Assembly: GCA_903918755.1 (NCBI GenBank)
Contig: CAIXFN010000108.1
Location: 1 to 64,000, forward strand
Length of the DNA: 64,000 nucleotides
DNA from: an uncultured Pedosphaera sp.
Lineage (GTDB): Bacteria; Verrucomicrobiota; Verrucomicrobiia; Limisphaerales; Pedosphaeraceae
Reading direction: 5' to 3'
How positions within the stretch are numbered: position 1 is the stretch's first letter; each line of letters opens with the position of its first letter. This document shows positions 1-64,000 of this stretch, in pieces. The notes below the pieces were generated by a model, which made no database searches, was not told the DNA's origin, and saw only the letters and a program-made list of their open reading frames with translations. The position numbers were made by a program, and so were the translations under genes.

Positions 1-11
1 GACAGTTGACA

Positions 12-33
12 CGCCGCGTAGGCTTACGCGGCG
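12..33. other. 9-bp GC-rich hairpin at window edge
   Basis: A perfect 9-bp inverted repeat (CGCCGCGTA and TACGCGGCG) surrounds a 4-base loop. No T-run follows on either strand, so a rho-independent terminator is not supported. It may mark the 3' end of a gene left of the window. The rest of the leader before the first gene carries a direct repeat GGGTAACAG at about 65-73 and 102-110 and no clear promoter. Confidence 0.4.
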
Positions 34-183
34 AAGAAGAATTAACCAAAAACAAAGCGCCAATGGGTAACAGTCCTTTTGGCACAACGAATCACCCTCT
101 CGGGTAACAGACACTTCTGGCAGACGGCGGGTGGGCGCGACTCGCCCATTTCGGGCCGCTGAAAATTGTTGTATTGCGTCTCC

Positions 184-3100
184 ATGAAATCAACCTTGCT
201 CATCGCTTTGCTCGCTCTCGCCGTGCTGCCGGGAGCCATCCTCCCCGCTCAGGCCCAGCGCAGTTCCTTCACTTTGCAGGGCCAGTTAAATGATGGGGCT
301 TCCCCTGCCACCGGCAATTACGAGTTCCGGTTCAGCTTGTTTAACGCCGCCACCGCCGGCGCGCAATTGACGTTGAACCCACCCGTCATCACCGCCACGG
401 TCAACAATGGCGACTTCAACCTGCCAGTGGACATCACCGCCCTGGCCGACGCCACCCACAGCATTCAGGATGATTCTCACAGCATCCAGGACAACTGGTT
501 GGAAATCAGCGTGCGCCTGGCCGGCGGCACCGATTTCACCCCCTTGCTCCCCCGCCAGCGGGTTTACGCCCTGCCCGCGGCCATTTTCTCCGAGGAGGCC
601 GGGCACACGCTCCTGGCCGATCACGTGGGCCCCGCTTCCGTTTCCCATACGGAATTGCTCCCGGGGTCCGTGCAACTGGACAGTCTTTCCGTGGGCACGG
701 CCGTGACCTCCCTGAATGGGTTGACCGATGCGCTCAACCTGGCCGCCGGTACTGGCATCACTCTGCAAAGCGCCAGCGGCACGATCACGATCTCCGCCAC
801 CGGCGGCGGTGCGGGCGGCGCGTGGCTCCTCGGCGGCAATGTGGGGGTCACCTCCAGTCAATTCATCGGCACCACGGATAACCATCCCGTGGAATTCCGC
901 GTCAACGGCCAGCGCGCCCTCCGCCTGGAGCCGGACCCCGCGGGTTTCCAGGGGAACTCGATGCCCAACCTGATCGGCGGTGCTTCGGTCAACTCCGTGG
1001 CCGCCGGGATTACCGGCGCGGTCATCGCTGGCGGCACCTACAATATCATCGGGTCCATGCTCAGCACCATTGCGGGCGGCCAAAACGGCACCGTGGGCAC
1101 CAACTCCGCCTGGAGTTTTCTCGGCTCCGGCACCGACAACACTTTGGGTGACAATTCCCATAGCTCTTTCATCGGGGGCGGCGATAACAATGTCATTCAA
1201 AACTCCCTCGAATCACTCATTACCGGCGGCGTGGAAAATACGGTCACTTATCATGCCGCCGGCACCATTGGCGGCGGGGCGGGCAACCACATTCTCAACA
1301 CTCCCCAAGGCGTGAACAATCAAGGGTCGGTCATCGCCGGCGGCAGCGCCAACTTCGTGGAGGATTCCACCTACTCGGTTGTCAGCGGCGGCGGGTCCAA
1401 CCACGTCCAGACCAATTCCGCCTACAGCACCATCGGCGGCGGCAGTCAGAACATTATCACCACCACCATCGGTGCCACCATCGCCGGCGGTTTGCAGAAT
1501 ACTGTCAATCTCTCCGGCGGTGGCGGCGCCATTGGGGGTGGCAGCCTGAATGTTATTGGCAATGGCACTGCGAACGCGGGCTACGCCACCATCCCCGGCG
1601 GCTACGGCAACCTCGCCCTCGGCGAATTTAGCTTTGCCGCCGGGGCGTTTGCGCAAGCCACCAACCTGGGTACCTTCGTCTGGAGTGATGGCTCCGCCAG
1701 TCAATTCAATCCCTTCAGCTCCCAAGTGAACAACGAATTCGCCGTTCGGGCCTTGGGCGGTGTGCGCCTCGAAACCGGTGGCGCCGGCCTGGTCGTGGAT
1801 GGTGTCCGCTTCAATCCCGCCGGCAGCGGCTTCTCCCTGGCGGACGGCGCCATTACTTCCGCCAAACTCGCCGCCGCCAATCGCGCCCCCGGCGACATCC
1901 TCACCGTGGGGTCGGACGGCACTTCCATGATTTGGGCCCCCGCGCCCGCGGGCGGCAGCGGCTCGGGCTGGTCCCCGACGGGCAACGCGGGCACCGGTAC
2001 CGGCCAGTTTCTCGGCACCACGGACAACCAGACTTTGGAGCTCAAGGTCAACAACCTGCGGGCGCTGCGGCTGGAACCCACCTCGGTCTTCGCCGGAACC
2101 GTCAATGTCATCGCGGGCTCCTCGGGCAATTACGTTCCCGCCGGCGTCAGTGGCGCCACGGTGGCGGGCGGCGGCAGCCTGAATTTTCAATATGACAACA
2201 CGTCTCCCGGTTCCACGAACGAAGTGGATGCCGATTTCGCTACGGTGGGCGGCGGTGTCGGCAACTTGATTCAGCCCTATGCCTGGCGCTCCACCATTTC
2301 CGGCGGCTATAATAACACGATTCAGGTGAGTGCCATCGACTCCCTCATCGCCGGCGGCCGCACCAACACCATTCAGACCCGCGTCGAGTCGGGCACCATT
2401 GGCGGCGGCAAGGATAATATTTTGCTCACCGGCGCTAATTTTTCCACCATCAGCGGCGGCGAGGACAATGCCATTCAAGCCGCGTACTCCGCCATTCCCG
2501 GCGGTCAGTATAACTTCATCCTGACCAATTCACCCGGTTCCTTTATCGCGAGCGGCGGCGTCAACTTGATCGATACCAACTCCGGCTATTCCTCCATCGG
2601 CGGGGGCAACGCGAATTTGATCCAACCCAACAGCCGTTACTCGGTGATTGCCGGCGGCATCCGCAATACGAATGCCGGCTTTGGCGGCGTCCTGGGGGGT
2701 GGCATTCAAAATTCCATCAGTGGCTCGCAGAGCGCGTTGGGCGGCGGTTACCAGAATTCCCTCGCCGCGGATGATGGGACCATCGGCGGCGGCGCCTTCA
2801 ACTTCCTTACCGGCGGCGGCGGCACCATCGCCGGCGGCTATCAAAACACCAACACCGCGACTTACGGCACCATCCCGGGTGGCGTCGCCAACTCGGTTTC
2901 CGGCAACTTCGGCTTGGCCGCGGGTTACGGCGCCTCCGCCCGCCATCAAGGTGCTTTTGTCTGGGCCGATACTTCCGGCCCCGCCCTTCCGAATGGCACT
3001 CCCGTCCCCTATCCCTCCACCGGCTTCAACCAATTCCTCATCCGCGCCGCCGGCGGCGTCGGCGTCGGCACCAACAACCCCCAGGGCGCCGTCCACATCG

Positions 3101-3672
3101 CGTCCGCCAATTACTCACCCCAACTCCGCGTGGAACAAACCATTCCCAATGACTATGCCCGCCTGCGCCTGGGCGTCAGTGGCAGCCCCGCTTGGGACGT
3201 CGCCGTCGCCAGCGGGAGCACCCCGGCCATGACCTTCTGGAACGGGTCCCAAAATGTCATGACCATCAACTACAACGGCAACGTCACCGCGAGTGGCACC
3301 TTCAATGGCACCAGCGATCGCAACGCCAAGCAGGATTTCACGCCGGTGGACAAACGCGCCATCCTGGAGCGCGTCACCCGCCTGCCCATCACCACCTGGC
3401 AATATAAAGCCGACTCCGCCACCCGCCACATCGGCCCCGTGGCCCAGGATTTCTATCGCGAGTTCCAGGTCGGCACTGATGAACGTCACATCGCCACCGT
3501 GGATGAAGAGGGAGTGGCCCTCGCCGCCATTCAGGGCCTCCATGAAGTGGTGCAGCAAGTGGTGCAGGAAAAGGACGCCGCCATCCGCGACCTCCAAACG
3601 AAAAACGATACCCTGGAACAACGACTGCGCGAATTGGAAAAGCTCGTCCACACTTTGGCGAACAAGCAATAA
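184..3672 (+). CDS. Secreted glycine-rich beta-structured protein with C-terminal S74 chaperone domain
   Basis: A 1162-residue protein predicted to be exported and to form an elongated surface fibre. The start is placed at ATG 184 because a signal peptide follows at once (hydrophobic stretch, then PAQAQ); an upstream in-frame start at 166 would bury it. Residues of about 270-520 and 640-960 are made of short repeats of the type [ST]-x-I-x-G-G-x-x-N, as in trimeric adhesin heads. The head is duplicated: a module with QF[IL]GTTDN...RALRLEP occurs near residues 213-252 and again near 594-635. The C-terminus from about 1042 (SDRNAKQDF, then HIGPVAQDFY and GVALAAIQGL) is a Peptidase_S74/endosialidase-chaperone domain, followed by a coiled coil to the end. 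S74 domains are known intramolecular chaperones that self-cleave after trimerisation; whether this one cleaves is unknown. The next gene, 8 bases downstream, is probably cotranscribed. Confidence 0.85.
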   Translation: MKSTLLIALLALAVLPGAILPAQAQRSSFTLQGQLNDGASPATGNYEFRFSLFNAATAGAQLTLNPPVITATVNNGDFNLPVDITALADATHSIQDDSHSIQDNWLEISVRLAGGTDFTPLLPRQRVYALPAAIFSEEAGHTLLADHVGPASVSHTELLPGSVQLDSLSVGTAVTSLNGLTDALNLAAGTGITLQSASGTITISATGGGAGGAWLLGGNVGVTSSQFIGTTDNHPVEFRVNGQRALRLEPDPAGFQGNSMPNLIGGASVNSVAAGITGAVIAGGTYNIIGSMLSTIAGGQNGTVGTNSAWSFLGSGTDNTLGDNSHSSFIGGGDNNVIQNSLESLITGGVENTVTYHAAGTIGGGAGNHILNTPQGVNNQGSVIAGGSANFVEDSTYSVVSGGGSNHVQTNSAYSTIGGGSQNIITTTIGATIAGGLQNTVNLSGGGGAIGGGSLNVIGNGTANAGYATIPGGYGNLALGEFSFAAGAFAQATNLGTFVWSDGSASQFNPFSSQVNNEFAVRALGGVRLETGGAGLVVDGVRFNPAGSGFSLADGAITSAKLAAANRAPGDILTVGSDGTSMIWAPAPAGGSGSGWSPTGNAGTGTGQFLGTTDNQTLELKVNNLRALRLEPTSVFAGTVNVIAGSSGNYVPAGVSGATVAGGGSLNFQYDNTSPGSTNEVDADFATVGGGVGNLIQPYAWRSTISGGYNNTIQVSAIDSLIAGGRTNTIQTRVESGTIGGGKDNILLTGANFSTISGGEDNAIQAAYSAIPGGQYNFILTNSPGSFIASGGVNLIDTNSGYSSIGGGNANLIQPNSRYSVIAGGIRNTNAGFGGVLGGGIQNSISGSQSALGGGYQNSLAADDGTIGGGAFNFLTGGGGTIAGGYQNTNTATYGTIPGGVANSVSGNFGLAAGYGASARHQGAFVWADTSGPALPNGTPVPYPSTGFNQFLIRAAGGVGVGTNNPQGAVHIASANYSPQLRVEQTIPNDYARLRLGVSGSPAWDVAVASGSTPAMTFWNGSQNVMTINYNGNVTASGTFNGTSDRNAKQDFTPVDKRAILERVTRLPITTWQYKADSATRHIGPVAQDFYREFQVGTDERHIATVDEEGVALAAIQGLHEVVQQVVQEKDAAIRDLQTKNDTLEQRLRELEKLVHTLANKQ

Positions 3673-3680
3673 GGCATCCC

Positions 3681-4130
3681 ATGCGACACCTCCTTTTTCC
3701 CCTGGGACTGGCTTTTCTCGGTTCCTGCGCCGCCTTCGCCGGGGATCTCTCGGTCAATAATCTCCGCATCTCACCCGGCGGTGGCACCAGTTCCGGCGGT
3801 AGCTACCAACTGACCACCCGGCTCGGCCAGCCCACCCGTCTCGCGCTCGGCGGCGGCAGTTTCCGCCTGAATACGAGCATCAGCAGTCTCACGGTGATCC
3901 AAACTCCCGGCGCCCCGGTGCTTGACCTGAAAGTCATCGGCCCAAACCTAGTGCTTTCCTGGGCGGTGCCGGCGACCGTATACCGTCTCCAAATGAACTC
4001 TGACCTGGCCCAGACGAATGCCTGGACGCCCGTGATCCAAACTCCCCTCACCAACCAGGGAATCGTCTCGGTCAGCCTCCCGGCCCCCGCCGGCAACCGT
4101 TTCTTCCGCCTCCATCGCGTGGCGCCTTAG
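3681..4130 (+). CDS. Small secreted protein with C-terminal FFRL-type beta domain
   Basis: A 149-residue protein of unknown function. It starts with a signal peptide (about residues 1-20, ending CAAFAG). A short glycine-rich part follows, then a beta-rich C-terminal domain from about residue 70 with the pattern L.W..P..YRLQ.....L....W.P, ending GNRFFRLHRVAP. The same type of ending (FYRV) closes the kelch protein at 15139-17040, so it looks like a recurrent verrucomicrobial secretion-associated or adhesion module. It lies 8 bases after the S74 protein, which suggests joint expression and perhaps joint assembly. A decayed copy of its 3' end lies at 4775-4885. No enzyme motif is visible. Confidence 0.7.
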   Translation: MRHLLFPLGLAFLGSCAAFAGDLSVNNLRISPGGGTSSGGSYQLTTRLGQPTRLALGGGSFRLNTSISSLTVIQTPGAPVLDLKVIGPNLVLSWAVPATVYRLQMNSDLAQTNAWTPVIQTPLTNQGIVSVSLPAPAGNRFFRLHRVAP

Positions 4131-4192
4131 CCCAGCGAAGCGACGCTCTCTCCGATGCCCCGCTCCATCCCTGACTGCCCACCGCTCGGTCT

Positions 4193-4243
4193 AAAAAAGG
4201 GATTCGGCCAAGGCGCCACTGATTGGGGTCCGCCCTGGCCGAA
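4193..4243 (-). terminator. Rho-independent terminator of microprotein copy A
   Basis: On the minus strand, 13-base arms (4231-4243 and 4203-4215) pair with a single G-T wobble across a 15-base loop. ATCCC and a run of six T follow (A-run at 4193-4198 on the plus strand). It lies about 50 bases past the microprotein stop codon. Confidence 0.7.
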
Positions 4244-4295
4244 AATGAACCGCCGTAACTTTGCGGCCGGGATTCCCCGACCCGCCACCCGCGCT

Positions 4296-4454
4296 TCAGC
4301 GCAGGAATTTGCGCGCTACCGTGAGCCCCGCAACGCCCACAACAAAGAGCGACGCGGTGGCGCCGCCGTCAGGGACGGGAACTGCCGGGGAGGTATTCGC
4401 CCACATGAGGATGGCGACTGTTACGACGAGGAGGTCCAAGACCGGTTTCTTCAT
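4296..4454 (-). CDS. VPDGG-CTERM microprotein, copy A (52 aa)
   Basis: A tiny protein with two parts and nothing between them. Residues 1-20 are a signal peptide or membrane helix (MKKPVLDLLVVTVAILMWA). Residues 27-31 are VPDGG, then a hydrophobic helix (32-47) and the basic tail RKFLR. The VPDSG/VPDGG-helix-Arg ending is a PEP-CTERM-like sorting signal known from Verrucomicrobiota and handled by exosortase-type enzymes. The start is ATG 4454, because the second copy (6163-6324) is conserved from exactly this ATG. No Shine-Dalgarno is present; ATCAAACACCT precedes the ATG in both copies. Against copy B I count 14 synonymous codon differences, four amino-acid changes and one inserted codon, a coding-type pattern. 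Function is unknown. If both signals were cut, only a few residues would be released. Confidence 0.75.
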   Translation of the reverse strand: MKKPVLDLLVVTVAILMWANTSPAVPVPDGGATASLFVVGVAGLTVARKFLR

Positions 4455-4518
4455 AGGTGTTTGATCTGCGCCGAAATCCCAACGGTAATTCGTCGGAAGA
4501 CGACCATAATGAGGGCGT

Positions 4519-4546
4519 ATAATAAAAAGTGATGCTTCCGAGGCAA
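4519..4546 (-). promoter_or_regulatory. Promoter of microprotein copy A
   Basis: On the minus strand, TTGCCT (4541-4546), a 16-base spacer and TATTAT (4519-4524). Copy B has TTGCGT, 16 bases and TATCAT at the matching place. The predicted leader is about 60 bases long. Conservation of spacing between two otherwise diverging copies is the main support. Confidence 0.6.
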
Positions 4547-4774
4547 GGAAATTGCAAAAATATTTGGACATTTTTTTCCGTCTACCGGCGCCCTTTGTCC
4601 AGACCAGTAAAGAAATCGCTTGCCGTTAAATAGCATGTTTGCCCTCCGGGAGATCTCCCCCCCGGAGCGGCGCGGCTTGACACCAAAATCACCAGTCCCT
4701 TGCAGGTGCGTTTCCGGACCACGCCCGGCGACTAATTGAACGCTCTAAATAAGTGCGCAATTGAAGTTGTTCGT

Positions 4775-4885
4775 TGCCTGGACCGCCATGATCCAGACTC
4801 CCGTCACCAACCGGAAATCGCCTCGGTCGACCTCCCGCCCAGCACCACAAACCTGATTTCCCGCCTCCGCGAGGTCGCGCCATAA
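4775..4885 (+). pseudogene. Decayed 3' fragment of the FFRL-domain gene
   Basis: The DNA from GCCTGGACCGCC to GTCGCGCCATAA aligns with the last about 110 bases of the gene at 3681-4130: W..VIQTP.TN, then VS/VDLP.P, then RL..VAP. It has small indels and substitutions that break the frame. No signal peptide or upstream half is recognisable. It is a remnant of a second copy of this secreted gene or of its last domain. Confidence 0.6.
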
Positions 4886-4907
4886 AAGCACCAAAATGAA
4901 ATAAGTT

Positions 4908-4943
4908 TTGACATGCCTAGTGGCGCTATGCCATAGTAGCGCC
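4908..4943 (+). promoter_or_regulatory. Promoter and putative PadR operator
   Basis: TTGACA (4908-4913) is followed after 18 bases by CATAGT (4932-4937). A dyad covers the -10 region: arms TGGCGCTA (4921-4928) and TAGCGCCA (4937-4944), with the palindrome CTATGCCATAG (4926-4936) inside. Transcription would begin within a few bases of the PadR ATG at 4944, making the mRNA leaderless or nearly so. PadR regulators usually repress their own promoters through such dyads; autoregulation here is inferred. Confidence 0.5.
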
Positions 4944-5282
4944 ATGCTTACAAAGGAATTAGTCGCTGCCAGCACGGTGCCGCTGGTGCTCTCCGTGCTC
5001 GCGGGCGGGGAGAGTTACGGCTATGCGCTGATCCAGCAGGTGCGCGAACTCTCCGCCGGCGAAATTACCTGGACCGAAGGCATGCTTTATCCCGTCCTGC
5101 ACCGCATGGAAGCCGACGACCTCCTGGAATCCGAATGGAAACCCGCCCCCACCGGCCACCGGCGCAAATATTATCGCTTGCTAAAAAAGGGCCGCCAGGC
5201 CTTGCAAACGGAACAGCAACAATGGCTCACTGTCCACCGCACTCTCACCAAACTATGGCCACCCCTCCCGCATTCGATTTGA
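4944..5282 (+). CDS. PadR-family transcriptional regulator
   Basis: A 112-residue winged-helix regulator. The pattern LVLSVLAGGESYGYALIQQV, then TEGMLYPVLHRME, then RRKYYRLLKKGR is the PadR DNA-binding domain. Start at ATG 4944 gives the normal N-terminus MLTKELVAAS; a longer reading from 4908 would begin inside the promoter. The following membrane-protein gene overlaps its 3' end by 28 bases, so the two are translationally coupled, a common arrangement in which PadR controls a membrane or permease-prefix protein. The dyad over its own promoter suggests autorepression. The inducing ligand is unknown. Confidence 0.85.
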   Translation: MLTKELVAASTVPLVLSVLAGGESYGYALIQQVRELSAGEITWTEGMLYPVLHRMEADDLLESEWKPAPTGHRRKYYRLLKKGRQALQTEQQQWLTVHRTLTKLWPPLPHSI

Positions 5283-5953
5283 ACGCTGCCCTGCGCGACT
5301 GGCGTGCCGGACTCGCTGCCTCCCCCGCCTTTAAGCCTGACGATTTGGACCAACTGGAGGCGCATTTGCGCGATTCGGTCGCCACGTTGCAAGCCACCGG
5401 GCTATCCACCAACGAAGCCTTCGTGGTTGCCCAACTCCGCCTCGGCACCCCGGCCGCGCTGGGCGGAGAATTTGCCAAACAGAATTTCGCGAACATTTGG
5501 CTCCAACGGCTGACCTGGCTGGTGGCGGGGTATATGGGGATCAACTTGTTCACCCGATTGGTTTCCTCGCTGGGCACCTTAGCGGCGGTTGCTCTTCATC
5601 AATTCTCCGGCGCCAACCGCCACCTCGCGACCTGCGACCTGCTCGTTCAACTTGCTGTTCTGGTTGGTTCACTGGTTTTCTGCTTTCGGAAGCGGCAACG
5701 CCTTTTTGACCGATTCGCCGTCCGCGTTCACGCTCGCCCACGCCTCTGGAGTTTCCTCTGCTTCGCGTTAATGACCTTGGCTTTTGTGGCGAACGTGTTC
5801 AGCCAAATCTTGACGATGAGATTCCTTCCCGTGAGCCTGTCGGTTGAGGTAGTGCGATGGAACACCATTTTATTCGGAATCGAGTACCTGGGCTCACCGC
5901 TGCTCTTGGCTTGGTTGGTTACCCGTCGGAGCAGGATCAGCGTGGCAAGCTGA
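5255..5953 (+). CDS. Membrane protein with permease-prefix/HAAS-like N-terminal domain
   Basis: A 232-residue protein. Residues 1-75 (LDQLEAHLRDSVATL...GLSTNEAFVVAQLRLG) resemble the soluble helical domain in front of permeases and in PadR-associated membrane proteins (DUF1700/HAAS-like). Residues of about 85-225 form four or five membrane helices. The start is ATG 5255, which overlaps the PadR gene by 28 bases; longer readings have no plausible domain in front. No transport motif is visible, so it may be a small sensor or regulator of a permease encoded elsewhere. It sits between the two VPDGG microprotein units. Confidence 0.65.
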   Translation: MATPPAFDLNAALRDWRAGLAASPAFKPDDLDQLEAHLRDSVATLQATGLSTNEAFVVAQLRLGTPAALGGEFAKQNFANIWLQRLTWLVAGYMGINLFTRLVSSLGTLAAVALHQFSGANRHLATCDLLVQLAVLVGSLVFCFRKRQRLFDRFAVRVHARPRLWSFLCFALMTLAFVANVFSQILTMRFLPVSLSVEVVRWNTILFGIEYLGSPLLLAWLVTRRSRISVAS

Positions 5954-6071
5954 TCCTGAAATATGCCAACTCCAGAATTTCGCCCCCGGGGAAGGGTTTC
6001 CGGCAACCATCCCCAACGACGCCACTTTCGTCGCCTGCGCGGCCCGACCCTTGCTCTGTCTACAAATCAAA

Positions 6072-6112
6072 TTCGGCCACGGCGCCCTTGATTGAGGTCC
6101 GCCCTGGCCGAA
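6072..6112 (-). terminator. Terminator-like hairpin of microprotein copy B
   Basis: Arms 6100-6112 and 6072-6084 pair over 12 of 13 positions across a 15-base loop, matching the copy A hairpin. Unlike copy A there is no clean T-run after it (TTTGATTTG), so it may terminate poorly. Confidence 0.45.
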
Positions 6113-6162
6113 AACGAACTGTCAGTTCCCCGCAACGGGGAGCATTCAGCAATCGTAGCGTC

Positions 6163-6324
6163 TTAGCGCAGCAACTTGCGTACTACCGCCAATCCCGCAA
6201 CGCCCACGACAAACAGCGAGGCAGTAGCACCGCCGTCCGGAACAGGGGGAGGTGCCGGGGAAGTATTCGCCCACATGAGGATGGCGACCGTTACGACGAG
6301 GAGGTCCAATACCGGTTTCTTCAT
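6163..6324 (-). CDS. VPDGG-CTERM microprotein, copy B (53 aa)
   Basis: Paralogue of the protein at 4296-4454. The first 24 residues are identical, then PPP replaces VP before VPDGG (residues 28-32). A helix of the same length follows, with the basic end RKLLR. The first 20 codons differ only at two synonymous positions, although the flanking DNA has diverged more. Start ATG 6324 is shared with copy A, as is the leader just upstream, with no Shine-Dalgarno. It lies on the opposite strand to the PadR pair and to the amylase gene, so it is independently transcribed. Function is unknown; candidate roles are exosortase substrate, envelope microprotein or precursor of a very short peptide. Confidence 0.75.
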   Translation of the reverse strand: MKKPVLDLLVVTVAILMWANTSPAPPPVPDGGATASLFVVGVAGLAVVRKLLR

Positions 6325-6390
6325 AGGTGTTTGATCTTTGGCCGAAATCCCGAAGGTGATTCATCGGAAAATCAACCATGCTGGGCCTGA

Positions 6391-6418
6391 ATGATAAAAT
6401 GTGCCCCCCCAGACGCAA
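6391..6418 (-). promoter_or_regulatory. Promoter of microprotein copy B
   Basis: On the minus strand, TTGCGT (6413-6418), a 16-base spacer and TATCAT (6391-6396). It matches the copy A promoter in sequence and spacing. The leader to the ATG at 6324 is about 60 bases and contains the conserved GGGATTTCGGC block. Confidence 0.6.
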
Positions 6419-6538
6419 GAAAATTAAAAAACATTTTGCACTTTTGCCCCCCGTTTTGCCTTCGTTCAAACCCACCACGAAAACCCTTGAATGGACAGCG
6501 GTGGGCCTTACCATCCGCGTAACCAATCTCGAATCCAC

Positions 6539-8485
6539 ATGCGCCAATTTGCCCCTCCTCCGGACTGTCCCCCCGTTTCCTGCTCTTCTTTTGTCCCCTC
6601 CGGAATCTATCGCGCTCTGGCGATCCTCCTGTCCCTGGGCTGGGCCTGCACGACCATCGCTTCCGCCCCTCCTCTCATCAACCGCGTGGAACCTCCCAAT
6701 TGGTGGGTTTCCCATTCCTGGCATTCCCTGCAAGTGCTGCTGACCGGTACTGACCTGACCAACGCCACCGTCACGACCACCTCGCCTGGCTTCCAGATTT
6801 CCACCCGGTTCGCCTCCGACAACGGCCATTACCTCTTTGTTTACGTGGACATCGGCCGGGAGGTCGTGCCGGGCACCTACCATTTTCAGGTGCAAAACGC
6901 TGGCGGCTCGGCCGGTTTTGATCTACCCTTGGCGACTCCGCCATCTCCCGGATCAGGCTTTCAGGGGTTTGGTCCGGAGGATGTGATTTATCTGCTGATG
7001 CCGGACCGCTTCGCCCATGGTGGCCCAACGAATAATTTCGATGCTTTGCATACCAATCCACCCTCCGGCGGTCGTGCGGGTCGCGGCGGCGGGCAGTCCT
7101 ACCATGGTGGCAACCTCCGCGGCATTACGGAGCATTTGGATTATCTGAAAGATCTCGGGGTCACGGGCGTCTGGATGACACCCGTTTACCAAAACTCCGG
7201 CCCCAACAACCGCGGTGCCTACCATGGTTATTCCACCATCGATTATTATGGCGTGGAACCACGGTTTGGCACTCTCCAGGATTTCCGAAACCTCGTAATT
7301 GCCGCCCATGAAAAGGGTCTGAAAGTAGTCCAGGACCAGGTGGCCAACCATTGCGGCCCCGGCCATCCCTGGGTGGCGGACCCGCCCACCAAGACCTGGT
7401 TTAACAATCCCCAATCCCGCACCCGGAACAACTTTGACATCGCCAGTCTGGCTGATCCCTACTCCCGCCCCGCCCGCCAGGCCGTGCCCGTACGGGGCTG
7501 GTTCGCCGGCATCCTGCCGGACCTCAATCAAGAAGACCCGCTGGTCCGCGACTACGAAATTCAAAACGCTCTCTGGTGGATCGGCAGCACCGGATTGGAT
7601 GGCATCCGCCAGGACACGTACCCCTACGTTCCCCGCTCTTTCTGGGAACCCTGGCAGGCCGCGCTCGATCATGAATTTCCCCAATTGGTCTGCGTCGCTG
7701 AAATCACGGCGGAGACCCCGGCCGTGCTTTCTTTTTTTGAAGGGGGCACCCGGCGCGCGGGCATTGATACCGGCCTGCGCTCCGCCTTGGATTTTCCCCT
7801 CGAGTATGCCACGCGCCGGGCATTTGGCAGCAACGCCCCGCTGTCCGATCTGGCGAATGTCCTGGCCCAGGATTCGCTCTACCTCCATCCGGAACGCCTC
7901 GTCACCTTCGTCGGCAATCACGATCAGCCGCGCTTTCTGTCCCTCGCGGGCGGTGATATTGATAAACTGCTCCTCGCCCAAACTTTCACTCTCACCACCC
8001 GCCGGACCGCCCATTTGTATTACGGCGACGAAATCGCGCTGACGAACAGCCCCGGCTCCGGCGACGCCACCTATCGGGTCAATTTTCCCGGCGGCTTTCC
8101 CGGCGATCTCGTAAACGCCTTCATCCCCGCCGGCCGGACGGGCGAGGTCGCCCGGGTGTTCAACTGGACCCGGGATCTCCTGCACTTCCGCCAGGCCCAT
8201 TCCGCCCTGCGCAATGGCGGGCTGGTCAATCTGCTCAGTCGGCGAGATCAATACGCCTATTTGCGCACCTCGCCGGAGGAATACGTGCTGGTGCTGTTGA
8301 ACCGCGGCGGCAGCACTAACGCCTTCACCCTGCCCGTGGAAGATCTCGGCCTGCCGGAAGATTTGAAATTCCAGTCTTTCCCCGCCGGCTCGCCGGACCT
8401 GGCAATTTCCGGCGGTCGAGTGATCATCCCGGCCCCCCGCCCCATCGAAATCTACTGGGCTCCCCGAACCGGGAAGCAGAACTGA
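6539..8485 (+). CDS. Secreted GH13 alpha-amylase / neopullulanase-cyclomaltodextrinase type
   Basis: A 648-residue glycoside hydrolase. Order: signal peptide (about 25-43), an N-terminal beta domain like that of cyclomaltodextrinases (about 45-135), the catalytic barrel and a C-terminal beta domain. The four GH13 regions are intact: DQVANH (from Asp266), GIRQD with nucleophile Asp359, VCVAEI with acid/base Glu388, and FVGNHD with Asp462. The family cleaves alpha-1,4 and alpha-1,6 glucans. Export plus the N-terminal domain recalls SusA-like periplasmic enzymes. ATG 6539 is chosen because it precedes the signal peptide; 6491 is an alternative. No transporter or sus-type gene is adjacent. The microprotein unit copy B lies divergently upstream. 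Confidence 0.88.
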   Translation: MRQFAPPPDCPPVSCSSFVPSGIYRALAILLSLGWACTTIASAPPLINRVEPPNWWVSHSWHSLQVLLTGTDLTNATVTTTSPGFQISTRFASDNGHYLFVYVDIGREVVPGTYHFQVQNAGGSAGFDLPLATPPSPGSGFQGFGPEDVIYLLMPDRFAHGGPTNNFDALHTNPPSGGRAGRGGGQSYHGGNLRGITEHLDYLKDLGVTGVWMTPVYQNSGPNNRGAYHGYSTIDYYGVEPRFGTLQDFRNLVIAAHEKGLKVVQDQVANHCGPGHPWVADPPTKTWFNNPQSRTRNNFDIASLADPYSRPARQAVPVRGWFAGILPDLNQEDPLVRDYEIQNALWWIGSTGLDGIRQDTYPYVPRSFWEPWQAALDHEFPQLVCVAEITAETPAVLSFFEGGTRRAGIDTGLRSALDFPLEYATRRAFGSNAPLSDLANVLAQDSLYLHPERLVTFVGNHDQPRFLSLAGGDIDKLLLAQTFTLTTRRTAHLYYGDEIALTNSPGSGDATYRVNFPGGFPGDLVNAFIPAGRTGEVARVFNWTRDLLHFRQAHSALRNGGLVNLLSRRDQYAYLRTSPEEYVLVLLNRGGSTNAFTLPVEDLGLPEDLKFQSFPAGSPDLAISGGRVIIPAPRPIEIYWAPRTGKQN

Positions 8486-8574
8486 TTCCTCCTCCCACGC
8501 GGCCAGGGAACCGGCTGAGCCGGTCTGCCGGCAAATCCTTTGTGACTCTCCGCGCCCCGGTGTATAAATCCCGG

Positions 8575-9249
8575 GTGCGAATCCTCGTCGTCGAAGACGA
8601 AAAGAAAACCGCCTCGTTCATCCGTCAGGCTCTCCAGGCGGAACACTTCGCCGTGGAAGTCACCCACGATGGCGGCGAAGCCCTGCTCCGGGCGCAGCAA
8701 ACGCCGTTCGATGCCATCGTGCTCGACATCATGCTGCCCGGCCTCGATGGCTTGGGCGTCCTGCGGAAATTGCGCGAACAGCGGAATCAAACGCCCATCC
8801 TGCTCCTCTCCGCCCGCGGCGAGGTAAACGAACGGGTGGCCGGCCTCAATGCCGGGGCGGATGATTACCTGGCCAAACCGTTTGCCCTCGCCGAATTGAT
8901 CGCCCGGGTCCGCTCTCTCGCGCGTCGCGCCGCCGAACCCAAACCCGTCCTTTTGCGCGTGGGCGATCTCACCCTCGATACCGCGACGCGCCGGGCGCAG
9001 CGCGGCGGCGCCACGGTGGAACTCACCACCCGGGAATACCGCCTGCTGGAATACCTCATGCGCACTCCCGGGCGCATCTGCGGCCGCCTGACGATCCTGG
9101 AGAAGGTCTGGGATTATAATTTTGATCCCGGCACCAACCTCGTGGATGTTTACGTGAAACGCCTCCGCGAAAAGTTGGATGTGGGCCACGCCACCCGGTT
9201 GCTCCACACCGTGCGGGGCGCGGGCTACGTCCTGCGCGAGGAACCATGA
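8575..9249 (+). CDS. OmpR-family response regulator
   Basis: A 224-residue regulator. The receiver domain has the acidic pair EDE at residues 7-9, phospho-acceptor Asp51 (VLDIMLPG) and the conserved Lys in LAKPF. A winged-helix DNA-binding domain follows (about 125-222, ending VRGAGYVLRE). GTG 8575 gives the standard N-terminus RILVVEDE; an alternative GTG at 8542 adds 11 residues. It overlaps the kinase gene by four bases (ATGA), so the pair is coupled. The CusR/QseB-like form suggests control of envelope or metal responses, but no target is visible. Confidence 0.9.
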   Translation: MRILVVEDEKKTASFIRQALQAEHFAVEVTHDGGEALLRAQQTPFDAIVLDIMLPGLDGLGVLRKLREQRNQTPILLLSARGEVNERVAGLNAGADDYLAKPFALAELIARVRSLARRAAEPKPVLLRVGDLTLDTATRRAQRGGATVELTTREYRLLEYLMRTPGRICGRLTILEKVWDYNFDPGTNLVDVYVKRLREKLDVGHATRLLHTVRGAGYVLREEP

Positions 9250-10322
9250 CCATTCGCGCCCGCCTCACCCTTTGGTACGCCAGCGTCCTCTCCGCCACGG
9301 TGTTGCTGATGATGGCCCTCAGTTTTGTGGAATTGGCCCGCGAACGCGCCGCCGCCCAGGCGTCTCCCGAGGGTTATCGCGAATACGATGGCTGGGAGGA
9401 TGTCGCCACCATCGCCCTTTCCTGCGGCCTTCCCGCCGCCATCATCGGCCTCGCCGGCGGTTGGTGGGTCATGCGCCGCGCGCTGGCCCCCGTCTCCGCC
9501 CTCACGGCAGTCGCCAGCCAGCTCCATGAACGCAATCTGGGCGAACGACTGCCCCGCACTGGCAATCACGACGAATTGGACCAACTGACCGCGGTGTTCA
9601 ACTCGATGACCGAGCGTCTGGAGCTCTCTTTCAACCGTATCCGCGAGTTCACCCTGCATGCCTCTCACGAACTCAAGACACCCCTCACCGTCATGCGCGG
9701 CGAACTCGAGCTCGCCTTGGAGGAAAACCCCGATCCCCTCCTGCGCGAACGCCTCTTGAGCCAGATCGATGAAATCGCCCGGTTGACCAACATCGTGGAC
9801 GGTCTCACCCTGCTCACCAAAGCCGATGCCGGCCAGGTGGTGCTCCAGCGGGAAACCCTCACCTTGGAGGAATTGCTGACCGATTGCCTGGCGGATGCCC
9901 AGATCCTCGCCCGGCCATACCAGGTGGAAGTACAGTTGACCCGTTGCGACCCCATGTCCCTTCCGGGTGACCGCCACCGGTTGCGGCAATTGCTCCTCAA
10001 CCTGACGGACAATGCCATCAAATATAATCACCCCGGCGGCACCGTCTCGCTGGCGCTCACGGCAGCGGGCGGGGCCGCGGAAATCACCATCTCCAATAGC
10101 GGGCCGGGAATTCCCCCGGAGATTCTGCCGCGGGTTTTTGACCGCTTCTTCCGGGGCGACCCGGCTCACTCACCGACTGCGGACGGCTGCGGACTGGGAC
10201 TGAGCATCGCGCAATGGATCGTCAAAGCGCACGCGGGCAGCATCGGCATCACCAGCCAGCCCGGAGGTCTCACGATTGTCACCGTTCACCTCCCGGTGGC
10301 CCCCGATTCCCCCGCCACCTGA
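9246..10322 (+). CDS. Sensor histidine kinase partner of the OmpR regulator
   Basis: A 358-residue inner-membrane kinase. Two membrane helices (about 10-30 and 55-75) flank a very short periplasmic loop of about 25 residues. A HAMP linker (75-130) leads to the dimerisation box with phospho-His141 (HASHELKTPL). The ATPase domain has an N-box (NLTDNAIKYN) and G-boxes (GPGIP, CGLGLS). The tiny sensor loop suggests sensing in the membrane or by the loop itself. It starts inside the stop of the regulator gene. Confidence 0.9.
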   Translation: MTIRARLTLWYASVLSATVLLMMALSFVELARERAAAQASPEGYREYDGWEDVATIALSCGLPAAIIGLAGGWWVMRRALAPVSALTAVASQLHERNLGERLPRTGNHDELDQLTAVFNSMTERLELSFNRIREFTLHASHELKTPLTVMRGELELALEENPDPLLRERLLSQIDEIARLTNIVDGLTLLTKADAGQVVLQRETLTLEELLTDCLADAQILARPYQVEVQLTRCDPMSLPGDRHRLRQLLLNLTDNAIKYNHPGGTVSLALTAAGGAAEITISNSGPGIPPEILPRVFDRFFRGDPAHSPTADGCGLGLSIAQWIVKAHAGSIGITSQPGGLTIVTVHLPVAPDSPAT

Positions 10323-10372
10323 CCCCCATTTTGCAACTTGCGGGCACCAATGGGTCGTTTAAGCTAAGGCTT

Positions 10373-11194
10373 GTGGCTTGGTTCACTGATCGACACACAT
10401 TTTTGCTCGCCGTAATCCTTTACGGCGCCAGCACACTGTACTCGATCTTCCTCTGGCGCAAGGGCTTCCGGAAGGACAATTGGGCCAATTACTTCCTTTT
10501 GCTCCTCGCCTGCACGTTTCACACCGCTGCGATGGTGCAACGCGGTTTTTCCTTTCAACGCTGTCCGGTCAACAACCTCTATGAGGCAACCTTGTTCATC
10601 GAATGGACCATCGTCGCCGCCTTCCTAGCGCTGGGAACTTGGTCGCGGCTGCGCTTTCTCGGCGCCTTTGCCTCCCCCATTCTCCTCTTGATGGGCGTCT
10701 TTGCCCTCATGCCCGCACTCGATAAACCGCATGGCCCGGCCCCCGAATTCAGCCACGGATGGGCCAGTCTCCATGCCGCCCTGGTGCTGCTCTCCTTCGG
10801 CGCCTTCGGTCTCGCCGCCGTCGCGGCATTGATGTTCCTCACCCAGGAGCATAACCTCAAGTTTCACAAGCTCCGGGCCATTTTATCCCTGCTCCCGCCC
10901 ATCCAACGCCTTGAGCGGGTCACCAGCGGCCTCGTTCTGGCCGGTTTCAGCCTTTTGACCGCCGGCCTTTCGCTTCATCCCTTGTTGGGACGCGAACTCG
11001 CCGGCGTAAACCTGAGTACCGACCCGATCCTGCCTTGGTCCCTGTTTGTCTGGGTGCTGTACCTCGCCCTGCTCGTGCTGCGGTGGCGGGGTCAGGGGGG
11101 CCGCCGCTTCGCCTGGGGGGCCGCCGGCAGCTTCGCCTTCATCTTGCTCACCTTTTGGGGGGTGTTACTACTCTCCTCCTCCCACCACTCCTGA
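10373..11194 (+). CDS. CcsA/HemX-family membrane protein
   Basis: A 273-residue protein with about eight membrane helices, of the cytochrome c assembly (CcsA/CcmC/HemX) superfamily. It sits directly in front of hemA, the usual place of HemX-like proteins, which are linked to glutamyl-tRNA reductase level or heme handling. The tryptophan-rich WWD heme-binding motif of true CcsA is not visible; the histidines in GWASLHAAL and LSLHPLL are candidate ligands. GTG 10373 gives the N-terminus MAWFTDRHTF; no ATG fits, and longer readings run back into the kinase gene. Its stop codon shares one base with the hemA start. Confidence 0.75.
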   Translation: MAWFTDRHTFLLAVILYGASTLYSIFLWRKGFRKDNWANYFLLLLACTFHTAAMVQRGFSFQRCPVNNLYEATLFIEWTIVAAFLALGTWSRLRFLGAFASPILLLMGVFALMPALDKPHGPAPEFSHGWASLHAALVLLSFGAFGLAAVAALMFLTQEHNLKFHKLRAILSLLPPIQRLERVTSGLVLAGFSLLTAGLSLHPLLGRELAGVNLSTDPILPWSLFVWVLYLALLVLRWRGQGGRRFAWGAAGSFAFILLTFWGVLLLSSSHHS

Positions 11195-12255
11195 TGCCCA
11201 TCGTCGTCATCGGCCTCAACCACCGCTCGGCGCCGGTCACCGTGCGCGAGCGCTTCGCATTCCCCGAAGATCGCATCCCCGGCACCCTCCAGCTGATCCG
11301 GGAAACCGGCCTCGCCACCGAAGGCGTCCTGCTTTCCACCTGCAACCGGGTTGAACTGTATGCCTGTACTGACCTGGACCCCCGCACCGCCGGCTCTTCC
11401 TTGCGGGATTTTCTGGTCAAGTTCCACAATTATCAGGAGCCCCTGACCACGGAATTTTACACGCTGAACGAACCGCACAGCGTTGAACACCTGTTCAAAG
11501 TCGCCAGCGGCCTCGATTCCATGGTCCTCGGGGAAACGGAAATTCTGGGCCAACTCAAGAAGGCCTACGACCTCGCGCTTCAACACCGCCATTCCGGGAA
11601 CCGCCTCAACAAGGCTTTCCAACGCGCCTTCAACGTCGCGAAATTCATCCGCACGGAAACCAACATCCAGCGCGGCAGTGTCTCCGTGGGTTCCGTCGCC
11701 GTCGAACTCGCCGAAAAAATCTTCACCAAACTCGCCGGCCATCAGGTGATGGTGATCGGCGCCGGGGATACCAGCGAAAAGACCGCCCGCGCCCTCCTCA
11801 GCCGGGGCGCCCAGAGTATCATTGTCACGAATCGCTCCCCGGAACGCGCCTCGGCCCTCGCGGCCGAGCTCGGTGGTCGCGCGGTGCCCTGGGACGACTG
11901 GGCTCGTGAGTTTCCTGCCATCGACATCGTTATCAGCAGCACTTCCGCCCCCCATTATGTCCTGGACCGGCCCAAGCTGGAGGCGTTGATGAAACTGCGG
12001 AAGAGCCGACCGCTCCTGCTGGTGGATACCGCGGTGCCCCGGGACATCGATCCCGCCGTGAATTTCCTGGAAAACGTTTACCTCTATAACATCGATGACC
12101 TGCAGGCCATCGCGGAGGATTATCTCCGGCAACGGCGGAGCGAACTGGCCCAATGTGAAGCCATCATTCGCGACCGTGCCCGCGCGCTTTTGACCGCCGG
12201 ACCTCCGCGCCCCCTTCCTGGAGCCACCACTCAACCCGCTTTCGAGCATGAATAA
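11194..12255 (+). CDS. hemA: Glutamyl-tRNA reductase, C-terminally short
   Basis: A 353-residue enzyme that reduces glutamyl-tRNA to glutamate-1-semialdehyde, the first step of C5 tetrapyrrole synthesis. Catalytic Cys50 lies in LLSTCNRVELY. The substrate-site pattern GLDSMVLGETEILGQ and the NADPH fold VMVIGAGDTSEK are present. The protein ends soon after the spinal helix (IDDLQAIAEDYLRQRR...), about 60 residues short of the usual 410-430. Most of the C-terminal dimerisation domain is therefore missing, and hemC starts at once, leaving no room for it. ATG 11194 overlaps the previous stop; hemC overlaps the hemA 3' end by eight bases. Confidence 0.92.
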   Translation: MPIVVIGLNHRSAPVTVRERFAFPEDRIPGTLQLIRETGLATEGVLLSTCNRVELYACTDLDPRTAGSSLRDFLVKFHNYQEPLTTEFYTLNEPHSVEHLFKVASGLDSMVLGETEILGQLKKAYDLALQHRHSGNRLNKAFQRAFNVAKFIRTETNIQRGSVSVGSVAVELAEKIFTKLAGHQVMVIGAGDTSEKTARALLSRGAQSIIVTNRSPERASALAAELGGRAVPWDDWAREFPAIDIVISSTSAPHYVLDRPKLEALMKLRKSRPLLLVDTAVPRDIDPAVNFLENVYLYNIDDLQAIAEDYLRQRRSELAQCEAIIRDRARALLTAGPPRPLPGATTQPAFEHE

Positions 12256-13240
12256 CCCCACTCCCGAAACCCTCCATATCGCCACCCGTGGCAGCGCCCT
12301 CGCGCTGGCCCAGGCCAACCGCGTCCTTGCCGAATGCCGGGCCGCCTTCCCCGAACTGGCCTTCGCGCTGAAAATCATCAAGACCACGGGCGATAAACTG
12401 CAAACCGCCGCCCTCAGCAAGGAAGGTGAAAACCTCCCCAAGGGCTTGTTCACCAAGGAACTCGAAGTGGCCCTGCTCAATGGCGAGGCGGACCTCGCCG
12501 TCCACAGCCTGAAGGACCTGCCCACCGAATTGCCGGACGGCTTGAAACTGGGCGCCGTCGGCGAGCGCGCCGATGTCCGCGACGTCCTCCTCTATCGCGC
12601 GGCGGGCGCTTCCGCCGGCCGCGGCTTCGCCCCCGGCCTGCAGCTCAAAGATCTCCCAGTCGGTGCCACCATCGCCACCAGCAGCACCCGCCGCAAAGCC
12701 CAGTTGCTCGACCGGCGTCCCGATCTGAATGTCGTCGAAATTCGCGGCAACGTCGGCACGCGGATGCAAAAGCTGGCTGATCAACCCGAACTCGACGGCA
12801 CCATCCTCGCCGCCGCCGGCTTGGGTCGCCTGAAATTCTCCATCGGTGCCGACAGCCGCATCACCGGCGAGGGCGTCCCGGCCGGCATCCTCGCCAGTAT
12901 ACTGGACCTCGATGTCATGCTCCCCTGCGTGGGCCAGGGTGCCGTGGGCCTCGAAATCCGGGCTCAGGACCCCCGCGCCGCCCGCATCTGCGCCGGCCTG
13001 AATCATGCCGCCACTTTCAGTTGTGTGACCGCCGAGCGCGCCTTCCTCGCTGCCATGGGTGGCGGTTGCCAAAGCCCCGTCGCCGCTTACGCCCACCTTG
13101 TCGGTGCCGATGTGCATCTCCGCGCGGTTTCCTATCGCGAGATCATGGTCCGCCGCGGCCAGGGCATTCGTCCCGTGGCCGATGCCGCGGGTTTGGGTCG
13201 CGAATTGGCCGACAAACTTTGCCCCCCCGCCACCGCTTAA
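12248..13240 (+). CDS. hemC: Hydroxymethylbilane synthase (porphobilinogen deaminase)
   Basis: A 330-residue cytosolic enzyme that condenses four porphobilinogens into hydroxymethylbilane. The N-terminus IATRGSALALAQ, the region HSLKDLPTE and the dipyrromethane-cofactor Cys274 (GGGCQSPVAA) are intact. It overlaps hemA by eight bases, and its TAA stop shares one base with the ATG of the cobA-hemD fusion. The four genes from 10373 thus form one tightly coupled operon. Length is normal. Confidence 0.95.
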   Translation: MNNPTPETLHIATRGSALALAQANRVLAECRAAFPELAFALKIIKTTGDKLQTAALSKEGENLPKGLFTKELEVALLNGEADLAVHSLKDLPTELPDGLKLGAVGERADVRDVLLYRAAGASAGRGFAPGLQLKDLPVGATIATSSTRRKAQLLDRRPDLNVVEIRGNVGTRMQKLADQPELDGTILAAAGLGRLKFSIGADSRITGEGVPAGILASILDLDVMLPCVGQGAVGLEIRAQDPRAARICAGLNHAATFSCVTAERAFLAAMGGGCQSPVAAYAHLVGADVHLRAVSYREIMVRRGQGIRPVADAAGLGRELADKLCPPATA

Positions 13241-14832
13241 TGGCCACTCCCGCTTTGAAATCCATCGGTATCGTGTACTTGGTTGGCGCCGGCCCCGGCG
13301 ACGTCGGACTCCTCACCTTGCGCGGCGCGGAAGTGCTGGGCCAGGCCGAGGTCATTGTTTACGACGCCCTCATCAATCCGGATTTGCTCCGCCTCGCGCC
13401 GAAAACCGCCGAAATCATCTTTGGCGGCAAACGCTCCAGCGACCATGCCATGCCCCAGGCCGAATTGAATCGCCTGCTGGTCGAACACGCGCGCGCCGGC
13501 AAAACCGTGGTGCGACTGAAAGGCGGCGATCCCTACATCTTCGGCCGCGGCGGGGAGGAAGCCCAGGAATTGGCCGCGGCCGGTATCGCCTTTGAAGTCG
13601 TTCCGGGGGTTTCGTCCATCTCCGCCGTGCCCAATTACGCCGGCATCCCCATCACCCATCGCGATTTCTGCTCCAGCTTCACCGTCATCACCGGCCACGA
13701 GGATCCCGCCAAGGACGCTTCCAGTGTCGATTGGGCCCGCCTGGCCAGCACCCCCGGCACCACCATCATCCTGATGGGCGTCAAACGCATCCGGGAAATC
13801 ACGAGCCAGTTGATCGCCCATGGCCGCCCCCCGGAGACGCCGGTCGGCATGATTCATTGGGGCACCACCAGCCGCCAGCGGACCCTTACCGGCACCCTCG
13901 CCACCATTGCCGGGCTGGTCGAGGAAACCAAATTCACCGCCCCCGCCGTCATCGTAATCGGCGAGGTCGTCAACCTCCGCGACCAGTTGAACTGGTTTGA
14001 AAACCGCCCGCTCTTCGGCCAACGGGTGGTGGTCACCCGCACCCGCGATCAGGCCAGCCAGCTCACCCGCCAACTCGCCGCCTTGAGCGCGGAAGTCCTC
14101 GAGATCCCCACGATCAAGATCCTGCCCACCGATCGTCCCACCGACGTCGCCGAGGCCCTCCTTGAGCTCAATTCCTACGATTGGATCATCTTCACCAGCC
14201 CCAACGGCGTGACGATGTTCTTCGAGTATTTCTTCAAAGCTTTCGAGGACATGCGGGACATCGGGGGCGTCAAAATCGCCGCTGTCGGCCCCGCCACCGC
14301 CGCCAAATTGAAGGAGCTGCACCTCAAGGTCGATCTGATGCCCGAGGAATACGTGGCCCCCAAAATCGCCAGCGCCCTCGCCAAATACGAGTCCATTGAC
14401 AACCTTAAGCTGCTGCTCATGCGCGCCGAAGTCGCCAACCGCGAACTGCCCGAAGCCTTGGAAGCCCTGGGCGGCATCGTGGACGACATCGCCTGCTACC
14501 GCACTGTCCCCGAAACCGAGGACCCCAACGGCGCAGCCGCCCGGCTCCTCGAATCCGGCGCCGATTGGATCACTTTCACCAGCAGTTCCACCGTGGAGAA
14601 TTTCCATGCCCGTTTCCCCCTACCGGAACTCCTGCAAAAATTCCCCGGCCTCAAACTCGCCTCCATCGGCCCCGAAACCACGAAAACCATCGTTGCCCTG
14701 GGCCTGAAACCCACCGTCGAAGCCAAGCCCCACACCATCGACGGCCTGGTCGCCGCCCTCACCAAAGCCACCGCCCCCAAACGCCCGACCAAATCCCGCG
14801 CTGTCCGCGCCGGAAAGTCTCTGGCATCCTAG
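13240..14832 (+). CDS. cobA-hemD: Fused uroporphyrinogen-III C-methyltransferase / uroporphyrinogen-III synthase
   Basis: A 530-residue two-domain enzyme. Residues 1-250 are a SAM-dependent CobA/SumT methyltransferase (VGAGPGDVGLLTLRG, VVRLKGGDPYIFGRGGEE, VVPGVSS). Residues of about 260-515 are the HemD synthase (VVVTRTRDQASQL, IFTSPNGV, ITFTSSSTVENF). One protein thus closes the ring to uroporphyrinogen III and commits part of it toward siroheme, cobalamin or heme d1. The tail is lysine/arginine rich (KRPTKSRAVR). This fusion is known in several phyla. It takes the usual hemD place in the operon. hemB is not in this window. Confidence 0.92.
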   Translation: MATPALKSIGIVYLVGAGPGDVGLLTLRGAEVLGQAEVIVYDALINPDLLRLAPKTAEIIFGGKRSSDHAMPQAELNRLLVEHARAGKTVVRLKGGDPYIFGRGGEEAQELAAAGIAFEVVPGVSSISAVPNYAGIPITHRDFCSSFTVITGHEDPAKDASSVDWARLASTPGTTIILMGVKRIREITSQLIAHGRPPETPVGMIHWGTTSRQRTLTGTLATIAGLVEETKFTAPAVIVIGEVVNLRDQLNWFENRPLFGQRVVVTRTRDQASQLTRQLAALSAEVLEIPTIKILPTDRPTDVAEALLELNSYDWIIFTSPNGVTMFFEYFFKAFEDMRDIGGVKIAAVGPATAAKLKELHLKVDLMPEEYVAPKIASALAKYESIDNLKLLLMRAEVANRELPEALEALGGIVDDIACYRTVPETEDPNGAAARLLESGADWITFTSSSTVENFHARFPLPELLQKFPGLKLASIGPETTKTIVALGLKPTVEAKPHTIDGLVAALTKATAPKRPTKSRAVRAGKSLAS

Positions 14833-14911
14833 GCCTCCGCTGGGGCCCCACACAATAAAGGCGCCAAAAACCCCTAAGTCTCACTTTTGCCAACGGCTGA
14901 ATGCCGTATTA

Positions 14912-14933
14912 CCCTCTCCTTCGGGGGAGAGGG
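14912..14933. repeat. CCCTCTCC/GGAGAGGG intergenic hairpin element
   Basis: The perfect arms CCCTCTCC (14912-14919) and GGAGAGGG (14926-14933) enclose TTCGGG and are followed by CAGGGTGAGGG. I recall this wording as a common dispersed intergenic repeat in many GC-rich genomes; that is memory, not a search. It lies about 80 bases after the hem operon and may also act as a 3' stabiliser. The rest of 14833-15138 shows no gene. Confidence 0.5.
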
Positions 14934-15138
14934 CAGGGTGAGGGCGGTCTTCAAAAACACTAACTTCGACCACTAAACCTTCCCCATTCCAAGCTGGAAA
15001 TCCTCCCCTGGTTTCGTCATCATAGTATCCTAATGCTCAGGACCTCACCATTGCCCTTCTGGGGTGTGCGCCCGTTTTCCTGGAAACCATCAGCCCACCG
15101 TCATTCCCCCTTCCCCCGAACGGCCCCTTAGCAAACTT

Positions 15139-17040
15139 ATGTTTACTAAATCCTTCAACCCCCTGGCCGTTCTAGTTTCACCGTTTTTCTTCGCGCTGGC
15201 CGTCATTTCGCTGGGGATCCCCCACGCAACTGCCCAATCACCCGTCATCATTTTCACGAACAGTTTTGACTCCTTGACGGGCACCACCCCAGGTTATTTC
15301 TACGGCGATGCCGCGAATGTGTCCCACACCTACGTCAGCGGCGAGGGCGTCGGCGGTTCCGTCGGTGTCCGTATCTCGGGCGATTTCAAGCCCCCCGGAA
15401 ATGGTTATGGCGGGGTAGCCTATCAATATCAAAATGGCGCCGTCACCGGGAATACGAATACGGATCCTCACAACTACACCCTTTCCTTCGATGCCAAACC
15501 GAGCCGGACCGGTGGCGGTTTGCAAATTGTGCTGCAAACCTGGTCGGGCAATGGCTACGGTGGCATTGGCCCATTGACCAGCTCTTCGTTGACCGACGTC
15601 ATTCTTGGTGATTCCAATGTTTTCACCCACTGCTCCTTGAATCTGGGCGTCAAATTGGGCGCGGGTGCCGACGTCACCGCCCACACCTGGCAGATTGCCT
15701 TCGTCATGGATGAAGCTCCCTTCGGCGGACCCGGGACCGGCGATCAACTGGTCATCGATAATGTCTCCGTCACCATGGGCGGTCCGACCTGGAACCCCAC
15801 CAACTCGCTCAATACCGCCCGTGTCTACCAAAATAACGCAACGCTGCTGCCTGATGGGACAGTGCTGATCGCCGGTGGCTACAGTTCCGGCCTCCCTACC
15901 ACCAGTGCGGAGCTGTACATCCCGACCACCGGCACTTGGCAACCGACCGGCCCGCTGCATTACGCGCGCTATTTACATACCTCTACCTTGCTGAAGAATG
16001 GGATGGTTCTGGCCGCCGGGGCCTTCAATCTCCCCTCCTATTTCGGCGTCACCGAGCTTTACGATCCGCAGGCTAGAATCTGGACGGACACCGGGGCGCT
16101 GAACGCTCCGCGCTTCTTTCACACCGCCACCTTGCTGGCCAATGGGAAAGTGCTCGTAGCCGGCGGCCTCGATCCGCACGGCGAGCCGCTTTCCAGCTCC
16201 GAGATATACGATCCAGCGACCGGCCGCTGGACCTTTACCACTTCCCTGACCACCAATCGCTATGGTCATACCGCAACCTTGTTGCCGAATGGGAAGGTCC
16301 TGGCGGTGGGCGGCCAATACAACCCACCGCTCAATACGGCGGAATTGTTTGATCCGCAAACCGAACAATGGACCGCTACGGCGCCGATGAGCATTCCACG
16401 AGAATTCCACACGGCAACCCTGCTGCTGAATGGCAAGGTGCTGGTCACCGGTAGTATCGGCCTCGACGGCGTCGGCGCCAATTCCAACGCGGAGTTGTAC
16501 GATCCGGCCCATGAGTCCTGGTCCCTGACCGGTGCGATGAACGCCCCCCGCCAACAACATACGGCCACCCTGCTCCCCAATGGCACGGTCTTGCTCGTGG
16601 GGGGTACACCAGCGGCCTTCGATCTCGCCGAGTTGTACAATCCCAATACTGGAACCTGGTCCCCGACTGCCTCCCTCAACACCGCACGCCAGTATCATAC
16701 CACCACCTTGCTCGCCAACGGAAAAGTGCTCGTTGCCGGTGGCGCCGATCCGCACTACGCCCCGCTTTCCAGCGCCGAAATATACGATCCAGCGATCCTC
16801 CTCGGAACGCCCTTCAACCTGGTCAACTTCACGAAACTGCCCAACGGCACCGTTCAGTTCACCTTCACGAACACCTCCGGCGCCAGTTTCAATGCCTTTG
16901 GCACCCCTGACCTCACCCTGCCCTTCGCCAATTGGCCGGTGGTCGGCTCCATCACCGAAATCTCCTCGGGTCACTATCTGTTCACCGACCCCGACGCAAC
17001 CAACCACGCCCAAAACTTCTACCGCGTCCGCACCCCCTAA
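15139..17040 (+). CDS. Secreted kelch-repeat protein
   Basis: A 633-residue protein. Signal peptide at about 1-33 (ending HATAQ). An N-terminal beta-sandwich of about 180 residues follows, resembling a carbohydrate-binding fold. Kelch repeats follow from about 215 to 555, each with TATLL.NGKVLVAGG and AELYDP..G.W. A C-terminal domain ends NFYRVRTP, like the ending of the protein at 3681-4130. Kelch propellers bind proteins or sugars; galactose-oxidase-like copper ligands are not evident, so a binding role is likelier than catalysis. ATG 15139 directly precedes the signal peptide. It is monocistronic, followed by a convergent gene. Confidence 0.8.
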   Translation: MFTKSFNPLAVLVSPFFFALAVISLGIPHATAQSPVIIFTNSFDSLTGTTPGYFYGDAANVSHTYVSGEGVGGSVGVRISGDFKPPGNGYGGVAYQYQNGAVTGNTNTDPHNYTLSFDAKPSRTGGGLQIVLQTWSGNGYGGIGPLTSSSLTDVILGDSNVFTHCSLNLGVKLGAGADVTAHTWQIAFVMDEAPFGGPGTGDQLVIDNVSVTMGGPTWNPTNSLNTARVYQNNATLLPDGTVLIAGGYSSGLPTTSAELYIPTTGTWQPTGPLHYARYLHTSTLLKNGMVLAAGAFNLPSYFGVTELYDPQARIWTDTGALNAPRFFHTATLLANGKVLVAGGLDPHGEPLSSSEIYDPATGRWTFTTSLTTNRYGHTATLLPNGKVLAVGGQYNPPLNTAELFDPQTEQWTATAPMSIPREFHTATLLLNGKVLVTGSIGLDGVGANSNAELYDPAHESWSLTGAMNAPRQQHTATLLPNGTVLLVGGTPAAFDLAELYNPNTGTWSPTASLNTARQYHTTTLLANGKVLVAGGADPHYAPLSSAEIYDPAILLGTPFNLVNFTKLPNGTVQFTFTNTSGASFNAFGTPDLTLPFANWPVVGSITEISSGHYLFTDPDATNHAQNFYRVRTP

Positions 17041-17145
17041 CCCGTCAAAAATCCCCAACGCGCAAGCAAACCCAATTATTGTAGCAGCCGACGTAAGGCT
17101 CTGACATCCCGCCCCCATCTTCCGCCCACACCCGACGTCACCCCC

Positions 17146-19719
17146 CTACTTCTGCGCCAGCAAAAACGCCAACAAATCCCGCAATTCCGCCGGCGTTTGA
17201 ATCAACCCTTCCGGCATCGGTGACCGATCCTGCAACTCCCGGCTCGCAATCTCATTCTTCCTTAAAACCCGGCGAACTCCCGCAGGTAGCAACAACTCAA
17301 TGCTGTCCCCTGTTTCCCCTGTCACCAATCCCGCGACCTCCTGTTCGTCTTTCAACCGCACCAGCGTCCAACGAAACATCGGGGCCACCGTCTTGTTCGG
17401 CGTCATCACCGATTCAACCAGATAGGCCGCGTTGAACCGCCCACCCGCCCCCACGAGGCTGGGGCCACCCCCGCCCTTATCCCCCGACTTGATCTCATGG
17501 CAGACGACACAGCCGCGCGCGGCAAAAAGTTCCTGCCCTTTTTTGCTATCGCCGCGTGCCACCTCACTTTTCCAATCCACGTTTCGGAAAGCCTCCGGCA
17601 ACTCCAGGGTCCCGGTGGTGCGTGCATTGGGAATCGGAGTGTTGGCCACCACGCCAGCGGTGATGCCCAGCAACCCCGCCGCTTTGGAATCCACCCGCTC
17701 ATCTTTGAGCAACCGCAGAAAGAACGCCGCCTGCCGGGCTACCCGTTCGTCGGCATCATCCATACGCCGGTCCAGCAGCGCGAAGATTGTTTCTTCCTCC
17801 GCGTTATGCGCTCGACTCCTCCAGACGTCAGCCACGGTAAAGACCCCCATCCGCTCGCGTGGCGCCAGATCCTCGATCCCACCCACATACTGCACCTTGG
17901 CGCTGAATCCCTTGGGATTAAGCGGAAAATCCTCCGGCAAAGCCGCTTTGCTAGCGGGCACCGTGAGGCGAAACCCGAGCGCCAGCACCGCCGCCAGTCG
18001 CGCCGCGGGCCGTGTCGACTCACCAAGTTGCTGCAATTCCGCCACCGGGGCCTTTTCGGCCAACAATTGCACCGCGGTTTGCCGCAGAAAACTGTCACTA
18101 CTCTCCGCCAGCCGCTGGACGGCTTCGCGCGGAACATCTCCACAATGATCAAACACCCCAATCAGCGCCGCGAGCGCGATTTGCGGGTTGGGATCCGCCA
18201 GCGCCTTCTCGAGCAGCCCGCAAGTGACGCCGGGCGAACCAAACCGGCCGAGGGCGCGAATCGCCTGCAATCGCGCGTAATCGTTCGCCGCGGCAGCGAG
18301 CGACTCGATCTCCTTCGTCGCACCGCCAACCGCAGCCAGCCAGATCAGGGACGTCTGCAACGGACTCCCAGGCGACGCATTTCCCAGACGCGCCGCCGCT
18401 TCCCGGCCGACCCTTGGCCCCCGACGCACCAGTTCGAGATGCGCGCGATTGCGACGGTGCCAGGACGCCGCTTCCAGTTCCGCGAAAAGCTTCTCATCGG
18501 GCGCCGTTGTCTCTTCGAATGCCGAAAACGGGGCGTTGGGCGCATCGTCCTCCCGAGTGATCATGATGATCTCGCTCCGGGAGATGGGCGAAGCCTCGTT
18601 GCCCGCCATCACGAGCGACGAAACAAAAATGCGGCCGCCACGCCCCACCGTGACCCCCACTGGTCGCATGTTGTTTGTCCCGGAAAGGAGTGGGGCTTGC
18701 GTGGCCTTGAAGCTCGCGCCGCTGCCGCTTAGCGGGTAACGGTAGAGCACGCCCTTCCCCCATTCCGCGACCAGCAGATTGTTGCGCAATTCCGCCGGTA
18801 AATACGGGTCGTCGTAATAAGCCTGGCCCGTGGGCACGTAACGCCCCAGGTCGGGACAGAGCGTGTCCAGCAGGTCCGCCCGCCACGGCTGCTTCTCCGG
18901 CATCCAGCCGCGTGGCCAACTAAAATACGCGTGCGGCGTTATGTTCAGCAACCGGCCCGGCACATATTCGCTCGGCAAACTTTCATGATCATTATCGTTC
19001 CCGAATAAATTCCAATTCGAGTCGAACGCCAGCCCGCAACCATTACGAATCCCCCGGGCCAAAGGGGCAAAACGTTCCCCATCCGGCGAAATTCGACCGA
19101 CCAGTCCGACCGTGGTGACGGGAGTTTGGCCGTTTCCGTGAAAGAAGGTCCAATGCCCCCAATGATCCGCCCGTTTGAAATCGCCATACCCGACTAGGTT
19201 ATCGCCGCAGGAGAAATACAGATCCCCGTCCGGGCCAAACGCCAGCGCGTGCATTCCCTGGTGCTCCTCGAAATACGGCAGCATGGGCAGCCCCCAAAGC
19301 AGCCGTTTCGGCTGGATATCCGCGCGCTTCTGCACCGCGCCTTCCAGCACATAAACCGCGGTGTGGGTAGCCACATAAAGATCCAGCCCGCGAATCGCAA
19401 TCCCGTAAATCCAGGAATTCTTCGGAAACCGATACAGCAACTGCCGCGGCTGATACAATCCACCCGCCACCGGCTCATAAACAAACAGCGCCTCCCGGCT
19501 GCCGGCAAAAAGCCGACCCGCACTGTCCAGTTCCAGGGCGAGAAAAGACTCGGTTGGGTCAGAGTCAATGCCCATCACCTTCAAACCCGGATCCGCCAAC
19601 CGGTAATCCAAAAATGGCGGCACCGGTTCCGGTTTGCCGTCCGCACCTTGAGCCGGCCATCCAGCCCATTGAAACCAAGCCAAAACCATCGGCGCGATGG
19701 CCCAAGAAAACTTGTTCAT
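17146..19719 (-). CDS. PVC-type heme-binding CxxCH protein with beta-propeller and HEAT repeats
   Basis: An 857-residue exported protein. Signal peptide at about 1-25. Residues of about 30-400 form a propeller of the membrane-bound-dehydrogenase type common in Planctomycetota and Verrucomicrobiota. HEAT-like helical repeats follow (about 420-620). A c-type cytochrome domain near the end has the heme motif CVVCH at about 737-741. Such proteins are thought to oxidise carbohydrates or alcohols in the periplasm, but no substrate has been assigned to this group. The gene stands alone. The length is at the short end for the family, with no sulfatase or DUF1501 partner nearby. Confidence 0.85.
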   Translation of the reverse strand: MNKFSWAIAPMVLAWFQWAGWPAQGADGKPEPVPPFLDYRLADPGLKVMGIDSDPTESFLALELDSAGRLFAGSREALFVYEPVAGGLYQPRQLLYRFPKNSWIYGIAIRGLDLYVATHTAVYVLEGAVQKRADIQPKRLLWGLPMLPYFEEHQGMHALAFGPDGDLYFSCGDNLVGYGDFKRADHWGHWTFFHGNGQTPVTTVGLVGRISPDGERFAPLARGIRNGCGLAFDSNWNLFGNDNDHESLPSEYVPGRLLNITPHAYFSWPRGWMPEKQPWRADLLDTLCPDLGRYVPTGQAYYDDPYLPAELRNNLLVAEWGKGVLYRYPLSGSGASFKATQAPLLSGTNNMRPVGVTVGRGGRIFVSSLVMAGNEASPISRSEIIMITREDDAPNAPFSAFEETTAPDEKLFAELEAASWHRRNRAHLELVRRGPRVGREAAARLGNASPGSPLQTSLIWLAAVGGATKEIESLAAAANDYARLQAIRALGRFGSPGVTCGLLEKALADPNPQIALAALIGVFDHCGDVPREAVQRLAESSDSFLRQTAVQLLAEKAPVAELQQLGESTRPAARLAAVLALGFRLTVPASKAALPEDFPLNPKGFSAKVQYVGGIEDLAPRERMGVFTVADVWRSRAHNAEEETIFALLDRRMDDADERVARQAAFFLRLLKDERVDSKAAGLLGITAGVVANTPIPNARTTGTLELPEAFRNVDWKSEVARGDSKKGQELFAARGCVVCHEIKSGDKGGGGPSLVGAGGRFNAAYLVESVMTPNKTVAPMFRWTLVRLKDEQEVAGLVTGETGDSIELLLPAGVRRVLRKNEIASRELQDRSPMPEGLIQTPAELRDLLAFLLAQK

Positions 19720-19757
19720 GCATGAGCTTCTACAACGCTAACGCCTTTGACAACAGT

Positions 19758-19793
19758 TGAAACAGGCCTGCCGCGTGCCGCCGGCCTGTTTCA
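19758..19793. other. 11-bp inverted repeat between convergent-side gene ends
   Basis: The perfect arms TGAAACAGGCC (19758-19768) and GGCCTGTTTCA (19783-19793) surround a GC-rich 14-base loop. It lies about 80 bases past the toxin stop on the minus strand and just upstream of the cytochrome gene start. No T-run follows, so it may be a weak terminator, a regulator site or a repeat. Confidence 0.45.
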
Positions 19794-19875
19794 GGATCCG
19801 TTTCCTGAATAGCAAGGCCAAATTGAAAGAAACAAACAGCTAAGGCAGCCAGAGATATCAAGCAGAACGCGGAAC

Positions 19876-20247
19876 TCAAGCCAAGAGAAGGCCGTAAGGC
19901 TGAAAAGCTTGAAAATCCGCGACGTTGTTTGTCGCCAACCTTGCGCCGCAGCGGATCGCCACTGCGGCAATCATGCAATCCGCAAGACTGCGCGAGCGTC
20001 GCCCCGTCTGGTTGAAGAGACGGGCAGCCAAGCCGGCATCAGCGGCCAAAAACGGTTCGGGCAACGGAAATATTTGACGCGCCATGGATTCTGAGGCGCC
20101 ATCAAGCGGACCGCATAAAAACTCCGCCCAAGCGATACTGCTGATGTTGCAGATTTCCTGCGTCTGCGCCCACCCTTGAAATTTTTGATGAGCCGCCGAA
20201 CCGACCAGGACGGCTTGGATTAGGAAGTTGGTGTCGAACTGGATCAT
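19876..20247 (-). CDS. vapC: PIN-domain toxin, VapC type
   Basis: A 123-residue PIN-domain ribonuclease. The acidic residues of the site are visible: FDTNFL (first Asp), AEF (Glu), LADCMIAAVA (Asp) and TNNVADF (last Asp). VapC toxins cut RNA, usually initiator tRNA or rRNA, and are held inactive by the partner antitoxin. The gene follows the putative antitoxin gene by 15 bases on the same strand, a standard antitoxin-first operon. The start is ATG 20247. Confidence 0.85.
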   Translation of the reverse strand: MIQFDTNFLIQAVLVGSAAHQKFQGWAQTQEICNISSIAWAEFLCGPLDGASESMARQIFPLPEPFLAADAGLAARLFNQTGRRSRSLADCMIAAVAIRCGARLATNNVADFQAFQPYGLLLA

Positions 20248-20262
20248 GCGGCCGCGTTGCCC

Positions 20263-20493
20263 TCAGCGTCTGGCTTCCCGCACGGAAGCCATCCATTGCT
20301 CCGCCGCGGCTTCATCAAGCCCGAGATGGCGTTGCAGCGATTCCAAGGCCTGCAATTGGGAGGTCGCCGCAGGGTTCGCCGCGGCGGTAGGGAAAATGGT
20401 CAGCAACCCGGAGGCGCGCTCCGGCAGACGGTCCGAGCCTTTGGCGGAAATTTGTCCGTGATTAATCTCGACCTCAACCGTCAGGTAACTCAT
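20263..20493 (-). CDS. Putative antitoxin of the VapC toxin
   Basis: A 76-residue protein. Start ATG 20493 gives MSYLTVEVEINHGQI, an AbrB/VapB-like or DUF2281-like N-terminus. The C-terminus (ESLQRHLGLDEAAAEQWMASVREARR is split here as ESLQRHLGLDEAA then EQWMASVREARR) resembles the toxin-binding tail of small antitoxins. A longer reading to 20592 exists but adds low-quality sequence. Its place 15 bases before vapC is the main evidence. Such antitoxins normally repress the operon. Confidence 0.7.
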   Translation of the reverse strand: MSYLTVEVEINHGQISAKGSDRLPERASGLLTIFPTAAANPAATSQLQALESLQRHLGLDEAAAEQWMASVREARR

Positions 20494-20965
20494 GACCGGA
20501 AGGTACGCCACCCGCCAACCGCCCGCAAGCGGGGAATGAATCCGAAAATCGGAACGTAATTGCCAACCACCCGAAGCACAACCGGGCGTCAATGGAAGTG
20601 CTAAGCCGGCAAACGGCCACTAGTTTTCCATACTCAGGACTCCTGATCCCAGTCCTGGAATATTCGGGACGTGGAAGATGGATGGCAACTCCTCTCCCCA
20701 ACCCACTCTGCCCATTCTGAATGGCAGAGTGGGTTGGGCTCTCCAGCCATCGATGCGGGCCACGCCAGTTCCATGGGCTCAGGAATCCTAAGGCTAGATC
20801 GCTACCTGCCGCGCTCACGAGTGGGAAAACGAATTCACCAGGCGGCATTTGATTTTATGCCGCGCCGGGTTTATCTATGGCGCGGCGGTTCGACCGTCGG
20901 CCGCTGAGCGAGCCCCGGTTGGCTGCTCTCGACTCGCCGACTGGCCGGCCCAGTTAAGATTCACG
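20494..20965. other. Non-coding stretch with a 16-bp perfect hairpin
   Basis: No credible gene is seen here; open frames on both strands cross the hairpin and match nothing. The hairpin has arms at 20697-20712 and 20723-20738 (CCCAACCCACTCTGCC and its exact complement). A further ATT/AAT pair inside leaves only CTG as tip, with one bulged C. No T-run follows. It may be a MITE-like or palindromic dispersed element. Confidence 0.6.
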
Positions 20966-21943
20966 ATGAGCGGAACCCTTGAATTCCTAGTCCGTCATGG
21001 CGCCCTGGTTTTGTTTGCCGCGGTGTTCATCGATCAATTGGGCGTGCCGCTGCCGGCGGTGCCGTGGCTGCTGGCGGCCGGCGCGCTGGTGGGCGCCGGA
21101 AAAATGAACTGGGAGGCCGCCTTCCTTGCCGCGGTTGCTGGTTCGTTGCTGGCGGATATGATCTGGTTCTACGTCGGGCGGCGCTATGGCGACCGCGTCC
21201 TGGGTTTCCTCTGCCGGGTTTCCCTGGAACCGGACAGTTGCGTGCGGCGAACCCAGAACGCGTTTACCCGGTACGGCATGCGCGGCGTCATCATCGCAAA
21301 ATTTATCCCCGGTTTGAGCACCTTGGCGCCGCCGCTGGCCGGCAGTTCGGGCATCAGCACCGCGCGGTTCCTGCTCTTTGATGGCGTCGGCTCGGTGCTT
21401 TACGCCGGTTCCTTTATTTTATTGGGAGTTTTGTTCAGCCGGCAATTGGACCGGGTCATTGCCGCGCTCGGCAGTCTCGGGGGCAACGCGCTGGGCGTCC
21501 TCGCGGCATTGGCCGCGGCTTACATCGGCTACAAATACTACCAACGGCGCCGGTTGCTGCGCGAGTTGAGCATGGCGCGAATCACGGTGGATGAGTTGTA
21601 CCAACTGCAGGAGGCGGGGCAGTCGTTGGTCATTCTCGACCTGCGCTCGCTCGCGGCGCTCGCGGAGGACCCGGCAGCGATCCGCGGCGCGCGCCACATG
21701 CGCATGGAGGAGGTGGAGCATCGCCTGCAGGAGATACCGCGCGATCAGGACATTGTCCTTTATTGCTCCTGCCCCAACGAGGTGAGCAGCGCGCAAGTCG
21801 CCCTGAGCTTTCGCCGCCGCGGCATCTTGCGGGTCCGCCCCCTCCTGGGCGGAATCGACGCCTGGCGGGAACGCAACTACCCGATGGACGTTCGGGGATC
21901 CCTCGGGACGAACGCTTTGGGTACCGCCCCCGCAAGGGGTTGA
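20966..21943 (+). CDS. DedA-family membrane protein fused to a rhodanese domain
   Basis: A 325-residue protein. Residues 1-200 are a DedA/SNARE-associated transporter domain: FIDQLGVPLPAVP, then YGMRGVIIAKFIPGLSTLAPPLAG and four or five helices. DedA proteins include undecaprenyl-phosphate and lipid translocases. Residues of about 215-310 are a rhodanese with VILDLRS and an active loop YCSCPNEVSSA. ATG 20966 starts the first helix; the longer reading has no domain. It is the first gene of a run with a receiver-flavoprotein fusion and a cNMP-binding kinase. This suggests sulfur or thiol chemistry at the membrane linked to signalling. The fusion is known in other phyla. Confidence 0.85.
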   Translation: MSGTLEFLVRHGALVLFAAVFIDQLGVPLPAVPWLLAAGALVGAGKMNWEAAFLAAVAGSLLADMIWFYVGRRYGDRVLGFLCRVSLEPDSCVRRTQNAFTRYGMRGVIIAKFIPGLSTLAPPLAGSSGISTARFLLFDGVGSVLYAGSFILLGVLFSRQLDRVIAALGSLGGNALGVLAALAAAYIGYKYYQRRRLLRELSMARITVDELYQLQEAGQSLVILDLRSLAALAEDPAAIRGARHMRMEEVEHRLQEIPRDQDIVLYCSCPNEVSSAQVALSFRRRGILRVRPLLGGIDAWRERNYPMDVRGSLGTNALGTAPARG

Positions 21944-22011
21944 AAAGCGATTGTCGTGACGCTCGCTCGCAACTCTGCCCAAGTGACCGCAAACGAATAA
22001 CGCGTAAAATT

Positions 22012-23673
22012 ATGGCGAAACCAGTAATTTGGACAGTGGACGACGATCCGGATGTATTGCGCGCGGTCGAACGCGATTTGCGCCGCCAATACGGCGACCG
22101 CTACCGGGTCATCTCGGCGGACTCCGGCGCGTCCGCCCTCGCCGGCGTCCAGCAATTGAAATTGCGTAACGATCCCGTGGCGCTCTTTCTGGTGGACCAA
22201 CGGATGCCGGGCATGTCGGGCGTGGAGTTCCTGGAGGCGGCGGTCGAATATTACCCGGAGGCCAAACGCGCGCTGTTGACCGCCTATACGGACACGGATG
22301 CCGCCATCCGCGCCATCAACCAGGCGCATATCGACCATTACCTCATGAAGCCCTGGGATCCACCCGAGGAACGACTTTTTGGCGTGGTGGATGATCTACT
22401 GGATGACTGGCAGGCTTCCTACCGGCCGGTATTTGAAGGCGTCCGCGTCCTCGGACACCGTTGGTCACCCCATTCCAATGTGCTCCGCGATTTTCTGGGC
22501 CGCAACTTTGTTCCCCACCAATGGCTCAACATCGAAACCGATGAAACCGCGAAAACCCTGCTCGCCTCCACCGGAGTCGCGGCGCCCGGGTTGCCCCTGG
22601 TTTTGTTCCCCGACGGATCATTCCTGGAAAGCCCGCCCATTGCGGAGATCGCCCGCAAGCTGGGATTAAAAACCAAGGCGGAATTTCCCTTTTACGATCT
22701 CGTCGTGGTGGGCGCGGGGCCGGCGGGGTTGGCGGCGGCAGTTTATGGCGCGGCGGACGGTCTGCATACGTTGTTGATCGAGCGGGAGGCTCCTGGCGGG
22801 CAGGCGGGGCGCAGTTCCCGCATTGAAAACTACCTTGGCTTTCCGGTGGGTCTCAGCGGCTCTGATTTGGCCCGCCGGGCCGTCGCACAGGCCCGGCGAT
22901 TCGGCGTGGAAATTCTCGCTCCGCAGGAAGTCCGCAATGCCCGCGTCGAGGGATCAACCCGCGTCCTGACCCTGAATGACGGCGTTACCATCGGCTGCCG
23001 GGCGCTGCTGATCGCCACGGGCATCGCGTATCGGACCCTGGACGTGCCCGGGCTCGCGCGGCTGCAAGGGGCCGGCGTTTATTATTACCCCGCCATGTCC
23101 GAGGCCTTCTCCTATCGGGACGGCGATGTGTATATTGTGGGCGGGGCCAACTCGGCCGGCCAGGCCGCCATGTATTTTTCCAAATTCGCCCGCCAGGTCA
23201 CGATGCTGGTTCGCGGAAAGGCCTTGTCCGACACCATGTCGCAGTACCTGGAAAACCAGATCACCGCCACGAAAAATATCGCCGTTCGGTTTAACTCGCA
23301 GGTCGTGGCCGTGGAAGGTTCGGATCAATGCGAATGCCTCACCATCCTCGACAGCCAGACCTGCGCGCGGGAGACCGTTCCGGCCAGCGCTTTGCTGATC
23401 TACGCGGGAGCCGTTCCGCGCACCGACTGGCTCGCGGGGTTGGTCGAGCGGGACGCCCAAGGTTACGTGATCTCGGGCCCCCATTTGCTCCGGGAAGGGC
23501 GGCGCCCGGCAGGTTGGCTGCCGGATCGCGACCCGTTTTATCTGGAAACCAGCGTGCCGGGCATTTTCGTGGCGGGTGATGTTCGTCACCGGTCTGCCAA
23601 AGGTGTCACTTCCGGTGTGGGGGAAGGAGCCATGGCCGTGAAACTGGTCCACGAATATCTGGGACTTTTGTAA
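22012..23673 (+). CDS. Receiver domain fused to glutaredoxin-like and thioredoxin-reductase-like domains
   Basis: A 553-residue fusion. Residues 1-125 are a response-regulator receiver with VDDDPD and phospho-acceptor Asp62. Residues of about 145-215 resemble a glutaredoxin/thioredoxin fold whose CxxC is replaced (WSPHS). Residues of about 228-550 are a thioredoxin-reductase-like flavoprotein with FAD site VVGAGPAGLAA, NADPH site IVGGANSAGQAA and C-terminal FAD motif GIFVAGDV. Where thioredoxin reductase has CATC, this protein has PAMS, so it cannot relay electrons in the classical way. ATG 22012 is preceded by no clear ribosome site. It lies 2 bases before the kinase gene, which may phosphorylate it. 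Named in the literature as fused response regulator/thioredoxin-disulfide reductase. Confidence 0.85.
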   Translation: MAKPVIWTVDDDPDVLRAVERDLRRQYGDRYRVISADSGASALAGVQQLKLRNDPVALFLVDQRMPGMSGVEFLEAAVEYYPEAKRALLTAYTDTDAAIRAINQAHIDHYLMKPWDPPEERLFGVVDDLLDDWQASYRPVFEGVRVLGHRWSPHSNVLRDFLGRNFVPHQWLNIETDETAKTLLASTGVAAPGLPLVLFPDGSFLESPPIAEIARKLGLKTKAEFPFYDLVVVGAGPAGLAAAVYGAADGLHTLLIEREAPGGQAGRSSRIENYLGFPVGLSGSDLARRAVAQARRFGVEILAPQEVRNARVEGSTRVLTLNDGVTIGCRALLIATGIAYRTLDVPGLARLQGAGVYYYPAMSEAFSYRDGDVYIVGGANSAGQAAMYFSKFARQVTMLVRGKALSDTMSQYLENQITATKNIAVRFNSQVVAVEGSDQCECLTILDSQTCARETVPASALLIYAGAVPRTDWLAGLVERDAQGYVISGPHLLREGRRPAGWLPDRDPFYLETSVPGIFVAGDVRHRSAKGVTSGVGEGAMAVKLVHEYLGLL

Positions 23674-23675
23674 CT

Positions 23676-25073
23676 ATGGACCCGGCCACCATCCAGTTGC
23701 TTCAGTCCGTCCCCTTGTTCTCCGGGTTGACGGAGGCGCAATGGGAATGTCTCGAACCCGGCGAGGTCATCACCGTGCCCGCCGGCACCGTGCTGGTTCC
23801 CGAAGGAGAACGTTGCCCATTTTTCTTCGTCGTTCTCGACGGGGAATTGCGCTTGAGCCGGACTTACGATCGTCAGTCCGTCCTCATGGGCGTGATCAAA
23901 CCGGGCCAATACACCGGTGAGGTGACCCTCCTGCTGGACATTCCCTGGCTCGCTTCCGCGCGGGCGGGAAAAACCACCACCCTCTTTCGGCTCAAATCCG
24001 ACGATTTCTGGCGGATGTTGAGCCATTGTCCGGTGCTGGCCCGGGGGATTTTCCAATTTGCGGCCGCCAAGATGCGCAACATGGAAGGCTACTCGCAGCA
24101 GCGGGAAAAACTCGCCTCCCTGGGCACCATGGCCGCGGGGCTGGCTCACGAACTGAATAATCCGGCCGCCGCCGCCCGCCGGGCGGCCACCCATCTGCGG
24201 GAAACCACGGATAAGGCACAAGTCCTCCTCTGTAAACTCTCCAAAAACCTCACGCATGACCAGTGGCATGAGCTCGCGTTGGCCTCGCAGGCGGGAATGG
24301 ATCGCCTCGCGGGTGCCCCGGTGCTCGACCACATCGAGCGCAGTGATCGGGAGGATCGGATCGCAACCTGGCTCCAGTCCCGGGGCGTCGCCACTCCTTG
24401 GGATCTCGCTCCCACTTTTGTCCGGGCGGATGTGGCCATCTCCTGGCTGGAAACACTGGCCAACCAACTACCGGCCGCCAGCCAGGCGGATGCGCTGGCG
24501 TGGCTGGAATCGCGCTTGAATTTGAAATTGTTGCTGACCCAGGTCGAGCAGAGCACCGGGCGAATCTCCGAGTTGGTCAAAGCCATGAAGTCTTATTCCT
24601 ACATGGGCGAGGCGGCCCAGCAGGAAACGGACATCCATGCTGGCATTGAAAGCACCTTGCTGATGCTGGGCCACAAATTGAAAAACGTGACCGTCAAGCT
24701 GTCCTTGGATCGCTCCCTTCCGCGCATCCTGACTTACGGCAGCGAGCTCAATCAAGTTTGGACCAATTTGATCGATAACGCCATCGACGCGGTCAACGGC
24801 GCCGGCAAGATTTGCATTTCCACATGTCAAGAAGACGACCAATTGGTGGTGGAAATTGTTGACTACGGTTCCGGCATCCCGCCGGACATTCAGCCCCACA
24901 TCTTCGAGCCGTTTTTCACCACCAAACCGGTGGGAGCCGGCACCGGACTTGGCCTGATTATCAGCCACCGGATTATTGCCGATCGCCACGGCGGCGAAAT
25001 CGAATTCGAGTCCCAGCCCGGCGAGACCCGCTTCAAAGTCCGGATTCCCCTCCATCGCAAAAGCGCAGATTGA
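23676..25073 (+). CDS. cNMP-binding-domain sensor histidine kinase
   Basis: A 465-residue soluble kinase. Residues 5-130 are a cyclic-nucleotide-binding/Crp-like sensor domain. The dimerisation box carries phospho-His158 (GLAHELNNPAAAARR). A long helical insert follows, then the ATPase domain with NLIDNAIDAV, DYGSGIPPDI and GTGLGL. No membrane helix is present. It starts 2 bases after the receiver-flavoprotein gene, and Asp62 of that protein is the natural phosphate acceptor. Together they look like an input-to-redox-enzyme phosphorelay. Whether it senses cAMP, another ligand or redox state cannot be read from the sequence. Confidence 0.88.
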   Translation: MDPATIQLLQSVPLFSGLTEAQWECLEPGEVITVPAGTVLVPEGERCPFFFVVLDGELRLSRTYDRQSVLMGVIKPGQYTGEVTLLLDIPWLASARAGKTTTLFRLKSDDFWRMLSHCPVLARGIFQFAAAKMRNMEGYSQQREKLASLGTMAAGLAHELNNPAAAARRAATHLRETTDKAQVLLCKLSKNLTHDQWHELALASQAGMDRLAGAPVLDHIERSDREDRIATWLQSRGVATPWDLAPTFVRADVAISWLETLANQLPAASQADALAWLESRLNLKLLLTQVEQSTGRISELVKAMKSYSYMGEAAQQETDIHAGIESTLLMLGHKLKNVTVKLSLDRSLPRILTYGSELNQVWTNLIDNAIDAVNGAGKICISTCQEDDQLVVEIVDYGSGIPPDIQPHIFEPFFTTKPVGAGTGLGLIISHRIIADRHGGEIEFESQPGETRFKVRIPLHRKSAD

Positions 25074-25127
25074 AGCCCGCCCAACCGCTGCGCTTGCTGA
25101 ACAAAGCCAAGGCCCCGCCCGGCTCGC

Positions 25128-25889
25128 TCAAAGCCCTGGCACTCGCCCGATCACGAGATGACGACCGCTGCTCGTCGAAGTTGCTTGCGGCACATAATCG
25201 GCAACGCTCGTGCCCAAAAGGCTCCAGGTGTAACCGGCAATCGTCCCATCCGTATTGGCATAAAGCCGGAAAGTCCCATGTCCGATGCCGCCCGGATGCG
25301 CGTACCGCGTGTCGTTGGTTCCATGGTAGCTCGCCGAGCTATCGATCACCGGCACCGTCCATTGACTGGTCCCCGCAATGAACGGCTTGCTGCTGTTCGT
25401 GGCCGGGAAATCCTGCACGATCATGACATGACCGGAGGGTGACTGGAGCTCCGGGTAATAAACAATGGCGATGACGTCCCCCGGTTGGATCTGACTGATC
25501 AATGGCACCCGTTGAAATCCCTTCTGGTTCAGGATGGTGTCATGGTAAACGGCCGCTATCGGGTTGTTGGTGCCCATCCAACTCGTAAAGTGGGACGGAG
25601 CCCAATTGTAGGTATGCTCCCACAATTGCGTCACAAAGGTTGAGCATTCCGTGCGCGCGGTGCTCTTGGTTCCGTTCCAATTGATAAAGGCGGGGCTGCC
25701 GTACACGTTCGGCCAGACCGCCGGCGGAGGCGTGGCGATTTCCTCCTGCACCAGATCCAACACCAGCCCTTCGGCCACCCCCAGATATTGCGGCGGCTGC
25801 GCCGTAGCGCTGACCGCCAAACTGAAGCTCAAACCCAAAACGGCCGTCCAGCCGCTCACCCATCTCGTCATCCCAATCTCGATCTTCAT
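25128..25889 (-). CDS. Secreted cysteine-peptidase/amidase-like protein (CHAP or NlpC/P60-like)
   Basis: A 253-residue protein. The signal peptide ends near residue 30 (VSATAQ). The core has a candidate catalytic Cys in TECSTFVTQLWEHTYN and, about 75 residues on, PGDVIAIVYYP followed by SGHVMIVQD with a candidate His. This spacing is typical of papain-like NlpC/P60 and CHAP enzymes acting on peptidoglycan or amides. Start ATG 25889 directly precedes the signal peptide; a longer reading to 25988 is charged and unlikely. The gene converges on the cNMP kinase gene with a 54-base gap. The exact family is not settled. Confidence 0.6.
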   Translation of the reverse strand: MKIEIGMTRWVSGWTAVLGLSFSLAVSATAQPPQYLGVAEGLVLDLVQEEIATPPPAVWPNVYGSPAFINWNGTKSTARTECSTFVTQLWEHTYNWAPSHFTSWMGTNNPIAAVYHDTILNQKGFQRVPLISQIQPGDVIAIVYYPELQSPSGHVMIVQDFPATNSSKPFIAGTSQWTVPVIDSSASYHGTNDTRYAHPGGIGHGTFRLYANTDGTIAGYTWSLLGTSVADYVPQATSTSSGRHLVIGRVPGL

Positions 25890-26537
25890 ACTGAATTTAC
25901 CGGCGAGTTCATTCTGGCGCACCCTCGCTTCTTTTTTCTTAGGCACGCACACGCGGGTAAACTGCCTAAAATTCAGTCGGATCGCCATACCACTTCAGAA
26001 GTACGGATGGTTGCATTATTGACTGTTCCCACCAACCCTCCCTCTTCTGTGGTTTTTGTGAATCTTCGCGGCAAATTTTCCTCTTTTCCGTCAATCTCCG
26101 CCTAAATTCCTATGGTAGAAATACGTTTTACAACGATCAATGTTATTCCTGGCACATGAACAGTAGCTGAAACTGAGAATAGTAGTTCATGGGGCCCCCG
26201 AAAATCGCGCCTCATCCGCACCCCACGCCGCCCCCCCCTTTGGCGTCAGTCGCGGAAACGAAATTTTTGTGGCCATCCACCAGAATCACCGGTTTGGTGG
26301 CCCTGCTCTTTGACATTTTGCCTCGGCCACCAAGAACGCCTGGCAGGCGGGGCCCCCGCGCACCTCGCCACCTCCGCCTGCCAGGCCCTTGCCACTCTAC
26401 TCGCAAAAGCCCCAACCAGCCCGGAATCCAGGTTAAACAAGGTTAGTCCAGTTTCGTGAAAATAAATCCCGGTTTCGGACACTTAATCCAAGTTCCTTCC
26501 GCTCGGACTGCCCCCACCCGTCCGGAAAAACTGCCCC
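25890..26537. other. 648-base non-coding stretch with a 13-bp inverted repeat
   Basis: No supported gene is present; the open frames are proline-rich or are shadows. The perfect arms GCCTGGCAGGCGG (26338-26350) and CCGCCTGCCAGGC (26374-26386) form a 13-bp stem with a 23-base loop. A weaker pair CATGAAC/GTTCATG lies at 26155-26161 and 26185-26191. The region must hold the promoter of the peptidase-like gene on the minus strand and the 3' end of the arabinose operon, but no clear -35/-10 pair was found. Confidence 0.5.
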
Positions 26538-27257
26538 TTACTTCGGCGCTTTTTGCCCGCCCTTCCCCTTTTGCCCATAATAAGCATCCGGCCCGTGCTT
26601 GCGCAGAAAATGCTTGTCCAGCAGCGCCGCGGGCATGGGCCCCGCCTTCGGATTGATCCGGAAAGTCTCCGTCGCCATGCGGGCCAGGGTCTCCAGCACG
26701 ATGGCATTGTGCACCGCCTCCCCCACCGTGCGCCCCCAGGTGAACGGCGCGTGGCTGGCCGCCAGCACCCCCGGGCAACTTACCGGGTCGCGTCCCGCAA
26801 AGGTCTCCACGATCACGTGCCCGGTATTGGCCTCATACTCATTTTGAATCTCCGCCTTGGTGAGTTGCCGGGTGCAGGGAATGGGACCGTAAAAATAATC
26901 GGCATGCGTCGTTCCCAAGGCTGGAATCGACCGTCGGGCCTGCGCCCAGGCGGTGGCATTGAGACTGTGGGTATGGACCACTCCCCCGATGGCGGCAAAT
27001 TCCCGGTAGAGCACAAGATGGGTTGGCGTGTCCGAACTGGGATTCAATTTGCCCTCCACCACCCGGCCATCCGCCAGCGCCACCACCACCATATGCGCCG
27101 GCTTCATCTGCGCATAAGGCACGCCGGAGGGCTTGATCACCATTCGCCCACTGGCGCGGTCCAACCCGCTCACATTGCCCCAGGTCTGGATGACCAACCC
27201 CTCGGCGACGAGCTTCAGATTTGCCGCGCAAACTTCCTGCTTCAGTTTTTCGAGCAT
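26538..27257 (-). CDS. araD: L-ribulose-5-phosphate 4-epimerase
   Basis: A 239-residue class II aldolase-fold enzyme converting L-ribulose 5-phosphate to D-xylulose 5-phosphate. Typical features are WGNVSG, KPSGVPY, the zinc-binding GVVHTHS, and a further histidine in AASHAPFTWG. It is the last gene of the operon, eight bases after the kinase gene. Length is close to that of the E. coli enzyme (231). The C-terminus carries a lysine/glycine-rich tail. Confidence 0.92.
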   Translation of the reverse strand: MLEKLKQEVCAANLKLVAEGLVIQTWGNVSGLDRASGRMVIKPSGVPYAQMKPAHMVVVALADGRVVEGKLNPSSDTPTHLVLYREFAAIGGVVHTHSLNATAWAQARRSIPALGTTHADYFYGPIPCTRQLTKAEIQNEYEANTGHVIVETFAGRDPVSCPGVLAASHAPFTWGRTVGEAVHNAIVLETLARMATETFRINPKAGPMPAALLDKHFLRKHGPDAYYGQKGKGGQKAPK

Positions 27258-27265
27258 GGCAACGG

Positions 27266-28975
27266 TTATTTGGATTTTGACGCACCGACTCCGCGCGCCT
27301 GGTCGCGGATTTCAATCAACCGCTTCATCACTCCATGGAGATTTCCGCCTCCCGCTACAGTTCCGAAGGCATCGTGAACCTGCCGGTAAAGCGGATACAA
27401 TTCCGCATAAACCGCCCTGGCCGTGGGGTTGGGTTGGTAGATTTTGGGCTTTCGTCCGGTCATCGCCTTTTGCGCGCTCGGATAATCATCATACCCACCC
27501 GCCGCCTTGCCCGCGGCCACCGCGCCGGCAATCGCGGCGCCCAAGGCACAAGTTTGTGCGGACCGGGAAATGATCATCGGCCGGCCGGTGACATCGGCAT
27601 AGATCTGCATGACCAGCGCGCTCTTTTCGGCAATGCCTCCGCAGTTCACCACGTCTTTCACGGCGACCCCGAATTCCTCCAGGCGGTTGATGATGGTGAG
27701 GGCTCCAAACGCAGTGGCTTCGATCAACGCCCGGTAAATTTCCGCGGGCGTCGTGTAAAGGGTCTGCCCCACCAGCAAGCCCGTCAGCCGTTGATCCACC
27801 AGAATCGTCCGGTTGCCGTTATTCCAGTCGAGCGCCAGCAATCCCGATTCCCCGGGTTTAAGTTTACCCGCCGCCCGACTCAGGGCCTCGTGCGTGCCTT
27901 CGGATTTGCCGCCCGGTTGGACGTAGTTGACGAACCAGTTGAAAATGTCGCCCACGGCGGACTGCCCGGCTTCCAACCCGTAATACCCGGGCAGGATGCT
28001 TCCGTCCACGATCCCGCATAATCCGGGTATGTCCGCCAGCTTTTGTGCCAAAGGCACAATCATGGTATCGCAAGTACTGGTCCCGATGGCCTTGACCAGC
28101 GTCCCCGGCGTGATCCCGCAACCCACGGCACCCAGGTGCGCGTCAAACGCCCCCACCGCCACCGGCACTCCCACCGGCAGCCCGGTCCGCTTGGCCCATT
28201 CGGCCGTTAGACCGCCGACCGCTCCGTCAATTGGTCGCACCCGCGGACACAACCGGCCGCGCAACTCCGCCAGTTTCGGATCCAGCTTGGCCAGGAATTC
28301 CACCTCGGGATAGCCGCCCCAATCCGCATGGTACATCGCCTTGTGGCCGGCCGCGCAGATTCCCACCGTCAGTTTGTCCGGCGCTTCCGTGCCGGTCAGC
28401 ATGGCCGGTACCCAGTCCGCCAGTTCCACCCACGAATGCGCGGCGTTAAAGACCGCCGGCTGGGTCCGTAAACAATGGAGGATCTTGCTGAAGAACCACT
28501 CACTGCTGTAGGTGCCCCCGCACTTGGCCAGGTAATTGGGACGCAGAGTTTTTGCCAGCGCCGTGATCTCTGCCGCCTCGGCCACGCCGGTGTGGTCTTT
28601 CCACAGCCAGGCCATGGCCGCGGGATTGCGGGCAAACCTTTTCGACAACGCCAGCGGCCGGCCCTGCGCATCCACCGGGATGGGGGTGCTGCCAGTGGTA
28701 TCCACCCCCAGCCCAATGACCTGTTCCGGTTTGAATCCCTTGACCGCCCGCCGCGCCAGCGCCAGGGCCTGACGAATGGCCGCCTCGGCACCCGCGACGT
28801 AATCCTCCGGATGCTGCCGTGCCAGATTGGGATCGCGCGCGAGGATGACGCCATGTTCGCCATGCGCGTAGTTCCACACGCTGGTCGCAACCTCGCGTCC
28901 GTTGGCGACATTTACCAGCAGGGCGCGAACCGAGTTCGTGCCGTAATCCAGACCAAGGGTGTAACGGGCGGCCAT
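27266..28975 (-). CDS. araB: Ribulokinase
   Basis: A 569-residue FGGY-family kinase phosphorylating L-ribulose. The N-terminal phosphate-binding region GLDYGTNSVRALLV, the motif GVDTTGSTPIPVD, and the C-terminal ATP region (GGIAEKSALVMQIYADVTGRP is split as GGIAEKSALV then MQIYADVTGRP) fit AraB, as does the length (E. coli 566). It lies between the isomerase gene (16-base gap) and araD (8-base gap). Control by the adjacent ROK regulator is inferred from position. Confidence 0.92.
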   Translation of the reverse strand: MAARYTLGLDYGTNSVRALLVNVANGREVATSVWNYAHGEHGVILARDPNLARQHPEDYVAGAEAAIRQALALARRAVKGFKPEQVIGLGVDTTGSTPIPVDAQGRPLALSKRFARNPAAMAWLWKDHTGVAEAAEITALAKTLRPNYLAKCGGTYSSEWFFSKILHCLRTQPAVFNAAHSWVELADWVPAMLTGTEAPDKLTVGICAAGHKAMYHADWGGYPEVEFLAKLDPKLAELRGRLCPRVRPIDGAVGGLTAEWAKRTGLPVGVPVAVGAFDAHLGAVGCGITPGTLVKAIGTSTCDTMIVPLAQKLADIPGLCGIVDGSILPGYYGLEAGQSAVGDIFNWFVNYVQPGGKSEGTHEALSRAAGKLKPGESGLLALDWNNGNRTILVDQRLTGLLVGQTLYTTPAEIYRALIEATAFGALTIINRLEEFGVAVKDVVNCGGIAEKSALVMQIYADVTGRPMIISRSAQTCALGAAIAGAVAAGKAAGGYDDYPSAQKAMTGRKPKIYQPNPTARAVYAELYPLYRQVHDAFGTVAGGGNLHGVMKRLIEIRDQARGVGASKSK

Positions 28976-28991
28976 AGGTAACTCGCTTGGG

Positions 28992-30395
28992 TCAGGCCTG
29001 GTGGTGGTACGTCTGCCAGCCCAGATACGTGGTCAACGCATCGTCGATGGCTTCACTCACCGCGGCTTTCGTGGCCGCGACATGATGTTCAAATCCCTCC
29101 CGGCAGATGTATTGCAGCAGTTTCTGGAATTGCGGAAGTTCAATGACCCCGTAGCCGCCGAACGTATCCAGCGTGTCCTCGGTGAACCGGCCCTCGCCGT
29201 AATAACCGCGGACCCGGCCACTGGTGTCATCCGTCGAAATGCGGCAATAGGTGAACGGCCCGGGACTGATGCGCCCCACAATTGTGCCGTAGGTGTTTTC
29301 CTTGCCCACGGTCCCGGCGATGATTTCCTGGTAATCCATCCGCTGCTCCGCGAAGAACGCCTTGGGCAGGTTGGAGCAATGGAACACCACGCCCTTGTTG
29401 GGATCGCCCCCGAAATTGTTGTTCCAGTCGAGCAAGGCAGCCGGCTTGCCCGAAGCGGCTTGCAGCACATACATGCCCAGCAGCCCCACGATGTCCGTCT
29501 CGCACGCGCTCGGCAGCATGTTGTTGGACATCATGCTCATCAGGGTGCAGGGCACCACGCCGTAAAATTCCTCCAACGCTGTCCAGCATTGGATGGCTGT
29601 CGCGGAGAGTTGCTGATCCTTGACCCAGCGGTCGATTCCCACTCCCAGCTTGGCCATTTTCATCAAGCTCACGTCCGGAATGCCGCGCACATTCGTGTAG
29701 TTGCGAATCTCGGCGAGCTTTTCCTTCACCGGCGCCTCGTCATCCGTCATTTTGCGGGCCCAACCCAGCACCTCGGAAAGATCCAGCGTTTCCACCGTGA
29801 TCCCGCTGGCCTCCAGCAATTTCTCACTGAAGCGCACGGTATTAAACGCCGCCGGCCGCGCGCCGATCGCGCCGATCCGGGCGTTCTTTAATTTGCGGAC
29901 GATATTGCACGTGGCCGCGAAACGGCGCAGGTCGGCCACAAATTCCGGCGTGTTCGGATCCACGGTGTGGAGTTTCGTGAGCGAATAAGGAATTCCGTAC
30001 TGCCGCAAATTGTTGCATGCGGACATCTTGCCGCAAAAGCTGTCCCGCCGGTCGCGGATGGTCATCTTGCCGCTGATGTCGTTAAACGCGTGTACCAGCA
30101 CCGGCACTTTGAGATTTGCCCAACGCAGTGTGTTGGCGATGGCGCGTTCATCTCCGAAATTCGGCAGGGTCACGATGATACCGTCGATCGCCTCCCGGTT
30201 GGCCTTGAACAGGTCGGCGCACTTCTGCGCGTCGCTCAGCGACTCGACCGCTCCAAATTTGGTGGCTTCTTCGGGCAGCGTGATGGCGCGAATGCCTTCG
30301 CGCTCGAGTGCCGCCAGGATTTCCCGGCGTCCCGCCTGGCACAAATGTGCCGGAAAGAAGCCGCGGTTGCCGACAATGATTCCAAGTGTGATCAT
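28992..30395 (-). CDS. L-fucose/L-arabinose isomerase family protein
   Basis: A 467-residue sugar isomerase of the FucI/AraA fold (COG2407-like). The conserved part includes MLPSACETDIVGLLGMY, ALLDWNNNF and HCSNLPK, with the metal-site Glu in CETD. It is placed first in an operon with ribulokinase and ribulose-5-phosphate epimerase. The natural role is therefore L-arabinose to L-ribulose, replacing classical AraA; this is inference from context. ATG 30395 has no Shine-Dalgarno (AACTCCT just before). Confidence 0.85.
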   Translation of the reverse strand: MITLGIIVGNRGFFPAHLCQAGRREILAALEREGIRAITLPEEATKFGAVESLSDAQKCADLFKANREAIDGIIVTLPNFGDERAIANTLRWANLKVPVLVHAFNDISGKMTIRDRRDSFCGKMSACNNLRQYGIPYSLTKLHTVDPNTPEFVADLRRFAATCNIVRKLKNARIGAIGARPAAFNTVRFSEKLLEASGITVETLDLSEVLGWARKMTDDEAPVKEKLAEIRNYTNVRGIPDVSLMKMAKLGVGIDRWVKDQQLSATAIQCWTALEEFYGVVPCTLMSMMSNNMLPSACETDIVGLLGMYVLQAASGKPAALLDWNNNFGGDPNKGVVFHCSNLPKAFFAEQRMDYQEIIAGTVGKENTYGTIVGRISPGPFTYCRISTDDTSGRVRGYYGEGRFTEDTLDTFGGYGVIELPQFQKLLQYICREGFEHHVAATKAAVSEAIDDALTTYLGWQTYHHQA

Positions 30396-30408
30396 AGGAG
30401 TTTTGATA

Positions 30409-30417
30409 TTTACTAAA
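30409..30417. promoter_or_regulatory. Candidate operator upstream of the arabinose operon
   Basis: The palindrome TTTACTAAA lies 13 bases upstream of the isomerase ATG, in the 93-base gap between the ROK gene and the operon. A possible -35 (TTGACG) occurs upstream on the minus strand without a convincing -10. The ROK regulator encoded next door is the obvious candidate binder. Support is weak. Confidence 0.3.
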
Positions 30418-30488
30418 GAACACTACGGAAGTCGGAAGCCGTCAAGGATTTATCGCTTCACCGTCCCTCTCTAAATTTTCGGCCCGGA

Positions 30489-31670
30489 CTAATAACCGTG
30501 CGGCGTGACCGCCACCGAGCTTACCAGGCGGTCAATACCCGCAGCCACCAAGCCGGCCAGCCGACGCCGGGAGGCATGGTCGCACTCCACCCGGCCGAAC
30601 CGTGCCCACAAGGCCCCTCGAGAGACGGCCGCCGACAGGTGCTCCATCACCGCAGGCGGCAATTCTCCCAACCGACCGGTGATGACCACCCGCCGCAAGC
30701 CAAGGACATTCAGCGCGCCGGCGATTACCACGGCGGCGGCCTCCAGCGTTTCGGCCAACCAGGCGGGAACTCCCCCCACGGCGATATCCTTTGCCAGCGC
30801 TTCCCAACTGATCACCGCCCCGACGGGTTGGTGTTCAGCCAGGCTTTGTAACAATCCGCGGGTGGATCCCAGCGTCTCGAGGCACCCCGTGGCCCCGCAG
30901 CCGCATGGTCGCCCGTTCCCCAAAACCGGGGTATGTCCCAACTCACCACTAATGGGTAACGGGTTCGCGCAAAGCTTCCCCTCCAGGATCACCGCCCCGC
31001 CCACGCCTTCGCCAAAATCGACCAGCAAGAAATCCTGCCCCCCCGGGTCGGTGGCCTGCTGGCCGAGGGCCAGGGCCCGCTCTTCCTGCACCAGAATCAC
31101 CGGGACCGGCCAGAATTTTTGAATGACGGGTATGATTTCCAGGCGCTCGGTCCAATGCAAATTGGGCGAATAAAGCACCCGGCCTTTCGGCTCGTCCACA
31201 ATCCCTGGGACACTGACCAGTACGCCCCAATATTCATGGGCAGGCAGTTGTGCGGCGATCCTCTGAAATTGTTCCACCAATTCCTGCTCGGAAGCCGGTG
31301 TGTCAATCTGCCAGGCCCAGCGGTCCTCGCCATTGAATCCCACCGGCAAGGGGGTGAAACTGGTCTGCTCCACCGCCAGTTGGATGGCCAGAAACCGGGG
31401 CTGATCCTCATTGAGCCGCAATTGGCGTCCCGGGCGTCCCAGGCGGGCGGTGCCATTGCCGGGCGTGCCGCTTGCTTCGAGGGTTCCTTGGGTGGCAATC
31501 TCTTCCAGCACCCCCAACTGCAGCAACTCGTCCACGATCCGGCCCGCCGTGGGTTGGCTCATGCCCAGAGACTTGGCGAGTTCTGCCCGGGAAGCCAGTC
31601 CCAACTCCCGCAACCGCCGCAACAGGGTGCGGGTGTTCAGCTGGCCCATTCTCGTTGGTACTACAACCAT
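30489..31670 (-). CDS. ROK-family transcriptional regulator
   Basis: A 393-residue regulator. Residues of about 8-65 form the winged-helix DNA-binding domain (SRAELAKSLGMSQPTAGRI). A sugar-kinase-like ROK fold follows, with GELGHTPV and the zinc-type motif CGCGATGCLE. The ATP-binding part is degenerate, as expected for a repressor. ATG 31670 (MVVVPTRMGQ) is chosen; ATG 31649 is an alternative and the reading back to 31811 is unlikely. It is encoded just upstream of the arabinose-type operon on the same strand, 93 bases away, so L-arabinose or a related sugar is the probable effector. Confidence 0.85.
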   Translation of the reverse strand: MVVVPTRMGQLNTRTLLRRLRELGLASRAELAKSLGMSQPTAGRIVDELLQLGVLEEIATQGTLEASGTPGNGTARLGRPGRQLRLNEDQPRFLAIQLAVEQTSFTPLPVGFNGEDRWAWQIDTPASEQELVEQFQRIAAQLPAHEYWGVLVSVPGIVDEPKGRVLYSPNLHWTERLEIIPVIQKFWPVPVILVQEERALALGQQATDPGGQDFLLVDFGEGVGGAVILEGKLCANPLPISGELGHTPVLGNGRPCGCGATGCLETLGSTRGLLQSLAEHQPVGAVISWEALAKDIAVGGVPAWLAETLEAAAVVIAGALNVLGLRRVVITGRLGELPPAVMEHLSAAVSRGALWARFGRVECDHASRRRLAGLVAAGIDRLVSSVAVTPHGY

Positions 31671-31710
31671 CGGCCTAAGAAACCGGCGCTCCCCCCGCCG
31701 CGTCAAGCCT

Positions 31711-32091
31711 TTACGGCTGCTTGTCCGCTTTGACTGGCCAATGGGATTGCACCATCCCCTTATATCCGCCTTGGATCGAGAAGACCCTGGAATAGCCCAT
31801 CTTCCCGGCATTTAAGGCGGCGAGCACGGAACGAAAACCCCCGCCGCAATAGAGCAGTAACTCGGTGCCGGAATTGGGATATGCCTTTTCCAGATCGCGT
31901 TCGAGGATGCCGCGCCCCAGATGGACGGCTTCGGCGGCATGTCCTTGCTGCCATTCGGAGTCCTCCCGCACGTCGATCAGCACCGCTTGGGGATTCCGGG
32001 TCAGCCGTTCCCGGGCCTCCGCAATCGTAATTTCCTGAACTTGGGTTTGCGCTTCCTGTACCAGCTTTAAAAAACCGGGTGAATGATCCAT
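31711..32091 (-). CDS. Single-domain rhodanese-like sulfurtransferase
   Basis: A 126-residue cytosolic protein. VLIDVREDSEWQQGHAAEAVHLGRG is split as VLIDVREDSEWQQGH and EAVHLGRG; the active-site loop is YCGGGFRS with catalytic Cys. The C-terminus FSIQGGYKGMVQSHWPV is also family-typical. It is divergent from the EamA gene (81-base gap). The role in sulfur transfer or thiol handling is general; no pathway partner is adjacent. Confidence 0.85.
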   Translation of the reverse strand: MDHSPGFLKLVQEAQTQVQEITIAEARERLTRNPQAVLIDVREDSEWQQGHAAEAVHLGRGILERDLEKAYPNSGTELLLYCGGGFRSVLAALNAGKMGYSRVFSIQGGYKGMVQSHWPVKADKQP

Positions 32092-32172
32092 GGCGCAAAT
32101 CTAGCCGGGAGTCGGCACCGGTCAAATGAATTTCCGGTTGCGCCCCGCGCCTTGGAACCGCTTACTGTCGCG

Positions 32173-33102
32173 GTGTTCGCAAAGAAATCGAATGCCGGCA
32201 TCGCGTTTACGCTGGTCCTTGCGGTCGTCTTTTGGGGCGGCAGCAATGTCGGCACGAAGTACGTCGTGCGGGACTGGCCTCCCCTGTTCATCGGCTGCAC
32301 GCGCCTGCTGGGTGCCGGGGTGCTGTTGCTGGCCATCCTGCGTTGGACAACCTGGCTCGGGCGGAGTCAGCCGCTGCCCGCGGATTTGCGCCGCCGTCTC
32401 TGGTGGCGCGGGGGCTTCAGCCTCGCGCTCTACATCATCGTCTTCAATTTCGCGCTGAAGTATGCTTCCGCCGGACATGTGGCCCTCTACCTCGGCATGT
32501 CCCCGATCTGGGCGTTGGTTTGGGAGGAACGTCCGGCGCTCACCTGGCAATCGCTGCGTCGCTATGGCGCCGCGGGCCTGGCGGTCCTCGGGGTGATCAT
32601 CTTGTGCTGGCCAAAACTGCGCGCGGGCGAAATGCAATGGTCAGGCGAACTGCTGGGACTGGCCACCGGTTTCCTGTGGACGCACTATTCCCGCCAATGC
32701 CGCGCCCTGGGTTCGGGTGGCCTCTCCGGAGCCGAGGTCAGCGCCCACACCATGTGGCGGGCCGGGGCCGCCCTGCTTCCCCTCACGGTGGTGGAACTCT
32801 GCTGGCGGCCGGCCCTGGTGTGGCGGTGGGACCTTGTCGCCGTGCAATCCTATGGCATTTTGGTCGGGGGCGTCGTCTCCTATGCCCTGTGGAACAACGG
32901 CCTGCGCCATTGGCCCACCAGCCGGGTCTTTCTTTTCAACAACCTGATCCCCATTGCCACCATGACCTGGGCCTGGGCGTGCCTCGGTGAGCCTTTTACC
33001 GCGACCTTCTGGTTCGCGATGCTGATGATCGTGGCGGGTGTCGCGCTGGGCCAGACCGACTGGCAACCCAAGTTGGCCCGGGTGCCGCTGGGATCCGAGT
33101 AG
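32173..33102 (+). CDS. EamA/DMT-family exporter
   Basis: A 309-residue inner-membrane protein with ten predicted helices in two EamA halves. The first half opens FWGGSNVGTKYVVRDWPP; the second includes YALWNNGLRHWPTSR and a glycine-rich last helix. Drug/metabolite transporters export amino acids or other metabolites, and the substrate here is unknown. GTG 32173 gives MFAKKSNAG; the reading back to 32083 overlaps the divergent rhodanese gene and adds no domain. Confidence 0.8.
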   Translation: MFAKKSNAGIAFTLVLAVVFWGGSNVGTKYVVRDWPPLFIGCTRLLGAGVLLLAILRWTTWLGRSQPLPADLRRRLWWRGGFSLALYIIVFNFALKYASAGHVALYLGMSPIWALVWEERPALTWQSLRRYGAAGLAVLGVIILCWPKLRAGEMQWSGELLGLATGFLWTHYSRQCRALGSGGLSGAEVSAHTMWRAGAALLPLTVVELCWRPALVWRWDLVAVQSYGILVGGVVSYALWNNGLRHWPTSRVFLFNNLIPIATMTWAWACLGEPFTATFWFAMLMIVAGVALGQTDWQPKLARVPLGSE

Positions 33103-33228
33103 GCGCCCCCGCCAACCGCCAAGAAATCCCCTCGACCACCGACCATTCGGGTGCCAGAATTCCCGGGATAACATTTGCATTTCACGGGCCGCCGGCAACC
33201 TGGCAGCCAACCTTGCGTCCGCTTGCTT

Positions 33229-33594
33229 ATGGATTTGAAACAACTGTCCGCTGTTCCGGCCTTCATCACCAAAGACGGCTCGGAAATCCGGGAATTGCTC
33301 GCCCACCGCAATTCGGCCATCCGCCACCAAAGCCTCGCCGAAGCCCGCGTGCCGGTGGGCGGCAGCACGCAGGAACATTATCACCCGCGTGCCGAGGAAA
33401 TCTACTTCATCACCGCTGGCACCGGGCGGCTGCGCATTGAGAGCGAGACACGGGAGGTCCAACCTGGCGACGCCATTGCGATCCCCCCGGGCCGGAAGCA
33501 CAAGCTCTGGAACACCGGTACGGAAACACTGCGTCTGCTCTGCTGTTGTTCCCCCGGTTACGAACATAGCGACACCATCCTTACCGAGCCCTGA
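33229..33594 (+). CDS. Small cupin-domain protein
   Basis: A 121-residue single cupin. Motif 1 is GGSTQEHYHPRAEEIYFITAGTG (HxH...E) and motif 2 is PGDAIAIPPGRKHKLWNTG with the third histidine, so a metal site is likely. Such proteins are isomerases, dioxygenases or ligand sensors. ATG 33229 gives MDLKQLS; an earlier in-frame start at 33175 is less likely. It follows the exporter gene by 126 bases. Substrate is unknown. Confidence 0.75.
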   Translation: MDLKQLSAVPAFITKDGSEIRELLAHRNSAIRHQSLAEARVPVGGSTQEHYHPRAEEIYFITAGTGRLRIESETREVQPGDAIAIPPGRKHKLWNTGTETLRLLCCCSPGYEHSDTILTEP

Positions 33595-33761
33595 CCGCTA
33601 CGCCAAAAAGTCGTGACGCACCGGAGAAATTCTGCCAGTTTTCTTGGCATTAAAGCTTTGGCCCCAGATTCATCGCCCCCGGCGCGCCGATAGAAAAACC
33701 GCAAGAGCGGCCGATTAGGCCAAGGGATTCAGCCCCGGGAACCAAGTTGCGGATACAACGG

Positions 33762-36700
33762 ATGATAAAATGGCTCTCACAACGCTTGCTGGCCCGGTTC
33801 ATCCTCGGCCTGGCCTTGTTGGGCTGGCCGGGTCCGCTCCTGGCGCTGGATCCCGAAAAACCGGTCACCCAATTCATCTGCCAGAATTGGGGCCGTCAAA
33901 ACGGCCTGCCTGTCGAACAAATCAACGCCATTACCCAGAGCCGTGATGGCTTGCTCTGGCTGGGCACGCAAAGAGGACTGGTGCGTTTTGATTCCCGGGA
34001 TTTTAAATCCGTCAGTCTCGAATCCACCAGCAATCCCGATGGATCAATTCGATTCTTATCGGCTTCCCAGACGGGAGGATTGCTGGTGGCAGTGGATTCG
34101 GCGTGGTTCGGCCGCCTTACCGGTGCGGAGTTCAAAATGTTCCAGGGCGGGGATTGGGCAGGGGCTGGCCACAACCCACTTGTCATTCGCGAAACCACGG
34201 ACGGGAATTTCTGGACCGGCGGTGAAAATGGAGCCTTCTTGTGGACTGCGGAAAACCGTCCCCCCCTGGCTTCGGACTCCGAGCTCGCCAATACGATTTC
34301 AATTGCCGAAGGCCTCTATGGCCGGGTCTGGCTGGGCACGGTTGAGCATGGGATTTGGTTGTGGCAGAATGAAAAATTTGCGCCGATCATCGATCCCGAA
34401 TTGACGAATTTAATCGTTTTTTCCTTGGTGGAGGATGCGCAGGGAACCGTCTGGGCGGGCACCCAACATGGTCTGCGTGGCTATAGTACAGACCTCAAAC
34501 CCCGATCCATCCCCCCCCTGAACGACGAAGTCAAGGCCCTGCTCCTGGATCGCGAAGGCAGTCTGTGGATTGGAACTTCCGGAAGCGGCCTGGCCCGCTA
34601 TAAAAATGGCCAGTACACCTTCTTTACGAAAACCAATGGCCTGGCCAATGATTTCGTAACCTCTCTTTTCGAAGACCGCGAAGGCAGCCTTTGGGTGGGT
34701 ACCCGCGAGGGCTTGAGCCAACTGATGGACGTCAAGTTTCCGATCTTTTCCGCGGCGGACGGGATCCAGGCTGGCAGTTGTCTCGCGGTCGCCCCCTCCG
34801 CCCGGGGCGGCGTCTGGTTGGCCATGGCGCAGGGAATTTCGCTTCTGACCCGAACTGGCGCCACCAATATGGGGGCTGAAACGGCGGGATTCACAAACGC
34901 TTACACCAAGCGCGTCTTCGAGGCATCCAACTCCGATTTGTACCGGATCAGTGGAAATAAATCCATCGACGTCCTCGCCGGGGGCCGCGTCGTCCGGAGT
35001 TATCCACAGTCCGTCTGGCCCACCTGTTTTGCCGAGGATTCCCACGGTGTCATCGCCGGCGTGGGCGGCTCCCTGTTCCGGTTTGGCGCCGATAAATTGA
35101 TCCCCTTCGTTTATCCGGGCGGGCAGGAGCCGCCGATGTATTGGATCTATAATCTGTGGCCCTCCCGGTTCGGGGCGCTTTGGGTGGCCAGTGGCAATGG
35201 CGCGCTGCTCATCAAGGACGGTGCGGTCCAACAATGGACCGAGGCCCAGGGCTTGTCCAGTTCCCGGGTGAATTGGATCTTTGAGGATGCCGATGGCAGC
35301 GCCTGGTTGGGTCTGATGACCGGCCTCGCCCGCATCAAAAATGACACGGTTAAAAACATTACGCGTGCCGACGGACTGCGGGATGGAACCGTGTACGCCA
35401 TCATCCCGGATGACCAGGGCCATTTTTGGTTGGATTGCAGTCGCGGTGTCATGCGCGTTTCGCGCCAGAGTTTAAACGATTTTGCCGACGGGAAACAAAA
35501 TTCTGTCACTTGCGAACTGTTCGATGGCGTTCGCACCTTCAAATCTTCTGATCGCTCAGACCAGGAACCTTCGGGCTGCAAGGATACCGAGGGCCACATC
35601 TGGTTTCCGCGGGTCAGCGGTGCCTTGCTCATCGATCCCAGCCGCCTGTATACCAATTTCACCGCTCCGTCGGTGTTGATCAGTGAAATCCTCATCAATG
35701 GTGCAGCCGTGCAGCGCCAGGACGTCGTGTTGCCTTCTGCGGTGCGCATCAATCTCGAAATCCGCTTTCAAGCCATGAGCTTTCGCGCTCCCCACGGCAT
35801 CCAGGTCCGGTATCGTTTGGCCGGACTCGAACCGGCCTGGGTTTCCGCCGATGAACGGCGCTCGGTCCTTTACAATAATCTGCAGCCCGGACGCTATAAA
35901 TTCGAGCTCCAGGCGGCGACGGCCGACGGGGTTTGGAATACGTTGGGCGATTCCTTCGAATTCAAGATCCCCACGCCGTTCTACCGGTCGGATTGGTTTC
36001 TTTTCGTGTGCGCTGTGGGGGGAGCAATTTTGGTGATAGGCATTTTCAAGTGGCGCATGCGCCAGGCCATCGCCCGGCAGCGCCAATTGCAGGACTTGAA
36101 CACCACCCTGGAGAATCGGGTTCGGGAACGCACCCAGGCCCTCGAAACCGCGAATCTGGCCCTGCGGGCGGAGGTCGATGGACACCAGCGGACCGTGGGA
36201 AAACTCAATTTGGAAATCCACGAACGCGAAAAGGCCGAACGGGACCTGGTCGGACAGCGCAATTTATTACGCACCTTGATCGACACGCTCCCGGATAGTG
36301 TTTTTGTGAAGGACGAACAGAGTCGGATCGTCCTCAGTAACCGCGCGTATGCCACGTTCCTCGGCGGTCTGCAACCGAACGAGGTGGTGGGCCGCCGCGA
36401 CTGTGATTTTTACCCCGCGGACCTGGCGGCCAAATCGCTGGCCGATGAACAGCAGCTGCTGGCTTCCGGCACTGCTTATCATACCGAAGAACCAACGGTC
36501 AACCTGGCCACGGGCGAAAACCGTTGGAGCTTTACCACCAAAGTTCCGATCCGGGATGTGGACGGCCGGGTGACGGGACTGGCGGGCATCCATCGGGATA
36601 TCACGGATCGCAAACAGTGGGAGGCCCGGCAGGAAGCGCTGCGCCGGGAATTGATGGACGCTTCCCGGCGCGCGGGGATGGCCGAAGTGGCCACGGGCGT

Positions 36701-37496
36701 TCTCCACAATGTCGGCAACGTGCTCAACAGCGCGAATGTCTCCACCGGCCTGGTGGTGGAACGGATTGCGAACTCCAAGCTCTCCGGGTTGCCTCGCGTG
36801 ATTGCCCTGCTCCGGGAACACGACCATGACCTGGGCAAGTTCTTGACTTCGGACCCCAAAGGCCGGCAGATCCTGCCCTACTTGGAGAATTTGTGCAGCC
36901 ACCTGATGACCGAACAAGCCGGCCTGATGGGGGAATTGAAATCCCTGACGATGAACATGGAGCACATCCGGGAAATCATCGCGATGCAACAGGCCAATGC
37001 GCGCATCACAGGATTGGTGGAACCGGAGTCGTTGGCCAATATCGTTGAAGATGCCCTCAAGATCCACGCCGTGGGATTTCAGCGGCATGCGGTGCAGGTT
37101 ATCCGGGAACTCTCCCCGCTCCCCCCTATCCTCGTGGACCGGCACAAAGTGCTCCAAATCCTCGTGAATCTCCTGCAGAACGCCAAACAAGCCTGCGCTG
37201 AATCGGGCGCGTCCCCCCAGATGATCAAGGTCTCACTGCGGCCCGGCGTGGCGGACCATGCCCAAATCGTTGTCACGGATAACGGCATCGGTATCCGTCC
37301 AGAAATCCTTCGTCGAATTTTCGAGCACGGATTCACCACCCGTCGCGAGGGGCATGGATTTGGATTGCATAGCTCGGCTCTGGCCGCGCTCGAAATGGGC
37401 GGGCAGCTCAATGGCTACAGTGATGGGCCGGGAAAAGGCGCCACCTTCGTGCTCGACCTTCCCGCGATTCCTCCTACCCCCTCGCCCGCGGACTGA
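33762..37496 (+). CDS. Beta-propeller (Reg_prop/Y_Y_Y) sensor histidine kinase with PAS domain
   Basis: A 1244-residue membrane sensor. Signal or first helix at 12-30. About 600 residues of Reg_prop repeats follow (LLWLGTQRGLVRF, GSLWVGTREGLSQL) and form periplasmic propellers. A Y_Y_Y domain (about 680-745) leads to one membrane helix (about 755-775), a coiled coil, a PAS domain (about 845-955), and a kinase core. The dimerisation box is the unusual GVLHNVGNVLNS and the ATPase domain has LLQNAKQA, DNGIGI and GHGFGLH. It has no receiver or AraC output, unlike HTCS hybrids of Bacteroidota, and no response-regulator gene is adjacent. ATG 33762 is preferred over TTG 33747. Such receptors commonly sense polysaccharide fragments. 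Confidence 0.88.
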   Translation: MIKWLSQRLLARFILGLALLGWPGPLLALDPEKPVTQFICQNWGRQNGLPVEQINAITQSRDGLLWLGTQRGLVRFDSRDFKSVSLESTSNPDGSIRFLSASQTGGLLVAVDSAWFGRLTGAEFKMFQGGDWAGAGHNPLVIRETTDGNFWTGGENGAFLWTAENRPPLASDSELANTISIAEGLYGRVWLGTVEHGIWLWQNEKFAPIIDPELTNLIVFSLVEDAQGTVWAGTQHGLRGYSTDLKPRSIPPLNDEVKALLLDREGSLWIGTSGSGLARYKNGQYTFFTKTNGLANDFVTSLFEDREGSLWVGTREGLSQLMDVKFPIFSAADGIQAGSCLAVAPSARGGVWLAMAQGISLLTRTGATNMGAETAGFTNAYTKRVFEASNSDLYRISGNKSIDVLAGGRVVRSYPQSVWPTCFAEDSHGVIAGVGGSLFRFGADKLIPFVYPGGQEPPMYWIYNLWPSRFGALWVASGNGALLIKDGAVQQWTEAQGLSSSRVNWIFEDADGSAWLGLMTGLARIKNDTVKNITRADGLRDGTVYAIIPDDQGHFWLDCSRGVMRVSRQSLNDFADGKQNSVTCELFDGVRTFKSSDRSDQEPSGCKDTEGHIWFPRVSGALLIDPSRLYTNFTAPSVLISEILINGAAVQRQDVVLPSAVRINLEIRFQAMSFRAPHGIQVRYRLAGLEPAWVSADERRSVLYNNLQPGRYKFELQAATADGVWNTLGDSFEFKIPTPFYRSDWFLFVCAVGGAILVIGIFKWRMRQAIARQRQLQDLNTTLENRVRERTQALETANLALRAEVDGHQRTVGKLNLEIHEREKAERDLVGQRNLLRTLIDTLPDSVFVKDEQSRIVLSNRAYATFLGGLQPNEVVGRRDCDFYPADLAAKSLADEQQLLASGTAYHTEEPTVNLATGENRWSFTTKVPIRDVDGRVTGLAGIHRDITDRKQWEARQEALRRELMDASRRAGMAEVATGVLHNVGNVLNSANVSTGLVVERIANSKLSGLPRVIALLREHDHDLGKFLTSDPKGRQILPYLENLCSHLMTEQAGLMGELKSLTMNMEHIREIIAMQQANARITGLVEPESLANIVEDALKIHAVGFQRHAVQVIRELSPLPPILVDRHKVLQILVNLLQNAKQACAESGASPQMIKVSLRPGVADHAQIVVTDNGIGIRPEILRRIFEHGFTTRREGHGFGLHSSALAALEMGGQLNGYSDGPGKGATFVLDLPAIPPTPSPAD

Positions 37497-37526
37497 AGGG
37501 CGGGTCACCCAAGCCGCTTTCCTGCC

Positions 37527-38891
37527 TTACTCGTAGCGTAAGGCCTGGATCGGATCCAACCGGGCGGCCTTAAAGGCCGGCACCAACCCCGCCAGAATGC
37601 CCACCCCCACGCTGAAGGCAAAGGCGATGAGCAGCGCATTGACGGTAATCTGCGGCGTGTTGTCCGTGGGAGATAAGACGCCCAACAATCGCACCAAGCC
37701 TAGGGAAGTCAGCAAACCCGCCGCGCCACCGATGATGGCAATCACCACGCTTTCAACCAGAATTTGGATGAAAATGTCCATAAAACTGGCGCCAATCGCC
37801 TTGCGGATGCCGATCTCCCGAATCCGTTCCGTGATGCTCGCGAGCATGATGTTCATGATGCCGATCCCGCCCACCAGCAGGCTGATCGCGGCGATGATGC
37901 CGCCGCTGATCCGGGCATTCCGGATCGCCCGGTTGATGTTCTCGGCCCAATCCTCCTGCGTCTGAAAGGCGAAATCTTCAATCCCTTTATGGGTGTGCAT
38001 CAGCACGTTATGCGCCTGCTGGATGGCCTGCTCCAGGGTTTCCACATCCGCCACTTTGACCGACAGCGCGGACAGCCGGGCATCTGGAATGTTGTTGGAT
38101 CCCGCCGTGGACCGGAACTTGACCCACATGGTGTTGAGGGGAATGTACACCGTGCTGTTTTTCAGCGTGTAAACATAGCTGCTCCCGCGCTTGCCCCAAC
38201 CCTTGCTCCGCGCCGGGCTGTTGGTCCGGACCGGTTCGACCGGCTTTTCCTTGGCGAGTTCGCGGACCTTTCTTTCCCGCTCACTCTCGTAATGCTGGAA
38301 CATGCCGATGATGGTGAACGGCTGGTGCTTGATCGTGATCCGTTGGCCCACGGGATTAAGTTCATAACCGAGATCCTCCGGCGTGCCCCAGAGCGCATCC
38401 CGCGTTTCCGTGCCGATCACACAAACGTTGCGCGCCATCTCGTCATCAATCTCATTGAACATGCGCCCGTACTCCACCACATGCTGGTTCATCTCCAGGG
38501 CGTTGGGCCAGGTGCCGACGAATACAAACGGATTAAAATACTTGCCGTTGCGGGTGATGGTGACGTCGCGCATCCGCATTTCAGGGGTCACCATCCGGAT
38601 CAGGGGAGCGCTCTTTTGGAGCGCGTAAACATCGTTCATCGTACAACCGACGGCCTGATCCGCCATGTAGCGCTGATAAGCGGGGATGTCGTTTTCGTCG
38701 AGCCGGACTTTTTCCAGCCCGCCGATTGCCACCAGGGCTTCTTTCATGCCATTTTCCATCCCCTTCACCAGGGCGGACATGCCCACCAGGCTGGAGACTC
38801 CCAGGATGATCCCCAACATGGTCAGGACCGAGCGAAACTTATGCGCCCAGATCTCCTTGAACCCCACGACTACGGCGTTGAGAAAATTCAT
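37527..38891 (-). CDS. ABC transporter permease, MacB/FtsX type
   Basis: A 454-residue permease. One N-terminal helix (about 20-42, RSVLTMLGIILGVSSLVGM), a large periplasmic MacB-core domain (about 45-325), and three C-terminal helices with IREIGIRKAIGA and the end PIQALRYE. It overlaps the ATPase gene by four bases and belongs to an adaptor-ATPase-permease operon. Members export peptides, siderophores or lipids, or act mechanically on the envelope. No outer-membrane factor gene is adjacent. The insert at about 205-235 (KPVEPVRTNSPARSKG) is charged and may be family-specific. Confidence 0.9.
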   Translation of the reverse strand: MNFLNAVVVGFKEIWAHKFRSVLTMLGIILGVSSLVGMSALVKGMENGMKEALVAIGGLEKVRLDENDIPAYQRYMADQAVGCTMNDVYALQKSAPLIRMVTPEMRMRDVTITRNGKYFNPFVFVGTWPNALEMNQHVVEYGRMFNEIDDEMARNVCVIGTETRDALWGTPEDLGYELNPVGQRITIKHQPFTIIGMFQHYESERERKVRELAKEKPVEPVRTNSPARSKGWGKRGSSYVYTLKNSTVYIPLNTMWVKFRSTAGSNNIPDARLSALSVKVADVETLEQAIQQAHNVLMHTHKGIEDFAFQTQEDWAENINRAIRNARISGGIIAAISLLVGGIGIMNIMLASITERIREIGIRKAIGASFMDIFIQILVESVVIAIIGGAAGLLTSLGLVRLLGVLSPTDNTPQITVNALLIAFAFSVGVGILAGLVPAFKAARLDPIQALRYE

Positions 38892-39625
38892 GTTGCTTGA
38901 GTCAGCGGGTTGGCCAGTCGTGGCTGCCGGTCCAACCCGGCCAGCCGGGCGTCCACCTGGCGTGCGATCTTGCCATCGCGAATCTCGATCCGGCGTGGCG
39001 TCACGGCGGCGATCTCCGGATCATGGGTGACCAGGGCAATCGTCCGCCCTTCGCGGCTGAGCTGGCGGAACAATTCCAGGATGGCATCGCCGGTGTTGGA
39101 ATCCAGATTGCCGGTCGGCTCGTCCGCAAAAATGATTTTGGGATTATTGACCAGCGCCCGGGCAATGGCCACCCGCTGCTGCTGCCCACCGGAGATTTGC
39201 ATGGGACGATGATTTGCCCGGTTTTCCAGGCCGACCAGCTTGAGCGCCTGCATGGATCGTTCCCGCCGCTCACGCCCCGAAAGCCCGCTGTAGATCATCG
39301 GCAGTTCGACATTTTGCAGCACATTGAGTTTGGGCAGCAGATTGAAAAACTGGAACACGAAGCCGATTTTCTGATTGCGAATCCGGGACAATTGATGCGG
39401 AGTGGCCTTTTCGATCATGGTGCCATCCAGGCGGATGGTGCCCTTGCTCGGCGAATCCAGACAACCGAGAATGTGCATCAGGGTCGATTTCCCGCTCCCG
39501 GAAGGGCCAATGATGGCGATGAACTCGCCGCCATCAATGTCCAGGCTCAGATCATCCAAGGCGCGGATTTCCTCCCCGCCGAGGTGGTATATCTTGCTGA
39601 CGTTGCGAACTTCAATCAGAGCCAT
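38888..39625 (-). CDS. ABC transporter ATP-binding protein, MacB/LolD type
   Basis: A 245-residue ATPase with Walker A GPSGSGKST, signature SGGQQQRVAIARAL, Walker B IIFADEPTGNLD and the switch histidine in ALVTHD. Overlap of four bases with the permease gene and a 45-base gap after the adaptor gene show one operon. The C-terminal extension of about 25 residues after IRDGKIARQ is not catalytic. Confidence 0.93.
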   Translation of the reverse strand: MALIEVRNVSKIYHLGGEEIRALDDLSLDIDGGEFIAIIGPSGSGKSTLMHILGCLDSPSKGTIRLDGTMIEKATPHQLSRIRNQKIGFVFQFFNLLPKLNVLQNVELPMIYSGLSGRERRERSMQALKLVGLENRANHRPMQISGGQQQRVAIARALVNNPKIIFADEPTGNLDSNTGDAILELFRQLSREGRTIALVTHDPEIAAVTPRRIEIRDGKIARQVDARLAGLDRQPRLANPLTQAT

Positions 39626-39670
39626 GGGCGTTAAGAGGGACAGCTGGCCGGTCGGCGGGGAGTGGACGAA

Positions 39671-40879
39671 TCAAAGCACGGTGCGCTTGGCCGAACTGGC
39701 GGCATTGCTCGCGCCTCCGGGGGCCGGACTGCCCAATTGGGCTGAATGGGACTTCTCACTGTGGACCGGTGCGGCCGGCGCTGCCGCCGGAGTGGGCGGC
39801 TTCAAATCCGCGGCCTCGGGCGGACGCACCAGGGAAACCGTCTCCCCCGCCGTCAATCCATTCAGGACCTCGGCATACTGGTAGTCCGCCACGCCAATTT
39901 GAATCGCCCGAATCTCGTACGTTTCGTCCTTTATGATGTAAACATAGCGCTCATTCATTTCGGTGAAAACGGCCGCCAGCGGTACCGCCACCACATGATC
40001 CGCCGAAACCAACGAAATGCTCAGATTGGCTGTCATGCCCGGGCGCACCCGGGAATCAATATTCTTGAGCAGGATTTGCGCGGCGAATCCCTTGATGTTA
40101 TTCCGGATCGTCGCCTGTGGGGCGATGCGGTCCACCGTCCCTTTGAATTTCAATCCCGGCACCGCTTCGACCTCCAGATCCACGATCTGCCCGGGCACCA
40201 TCCGCACCACATCCGCCTGGTTGACGTGGGCGTTCACGATCATGTCTTTGAGATTGGCAATGGTCAGCACCTCGGTGCCGCTGTTGAAACCGCCCGAACC
40301 GGAAACCGCCTGCCCCATCGAAACCGGGCGCGTCAGGATCGTGCAATCAAACGGGGCAACGATCCGGGTCTTGGAAAGTTGATCATCGACGATACTGAGG
40401 GCCTTGCGTGACTTCTCCAGGGAATTCTCCGCCATTTCAAATTCCGTCTTGGCATCCTCATAGACCTCTTGGGAAAGGAGCCGTTCGGCGTAGAGTGCTT
40501 TCGACCGCTCATAATTGCGCCGGGTCTTTTCCACCGTCAACTTGGTGCCTTCAATATCGGTAAGGCAGGAGGAACGCTGGGTTTGCAGATCGCGGTCATC
40601 CAGGGCAAAAAGCAAATCCCCTTTCTTGACCTGGTCACCGATATCCACCGGCAAAACCAAAATCTTCCCGTTAATTTCCGGCCGCACCGACACCTGGTCC
40701 GCAGGACCCACGTCGCCCGCCGAGGTCAAAACAAAGGAAATATTGCGCGTCTCGACGACCGCCGTCGAGGGATGCGCCGACACCGGGGCCGGTCCCTTGG
40801 TCTTCTGGTTGTTATTCCAGTAATAAAAGCCCAGGATACCCGCCGCCGCCAAAACCGGCAAAAACAGCCATTTTTTCAT
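39671..40879 (-). CDS. Periplasmic adaptor subunit, MacA/HlyD type
   Basis: A 402-residue membrane-fusion protein. An N-terminal anchor helix (about 3-20), then lipoyl half-motifs (INGKILVLPVDIGDQVKKGDLL and APFDCTILTRPV), a coiled-coil hairpin (about 90-170) and beta-barrel domains. ATG 40879 precedes the anchor; the reading back to 40924 is not convincing. The last 45 residues are rich in proline, alanine and serine. First gene of the three-gene efflux operon; it bridges the permease to an outer-membrane channel encoded elsewhere. Confidence 0.88.
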   Translation of the reverse strand: MKKWLFLPVLAAAGILGFYYWNNNQKTKGPAPVSAHPSTAVVETRNISFVLTSAGDVGPADQVSVRPEINGKILVLPVDIGDQVKKGDLLFALDDRDLQTQRSSCLTDIEGTKLTVEKTRRNYERSKALYAERLLSQEVYEDAKTEFEMAENSLEKSRKALSIVDDQLSKTRIVAPFDCTILTRPVSMGQAVSGSGGFNSGTEVLTIANLKDMIVNAHVNQADVVRMVPGQIVDLEVEAVPGLKFKGTVDRIAPQATIRNNIKGFAAQILLKNIDSRVRPGMTANLSISLVSADHVVAVPLAAVFTEMNERYVYIIKDETYEIRAIQIGVADYQYAEVLNGLTAGETVSLVRPPEAADLKPPTPAAAPAAPVHSEKSHSAQLGSPAPGGASNAASSAKRTVL

Positions 40880-40995
40880 TCGTGAGAGCGCAATCACATT
40901 AATCGACGCACCACCCCGGTGCAAACTTCAATTTCCTCATGCGAAATATCCCGGGCAAATAGTAACCATAAGTCCGGCTGGAGGTCCGCCTTGCT

Positions 40996-41547
40996 TCAAG
41001 CCTTCCGAAACCGCCCCCAGAGCAGGCGAACCAGGCTGGCCAGCAGCCAAAAGCCGGCCAAGGGCAACCATACCGACACCACTTCGTTGCTGATGACCCG
41101 CATCCCGGTCTCGCTGAAGAAGGATCGCAACCCAATGGGCGACACCTCAATGGGTGTCCAAGGGAAAAAGTACCGCGTCGCGGAAAATGGGGCAAAAAAC
41201 CCGACTCCCAACCCGCCGTTGGTCAGCGCATCGAGCACGCCATGCGAGGCGGTGACCAAGAAGAAAAAAGTCCAAATCCGCCACCAGGAAGGGGTAAAGC
41301 GTGGAGTATTCCTAAATTCCCAAAACAAAACCAATCCTGCCCAAAGCGCCGCAAATACCAGCGAGTGAGTGAATCCCCGGTGCCCCCAGATACTTTCGTA
41401 CGGGATGCCGACCGCAAATCCCAGGACATCCGCGTCGGGTAACGCCGCGGACCCTGCCGCGAGAACCCAAAAACGCCAGTCACGCCGCGGGGCAATTCCA
41501 CCCACCAAGGCCACCGCTGCGAAAGCGTGAGAGAATGCGGATGCCAT
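40996..41547 (-). CDS. YdjM-like membrane-bound metal-dependent hydrolase
   Basis: A 183-residue membrane protein with four or five helices. The YdjM/DUF457 pattern is clear: SHAFAA, LPDADVLGF, HRGFTHSLVF and ASHGVLDALTNGG, giving His/Asp metal ligands. The family acts at the membrane; a LexA-regulated member exists in E. coli and the substrate is unknown. ATG 41547 gives MASAFSHAF. It lies 20 bases after the internally duplicated envelope protein gene and is probably cotranscribed with it. Confidence 0.82.
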   Translation of the reverse strand: MASAFSHAFAAVALVGGIAPRRDWRFWVLAAGSAALPDADVLGFAVGIPYESIWGHRGFTHSLVFAALWAGLVLFWEFRNTPRFTPSWWRIWTFFFLVTASHGVLDALTNGGLGVGFFAPFSATRYFFPWTPIEVSPIGLRSFFSETGMRVISNEVVSVWLPLAGFWLLASLVRLLWGRFRKA

Positions 41548-41567
41548 ACCCCGGGCCCCGGCCACCA

Positions 41568-42227
41568 TCAAGGATACCGGCCAAACGCATGCATAAATCC
41601 CTGCCTTCCCTGATACCCATTCTGCTCACATTGCCGCAAAATTTCGCCGTTCAAGGCCGGGTCGGGGGGATCACTGTTTTCAAATTCAAAGACGACCAAT
41701 CCGGCTTCCCGCCGGACCACCACCTTGCCCGCTCCCGGTTGCGCTTTGAGCCAGGCGGTCACCGCGCGATCATCCGCCGGCAAACGGTTGTAGCTGACCC
41801 AAAAAGTGGAAAAACGACTCCCTTGTTGCTTGGCATCAAAGAGCTTGCCATTGAACCCACTACGTCCCTGGTACCCCAATTCTTCGCATTCGGCCACCAC
41901 CTTCTGCAGGATCGCGATCCCCAGCGGCCGGGTCGTTTCAAACCGGATGTTAAGATGGTTGGATTGCCGCGTAACCTTGATTCGACGAATCGATCGGTGC
42001 GCATCCAGCCAGTTCTCGAGGCCCAGATCCCGGGCTGGGAAACGGGAATAAGCAATGTCCAATGAATATGCAACCGGGCGGCTGAATAGCCCGGCCACCG
42101 CCGCCTGGCCCGTTGCCACGAGCAGGAGACCCGCGATCAGATTCACCAAAAAATACCGCCGGCCAATCCCGCCACCGCGGGGAAGCAGCCGTAGATTGCC
42201 AGGCCAGGTTCGGGGGCGAAGATTCAT
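41568..42227 (-). CDS. Hypothetical envelope protein with internal duplication
   Basis: A 219-residue protein of unrecognised family. One N-terminal helix (about 25-45) serves as anchor or signal. The rest holds two similar units: LENWLDAHRS..IKVTRQ...IRFET...LGYQGRSGF (about 70-130) and VTAWLKAQPG..VVVRRE...FEFEN...NGYQGRQGF (about 155-213). Each unit has the form WL-basic-beta strand-acidic helix-GYQGR.GF. No catalytic residues stand out, so a binding domain is likely. It precedes the YdjM-like gene by 20 bases. Confidence 0.6.
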   Translation of the reverse strand: MNLRPRTWPGNLRLLPRGGGIGRRYFLVNLIAGLLLVATGQAAVAGLFSRPVAYSLDIAYSRFPARDLGLENWLDAHRSIRRIKVTRQSNHLNIRFETTRPLGIAILQKVVAECEELGYQGRSGFNGKLFDAKQQGSRFSTFWVSYNRLPADDRAVTAWLKAQPGAGKVVVRREAGLVVFEFENSDPPDPALNGEILRQCEQNGYQGRQGFMHAFGRYP

Positions 42228-42370
42228 AGCGCAAAAGTGATTGAGGCGAACACCGCCAACACCCTAAACCCCGCCGGACGTTACTTCAAGCGACGAATCA
42301 ATTTGTTAGTCGGGGTGGCGGAAATTCAACCGCTATCCCCCCTCCCGGATTGGGGCTGGTAACTGACGGA

Positions 42371-43423
42371 CTAAGGAGCCGGCTCTTGTTGGCTGATGCA
42401 ATGGAACGAACCCAACCCCCAGATCAACTCGGTCGAATCCACTCCCACCACCCGGTGTCGCGGAAAACATTCCTGCAGAATACCCAATGCGCGGCCATCA
42501 TTGGCGGCCCGGAAAGTGGGCATGACCACCAGATCGTTGGCGATGTAAAAATTGGCGTAACTCGCTGGCAAACGCTGCCCGTCATATTCGATCACCCCCG
42601 GCATGGGCAGATCCACAATCTGCAACGGCCGCCCATCCTGATCCCGCAAACCTTCCAAACGACGCCGATTTTCCCGCAACAAACCAAAGTTCTCGTCCGC
42701 CGAATCTTCCTCCACGACTGTCACCACCGTGGTGGGATTAACAAACCGGGTGAGATCATCGATGTGGCCATCCGTATCGTCGCCTACAATCCCTTCGCCC
42801 AGCCACAATACGTTGGTCACGCCCAGGAAATCCTTGAGATACTGCTCGATTTCAAGCTTGGACAGGTGCGGGTTACGATTGGGATTCAAGAGACAGGCCT
42901 CGGTGGTCAGCAAAGTGCCCCGGCCATTGACTTCGATGGAGCCTCCCTCCATCACGATTCCCGGGGAAAACAGCGGCAGTTCCCGCAACCGGGCCACGTG
43001 TTGGGGCACCGCGTCGTCCAGATCGAAGGGCGGATATTTGTTTCCCCAGGCGTTGTAACCCCAATCCACCACCCCGCGCTGACGCTTTCCTGCCGACTCC
43101 CGAACCAGAAAAATCGGGCCATGGTCCCGACACCAAGGCTCATAGGTGGGAAAATGATGGAACCGTACTCGCTCCAGGGGCGTGCCGTTTTCCAACAGCA
43201 ATCCCCGCACCCAATCCTCCATCGCGGCGTTCCAGACGTTCAGATTAACTTCCTCCACGGCCACCAATTCGCGGATAAATGCTGCGTAAACCGGGGGAAC
43301 AGTCTCGTATTTGCCGGGAAAACTAATGCCTTCGGGTCGCGGCCAACTCAACCAGGTGGACGCGTGCGGTTCCCATTCGGCGGGCATGCGATAACCAAAT
43401 GATGCGGGCGAAAGTGGTTTCAC
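42371..43423 (-). CDS. aguA: Agmatine deiminase (peptidyl-arginine deiminase fold)
   Basis: A 350-residue enzyme converting agmatine to N-carbamoylputrescine and ammonia. MPAEWEPHASTWLSWP, WCRDHGPIF, VMEGGSIEVNG, GDDTDGHIDDL and the catalytic Cys in GLGSFHCISQQEPA are all present. GTG 43423 (MKPLSPASFGYRMPAEW) is chosen; ATG 43387 is an alternative. It follows the aldo/keto reductase gene by ten bases on the same strand. N-carbamoylputrescine amidase is not in the window. Confidence 0.88.
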   Translation of the reverse strand: MKPLSPASFGYRMPAEWEPHASTWLSWPRPEGISFPGKYETVPPVYAAFIRELVAVEEVNLNVWNAAMEDWVRGLLLENGTPLERVRFHHFPTYEPWCRDHGPIFLVRESAGKRQRGVVDWGYNAWGNKYPPFDLDDAVPQHVARLRELPLFSPGIVMEGGSIEVNGRGTLLTTEACLLNPNRNPHLSKLEIEQYLKDFLGVTNVLWLGEGIVGDDTDGHIDDLTRFVNPTTVVTVVEEDSADENFGLLRENRRRLEGLRDQDGRPLQIVDLPMPGVIEYDGQRLPASYANFYIANDLVVMPTFRAANDGRALGILQECFPRHRVVGVDSTELIWGLGSFHCISQQEPAP

Positions 43424-43433
43424 AATACGTTCC

Positions 43434-44381
43434 TCAAGGCAGCGGCTCGCCCCGCGCGGCAATTAGCAGGCGGTACCATTCCTCCCGGCTCAGTTCCACG
43501 GCCAACGCCTTCACCGCTTCGCGAATGCGGCCGGGATTGGTGGAGCCGATGATCGGAATGATTTTGGCCGGGTGTTTCAACAGCCACGCCAAAGCGATGC
43601 CGGTGCGGGAAGCCCCGTGGGCGGCGGCCAGCGCGTCCAAAACTTCCAGCACGGAATCCACCTTGCCGGCGACATTACGCAAGGGAAAATTGGGATTATT
43701 GCCGTCCCCCAGCAGTCCCTTGGCCAGGGGACTCCACGCGAGCGGGGTCAGGCTGTTTTGCAGGCATTGATCCAGCGTGCCATCCGTGAAGCAGTCCAGT
43801 TTGGCCAGGCTGATTTCCACTTGGTGCACCACCAGCGGCATCGGACAGGCGGCTTGCAGCACTGCCACCAGGGAAGGCCGGGTGTTGCTTAGTCCGAAAT
43901 AGCGGACCTTGCCCGCCCGTTGCAACTGCGCAAAGGCCTGCGCCACTTCCACCGGATCCGCGAGGTAATCGGGCCGGTGCAGTTGATAAAGATCAATCGT
44001 CTCCACGCCCAGGCGTTCCAGCGAACCTTCACACGCGCGAATGATGTGCTCCGCGGAAAAATCATACCGGCCGGGGGCCCCGGGGACGGGATCCCCCGCC
44101 ACGCGAATCCCCCCCTTGGTGGCGATCAGGATCTGCTGCCGCATCCCGGAAACCTCCCGGAGCACCTGTCCGAAAATCCGCTCCGCCATCCCGCGACAAT
44201 AAATATCGGCGTGATCAAAGAGCGTATAGCCGGACTCAAAGGCGGCAATCACGGCTTGTCGCCCTTCCTGTTCCGTCGCCGGCGTGACCTCCGCCGGGGT
44301 CCAGGTCCCCGCCAGACGCCAACAACCGTAGGCCAGGCGGCTGCTCATCAGCGCGGAAATACCGATGGGAATTTTTTGCAT
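43434..44381 (-). CDS. Aldo/keto reductase
   Basis: A 315-residue NAD(P)H-dependent oxidoreductase. The catalytic tetrad is visible as DHADIYC (Asp and Tyr), ATKGG (Lys) and LHRPD (His); GSTNPGRIREAV is the cofactor-binding end. It resembles the YdhF group. ATG 44381 is preferred to TTG 44390. It is first of a two-gene operon with agmatine deiminase, but no shared chemistry is obvious. Confidence 0.88.
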   Translation of the reverse strand: MQKIPIGISALMSSRLAYGCWRLAGTWTPAEVTPATEQEGRQAVIAAFESGYTLFDHADIYCRGMAERIFGQVLREVSGMRQQILIATKGGIRVAGDPVPGAPGRYDFSAEHIIRACEGSLERLGVETIDLYQLHRPDYLADPVEVAQAFAQLQRAGKVRYFGLSNTRPSLVAVLQAACPMPLVVHQVEISLAKLDCFTDGTLDQCLQNSLTPLAWSPLAKGLLGDGNNPNFPLRNVAGKVDSVLEVLDALAAAHGASRTGIALAWLLKHPAKIIPIIGSTNPGRIREAVKALAVELSREEWYRLLIAARGEPLP

Positions 44382-44525
44382 AGTCGTCAAGCGCCAGCAG
44401 GGTAAAACCAGACGGAAGCGGGCGCAAACCCAAAACGGAGCTATTCGCCGGGAAATGCACTGAACAAGTTCTGCTGATTTTGATCGACTGCACGAAGGGA
44501 AACTTTAGGATCAAGGAAAACTGCC

Positions 44526-45275
44526 ATGAAGCGTTTGGAAAATTCTGCGTCCGCGCCCCAACCGGGCCACCGGCGCCGTGGGGCCTTCACCCTGATTGAG
44601 TTGCTGGTCGTGATTGCCATCATCGCGATTCTTGCCGCCCTGCTCCTCCCCGCTCTGGCCCGGGCCCAGTCGCGGGCCGTCCGGATCAAGTGCATCAACA
44701 ACGAGAAGCAAATCGGCCTCGCACTGCTCCTCTATGCGGACGACAACAAGGATCTCTATCCCGCTTATGGCGATTGGGCGGCTTTTGGCGGTAAGAAGGG
44801 GGTGGTCACCTTGCACGGCAGCCTGATCGAGGAAACGAACCGCCCCCTGAACCGCTATACTTCCAACATCGAAGTTTACCATTGCCCGGCGGACAAGGGT
44901 GATGCCCTGTATCCGTCGGTCACGCAGAACTGTTGGGATGCGTGGGGCAATAGTTACCTTATGACCTGGGCTTCCGAACGGTATCGCGTACAGCATGTCG
45001 GCGGCGACAGTCTGGTCTCGGCGAGCGACCCGGCGTCGGTGCCGATCCGCGGCCGGACGGTGGCGCAACGCCCCAGCTACAAATTAATTCTGAGCGATTG
45101 GCCCTGGTTTGGGGACCGGGATATCAACAACCCGCGCAGCGTGTGGCATAATGACCGGGGCAAGCCGAATTTTCCCACCCTGTTTGGGGACAACCATGTG
45201 GACAATTTCAAGTTCCCGGCGAACCGGCAAAGTCTTGACGGTCTGGCCCCGGATCTGAATTTTGCGTGGTGGTGA
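44526..45275 (+). CDS. Pseudopilin-like secreted protein (prepilin N-terminal signal)
   Basis: A 249-residue protein. The N-terminus [20 protein letters not shown] is a class III prepilin signal cut before Phe21, followed by the conserved Glu and the hydrophobic helix. The globular part keeps the verrucomicrobial/planctomycetal pattern of this expanded family: [19 protein letters not shown], then YHCPAD, and near the end FGDNHVDNF. Verrucomicrobiota encode many such type II secretion-like proteins of unknown job. AAGGA lies ten bases before ATG 44526. It is monocistronic. Confidence 0.85.
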
Positions 45276-45278
45276 GCC

Positions 45279-46337
45279 TCAGGCTTTGAGCAGGTCAAAC
45301 TGCCACCTCATGAGGATGGTTTCGGCCTGCTGCCAATCCTCCGCCAGCGCCAACAATACCGCCCGACTGGCAATCAAAGTTGGGTCCAATCCCAATTCCG
45401 CCGCGCGCGCATCGCGCCGCTGCTGCAATTCCACCATCCGGCGCTTTTCGGTATCGGTAATCCGACGGCTGATCTGCCGGATGGGGTGTGGATGTTCGTC
45501 CGCGGGAATCGCGAGGCCTTGCGTGATGGCCGCCAGCAACGTTTCGCGACGCCGATCCGAGAATCGGCGCGGGATGAAGGGATCCAATGGACGTCCGGAA
45601 TCTGCCGCGGAAGCCAGGTCAAGCAAAGTTTCGTGCGACAAGATAAAAAAAGGTGGGCGGTTGGCCACCGTGGCCTCTGCTTCCCGCCACCGCCAAATTT
45701 CCCGCAGCACCGCCATGGCCGGCCGGCTCAGTCGATTGCTGCCTTTGATCCGCCAGACGAGATCGGCATCCACCGGCCGCAATTGTGAACAATCCGCCAC
45801 CAGTCGCGCGCACGATTCCTGATGCCAGCCCAGGCGGCCCTTGGCGAGTAATTCAGCCTTGAGCAAATCCGAGAGGGGTTTGAGGTAGTGCGTGTCGTTG
45901 CGCGCGTAGGCCGCCATCCGGTCCGTCAGCGGTCGCTTCGCCCAATCCGCCTTCTGGGAACCCTTGTCCAACGTCACTCCCAGGAACTGCGAAACCAGAT
46001 TGGTGAGGCCGAATTGCATAATGCCGAGCAATCGACTGGCTAGCATGGTATCAAAAATCGCGGTGGGCGCGAAATCGTGGTGTTTTCGAAACAACCGCAA
46101 ATCGTAATCAGACCCGTGCATGATCAGTTCATGGGCACTGAATGCCGCAAGCAGCGGGGCGAGGTCAATGTCCGCCAAAGGGTCGATCAACTCGTCACCA
46201 AAAGGGGTCGTAATCTGGAGCAGGCACAGTTTTTCCGGATACGCATGCAGGCTGTCCGCTTCCGTGTCGAGGGCTATCCAGGGGGCATGTTGGAGCCGTC
46301 CCAAGCATTCTTTGAGTCTTGTTTCGCTGTCAATCAC
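45279..46337 (-). CDS. rnd: Ribonuclease D
   Basis: A 352-residue 3'-5' exoribonuclease for tRNA end processing. The DEDDy site is intact: ALDTEADSL, HGSDYDLRLF and YARNDTHYL. An HRDC domain follows (about 205-285). GTG 46337 gives VIDSETRLKECL, the normal N-terminus; the open frame runs on to 46487 but would overlap the divergent acyl-CoA ligase gene. Its end is three bases from the end of the convergent pseudopilin gene. Confidence 0.88.
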   Translation of the reverse strand: MIDSETRLKECLGRLQHAPWIALDTEADSLHAYPEKLCLLQITTPFGDELIDPLADIDLAPLLAAFSAHELIMHGSDYDLRLFRKHHDFAPTAIFDTMLASRLLGIMQFGLTNLVSQFLGVTLDKGSQKADWAKRPLTDRMAAYARNDTHYLKPLSDLLKAELLAKGRLGWHQESCARLVADCSQLRPVDADLVWRIKGSNRLSRPAMAVLREIWRWREAEATVANRPPFFILSHETLLDLASAADSGRPLDPFIPRRFSDRRRETLLAAITQGLAIPADEHPHPIRQISRRITDTEKRRMVELQQRRDARAAELGLDPTLIASRAVLLALAEDWQQAETILMRWQFDLLKA

Positions 46338-46429
46338 TGCTGCAACATTATCGCTAACGCCCGGGACTGGAAACCAGAAAATGACTTCACACTTGGCGCG
46401 GGCCGGGGAGACCGCTAATTTGAGATTCA

Positions 46430-47923
46430 ATGAATCTGGTCCTTTCTCTTGACCGTGCGGTCGCGCAAAACCCGAAAAAAGCGGCAATTTTCTGGGGTGA
46501 GTGCGAAATCAGCTATCTCGAACTCCAGGCGGAAACCACCCGGGTGGCGGCTTATTTGCAACAGGTGCTCGGGGTTCGCGCGGGTGACCGCGTTGGCCTG
46601 TGGTTGAAAAACTGCCCGGAGTTCATCCCGGCTTTGTTCGGAATTCTCCAAGCGGGAGCGGTGGTCGTGCCGATCAACAACTTCCTCAAGCCGAACGAGG
46701 TGGCCTATATTTTAAACGATGCGGGGGCGGATGTCCTGCTCACCGATGCCGGACTGGCCACGGGCATCCCCGAGTTGACCGCGGCGCGGCCTTCGCTGAA
46801 GTCCTTGATGCTCGAGCAATTTGGCCAGGGCAACCTGACGGCCCCCGCCTTTGTCCCGGTCGAGCGCAGCGAAGCGGATCTGGCGGTGATTATTTACACT
46901 TCCGGCACCACGGGCCGGCCCAAAGGAGCCATGCTCACGCACGGAAACCTGATGCATAACGTCGAGAGTTGTCGGCGGGTCTTGGAAACGATTGCGGACG
47001 ACCGGATCGCCGTACTCCTGCCCATGTTCCACAGCTTCATGCTTTGTGTGGGGGTCATGCTGCCATTGCTGGTGGGCGCCTCAATCGTGTTGCTGGGTTC
47101 CGTCCATCCGCCTCGCAGCGTGATGCAGGAAATCATCCACCGGCAGGCGACCATCCTGCCTGCGATTCCCCAGTTCTTCCGCACTATGACCCACGCCCAG
47201 TTGCCCGACCACTTGCCGTTGCGCATGGTCATCAGCGGCGCTGCCCCCCTGCCCTTGCAAGTCCTCGAGGATTTCAGCAAAAAATTTCCTTTCCCGCTGA
47301 TCGAAGGTTACGGGCTGAGCGAGGCCAGTCCCGTCGTCACCAAAAACCCCCTCCACGGGGTGCGCAAACCCGGCTCGATCGGCTTGCCCATTTACGATGT
47401 CGAAGTCACGATTCAGGACGATTTCGGCAACGTGCTGCCGGACGGCCAACCGGGCGAGTTGTGCGTTCGGGGTGGCAATGTCATGCTGGGGTATTGGAAT
47501 CAGCCGGCCGAAACAGCCAAGGCTCTCCGCAATGGTTGGTTGCTGACTGGGGATATCGCTTATCGGGATTCGGATGGCTACTTTTTTATCACGGACCGGA
47601 AAAAGGACATGCTCCTCGTTAACGGGATTAACGTTTACCCGCGGGAAGTGGAGGAGATCATCTATCAATTCCCCGGGGTCAAAGAGGCGTCGGTGATCGG
47701 GATCCCCGACACCCGCAAGGGCGAACAGCCCTTGGCCTTCGTCTCCGTGAACGAAGGCGGCGCGGTGGATGAGACGGCATTACTGCACTTTGTGCGCTCC
47801 AAGATCGCCGATTACAAAGTGCCGCGGCGGGTGGTTTTCCTGCCCGCCCTGCCCCGGAACGCCACCGGCAAGATCCTGAAGACGGCTTTGCGCGATTTGG
47901 CAGCCCAGCAGGCAACCGCTTGA
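46430..47923 (+). CDS. Long-chain fatty-acid-CoA ligase
   Basis: A 497-residue AMP-forming enzyme activating fatty acids with ATP and CoA. The P-loop IIYTSGTTGRPKGAM (about 153-167), the AMP motif GYGLSEASPV, LTGDIAYRDSDGY and the hinge DRKKDMLLVNG are intact. The C-terminal catalytic lysine sits in NATGKILKTALR. It is FadD-like but compact. Divergent from RNase D over 92 bases. No beta-oxidation gene is adjacent. Confidence 0.9.
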   Translation: MNLVLSLDRAVAQNPKKAAIFWGECEISYLELQAETTRVAAYLQQVLGVRAGDRVGLWLKNCPEFIPALFGILQAGAVVVPINNFLKPNEVAYILNDAGADVLLTDAGLATGIPELTAARPSLKSLMLEQFGQGNLTAPAFVPVERSEADLAVIIYTSGTTGRPKGAMLTHGNLMHNVESCRRVLETIADDRIAVLLPMFHSFMLCVGVMLPLLVGASIVLLGSVHPPRSVMQEIIHRQATILPAIPQFFRTMTHAQLPDHLPLRMVISGAAPLPLQVLEDFSKKFPFPLIEGYGLSEASPVVTKNPLHGVRKPGSIGLPIYDVEVTIQDDFGNVLPDGQPGELCVRGGNVMLGYWNQPAETAKALRNGWLLTGDIAYRDSDGYFFITDRKKDMLLVNGINVYPREVEEIIYQFPGVKEASVIGIPDTRKGEQPLAFVSVNEGGAVDETALLHFVRSKIADYKVPRRVVFLPALPRNATGKILKTALRDLAAQQATA

Positions 47924-48393
47924 TTAAAAATGACTTAAAGAAGTAACGGAGGATGTATTCCAACCGGAAGCAGCAACCCGCCCAACCCCGCAAAGCCCCA
48001 GACTACGGCAGCGACGTTTCCAGTGCCACAGTCCAGCTTGGCGACGGCAGAAAGACGACCTGAATTTGGCGGGGAGTGCGAGGCGTCCGAGCGTGCTCTT
48101 CAACCAAAAGCACGCCCGGACGGATATTTCCCGATCTCTCGCAGCCTGGACTTTGGCAGTTTGCGCTTCTGCCGCCGCCCAATTTCATCCCAAAATTCCG
48201 ATGAAAACCGGATCTTGAACTCGAACCGAGCTGCCAGATCTTCTTCACTCGCGATTATTACTACACCTGGAAACCAGCGGACGATACTGTGCCTTGCGAG
48301 GCACACCCTGTGCTTTCCTCAGCACAGGGTTGCCCGCCCCCGGCGTAAAATTCATAATCGGACCACACTCCATCCGAGAATGGCGTCAAACTG
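47924..48393. other. 470-base non-coding stretch
   Basis: No supported gene. The only clear structure is the tandem hairpin at 48289-48330 close to the downstream kinase gene. Open frames here are short and match nothing. Confidence 0.5.
48289..48330. repeat. Tandem perfect hairpins
   Basis: Two hairpins abut: GTGCCT-TGCG-AGGCAC (48289-48304), then arms ACCCTGTGCT (48305-48314) and AGCACAGGGT (48321-48330) around TTCCTC. They end 63 bases before the kinase ATG. No T-run follows on the plus strand. They may form a 5' leader structure of the kinase gene or a REP-like dispersed element. Confidence 0.5.
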
Positions 48394-51300
48394 ATGCGCA
48401 AAAGCTGGCTATTTCCGCTGGCGACAGCCCTGCTCTTCTCCACTCTATCCTGTTGGGGACAAAGGGCTTCCAATTGGCGCGTATATAAACTGGCGGACGG
48501 ACTGGTCTCCGCGGAATGCACTGCGGTGACGGTCGATTTGCATACCAATGTGTACGTCCGCCACCCAAAATTTGACTCCGCTACCGTCCTGGATGGATTC
48601 GGTGTGCGCACGATTGTGTTCCCGCGTTCGGGGATCGACCGGATCTATGCCAGTCCGGGCGGACGCCAGATTTGGGCGGCATATGCCGACGGATTGCAGG
48701 AGCAACTGAACGAAGTTTGGGTGCGGTTTCCCGTGCGGGAAATCGCCGCCGAGATGCGGGACCCAAATCGCGATCCTTCCCATCCCATCCCTCTCTGCCC
48801 GGTGCGCCAGGGACGGGTTCTATACCTGTTACGCCGCGAACTGATGGAACTCAACGCGGAACAAACCAATGCCGTCAAGCGAACTTCTGTCCGTTCCGTC
48901 ACCGAGACCGGTCTGGGAAGTTTCCTCGATATGACGATTGCCCGCGATGGCGGCTTGTTGATCACGGGCGAGCGCGGACTGGCGCGGGTGGAAGGACCGG
49001 CGCGGCTTATCCGCCCGGAAACGCGCTGGCAGGAACATTTCCTGCCCGAATCTTTTGGCGCCCACAACCTGTCTCAACCGGTGGAAGATGCCGATGGGGG
49101 CGTCACGGCGATCGCCGAAACGGTGGATGGCAAGCGCAAGCTGATCGTCCATTTTGATGAGCGCGATGGCTGGTCATTGCCGCCCGGACTGCCGGCCATG
49201 GTGCGACAGGAACCTCAGCGGGCCTGGCGTGGACCGTTGGGCACATGGTGGACCACCGGGGGGGAGGGATTATTCCAATGGGACCCCGTCGCCCAGCAAA
49301 TGTTGGAGAATGAGGAGGTCCAGGCCCGCCGTTACTTCGACCTGGCCACGGAAGCCGGTGGCGCGTTCTGGCTGGCCAGTTCGGACGGCCTCTTCCGCTA
49401 TGCCCCCCAAATCTGGCGCAATCTGGACCTCCCGCAGCCGGTTAATTTCCCGGTCAGTTGCCTTACCGAAGACGACTCTGGTCGGCTCTGGTTTGCCACC
49501 ACGAATGCGGTCTATGCGTGGCAAAATGAGCAGTGGCGGGAATATCCCTTTCCCGCGGCACAATCCGAGCAATTGCGCGAAATCCGGACTTTAACCTCCC
49601 TCCCCAATGGGAACCTGCTGCTGGAGAGCGCAACCCGCGGATATCAATTGCAAGCGGAGGTGGGTCAATTTGTGTCCGCCGCTTCGGCCGAAGGCCAGCG
49701 CACCTTTAAATCCTTGGGCCGATTCCGCAACGGCAGCGTGATCGTGCAAAATCTGCGCTCGAATCTCCCCCCCTCGGCTTACCATTTGCAGTTGTACGAC
49801 GGGACCAACTTTAAACCCTGGCCGGTGGCGGAACCCGAGGCTGGTCTGGGCGAGGACCTGCTGGCCTGTCTGTCGGCCCTGAATGGCGACATCTGGTTGA
49901 GCGGTCGCAACGGGGTCGGCTGGTACCATGACCGCAAATGGCAGTTGTTCCGCGTCGCTACGGGAGATGCTCCGGAAGGAATGCTCCGCTTCCTGGAACT
50001 GGCGGATGGCCGGATTTGGGGCGCCACCCGTGACCAACTTTGGACTTTTGATGGGCAAGGCTGGTCCCGCACCCGGCCCGGTTTTGACCGGATCAATGCC
50101 ATCGTGCGGTATGGCGATGGCGCTTGGGTGGCCAGCAATTCAGGACTTTACCGTTATTTCCAAGGTGCCTGGGTGGAAAACGGGATCGAGGAGGGCTTGC
50201 CCCCGGCAGCCATCAACCAGATGTACCTGGATCGTCGTGACCGATTGTGGGTCGCCACCGCCCGCGGCTTGAGCCGGTACCATCCGGAGGCGGATCTCGA
50301 TCCCCCGCGGACCTATATCCAACCCATTCAGGACAAGGGCAACCCCATTGAAGTGGGCAGCACCGTGGCGCTTAACTTCTTCGGCCAGGACAAATGGAAA
50401 TACACGCCCCGGGACCGCTTGCTTTATTCCTACCGTCTGGATGAAAAGGACTGGACCATATTCCAGGAGTCCAACACCGTTTCGTTCTTCGATCTGACGG
50501 AAGGCAAGCATGTCTTCCAAGTCCGGGCGATGGATCGGAACTGCAACATTGACAACCGTGCGGCCCGGCTGGAATTTTCGCTAACGCTGCCCTGGTACGA
50601 GGAGTCGCGCTTATTGCTCATCACCGGCGCGGGGGTGGCGGCGGCCGTGTTCTTTGCCGCGTTGGCCTTTAACCGGCACCGCCGGTTGGTGCGCAGCTAT
50701 GCGGAAGTTGAGCGGCAGGTGGCGGAACGCACGCGACAATTGGAACGCGCCAACCAGGAGTTGCTCCAAAGCCAGAAAATGACGGCCTTGGGCACCCTGG
50801 CTGCCGGGATTGCCCACGATTTCAACAATATCCTTTCCATCATCAAAGGCTCCGCCCAAATCATCGAAGACAATCTGGAGAATCCCGAGAAGGTCCGCAT
50901 CCGGGTGGACCGCATCAAGACGGTGGTGGAGCAAGGCTCGGGCATCGTAAGGGCGATGCTCGGGTTCAGCCGGGCTTCCGATCGCGAACCGGCGCTCTGC
51001 GACATCAATATGGTGGTGGAAGACACCGTGAAATTGCTGGGGGACCGGTTCCTCCGGGAAGTTGAAATTCGGCTCGACCGTTCCCCCAATCTGCCCAGCC
51101 TTCCTGCCCCCAAGGATTTCATCCAGCAAATCCTCTTGAACATTCTCTTCAATGCGGCGGAAGCCAGCAGCGATCGCAAACAGGTGGTTCTCGCCACCGG
51201 GCAAACCACCACCCTGCCGCTCGGATTGGCCCTGGCACCCGCTCCGGCGCCGCGCTACGTCACCGTGACGATCACCGATTTCGGTTGCGGCATCACCGCG

Positions 51301-51519
51301 GAAAACCTCCCCCGGATTTTCGAGCCCTTTTTCACCACCAAGGCCCTCTCGGCCCGTCGTGGCACAGGTTTGGGTCTTTCCATGGTGTATGAACTGGCGA
51401 AAAAGATGTCCGCGGGCCTGGCGGTCGCATCCGTGCTGAATCAAGGCACCACCTTTACCCTGGTCCTTCCCGCCGGCCCGGAACTCAAGTTCCCGCCGGC
51501 CCGGAACCCAGGGAGTTGA
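48394..51519 (+). CDS. Beta-propeller (Y_Y_Y) sensor histidine kinase
   Basis: A 1041-residue membrane kinase. Signal peptide at 1-22. Propeller repeats run to about 640 (DSGRLWFATTNAVYAW, DRLWVATARGLSRY). A Y_Y_Y domain (about 645-730) and one helix (about 735-757) precede the kinase part: DHp box LAAGIAHDFNNILSIIKGS and ATPase domain with LFNAAEAS, DFGCGIT and GTGLGLSMV. It resembles the kinase at 33762-37496 but lacks the PAS domain and has a classical H-box. No receiver domain or response regulator is adjacent, so it is an orphan. The 3' end overlaps the convergent cNMP gene by 35 bases. Confidence 0.87.
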   Translation: MRKSWLFPLATALLFSTLSCWGQRASNWRVYKLADGLVSAECTAVTVDLHTNVYVRHPKFDSATVLDGFGVRTIVFPRSGIDRIYASPGGRQIWAAYADGLQEQLNEVWVRFPVREIAAEMRDPNRDPSHPIPLCPVRQGRVLYLLRRELMELNAEQTNAVKRTSVRSVTETGLGSFLDMTIARDGGLLITGERGLARVEGPARLIRPETRWQEHFLPESFGAHNLSQPVEDADGGVTAIAETVDGKRKLIVHFDERDGWSLPPGLPAMVRQEPQRAWRGPLGTWWTTGGEGLFQWDPVAQQMLENEEVQARRYFDLATEAGGAFWLASSDGLFRYAPQIWRNLDLPQPVNFPVSCLTEDDSGRLWFATTNAVYAWQNEQWREYPFPAAQSEQLREIRTLTSLPNGNLLLESATRGYQLQAEVGQFVSAASAEGQRTFKSLGRFRNGSVIVQNLRSNLPPSAYHLQLYDGTNFKPWPVAEPEAGLGEDLLACLSALNGDIWLSGRNGVGWYHDRKWQLFRVATGDAPEGMLRFLELADGRIWGATRDQLWTFDGQGWSRTRPGFDRINAIVRYGDGAWVASNSGLYRYFQGAWVENGIEEGLPPAAINQMYLDRRDRLWVATARGLSRYHPEADLDPPRTYIQPIQDKGNPIEVGSTVALNFFGQDKWKYTPRDRLLYSYRLDEKDWTIFQESNTVSFFDLTEGKHVFQVRAMDRNCNIDNRAARLEFSLTLPWYEESRLLLITGAGVAAAVFFAALAFNRHRRLVRSYAEVERQVAERTRQLERANQELLQSQKMTALGTLAAGIAHDFNNILSIIKGSAQIIEDNLENPEKVRIRVDRIKTVVEQGSGIVRAMLGFSRASDREPALCDINMVVEDTVKLLGDRFLREVEIRLDRSPNLPSLPAPKDFIQQILLNILFNAAEASSDRKQVVLATGQTTTLPLGLALAPAPAPRYVTVTITDFGCGITAENLPRIFEPFFTTKALSARRGTGLGLSMVYELAKKMSAGLAVASVLNQGTTFTLVLPAGPELKFPPARNPGS

Positions 51520-51943
51520 TCAACGACTGTTCCTTGTCAATCAGGGTGCGCAACGAGTGCCTCAGGATGCGTTGGGACAGACTCACATTGCTCAAAAGCA
51601 TTTGTCGGAAGGCGTCCGCCGTCCACCGCACTACCAATAATTTTTCCCGCGCGCGCAGCGAGGCGGAGCGGGGAATGCCGCACAACACGGCAATCTCTCC
51701 CAGAATCGTGCCCGGCCCCGAGTCCACCAGGGAGATCACGCGCCCGGAACGCACCACGTAAACTTCCGCCGAACCCGCCAGCACCAGCAGGACGAACTCC
51801 GCCGTATCTCCTTCGTGAAAAAGCACCGACCCAACATCGTGCTCCTGCACGGTCCCTTTCTCCAAAACGAATTTCGCCCCGTGGGTCGTGTACCCGGCGA
51901 ACAACGGAAAGCGGGTCATCAACTCAGCATATTTCTCATTCAT
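51485..51943 (-). CDS. Stand-alone cyclic-nucleotide-binding-domain protein
   Basis: A 152-residue protein with one Crp-like cNMP-binding domain (about 25-125; GSVLFHEGDTAEFVLLVLAG, PGTILGEIAVLCGIPRSASLRA). The phosphate-binding GEIAVLxxxPRSAS stretch is well kept, so ligand binding is plausible. There is no DNA-binding helix-turn-helix, so it is not a Crp regulator; it may bind a partner protein. It is encoded tail-to-tail with the propeller kinase, overlapping by 35 bases. Confidence 0.8.
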   Translation of the reverse strand: MNEKYAELMTRFPLFAGYTTHGAKFVLEKGTVQEHDVGSVLFHEGDTAEFVLLVLAGSAEVYVVRSGRVISLVDSGPGTILGEIAVLCGIPRSASLRAREKLLVVRWTADAFRQMLLSNVSLSQRILRHSLRTLIDKEQSLINSLGSGPAGT

Positions 51944-52008
51944 AAGAATTGCATTGGACTAGCCGGCCACAACGTGCTCCGATCAGATTCACGTCATAGG
52001 CCGCCCAC

Positions 52009-52041
52009 AAAAAAAACTCCGCGCCGGTCTTCACCGTGGCG
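52009..52041 (-). terminator. Terminator of the intradiol dioxygenase gene
   Basis: On the minus strand, CGCC and GGT arms (with a two-base bulge) pair across GAAG at about 52022-52041. CGGAG and eight T follow (A-run 52009-52016 on the plus strand). It lies about 100 bases past the stop at 52144. Confidence 0.5.
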
Positions 52042-52143
52042 AAATCGTTTCTCACCTTGCCGCGCCTGGCAAGCCCAAAGCGGTAAGGGCGACAGATCGA
52101 GCGCCCGCTGCCTCCGGACCACGAAATGCGCCCAGGAACTCAC

Positions 52144-52833
52144 TCAGTGCGCGTCTTCCGGTGTCACTCCCAAAACGATGTCAAACCGGGCCGCCAATTC
52201 TGCGGTCCGGGAATTCTTCAACGGGGTGAAATCAACCGTCACGGTTTCCTTGGCCGCCGCGTCGCCGAGATTCTGGTAAATGCCATCCTTGGCATTGCCG
52301 GGGTCGCCCTTGACGAATAGTTGCGTCGTCCAATCCGCCCGTCCTTTGGCTTTGATTTTAAAATGGATATGCGGCGCCTGGCGACCGGGATAGCGCACGG
52401 GTTTGATCGTGCGAAAGTAATACTCCCCCGTGGAACTCGTCAGGAAACGACCGAAGCCCTGAAAATGGGAATCATATTTCGCCTGATTGGCGCGATCCGC
52501 GAGGTAAACTCCTTCGTGGTCCGTGCTCCAAATTTCCACGGTGGCGTTGCGGATCGGATTGCCTTTGATATCCAGCAACCGCCCACTTAAGTGGGTAATC
52601 TCACCCACCGCCGGCGTAATCGAATCGTTGAGGATGAGTAGGTCGTTGTCGGTATCCAGCGGCAGTTTGGGGGGATAGAACGGACCTTCTTCCACCATGA
52701 TGGTGCGTCGGCTCAATTCCTCGGCGAAGGCGCCGCGGACGCTGAAGAACGCCGCCGCCAGGGCGGTTTGGCGCAGAAAACCCCGGCGCGAAGGGGCGCT
52801 CGCACCGGGCCAAGGGATAAGCTTTGAGTCCAT
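52144..52833 (-). CDS. Tat-exported intradiol ring-cleavage dioxygenase
   Basis: A 229-residue protein of the protocatechuate/catechol intradiol dioxygenase family. A twin-arginine signal is at the N-terminus (SRRGFLRQTALAAAFF). The core has LSGRLLDIKGNPIRNATVEIW, a Tyr in GVYLAD, and the iron ligands Tyr-His-His in RYPGRQAPHIHFKI. Family enzymes use non-heme Fe(III) to open catechol rings between the hydroxyls. Export points to a periplasmic or surface role, as in other Tat-tagged verrucomicrobial members. The substrate is unknown. A VOC dioxygenase-like gene lies 96 bases upstream on the same strand. Confidence 0.82.
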   Translation of the reverse strand: MDSKLIPWPGASAPSRRGFLRQTALAAAFFSVRGAFAEELSRRTIMVEEGPFYPPKLPLDTDNDLLILNDSITPAVGEITHLSGRLLDIKGNPIRNATVEIWSTDHEGVYLADRANQAKYDSHFQGFGRFLTSSTGEYYFRTIKPVRYPGRQAPHIHFKIKAKGRADWTTQLFVKGDPGNAKDGIYQNLGDAAAKETVTVDFTPLKNSRTAELAARFDIVLGVTPEDAH

Positions 52834-52929
52834 GCGCCATTATTTCACCTAACCCCCCATTGGCGTCGATGCAAAAATCATCCCCCGCAACCGGAATTTG
52901 CCCCCCGTCGCGCACCGCCCGCGCGGGAA

Positions 52930-53439
52930 CTAATCCGGCCGTGTCGCCAGCAGGCCAGCCAGATCCAAAGGATGGGTAAACATGGCCAATTCACCGCTCG
53001 CGTTGCGCGGCCATTCCGCGGCGGGCCGATCCCAATAAAGTTCCACGCCATTCTGGTCGGGATCATGCAGATACAACGCCTCGCTCACCCCATGATCGGC
53101 CGCGCCCGCCAGGCTGATCCCGGCGGCCATCAGGCGGCGCAACGCGTCCGCCAGGGCCGCCCGGGTAGGATAAAGCAGGGCCAAGTGGTAAAGACCGGTA
53201 GTGCCCGGCGCCGGCGGCAAACCACCCCGACTTTCCCAGGTATTCAAACCAATATGATGGTGATACCCGCCAGCCGAGATAAACGCGGCATCCTTGCCAA
53301 ACCGTTGGGTCAGCTCAAAACCCAGCACCCCACAATAGAAATTCAAGGCCCGCGTCAGGTCCGCAACCTTGAGATGCACATGCCCAATCCGGACTTGGGG
53401 ATGAATCGGCTTCGGGGAATCATTCAATTCGGTTTTCAT
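52930..53439 (-). CDS. VOC-family (glyoxalase/extradiol dioxygenase-like) protein
   Basis: A 169-residue protein with paired beta-alpha-beta-beta-beta units: GHVHLKVADLTRALNFYCGVLGF is split as GHVHLKVADLTRAL and NFYCGVLGF; later YHHHIGLNTW, YHLALLYP and DPDQNGVELYWDRP. His, His and Glu in these segments are candidate metal ligands. It resembles the N-terminal half of catechol 2,3-dioxygenase-like CatE. With the adjacent intradiol enzyme it suggests aromatic or lactone chemistry. The substrate cannot be named. Confidence 0.78.
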   Translation of the reverse strand: MKTELNDSPKPIHPQVRIGHVHLKVADLTRALNFYCGVLGFELTQRFGKDAAFISAGGYHHHIGLNTWESRGGLPPAPGTTGLYHLALLYPTRAALADALRRLMAAGISLAGAADHGVSEALYLHDPDQNGVELYWDRPAAEWPRNASGELAMFTHPLDLAGLLATRPD

Positions 53440-53510
53440 TTCTCTGTACCCGAAACCAACGTGCTTTGCTTCGGGCTCACGCGCAACCGCCTTTCGGCGT
53501 CAGCACGGGA

Positions 53511-54170
53511 TCACGCGTCTTGAGCCCCCGCCTCCGCCTCCGTGACGGACTTGATCAGTTGCCGCAGATGGGTGCGGACATCGGCCGGCCAGTCGCTCAC
53601 TAGGTTTTCAAATTCCGGAAAGCGATCTGGTTTTTTCCCAAATAAAACCCGGGTCGCCTCTTCAAATCCGACCAAATCCCCCGCCACGGCGACCATGAAA
53701 CGGTAGGCGGATTCCCGGGCAACCCGGGCCCGGTCCTCTCCTGCCCCAGATCTTTTTGCTGCCTCCACCAACTTGCGCAATGTTACCGATGCTCCTCCCG
53801 GTTGACGGCTGAGCCAATCCCAATGACGTGGCAACAAAGTGACTTCGCGACCGACGACCCCAAGTTTCGGTCGTCCGGGCCCCGGCTGGTCGCGCACCGC
53901 CAATTTCCCACCGGAATCGGCTTCATCAGCCGATTTCGGCAGCCCCTCCAAGACCTGCGTCATGGAACCCTGGAAATCAACGTCAATGGTTTCACTCGTC
54001 CAGTCGTCAAAGATCAGCACCGGCTCCCCGGCCCAATCCGTTCGTTCGATGACAGCTTTGACCTTTGTTACAACTTCGGCCAATTCGCCGCCCGCAATCC
54101 GGCGGGAACCGGCGAAGGCGCTGCAAGTGTTTTTCAAAGGGGACGGATCCGTAGTGGAACTTGAATTCAT
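53511..54170 (-). CDS. DUF2239 family protein
   Basis: A 219-residue cytosolic protein of uncharacterised family DUF2239. Typical parts are TCSAFAGSRRIAGGELAEV, LIFDDWTSETIDVDF, GRPKLGVVGREVTLLPRHWDWL and QPGGASVTLRKLVE; the last two resemble a DNA-binding-type region, but no function is established. ATG 54170 is close behind a strong promoter, so the leader is only a few bases. The longer reading to 54209 would start inside the promoter. It is a single gene. Confidence 0.85.
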   Translation of the reverse strand: MNSSSTTDPSPLKNTCSAFAGSRRIAGGELAEVVTKVKAVIERTDWAGEPVLIFDDWTSETIDVDFQGSMTQVLEGLPKSADEADSGGKLAVRDQPGPGRPKLGVVGREVTLLPRHWDWLSRQPGGASVTLRKLVEAAKRSGAGEDRARVARESAYRFMVAVAGDLVGFEEATRVLFGKKPDRFPEFENLVSDWPADVRTHLRQLIKSVTEAEAGAQDA

Positions 54171-54180
54171 TATTGCAGTA

Positions 54181-54225
54181 TTATTACCCGGATATAATCC
54201 AACTGTCAATATTATACGGGTAATA
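54181..54225 (-). promoter_or_regulatory. Strong promoter with paired operator half-sites for the DUF2239 gene
   Basis: On the minus strand, TTGACA (54204-54209), exactly 17 bases, then TAATAA (54181-54186). The arms TATTACCCG (54182-54190) and CGGGTAATA (54217-54225) form a perfect 9-bp inverted repeat flanking the -35 box and overlapping the -10 box. Initiation near 54174 would leave about four leader bases. The AT-rich block stands out from the GC-rich surroundings. A repressor binding both arms is inferred. Confidence 0.7.
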
Positions 54226-54409
54226 TTTAATTTTCCCTGAATTGAGTCAGCAATTGCACCGGAACTGCCACCGCACCCCCACTGTCACCCTTTTGTTCGT
54301 AAAACCACCTCCAGGGATTCCTACGACCGATCGGTTCCACAAGTCCCATTCGCCCCATGTTGACCTTGGGAAAGCCAACCCGAGCTCTTCCTCACTGCCC
54401 GTGCCGGTT

Positions 54410-55771
54410 TTACTTGTCCAGAAAGTCTTTGCGGGCGGCTTCGGGCCAGGCGGCGCTGAGGACGCGGGGGGGACCGTTAGTCCAGAGTGCGAGCTGGGCC
54501 GGTTGTCCGTTCGTGCTGCAAAGGAAACTCAATTCGGTCGCGGTGCGCCAGGCCGGGGCGGTATCAAGGTTTCTATCCGCGGCCGGCTGCACGGTTTCCA
54601 ACACGCCGGTGGCCAGGGTGAGCACCACCACGGCGCCTTTTTCGCCGAGAATGGCGACCCGGCGGCCATCTGGGCTCGCTTCATAGTAGTTGGGCTTGTC
54701 CGGCAGGTTCTCCTGGACGCTCCGGGGGATGAGCGGGACGACTCCGGCCTGCCGTTCCGGGTCCAGCGCAAACAATTGCGGCCGTTGTGGCATATCTAGG
54801 GCCGTGCAGGGAAGATGGACGTCCAGTGAGGCGAAGAGGATCCGACCATCGGGCAGGCAACGCACCTTGTTACCGGCGTCAAAGAGCAGGCCGGCCAGAT
54901 CCTCCGCCTTCGCTGCCAGTTCAATCTTCCCGGCGGCATTCAAGACCGCGCGCTTGCTGAGGGAGGCCAGGGAGAATTGATCTTCGGCGGCGGGTTCATT
55001 CATGGAGTGGATGTAAACCAGCGACCGGCCATCCGGCGTCCAATCGGAACAATAGGCGGTGTTTCGGGCGACCAGTTGCGGCGGACTGGATCCATCCACT
55101 GGGGCCACCAGCAACTCGAAGGCACGATCCAGATCTCCTTCACCGGTGAACGCGATGGCGGTGCCGCCGGGTGCAATCTTCAAATCCATCATCTTGCGCA
55201 GGCGGTTGACGATGGGCTGGCCCAGCGTCAACTGGCCATCCGGTTGCACGGTGCCAATCCGGATTTGTAGCAGGCTGCACTCCTTCTGCCGCAGGTCATT
55301 CCAATTGGTCCCGGCCGCTGCCTGAACGCCATCCTTTTGCGCGAGGTAAACCGCCACGGCATTCCGTTCCGCATCCGCAAACCCGGTGAGCGAACGTAGG
55401 GCCCCATCGAGGGTGAGGCCCGCTTTGAATTGCTCCAAAACGGTCTGCCCGCCGGCCAGCAGCCGTTGGCGGTCTGGGGTGGAAAGGACTTTCTCCAAGT
55501 CCGGCCAGGACACTTTGCCGGTCTCGGTAAGCACGGCCAGGCGGCGCGAATCGGGAAACCATTCCGCCATCCCCTCCCCCGGCAGAAGTAACCCGGAGAG
55601 GGTCCCGTCAGGCGAACACAAGTGGAGGCCATCGCCGGCGAAAATGGCGGCCCGGGTGCCATCTGGCGACCACGCAATTCGCCGACCGACGCACCCGGTC
55701 ATCAGGAATGCGGCAGCCAGCACGGCCAGGAGGGACCAAGAGAAGATCCGATGGAGTTGGGGAGTTTTCAT
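54410..55771 (-). CDS. WD40-like (PD40) propeller lipoprotein
   Basis: A 453-residue envelope protein. A lipoprotein signal with cysteine in AAAFLMTGC (about Cys25) is followed by PD40-type propeller blades: IAWSPDGTRAAIF, AEWFPDSRRLAVL, SDWTPDGRSLVYI and YEASPDGRRVAIL. TolB-like propellers bind envelope proteins. ATG 55771 overlaps the anti-sigma-like gene by four bases, making it the third member of an ECF sigma operon. It may act as the envelope sensor or as the target. The lipobox is not perfect (M at -3). Confidence 0.75.
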   Translation of the reverse strand: MKTPQLHRIFSWSLLAVLAAAFLMTGCVGRRIAWSPDGTRAAIFAGDGLHLCSPDGTLSGLLLPGEGMAEWFPDSRRLAVLTETGKVSWPDLEKVLSTPDRQRLLAGGQTVLEQFKAGLTLDGALRSLTGFADAERNAVAVYLAQKDGVQAAAGTNWNDLRQKECSLLQIRIGTVQPDGQLTLGQPIVNRLRKMMDLKIAPGGTAIAFTGEGDLDRAFELLVAPVDGSSPPQLVARNTAYCSDWTPDGRSLVYIHSMNEPAAEDQFSLASLSKRAVLNAAGKIELAAKAEDLAGLLFDAGNKVRCLPDGRILFASLDVHLPCTALDMPQRPQLFALDPERQAGVVPLIPRSVQENLPDKPNYYEASPDGRRVAILGEKGAVVVLTLATGVLETVQPAADRNLDTAPAWRTATELSFLCSTNGQPAQLALWTNGPPRVLSAAWPEAARKDFLDK

Positions 55772-56265
55772 AATCCGTAGTTTGTGGGTTTTTTCAGGGG
55801 CGACTGCCAAATGATTGTTTTCTCCGGTCGAGGGTTGGCCGCCGCCAACGCGGCGCGGTAACGGCGAACGGACCAGATGCCGGAGGTGTCCGGCGCGGTC
55901 GGCACCGCCAGCGCAGCCAACGGTGCGGTGGGCACTGCTTGCACCAATCGCGCGGGCGCGGTCCGGGTGCGGAAAGCAAAACCGCCCAGCGCAAGCCCAC
56001 ACACGAAACAGGCAACCATCTTCCACGCCCAATCCGGCACCAACTTGGCGCGGACCGGCTCCGCTGGCATCGGCAAGGACAAAACCTCTCCGGGTTGGCC
56101 GGCCAGGGCCACCCGGGCGAGTCCCAGAATATCCGCGATTTGCGTGGCGGCTTCCTGGGCGTCGGGATTTTGCCGCAAATGCGCGGCGAGCAATTCCTCG
56201 ACGTCGGGGGAAAGCGCACCGGACGCCCGGTCGATTAGCAATCGTTCCAGGATTTCTTCATTCAT
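55768..56265 (-). CDS. Putative membrane anti-sigma factor
   Basis: A 165-residue protein. Residues 1-60 (LIDRASGALSPDVEELLAAHLRQNP) resemble the anti-sigma/zf-HC2 fold, but the zinc motif HxxxCxxC is absent. One helix at about 88-106 (MVACFVCGLALGGFAF) would place the C-terminus outside. It overlaps the sigma gene by eight bases and the propeller lipoprotein by four. It probably holds the ECF sigma factor inactive at the membrane; this is inferred from gene order. Confidence 0.7.
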   Translation of the reverse strand: MNEEILERLLIDRASGALSPDVEELLAAHLRQNPDAQEAATQIADILGLARVALAGQPGEVLSLPMPAEPVRAKLVPDWAWKMVACFVCGLALGGFAFRTRTAPARLVQAVPTAPLAALAVPTAPDTSGIWSVRRYRAALAAANPRPEKTIIWQSPLKKPTNYGL

Positions 56266-56764
56266 AAATTTGCCTTTGCATGTGTTCGCGCAGTTGCCGG
56301 ACGGCGTGATGGAGGCGCGAGCGGACCGTGCCCACCGGCACCCCCAGGAAATCCGCCATCGCCTCATACGAAAGTTCCCGCTGCAACCGCAGTTCCAGGA
56401 CCTGGCGGGAGGCGGCATTCAACTGGCCGATGGCCGCGCGCATCTGCTCCAGGCGGGGGTCCGACAGGGAAGGCTCCGCCGCCGGGGACTCGGGCGGCAG
56501 TTCCTCCTCCGGATGGCAGCGCCGGAAAAAATCGGCGCTCAGGTTCCGCGCCACGCCGAACAAGTAGGCCCGCGGCGCCTGGGTCTGTCGCCACCGGTCC
56601 GGACTCCGCAGCACCGCCGCGAAAGTTTCCTGCAACAAATCCTGCGCCGTCTGCGGATTGCCGTGTCGGCGCTGGAAATAGGCCAGTAGAAAGGGACCGA
56701 CTTCGCGGTACGCGCTCTCCACCGCCAGGTCGGCCGGCTCAACAGGATTTTGCTTCGGTTGCAA
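56258..56764 (-). CDS. ECF-family RNA polymerase sigma factor
   Basis: A 168-residue sigma factor. Region 2 (AQDLLQETFAAVLRSPDRWR, with YLFGVARNLSADFFRR) and region 4 (LSYEAMADFLGVPVGTVRSRLHHAVRQLREHM is split as LSYEAMADFLGVPVGT and VRSRLHHAVRQLREHM) are both clear. No ATG is available: an in-frame TGA lies just upstream, so TTG 56764 or GTG 56722 must be the start. The first gene of a sigma/anti-sigma/lipoprotein operon; autoregulation is usual for such sets. Confidence 0.87.
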   Translation of the reverse strand: MQPKQNPVEPADLAVESAYREVGPFLLAYFQRRHGNPQTAQDLLQETFAAVLRSPDRWRQTQAPRAYLFGVARNLSADFFRRCHPEEELPPESPAAEPSLSDPRLEQMRAAIGQLNAASRQVLELRLQRELSYEAMADFLGVPVGTVRSRLHHAVRQLREHMQRQIYE

Positions 56765-56875
56765 TTGGTTTCATCATGTACCTCGGAAAAGGCGGGAAGA
56801 AAGTTCAAACCAAATTGCGAAAAGATCATTGCGACGTGGGCGGATGGCCGAACCGGGCAACTTTCAGGGCAGGTC

Positions 56876-56922
56876 GGAAAAATAAAAAACCCGGGACCGG
56901 CACAAAATGTGCCAATCCCGGG
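56876..56922 (-). terminator. Rho-independent terminator of typA
   Basis: On the minus strand, CCCGGGA...TCCCGGG (56890-56922) has an inner GGCACA/TGTGCC pair and an ATTT-type tip, then TTTTTTATTTTT. It starts 18 bases after the typA stop codon. Confidence 0.85.
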
Positions 56923-56939
56923 CGGTGTAAGAAAACGGA

Positions 56940-58781
56940 TCAGGCGGCGGAGGTTGTCTCGTCCACCTTGAACACGCGGTTTTGCGTGGTGCGTTTGCGC
57001 TTGGTTTCGTCGAGTTCCTTTTTGCGCAGACGGAGGTTCTTGGGAGTGGCTTCCACGTACTCATCGGAGCCGATGTATTCCAACGCGCGTTCGAGGCTGA
57101 GTTTCAGCGGCGCGTCCAAATGGGCGCCTTTGCCGTCGCCCTGGGAGCGCATGTTGCTCAGGCGCTTCTCGCGGCAAGGGTTGACGGGGATGTCGTTTTC
57201 GCGGGCGTTTTCCCCCACGATCATGCCGACATAGATTTCGTCACCCGCCTCGATCATCAGGCGGCCGCGTTCCTGGACCATGTTCAGCGCGTAGGTGGTG
57301 GCCACGCCGGAATCCATGCTGACGAGCGAACCATTTTTGCGGGCGGCGATTTCGCCACGGTCCGGACCGTATTCATGGAATAGATGGCTCATCACGCCCA
57401 TCCCGCGGGTTTGGTTGACGAGGTCGGTTTCGAACCCGATCAAACCGCGCGTGGGGATCAGCGCTTCGATGCTGACGCTGTCACCGATGTGATTCATGTT
57501 CGTGATTTCCCCGCGGCGGTTGGCGAGGTTTTCGAGCACGGAACCCATGCAATCCTTGGGAATTTCCACGAACAATTTCTCGATGGGTTCGAGGATGCTG
57601 CCATCCTTCGCCCGGCGATAAATGACTTCGGGGCGGGAAACGAGCACTTCAAAACCTTCCCGGCGCATTTGCTCCACCAGGATGGCGATTTGCATTTCGC
57701 CGCGGCCGCTGACCTCGAAAATACTGGTCATGTCGGTGTCCGCGACGCGCAAAGCGACGTTGGTCCGGGTCTCCTTGATCAGGCGTTCCCGGATGTGGCG
57801 GGCGGTGACGAGCTTCCCGTCCTTGCCGGCCAGGGGTCCGTCATTGACGGCGAACTGCATCTGGATGGTGGGCGGATCGATCGGGACAAAGGGAATGGGG
57901 GTGCGGTCTTCGGTGTCCGTGATGGTTTCACCGATGAAAACATCCTCGAAACCCGTGAGGCCGATGATGTCGCCGGCGTGGGCCTCGGCGATTTCAATCC
58001 GCTTCATGCCTTCGAAGTGGAAAATCGCGGTGGCTTTGCCCTTGGTCTTGCGACCGTCGCCGTGGAGGCAGACGAGCGAGTCAGCGACCTTGACCTTGCC
58101 GCTGAGAATCTTGCCGAACACGATCCGGCCGAGGTAATCGGAGTAATCGAGGTTGGCGGCCAGCATCTTGAATTCGAGGCCGGCATGGGCGCGGGGCGGC
58201 GGGATGTGTTTGATGATGGCATCAAACAGCGGTTCCATGGTGCCGCTGGCGTGGTGCAATTCCACCTTGGCGTAGCCGACCTTGGCGCTCGCGTAGATGA
58301 CAGGGAAATCCAATTGTTCGTCGGTGGCATGCAGCGCCATGAACAATTCAAACACGGCGTCCAGCACCTTGTGCGGGATGGCGTTGTCGCGGTCGATCTT
58401 GTTGATGACCACGATGGGCTTGGCCCCGGCTTCCAGGGCTTTGCGCAGCACAAAGCGGGTTTGCGCCTGGGGACCGTCCGCGGCGTCCACCACGAGCAGC
58501 ACACCATCAATCATGGTCATAATGCGCTCCACCTCGCCGCCGAAATCGGCGTGTCCGGGGGTGTCCACGATGTTGATATGGTAATCCTTGTACTTGAACG
58601 CGGCGTTCTTGGCGCGAATGGTGATCCCCTTCTCGCGTTCCAAGTCCATCGAGTCCATCATGCGCTCTTCCGTCGCCTGGTTGGCGCGGAAAGTTCCGGA
58701 CTGCTTCAGCAAGCAATCCACCAAGGTGGTCTTGCCATGATCGACGTGCGCGATGATGGCAATGTTACGAATATGTTCCAT
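56940..58781 (-). CDS. typA: Ribosome-associated GTPase TypA/BipA
   Basis: A 613-residue translational GTPase. G1 AHVDHGKTT, the switch region [15 protein letters not shown]3 [10 protein letters not shown] and G4 NKIDRDN are intact. Elongation-factor domains II, III and V follow, and the C-terminal TypA-specific domain ends with a basic [12 protein letters not shown] stretch. TypA acts on the ribosome during stress and cold growth. Own promoter and terminator show a single-gene unit. Length is normal. Confidence 0.96.
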
Positions 58782-58810
58782 ATCAATTTTTCCAACTAGT
58801 CAAGCCGACT

Positions 58811-58838
58811 ACTCTACCAAGGGCGGGCCGAAGGTCAA
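58811..58838 (-). promoter_or_regulatory. Promoter of typA
   Basis: On the minus strand, TTGACC (58833-58838), 16 bases, then TAGAGT (58811-58816). It sits about 30 bases upstream of the ATG at 58781. Confidence 0.55.
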
Positions 58839-58875
58839 GTGCGGGTTGAAATTAATTTTGCGGCGGCGAGCGGGC

Positions 58876-58906
58876 AAAAAAAGCGGCCGGGGATGAACCC
58901 GGCCGC
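58876..58906 (-). terminator. Rho-independent terminator of the metalloprotease gene
   Basis: On the minus strand, GCGGCCGGG and CCCGGCCGC (58898-58906 and 58883-58891) form a perfect 9-bp stem with a six-base loop, followed by seven T (58876-58882). It lies about 37 bases after the stop codon. Confidence 0.88.
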
Positions 58907-58943
58907 AAACTGACGTGATCCGGGCGAACCCGGCACCCTTCCC

Positions 58944-61652
58944 TTAGTGGGGACGTCGGGGAGGTAACAGGGCGAGAATCGCCTGCTGGTTCATGTACCA
59001 TTCCCGCAACGTGCGGGAGAGGCTCGACTCCTGGAAGTCCTTGAAGTTTTGGATGTTGAGGGCCGCCTCGATTTCATCCTTGAGTTGCTTGTTCAGGTCG
59101 CCCTTGGCGTCAATCGACCAGCCTTTGAAGCTGCCGATTTGGTCGTTCAAGGCTCGGGCGGCGGAGAGACGGGTTTCCAGATCATACTTGAAATCCACCA
59201 CTTCCACCAGGCTGCGGTCCACTTTGCCTTTGCGGTGTTCCTCATCGTTTTTGGCCATGATGACCATTTTGCAGAAATCGATGATGCGCTTGTCGAGTTG
59301 GGCGATGATGTCGTCGTCCGCGACGGTCTTGTTGGCCTCCACGCCGATATCGCGCTGGGTGCGTTCCAGCAGGCTGCAAACGCGGCGGATGACTTCCTTC
59401 TCCAAGTCTTCGAAGTACTTCTTGCCGCGTTTCTGGATCAACTCTTTTTCCTCCTTGGTGAAGGTGTAGGTCTTCTCATCGAGCCCGACCCAGTTGGTGT
59501 AGGCAGGGGATTCGAGGAGTTTGGCGAGCCGTTCCGTCAACTTCTTGGCGTCGAGCTTCTCGGCGACACTGGCGCCTTTGGGTTCGCCTTTGAACTCCAG
59601 CTTGAGGTCCAGCGGAAGCGTACCGAAAAGGAGGCGATCCACGCCGCCGATTTTTTCCACCTGGTCATTCAACGCCTTCCAATGCGCCTGGACGATTTCG
59701 CGATGATTGAGATCGCCGATGAACTCAAAGGCGTTTTCCACCTTGATCGAACGGGTCGAGGACCGGAACCAATTGAGGATGCCGCCCAACTCCCCGGCGA
59801 TCCGCATGGCCGCGAGATTGGGGCTGAGATTGATTTCCGACAGCGGTTGCCGGTCGCGGGGATCGCGGGGGGCCTTGGCCCGGATGAAGCTTTCGACGAT
59901 GCCGTTGGGCAGGTTTTGGATCGCATCGGCCAGGTTGGCATAACCACCCACCACGGGATCGGCGCCGTAATCAAAAGTCCGCACGTCGGTCCAGCCGAAC
60001 ATGCCGTAGAGCATTTTCTTTTCCTGCGGCTCGCGGCTGTCGAAATAGCCCCATTGGATGGCGGCTTTGTCATACGGCAGCGCTTCCTTGGAGGTTTGGA
60101 TGAAATGGCCGATGAAAACCCGGGATTTGAAAACGTCGTAATCCATGACCGAAGAACCCGTGATCTTGCCGGCGAAGCGATTGGTCTCCGGGGTGGTCAC
60201 GTAGTCGTGGAACCAGTCTTCCAAATCCTTGGGCGTCAGGTCCGCGGCCACGCTGCCGGCGAAATTGTGCGAAAGACCGAGGATATGGCCGACCTCATGG
60301 GCCACCACATCACGCACATAATCTTGCGAAATCCGCATGACCGCCGCGTCATCCAGTTTGCCTTCCGCCAGCATGCTCTCCAAGCCGGCCGCCGTCTGTT
60401 CCGCAAACACCCGGGCATCCATGCGGCAGAGGGTCGCGGGCTCGAGGAAACGGCTGCCCAAACCGGTGGCCACTTCCGACTCCGTCCCCGCCGCGTTTTC
60501 CGCCTTGGGTTTGCCGTCCTTGTCCTTGGCCTCTTTCACCTCAATGACGCCGCGCATCAACCGCAGAAGTTGGCGGGCACTGCCGCGGCTGCTGGTGGCA
60601 AACACGCTGGTGATGTAGGCCTGCCCGTGTTGGGAGGCCCCGGTGCGGGGATCCACGATCACATCCGCATACGCAAAGCCGGCGCTGTCCCACGGCACCC
60701 ATTGAATGATATTGTAGTGAACGTCCGGCGCCGTCGCGCCTTCCGGAGCCTTGTCGGCCTTGACCACTTCCTTCCCGAAGGCTTTGTTCCAATACAGGAT
60801 GCCATCCTTGACCGCCTGCGCGTAGTCCGCCGGAGTATTGGCGCTGTAGTAGAACTGAATCGGTTGCGCGAGATCAAAGCGGGCAATCTTGCTCGTCGGG
60901 CGGCCGCTGGTGGGTTCGAGTTGCGGCTGGACTTCGAAGTAGCGGACATAGCGGGAATCGCTGGCGCCCAATTCCTTGCTCTTGAAATCGGTCGGCAGGT
61001 AGGGAGCGATAAAATAACGAATTTCAAACCGTTCCTCCCGGTCCTGATCCTCCTGGCGGCTGCGGGCCTGGGCGCTCTGGCGGATCACGAGACGGTCGGC
61101 ATCCTGCCGGACCTCGAACACCCGGCTTTGGGGCACTTCCAGCATACGATCCCGCCCGGCGGCGCCGGGATCACCGCCGGAATACCAGATGTCTGTGAAC
61201 ACGCGGCGCATGCCCTTGTTAAAATCGATCACGACCTTGCCGTCGTCCTGCTCCACAATGGGAAACGTGGTGAGCAAACGCCGGGCCGGCAGATCCTCGG
61301 TAACCACCAATCCTTTGGTCGCCTCATACATGTCCACGCCGTCCGAAAACAGTTCAAACCGGACAATCCGGCCCGCCAAAGCCGTGCTGGTTGGCGAAAG
61401 CGCCTGCGGAATGATGGACCCGGAGAGGAGGTATTCCCGGCCTAGGGCGGCGCGGGGAATGGCGATGAAATTATTGGCCGCCGGGGTCAGGCCGGGCGGG
61501 ACAACCGGCTTGGTCGCAGTCGCGGCCGCGACCGCATTGGTGGCCGGGGTGTTTGTCTGCGCCAAACCGACACCCGTAGCGAGCAATCCCGCCAGTAGTC
61601 CCACGTGGCATTTTTTGGAGAGGGTTCCCAGCTTCGTATAAGATTTGTGCAT
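58944..61652 (-). CDS. Large secreted zinc metalloprotease (DUF5117/DUF4953 type)
   Basis: A 902-residue exported protein. The signal peptide ends near residue 31 (VGLAQ). An N-terminal beta domain and a metzincin-like catalytic region follow, with zinc motif HEVGHILGLSH at 452-462 and the Met-turn-like VMDYDVF about 50 residues later. The C-terminal 300 residues are helical and charged. Related proteins occur widely in Bacteroidota and Verrucomicrobiota as DUF5117/DUF5118 zinc-dependent metalloproteases; substrates are unknown. The N-terminal linker is rich in Ala/Thr (TPATNAVAAATATKP). It has its own terminator. Confidence 0.85.
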   Translation of the reverse strand: MHKSYTKLGTLSKKCHVGLLAGLLATGVGLAQTNTPATNAVAAATATKPVVPPGLTPAANNFIAIPRAALGREYLLSGSIIPQALSPTSTALAGRIVRFELFSDGVDMYEATKGLVVTEDLPARRLLTTFPIVEQDDGKVVIDFNKGMRRVFTDIWYSGGDPGAAGRDRMLEVPQSRVFEVRQDADRLVIRQSAQARSRQEDQDREERFEIRYFIAPYLPTDFKSKELGASDSRYVRYFEVQPQLEPTSGRPTSKIARFDLAQPIQFYYSANTPADYAQAVKDGILYWNKAFGKEVVKADKAPEGATAPDVHYNIIQWVPWDSAGFAYADVIVDPRTGASQHGQAYITSVFATSSRGSARQLLRLMRGVIEVKEAKDKDGKPKAENAAGTESEVATGLGSRFLEPATLCRMDARVFAEQTAAGLESMLAEGKLDDAAVMRISQDYVRDVVAHEVGHILGLSHNFAGSVAADLTPKDLEDWFHDYVTTPETNRFAGKITGSSVMDYDVFKSRVFIGHFIQTSKEALPYDKAAIQWGYFDSREPQEKKMLYGMFGWTDVRTFDYGADPVVGGYANLADAIQNLPNGIVESFIRAKAPRDPRDRQPLSEINLSPNLAAMRIAGELGGILNWFRSSTRSIKVENAFEFIGDLNHREIVQAHWKALNDQVEKIGGVDRLLFGTLPLDLKLEFKGEPKGASVAEKLDAKKLTERLAKLLESPAYTNWVGLDEKTYTFTKEEKELIQKRGKKYFEDLEKEVIRRVCSLLERTQRDIGVEANKTVADDDIIAQLDKRIIDFCKMVIMAKNDEEHRKGKVDRSLVEVVDFKYDLETRLSAARALNDQIGSFKGWSIDAKGDLNKQLKDEIEAALNIQNFKDFQESSLSRTLREWYMNQQAILALLPPRRPH

Positions 61653-61677
61653 AAATAGGCTGAATTAGGTCCGTTCC

Positions 61678-61708
61678 ACTATACCGGAGGGAGGACGTTC
61701 GGAGGCAA
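61678..61708 (-). promoter_or_regulatory. Possible promoter of the metalloprotease gene
   Basis: On the minus strand, TATAGT (61678-61683) lies 25 bases before the ATG at 61652. The best -35 candidate is TTGCCT (61703-61708) at an over-long 19-base spacing. The 230 bases between this gene and uxuA hold no other feature. Confidence 0.35.
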
Positions 61709-61883
61709 GCGGAAAACGATTATTTTTTGCCGATAGTCGCGCCGACGGGAGGCCGGACGAGCGGCAGTTCGGGGCAGCCGACCGTTGCCTCCAACCGGTG
61801 GTCCATGGTAGCGTCCCCCACCCCATCCCGGCACCGCGGACGGCGCCGGGCGTTGGGGCGGATTGGAAATTGGTTTTGGAAAT

Positions 61884-62936
61884 ATGAAACTCGGCCTCGG
61901 GCTTTATCGCCATCAGCTTAATGCGGAGCATTACCGGTTCGCGCGGCAATGCGGCTGCACCCATGTTGTCATTCACCTGGTGGACTATTTCCGCTCCTCG
62001 CGGAGCAACCAGCCCGGCGACCAACCGGTGGGCGATGACAGCGGCTGGGGCCTGGCGGGTGATCCAGACCGGCTCTGGACCGCGGCGGAATTACGGGCGA
62101 TCAAGGCGGAGATCAACGCTGCGGGTCTGGAATTGGAAGCCATCGAAAACTTCGACCCGGCGCACTGGCATGACGTGCTGCTGGACGGCCCCAGGAAAGC
62201 CGCCCAGTTGGAGAACGTCAAAACCATCATCCGGAACGTCGGTGAAGCGGGCATTCCGGTGATGGGGTACAACTTCTCCATTGCCGGCGTGGCGGGGCGG
62301 GTCAAGGGTCGGTTCGCGCGGGGCGATGCGGAAGCCGTGGGGATGGATGGTCCGTTAGACACGCCGATGCCCAACGGCATGGCCTGGAACATGGTTTACG
62401 ACCGGAACGCCGCCCCCGGGTGCGTGCCAGCCGCGACGCCGGAACAATTGTGGCAACGGCTGGGAGATTTCCTCAGCGCGGTGTTACCCGTGGCGGAGGC
62501 GGCGGGCGTCACCATGGCCGCGCATCCGGATGATCCGCCCCTGCCGACGATCCGCTCCCAACCGCGCCTGGTCTATCAACCCGCACTCTACCAGAAGCTC
62601 ATCGACCTGCGGCCGAGCCCCCGGAATGCCCTGGAATTTTGCGTGGGCACCCTGGCGGAAATGACGGAAGGCGACATTTACGAAGCCGTGGACACCTATA
62701 GTCGTCAGGGCAAACTGGCTTATGTCCACCTGCGCAACGTCCGGGGCAAGGTGCCGTTCTATAAGGAGACCTTTATTGATGACGGCGACGTGGATGTGAA
62801 ACGGGTGCTGCGGATTCTCAAGCAGAATCATTTCACCGGCGTGATCATCCCCGATCATGCACCGCAGCTGAGCTGCGCGGCACCCTGGCACGCGGGGATG
62901 GCGTACGCGTTGGGTTATCTAAAGGCACTGATGTGA
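61884..62936 (+). CDS. uxuA: Mannonate dehydratase
   Basis: A 350-residue enzyme of the UxuA family turning D-mannonate into 2-keto-3-deoxygluconate in hexuronate breakdown. VMGYNFSIAGV, MAAHPDDPPLP, LEFCVGTLAEM, VHLRNVRG and IPDHAP carry the metal ligands and active-site residues. It is shorter than the E. coli enzyme (394), as in other bacteria with the compact form. ATG 61884 gives MKLGLGLYRHQ. It stands alone, with no uxuB, uxaC or kdgK in the window. Confidence 0.88.
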   Translation: MKLGLGLYRHQLNAEHYRFARQCGCTHVVIHLVDYFRSSRSNQPGDQPVGDDSGWGLAGDPDRLWTAAELRAIKAEINAAGLELEAIENFDPAHWHDVLLDGPRKAAQLENVKTIIRNVGEAGIPVMGYNFSIAGVAGRVKGRFARGDAEAVGMDGPLDTPMPNGMAWNMVYDRNAAPGCVPAATPEQLWQRLGDFLSAVLPVAEAAGVTMAAHPDDPPLPTIRSQPRLVYQPALYQKLIDLRPSPRNALEFCVGTLAEMTEGDIYEAVDTYSRQGKLAYVHLRNVRGKVPFYKETFIDDGDVDVKRVLRILKQNHFTGVIIPDHAPQLSCAAPWHAGMAYALGYLKALM

Positions 62937-63018
62937 ATCAAACCATCGCTAAAGTTCAGTACAATTCGTAAAGCGAATCCTTGCCCAAATGCTTGAAAAA
63001 CTTCTTTAGAAGTTTGGG

Positions 63019-63666
63019 TTAGGGCGCAAGTCTTTGGATGCCCCAGCCCTCCGCGCCAGGATCGGTCCGCCGGGTATACAGAAACCGATCGTGCAATCGG
63101 CTGTCCCGCCCTTGCCAGAATTCGATCTCGCGGGGAATGACGCGAAAGCCACCCCACCAGGAAGGAAGCGGAATTTCACCGTCACCAAATTTCCGCTTCA
63201 TCTCCTCCCACTTGGCTTCCAGTAAACTGCGGGTGGTGATGACGGAACTTTGCGACGACACCCAGGCACCCACCTGGCTGCCGCGTGGCCGGGTGAGAAA
63301 GTAAGCGAGGGATTCCGCCGAACTGACCGGCTCGACCGATCCCGAAATGATGACCTGACGCGCCAGGGCAAGCCACGGGAAAACGATCGAAGCTTGCGGA
63401 TTTTGTTTGATGTGCCGCGCCTTGCGACTCTCAAAATTGGTGAAGAACACGAAGCCCCGGCTATCGTAACTCTTGAGCAGAACCGTGCGGACCAGCGGCC
63501 GGCCATCCGCGGAGGCGGTGGCGAGGCTCATGGCGTTGGGCTCGATCACACCACCTTCGCAGGCTTGAGCGAACCAGTGAGCGAACTGGTCGAAGGGGTC
63601 GGGCCGGAGGTCGGACTCCGAGAAGGGTTCGCGCTCGTAGTTGATGCGGGGGAGTTCGATATTCAT
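63019..63666 (-). CDS. pdxH: Pyridoxamine/pyridoxine 5'-phosphate oxidase
   Basis: A 215-residue FMN enzyme making pyridoxal 5'-phosphate. NAMSLATASADGRPLVRTVLLK, GFVFFTNFESRKA, RQVIISGSVE and the C-terminal FWQGRDSRLHDRFLY (PNPOx C domain) are intact. Length is normal. It lies seven bases after the iron-sulfur protein gene on the same strand, so it may be cotranscribed with it. Confidence 0.94.
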   Translation of the reverse strand: MNIELPRINYEREPFSESDLRPDPFDQFAHWFAQACEGGVIEPNAMSLATASADGRPLVRTVLLKSYDSRGFVFFTNFESRKARHIKQNPQASIVFPWLALARQVIISGSVEPVSSAESLAYFLTRPRGSQVGAWVSSQSSVITTRSLLEAKWEEMKRKFGDGEIPLPSWWGGFRVIPREIEFWQGRDSRLHDRFLYTRRTDPGAEGWGIQRLAP

Positions 63667-63673
63667 GAAAGCA

Positions 63674-64000
63674 TCAGGCTACCGGAACCGGGGAACTGGC
63701 GTCCACCGGAGCCGCCGTCAATTTATCAGAAAACACCAGCGCGCCCGTGGGGCAGTGCTCGACGCATTCGGCCGCGACCTGTTGCAGCCCCGCCAGTATC
63801 GTGCGGTTGAAAGGGGTGGCAACCCGCACATCAAACCCCCGGCCGATAAAGGTCAGGCCGAGCGGTTCGCGGGCCAATTCGGTCAGGCGCACACAGATGC
63901 CGCACACGATGCACTTGCCTGGTTCGAAGATAATGCCGCCCGGTTGGACAAATTGCTCGAAGGACCGGCGCTCGGACTTGAACCGGCTGGCATCCGCGCC
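63674..64000 (-). CDS. NuoG/HoxU-like iron-sulfur protein, N-terminally cut by the window edge
   Basis: Only the last 108 codons are inside the window; the frame is open through 64000. Visible are FVQPGGIIFEPGKCIVCGICVRLTE, GLTFIGRGFDVRVATPF and AAECVEHCPTGALVF. This matches the [4Fe-4S] part of NADH dehydrogenase subunit G and of the diaphorase subunit HoxU of NAD-linked hydrogenases. The fourth Cys of the CxxCxxC cluster motif is not at its usual place after CVR, but ECVEHCP supplies further cysteines. An upstream 2Fe-2S ferredoxin domain is expected outside the window. Quinone-linked or NAD-linked role cannot be decided. Confidence 0.7.
   Translation of the reverse strand, partial: GADASRFKSERRSFEQFVQPGGIIFEPGKCIVCGICVRLTELAREPLGLTFIGRGFDVRVATPFNRTILAGLQQVAAECVEHCPTGALVFSDKLTAAPVDASSPVPVA

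Follow-up and report, generated by a model that had tools for sequence, protein, structure and literature searches.

What can a protein do at the cell surface when it consists of a sorting tail with almost nothing to sort? The usual view of an exosortase substrate is of a passenger plus a tail; two genes in a 64,000-nucleotide stretch of DNA from an uncultured Pedosphaera sp. (the window) each encode a microprotein with the tail and essentially no passenger. The initial annotation had described them as a duplicated, complete transcription unit for a cargo-less product with a VPDGG sorting signal, and had proposed a count of copies in this genome and its relatives.

The duplicated unit and its products

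Both window genes are genuine, and selection acts on their protein products. The same-strand pair was confirmed at the following positions, on the minus strand, together with its flanking elements:

4519..4546, minus strand: copy 1 promoter-like site, TTGCCT-16-TATTAT, 9/12 in a promoter scan (consensus match only)
4455..4500, minus strand: copy 1 leader, from the alignment of the copies
4296..4454, minus strand: copy 1 microprotein gene, 52 aa, reading MKKPVLDLLVVTVAILMWANTSPA up to the predicted signal peptidase site and VPVPDGGATASLFVVGVAGLTVARKFLR after it
4193..4244, minus strand: copy 1 downstream hairpin, terminator-type by folding, a 13-bp stem followed by a T6 run
6391..6418, minus strand: copy 2 promoter-like site, TTGCGT-16-TATCAT, aligning with the copy 1 site
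6325..6370, minus strand: copy 2 leader, from the alignment of the copies
6163..6324, minus strand: copy 2 microprotein gene, 53 aa, reading MKKPVLDLLVVTVAILMWANTSPA up to the predicted signal peptidase site and PPPVPDGGATASLFVVGVAGLAVVRKLLR after it
6072..6112, minus strand: copy 2 downstream hairpin by folding, in a region 84% identical to that of copy 1, with a weak T run

The two copies are similar from the -35 box through the hairpin, with nothing clear outside these limits, and the final 20 nt of their leaders ahead of the ATG are almost identical. The same unit emerges as repeat families D4, D5, and D7 (95% over 91 nt, 78% over 89 nt, and 84% over a 67-nt hairpin region), which bears out a duplicated array of promoter, leader, gene, and hairpin. 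Its individual signals fared unevenly: the promoter proposed for copy 1 is a 9/12 consensus match, and that of copy 2 is weaker, scoring 8/12 by eye and falling under the scan threshold. Both hairpins fold more stably than shuffled sequences (-29.8 kcal/mol for 4184-4260, z -2.4; -29.5 kcal/mol for 6053-6120, z -3.9), but a convincing T tail (T6) follows only that of copy 1, and neither passes a strict terminator pattern. The hairpin element has no further comparable match in the 7.19-Mb assembly, where other matches are short chance pieces; a genome-wide repeat or REP-like hairpin is ruled out, as just two copies exist in the genome.

Several features lie around the pair. Near the copies, 5′ remnants show signs of local duplication and decay, and 4775-4885 holds a frameshifted remnant resembling the C-terminal end of ORF 3681-4130 (38 nt at 87%), which implies more than one local duplication in this part of the window. 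On the opposite strand between the copies, 4944-5953 encodes a PadR-type regulator (PF03551) as well as a membrane protein in which a permease-prefix domain (NF038403) scores below threshold. The segment 166-3672 encodes a repeat protein of 1168 aa that looks secreted and has a Peptidase_S74 chaperone domain at its C terminus.

Between copies 1 and 2, 15 codons differ synonymously (one more than the 14 first counted), whereas the four replaced codons and the single codon indel stand as annotated. Third positions account for 18 of the 23 substitutions, and dN is 0.055 against a dS of 0.55 (dN/dS about 0.10). The same changes placed at random replace approximately 14 codons, with four or fewer in 0 of 20000 trials, upholding the view that selection acts on the peptide. 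Four of the other five frames would have 18-19 codons replaced; the antisense frame whose third codon positions coincide with those of the gene has 9, a weaker version of the same pattern. Copies 3 and 4, encoded elsewhere in the genome, form a second independent pair under purifying selection (dN 0.042, dS 0.43).

A separate observation concerns the 5′ part of these genes. Substitutions between copies 1 and 2 number 3/72 in the signal-peptide-coding part versus 21/87 in the rest (P 6e-4), and those between copies 3 and 4 (loci L003 and L004) 3/75 versus 15/90 (P 0.011). In both pairs of the genome, the deficit extends to synonymous sites; it is absent from the G208/G209 orthologues. Gene conversion and nucleotide-level constraint are candidate explanations.

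Both products share one layout: a predicted signal peptide is followed by a short stub, the VPDGG signal, a membrane helix, and a basic tail. The C-terminal VPDSG-CTERM region is recognised in both at curated cut-offs, copies 1 and 2 scoring 23.4 and 29.2 bits against TIGR03778 (cut-off 22) and 27.4 and 29.3 bits against PF18205 (cut-off 25); the proposed sorting signal is thereby substantiated. The N terminus of copy 2 is predicted to form a hydrophobic helix at residues 3-21 and carries an AxA-like site, SPA, located by inspection, as was the signal peptidase site in both copies. The equivalent site is ASA or AMA in relatives (alignment, by inspection). In the fold predicted for copy 2 from its sequence alone (mean pLDDT 77), a linker of 9 residues connects helices 3-21 and 31-52, and solved structures compared with the microprotein gave no relevant match. 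Since the curated cut-offs are passed and the genome encodes two XrtC-like exosortases, the tail is read as an exosortase sorting signal without a passenger.

Relatives, exosortases, and giant neighbours

HemA of this genome is 80% identical to that of a Pedosphaera MAG, marking it as a Pedosphaera-like MAG of the Limisphaerales. The genome holds four microprotein copies, copies 3 and 4 lying on contigs C16 and C40 with 60-62% identity to copy 2; microproteins make up four of its eight VPDSG-CTERM regions over the Pfam cut-off. On C40, 4188-4250 gives a weak extra match to the microprotein C terminus (E 1.04), in another frame and overlapping the end of a RecJ-like gene, which is possibly a decayed copy or chance. 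Six exosortases are encoded, two of them XrtC-like: at 245 and 253 bits against TIGR04151, they score far over any other subfamily and under the strict XrtC naming cut-off of 300. The genome thus contains, in these two XrtC-like enzymes, the cognate exosortase of VPDSG-CTERM signals. A strong XrtC match (>190 bits) occurs in 11 of the 14 genomes with foreign microproteins versus 0 of 11 arbitrary Limisphaerales genomes, one of which has a partial match of 135 bits.

The pair does not stand alone. At least 13 other Limisphaerales genomes encode relatives that also lack a passenger, measure about 51-69 aa, and repeat this layout (G031, G038, G073, G097, G117, G190, G208, G209, G222, G226, G242, G261, and G265), the broad searches having scored the best 16-20 candidates per genome, so that counts of relatives are lower bounds. 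The proposed copy count therefore found conservation beyond the pair, with no frameshifted copies among those read. The other searched genome of the genus has no relative at E <= 0.01, and pattern and tblastn searches of named genome contigs found no close relatives. Matches to the CTERM region itself are mostly ordinary passenger-bearing proteins.

Across 11 aligned microproteins, Met1, Ala at -1, the Pro-rich stub, PD, GL, and Arg are kept, and the signal class changes at the same locus position between VPDGG, VPDAS, IPEPS, and VPEPS. That the class varies while the position stays suggests retention of processing by exosortase rather than of the exact sequence. Further neighbouring same-strand pairs of short CTERM genes were seen in G265:C106, G226:C22, G609:C7, and G694:C3, those of G609 and G694 seemingly without a normal signal peptide.

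What most members have nearby is a giant secreted repeat protein, encoded directly downstream on the same strand for six of the first seven foreign microproteins (found blind to context) and for copies 3 and 4. Linked loci comprise those of copies 3 and 4 and of G031, G038, G097, G117 (C46), G190, G226, G242, and G261, with approximately 100-400 nt between microprotein and giant; in G226, two tandem microproteins, one VPDGG and one IPEPS, precede the giant. The rough chance of the six-of-seven linkage is about 1e-24, and microprotein and giant co-occur across genomes with a Fisher P of about 1e-12 (kinship of genomes ignored). The term cargo-less therefore holds for the product, whereas its usual genomic partner is a large secreted protein just downstream. 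The window copies are exceptions, with no adjoining giant and with convergent or unrelated downstream neighbours; solo relatives also occur in G073, G208, G209, G265, and at G117:C355.

The ten linked giants have a homologous N-terminal domain in common (alignment A3); the repeats behind it are mostly of the SdrD_B, SprB, HYR, PKD, or Ig-like kinds. A search for this domain, blind to microproteins, found it in 22 of 320 genomes of the order. Across the phylum it is absent from 387 other sampled genomes (388 including that of the window, the sole match), and none was found in viral contigs. Six giants outside the profile-building set had upstream DNA that could be read, and a microprotein precedes three of them:

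G217 giant: upstream microprotein with a VPEPS signal
G242:C17 giant: upstream microprotein with an IPDGG signal
G222 giant, cut by the contig end: upstream microprotein with a VPDAS signal

No microprotein was found upstream of the giants of G001, G027, and G097:C61, and the partner is therefore not obligatory. CTERM is absent from every readable giant C terminus, linked or unlinked; its absence in both groups means that it is no proof of sorting in trans, and the complementarity idea—that microprotein-free giants bear their own CTERM—is unsupported. Two further observations concern giant architecture. Four giants (L222, L225, L226, and L227) have in common a Cys-rich C-terminal segment of no known name that might serve in export or surface retention. 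The giant encoded at G001:C37:10500-21102 (L270), from the other genome of the genus, is at least 2757 aa long and has two thioester-like domains, with no microprotein found upstream.

A proposed role and its rivals

The anatomy of the system—coding pattern, selection, signal architecture, copy number, XrtC-like enzymes, and linkage to giants—is solid, and from it we infer a mechanism in which cleavage, transfer, interaction with giants, and action in trans would each have a part. Our leading, if tentative, reading is that the exported exosortase substrates serve giant surface proteins as accessory or docking peptides, which is the simplest functional link because the readable linked giants lack CTERM. 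A Sec-type signal peptide would export the microprotein and be cut after SPA, leaving a very short Pro-rich stub ahead of the VPDGG exosortase signal, membrane helix, and basic tail; the product would then be an essentially passenger-free substrate of an XrtC-type exosortase. With cuts by signal peptidase and at the PD motif, a stub of 4-12 mostly Pro-rich residues would result, which the exosortase may transfer to a surface carrier. Export or retention of the giant could then use an accessory or docking site formed by this stub or, without cleavage, by the two-helix protein lodged in the inner membrane.

The microproteins would accordingly form a Limisphaerales class of passenger-less substrates, most members found being the first gene of a two-gene locus whose second encodes a giant; the giant has a head resembling a thioester domain and a stalk of the SdrD_B, HYR, or Ig-like type, and itself bears no sorting signal. 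With the usual partner just downstream, the microprotein probably works as half of a pair. The window pair is a duplicated solo branch, and its own promoter-like sites and hairpins suggest that it would act in trans, its partners being the two giants encoded at other places in the genome. A stricter version, in which the microprotein is a detached sorting signal supplying in trans the anchor that the giant thioester-like protein lacks (a split exosortase/CTERM arrangement), seems unlikely.

The main rival, which we also regard as rather unlikely, is that the microprotein is a decoy or regulator occupying XrtC and so setting the amount of enzyme free for true passenger proteins, with the duplication acting as a dosage effect and the linkage to giants incidental or for co-regulation. 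It would explain why a passenger is missing and why conservation is limited to features that the enzyme recognises. Copies that stand alone, each with its own promoter and hairpin, suit a free-standing regulator, and the genome offers competitors in the form of four or more VPDSG-type proteins that carry a passenger and score over the cut-off. The recurrent place directly upstream of giants is, however, left unexplained. Proximity to giants at 100-400 nt is instead what would be predicted of a leader peptide, which by being translated or inserted into the membrane would control expression of the giant gene behind it; the scarcity of synonymous changes in the 5′ half of both genome pairs points the same way. 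Yet the solo window copies, which end in their own hairpins with no same-strand gene downstream, argue against this role, and the best-conserved part is the C-terminal exosortase signal, which a leader would not need; we consider a leader improbable.

Equally doubtful is a secreted short peptide, in which signal peptidase and exosortase free a Pro-rich peptide of 4-12 residues that acts extracellularly, for example as a signal. Every member has a short stub between two predicted processing sites, but its sequence varies between members and even between the window copies (VPVPD versus PPPVPD), there is no recurrent neighbouring receptor or regulator, and the PadR gene between the window copies was not seen beside other microproteins. 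The copies might also be evolutionary debris or raw material, empty CTERM cassettes left by loss of a passenger and persisting for a while without function. The modular expansion of CTERM proteins (PMC1569441) and the decayed 5′ remnants by the window copies would fit; purifying selection in two pairs, the lack of frameshifts among the copies read, and recurrent linkage to giants already disfavour this reading, to which we give little credence. Least probable by far is a non-coding RNA or structural repeat instead of a gene. The conserved hairpin and leader speak for it, but the substitution pattern is coding, the hairpin is limited to two copies, and no Rfam family matches at its gathering score (the best being a sub-threshold CRISPR-repeat model, E 0.11).

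The microprotein-giant loci hint at an unrecognised partnership in cell-surface building. A tail-only class, kept by selection beside tail-less giants, suggests sorting in trans or a dedicated small partner, and the microprotein offers a minimal natural substrate for studying exosortase function.

Comparison with known systems

Gram-positive thioester domains contain a Cys motif, a Q-x-A-I/V-W helix motif, and a Gln motif (PMC4450167, PMC6194298). The giant N-terminal domain has invariant W-C-(V/F/I)-(D/E), then (V/I/L)-Q-x-A-I, and later (V/I/F)-Q, with C96, Q169, and Q237 invariant in ten aligned giants, and so displays the thioester motifs in order and at comparable spacing: Cys to Gln measures 141 in the copy-3 giant versus 129-153 in solved class I domains. 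It differs in having W, not Y/F/L, ahead of the Cys, V/I/L, not T, ahead of the helix Gln, and a hydrophobic residue behind the last Gln. Like TIE proteins (PMC4450167, PMC6194298, PMC8092201), the giants have a secreted N-terminal domain with a repeat stalk behind it; unlike them, they have no LPXTG anchor, a Gram-negative host, and no significant profile match.

Searching the giants with PF08341 (hmmscan) gave no match at E <= 10, and the best PF08341 match over 13 genomes falls inside the giant N-terminal domain, weakly (E 0.58). In hhalign against eight class II domains, the probability is 1.5% (P 0.034), with Cys aligned with Cys. The sole match of the giants to solved structures is an SdrD B-repeat behind the N-terminal domain. 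With profile matches this weak, the domain is called just thioester-domain-like, an inconclusive sequence-based assignment without a claim of membership. The linked giants point to thioester-like adhesins in a Gram-negative phylum; a literature search for such adhesins in Verrucomicrobia gave nothing relevant within its partial coverage.

The sorting signal (TIGR03778, PF18205) and its enzyme are already known; the passenger-less architecture and its linkage to giants are new with respect to the part of the literature covered. There, neither the term VPDSG-CTERM nor any conserved class of passenger-less proteins with a link to giant surface proteins was found, and a search for small exosortase substrates gave nothing relevant. 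The microprotein resembles VPDSG-CTERM proteins (TIGR03778, PF18205; XrtC, TIGR04151) in its putative N-terminal signal peptide, PD motif, membrane helix, and basic tail, and in the presence of XrtC-like enzymes in the same genome, but has no passenger domain; most other CTERM matches read are frames of about 150 aa or longer. It shares with the PEP-CTERM/EpsH system (PMC1569441) the same architecture and the same proposed chemistry, and the linked microproteins of G217 and G226 bear the PEP form of the signal. PEP-CTERM genes are mostly single-gene operons with a passenger, and CTERM proteins have expanded as modules (PMC1569441), whereas here a passenger-less gene stands ahead of a CTERM-free giant.
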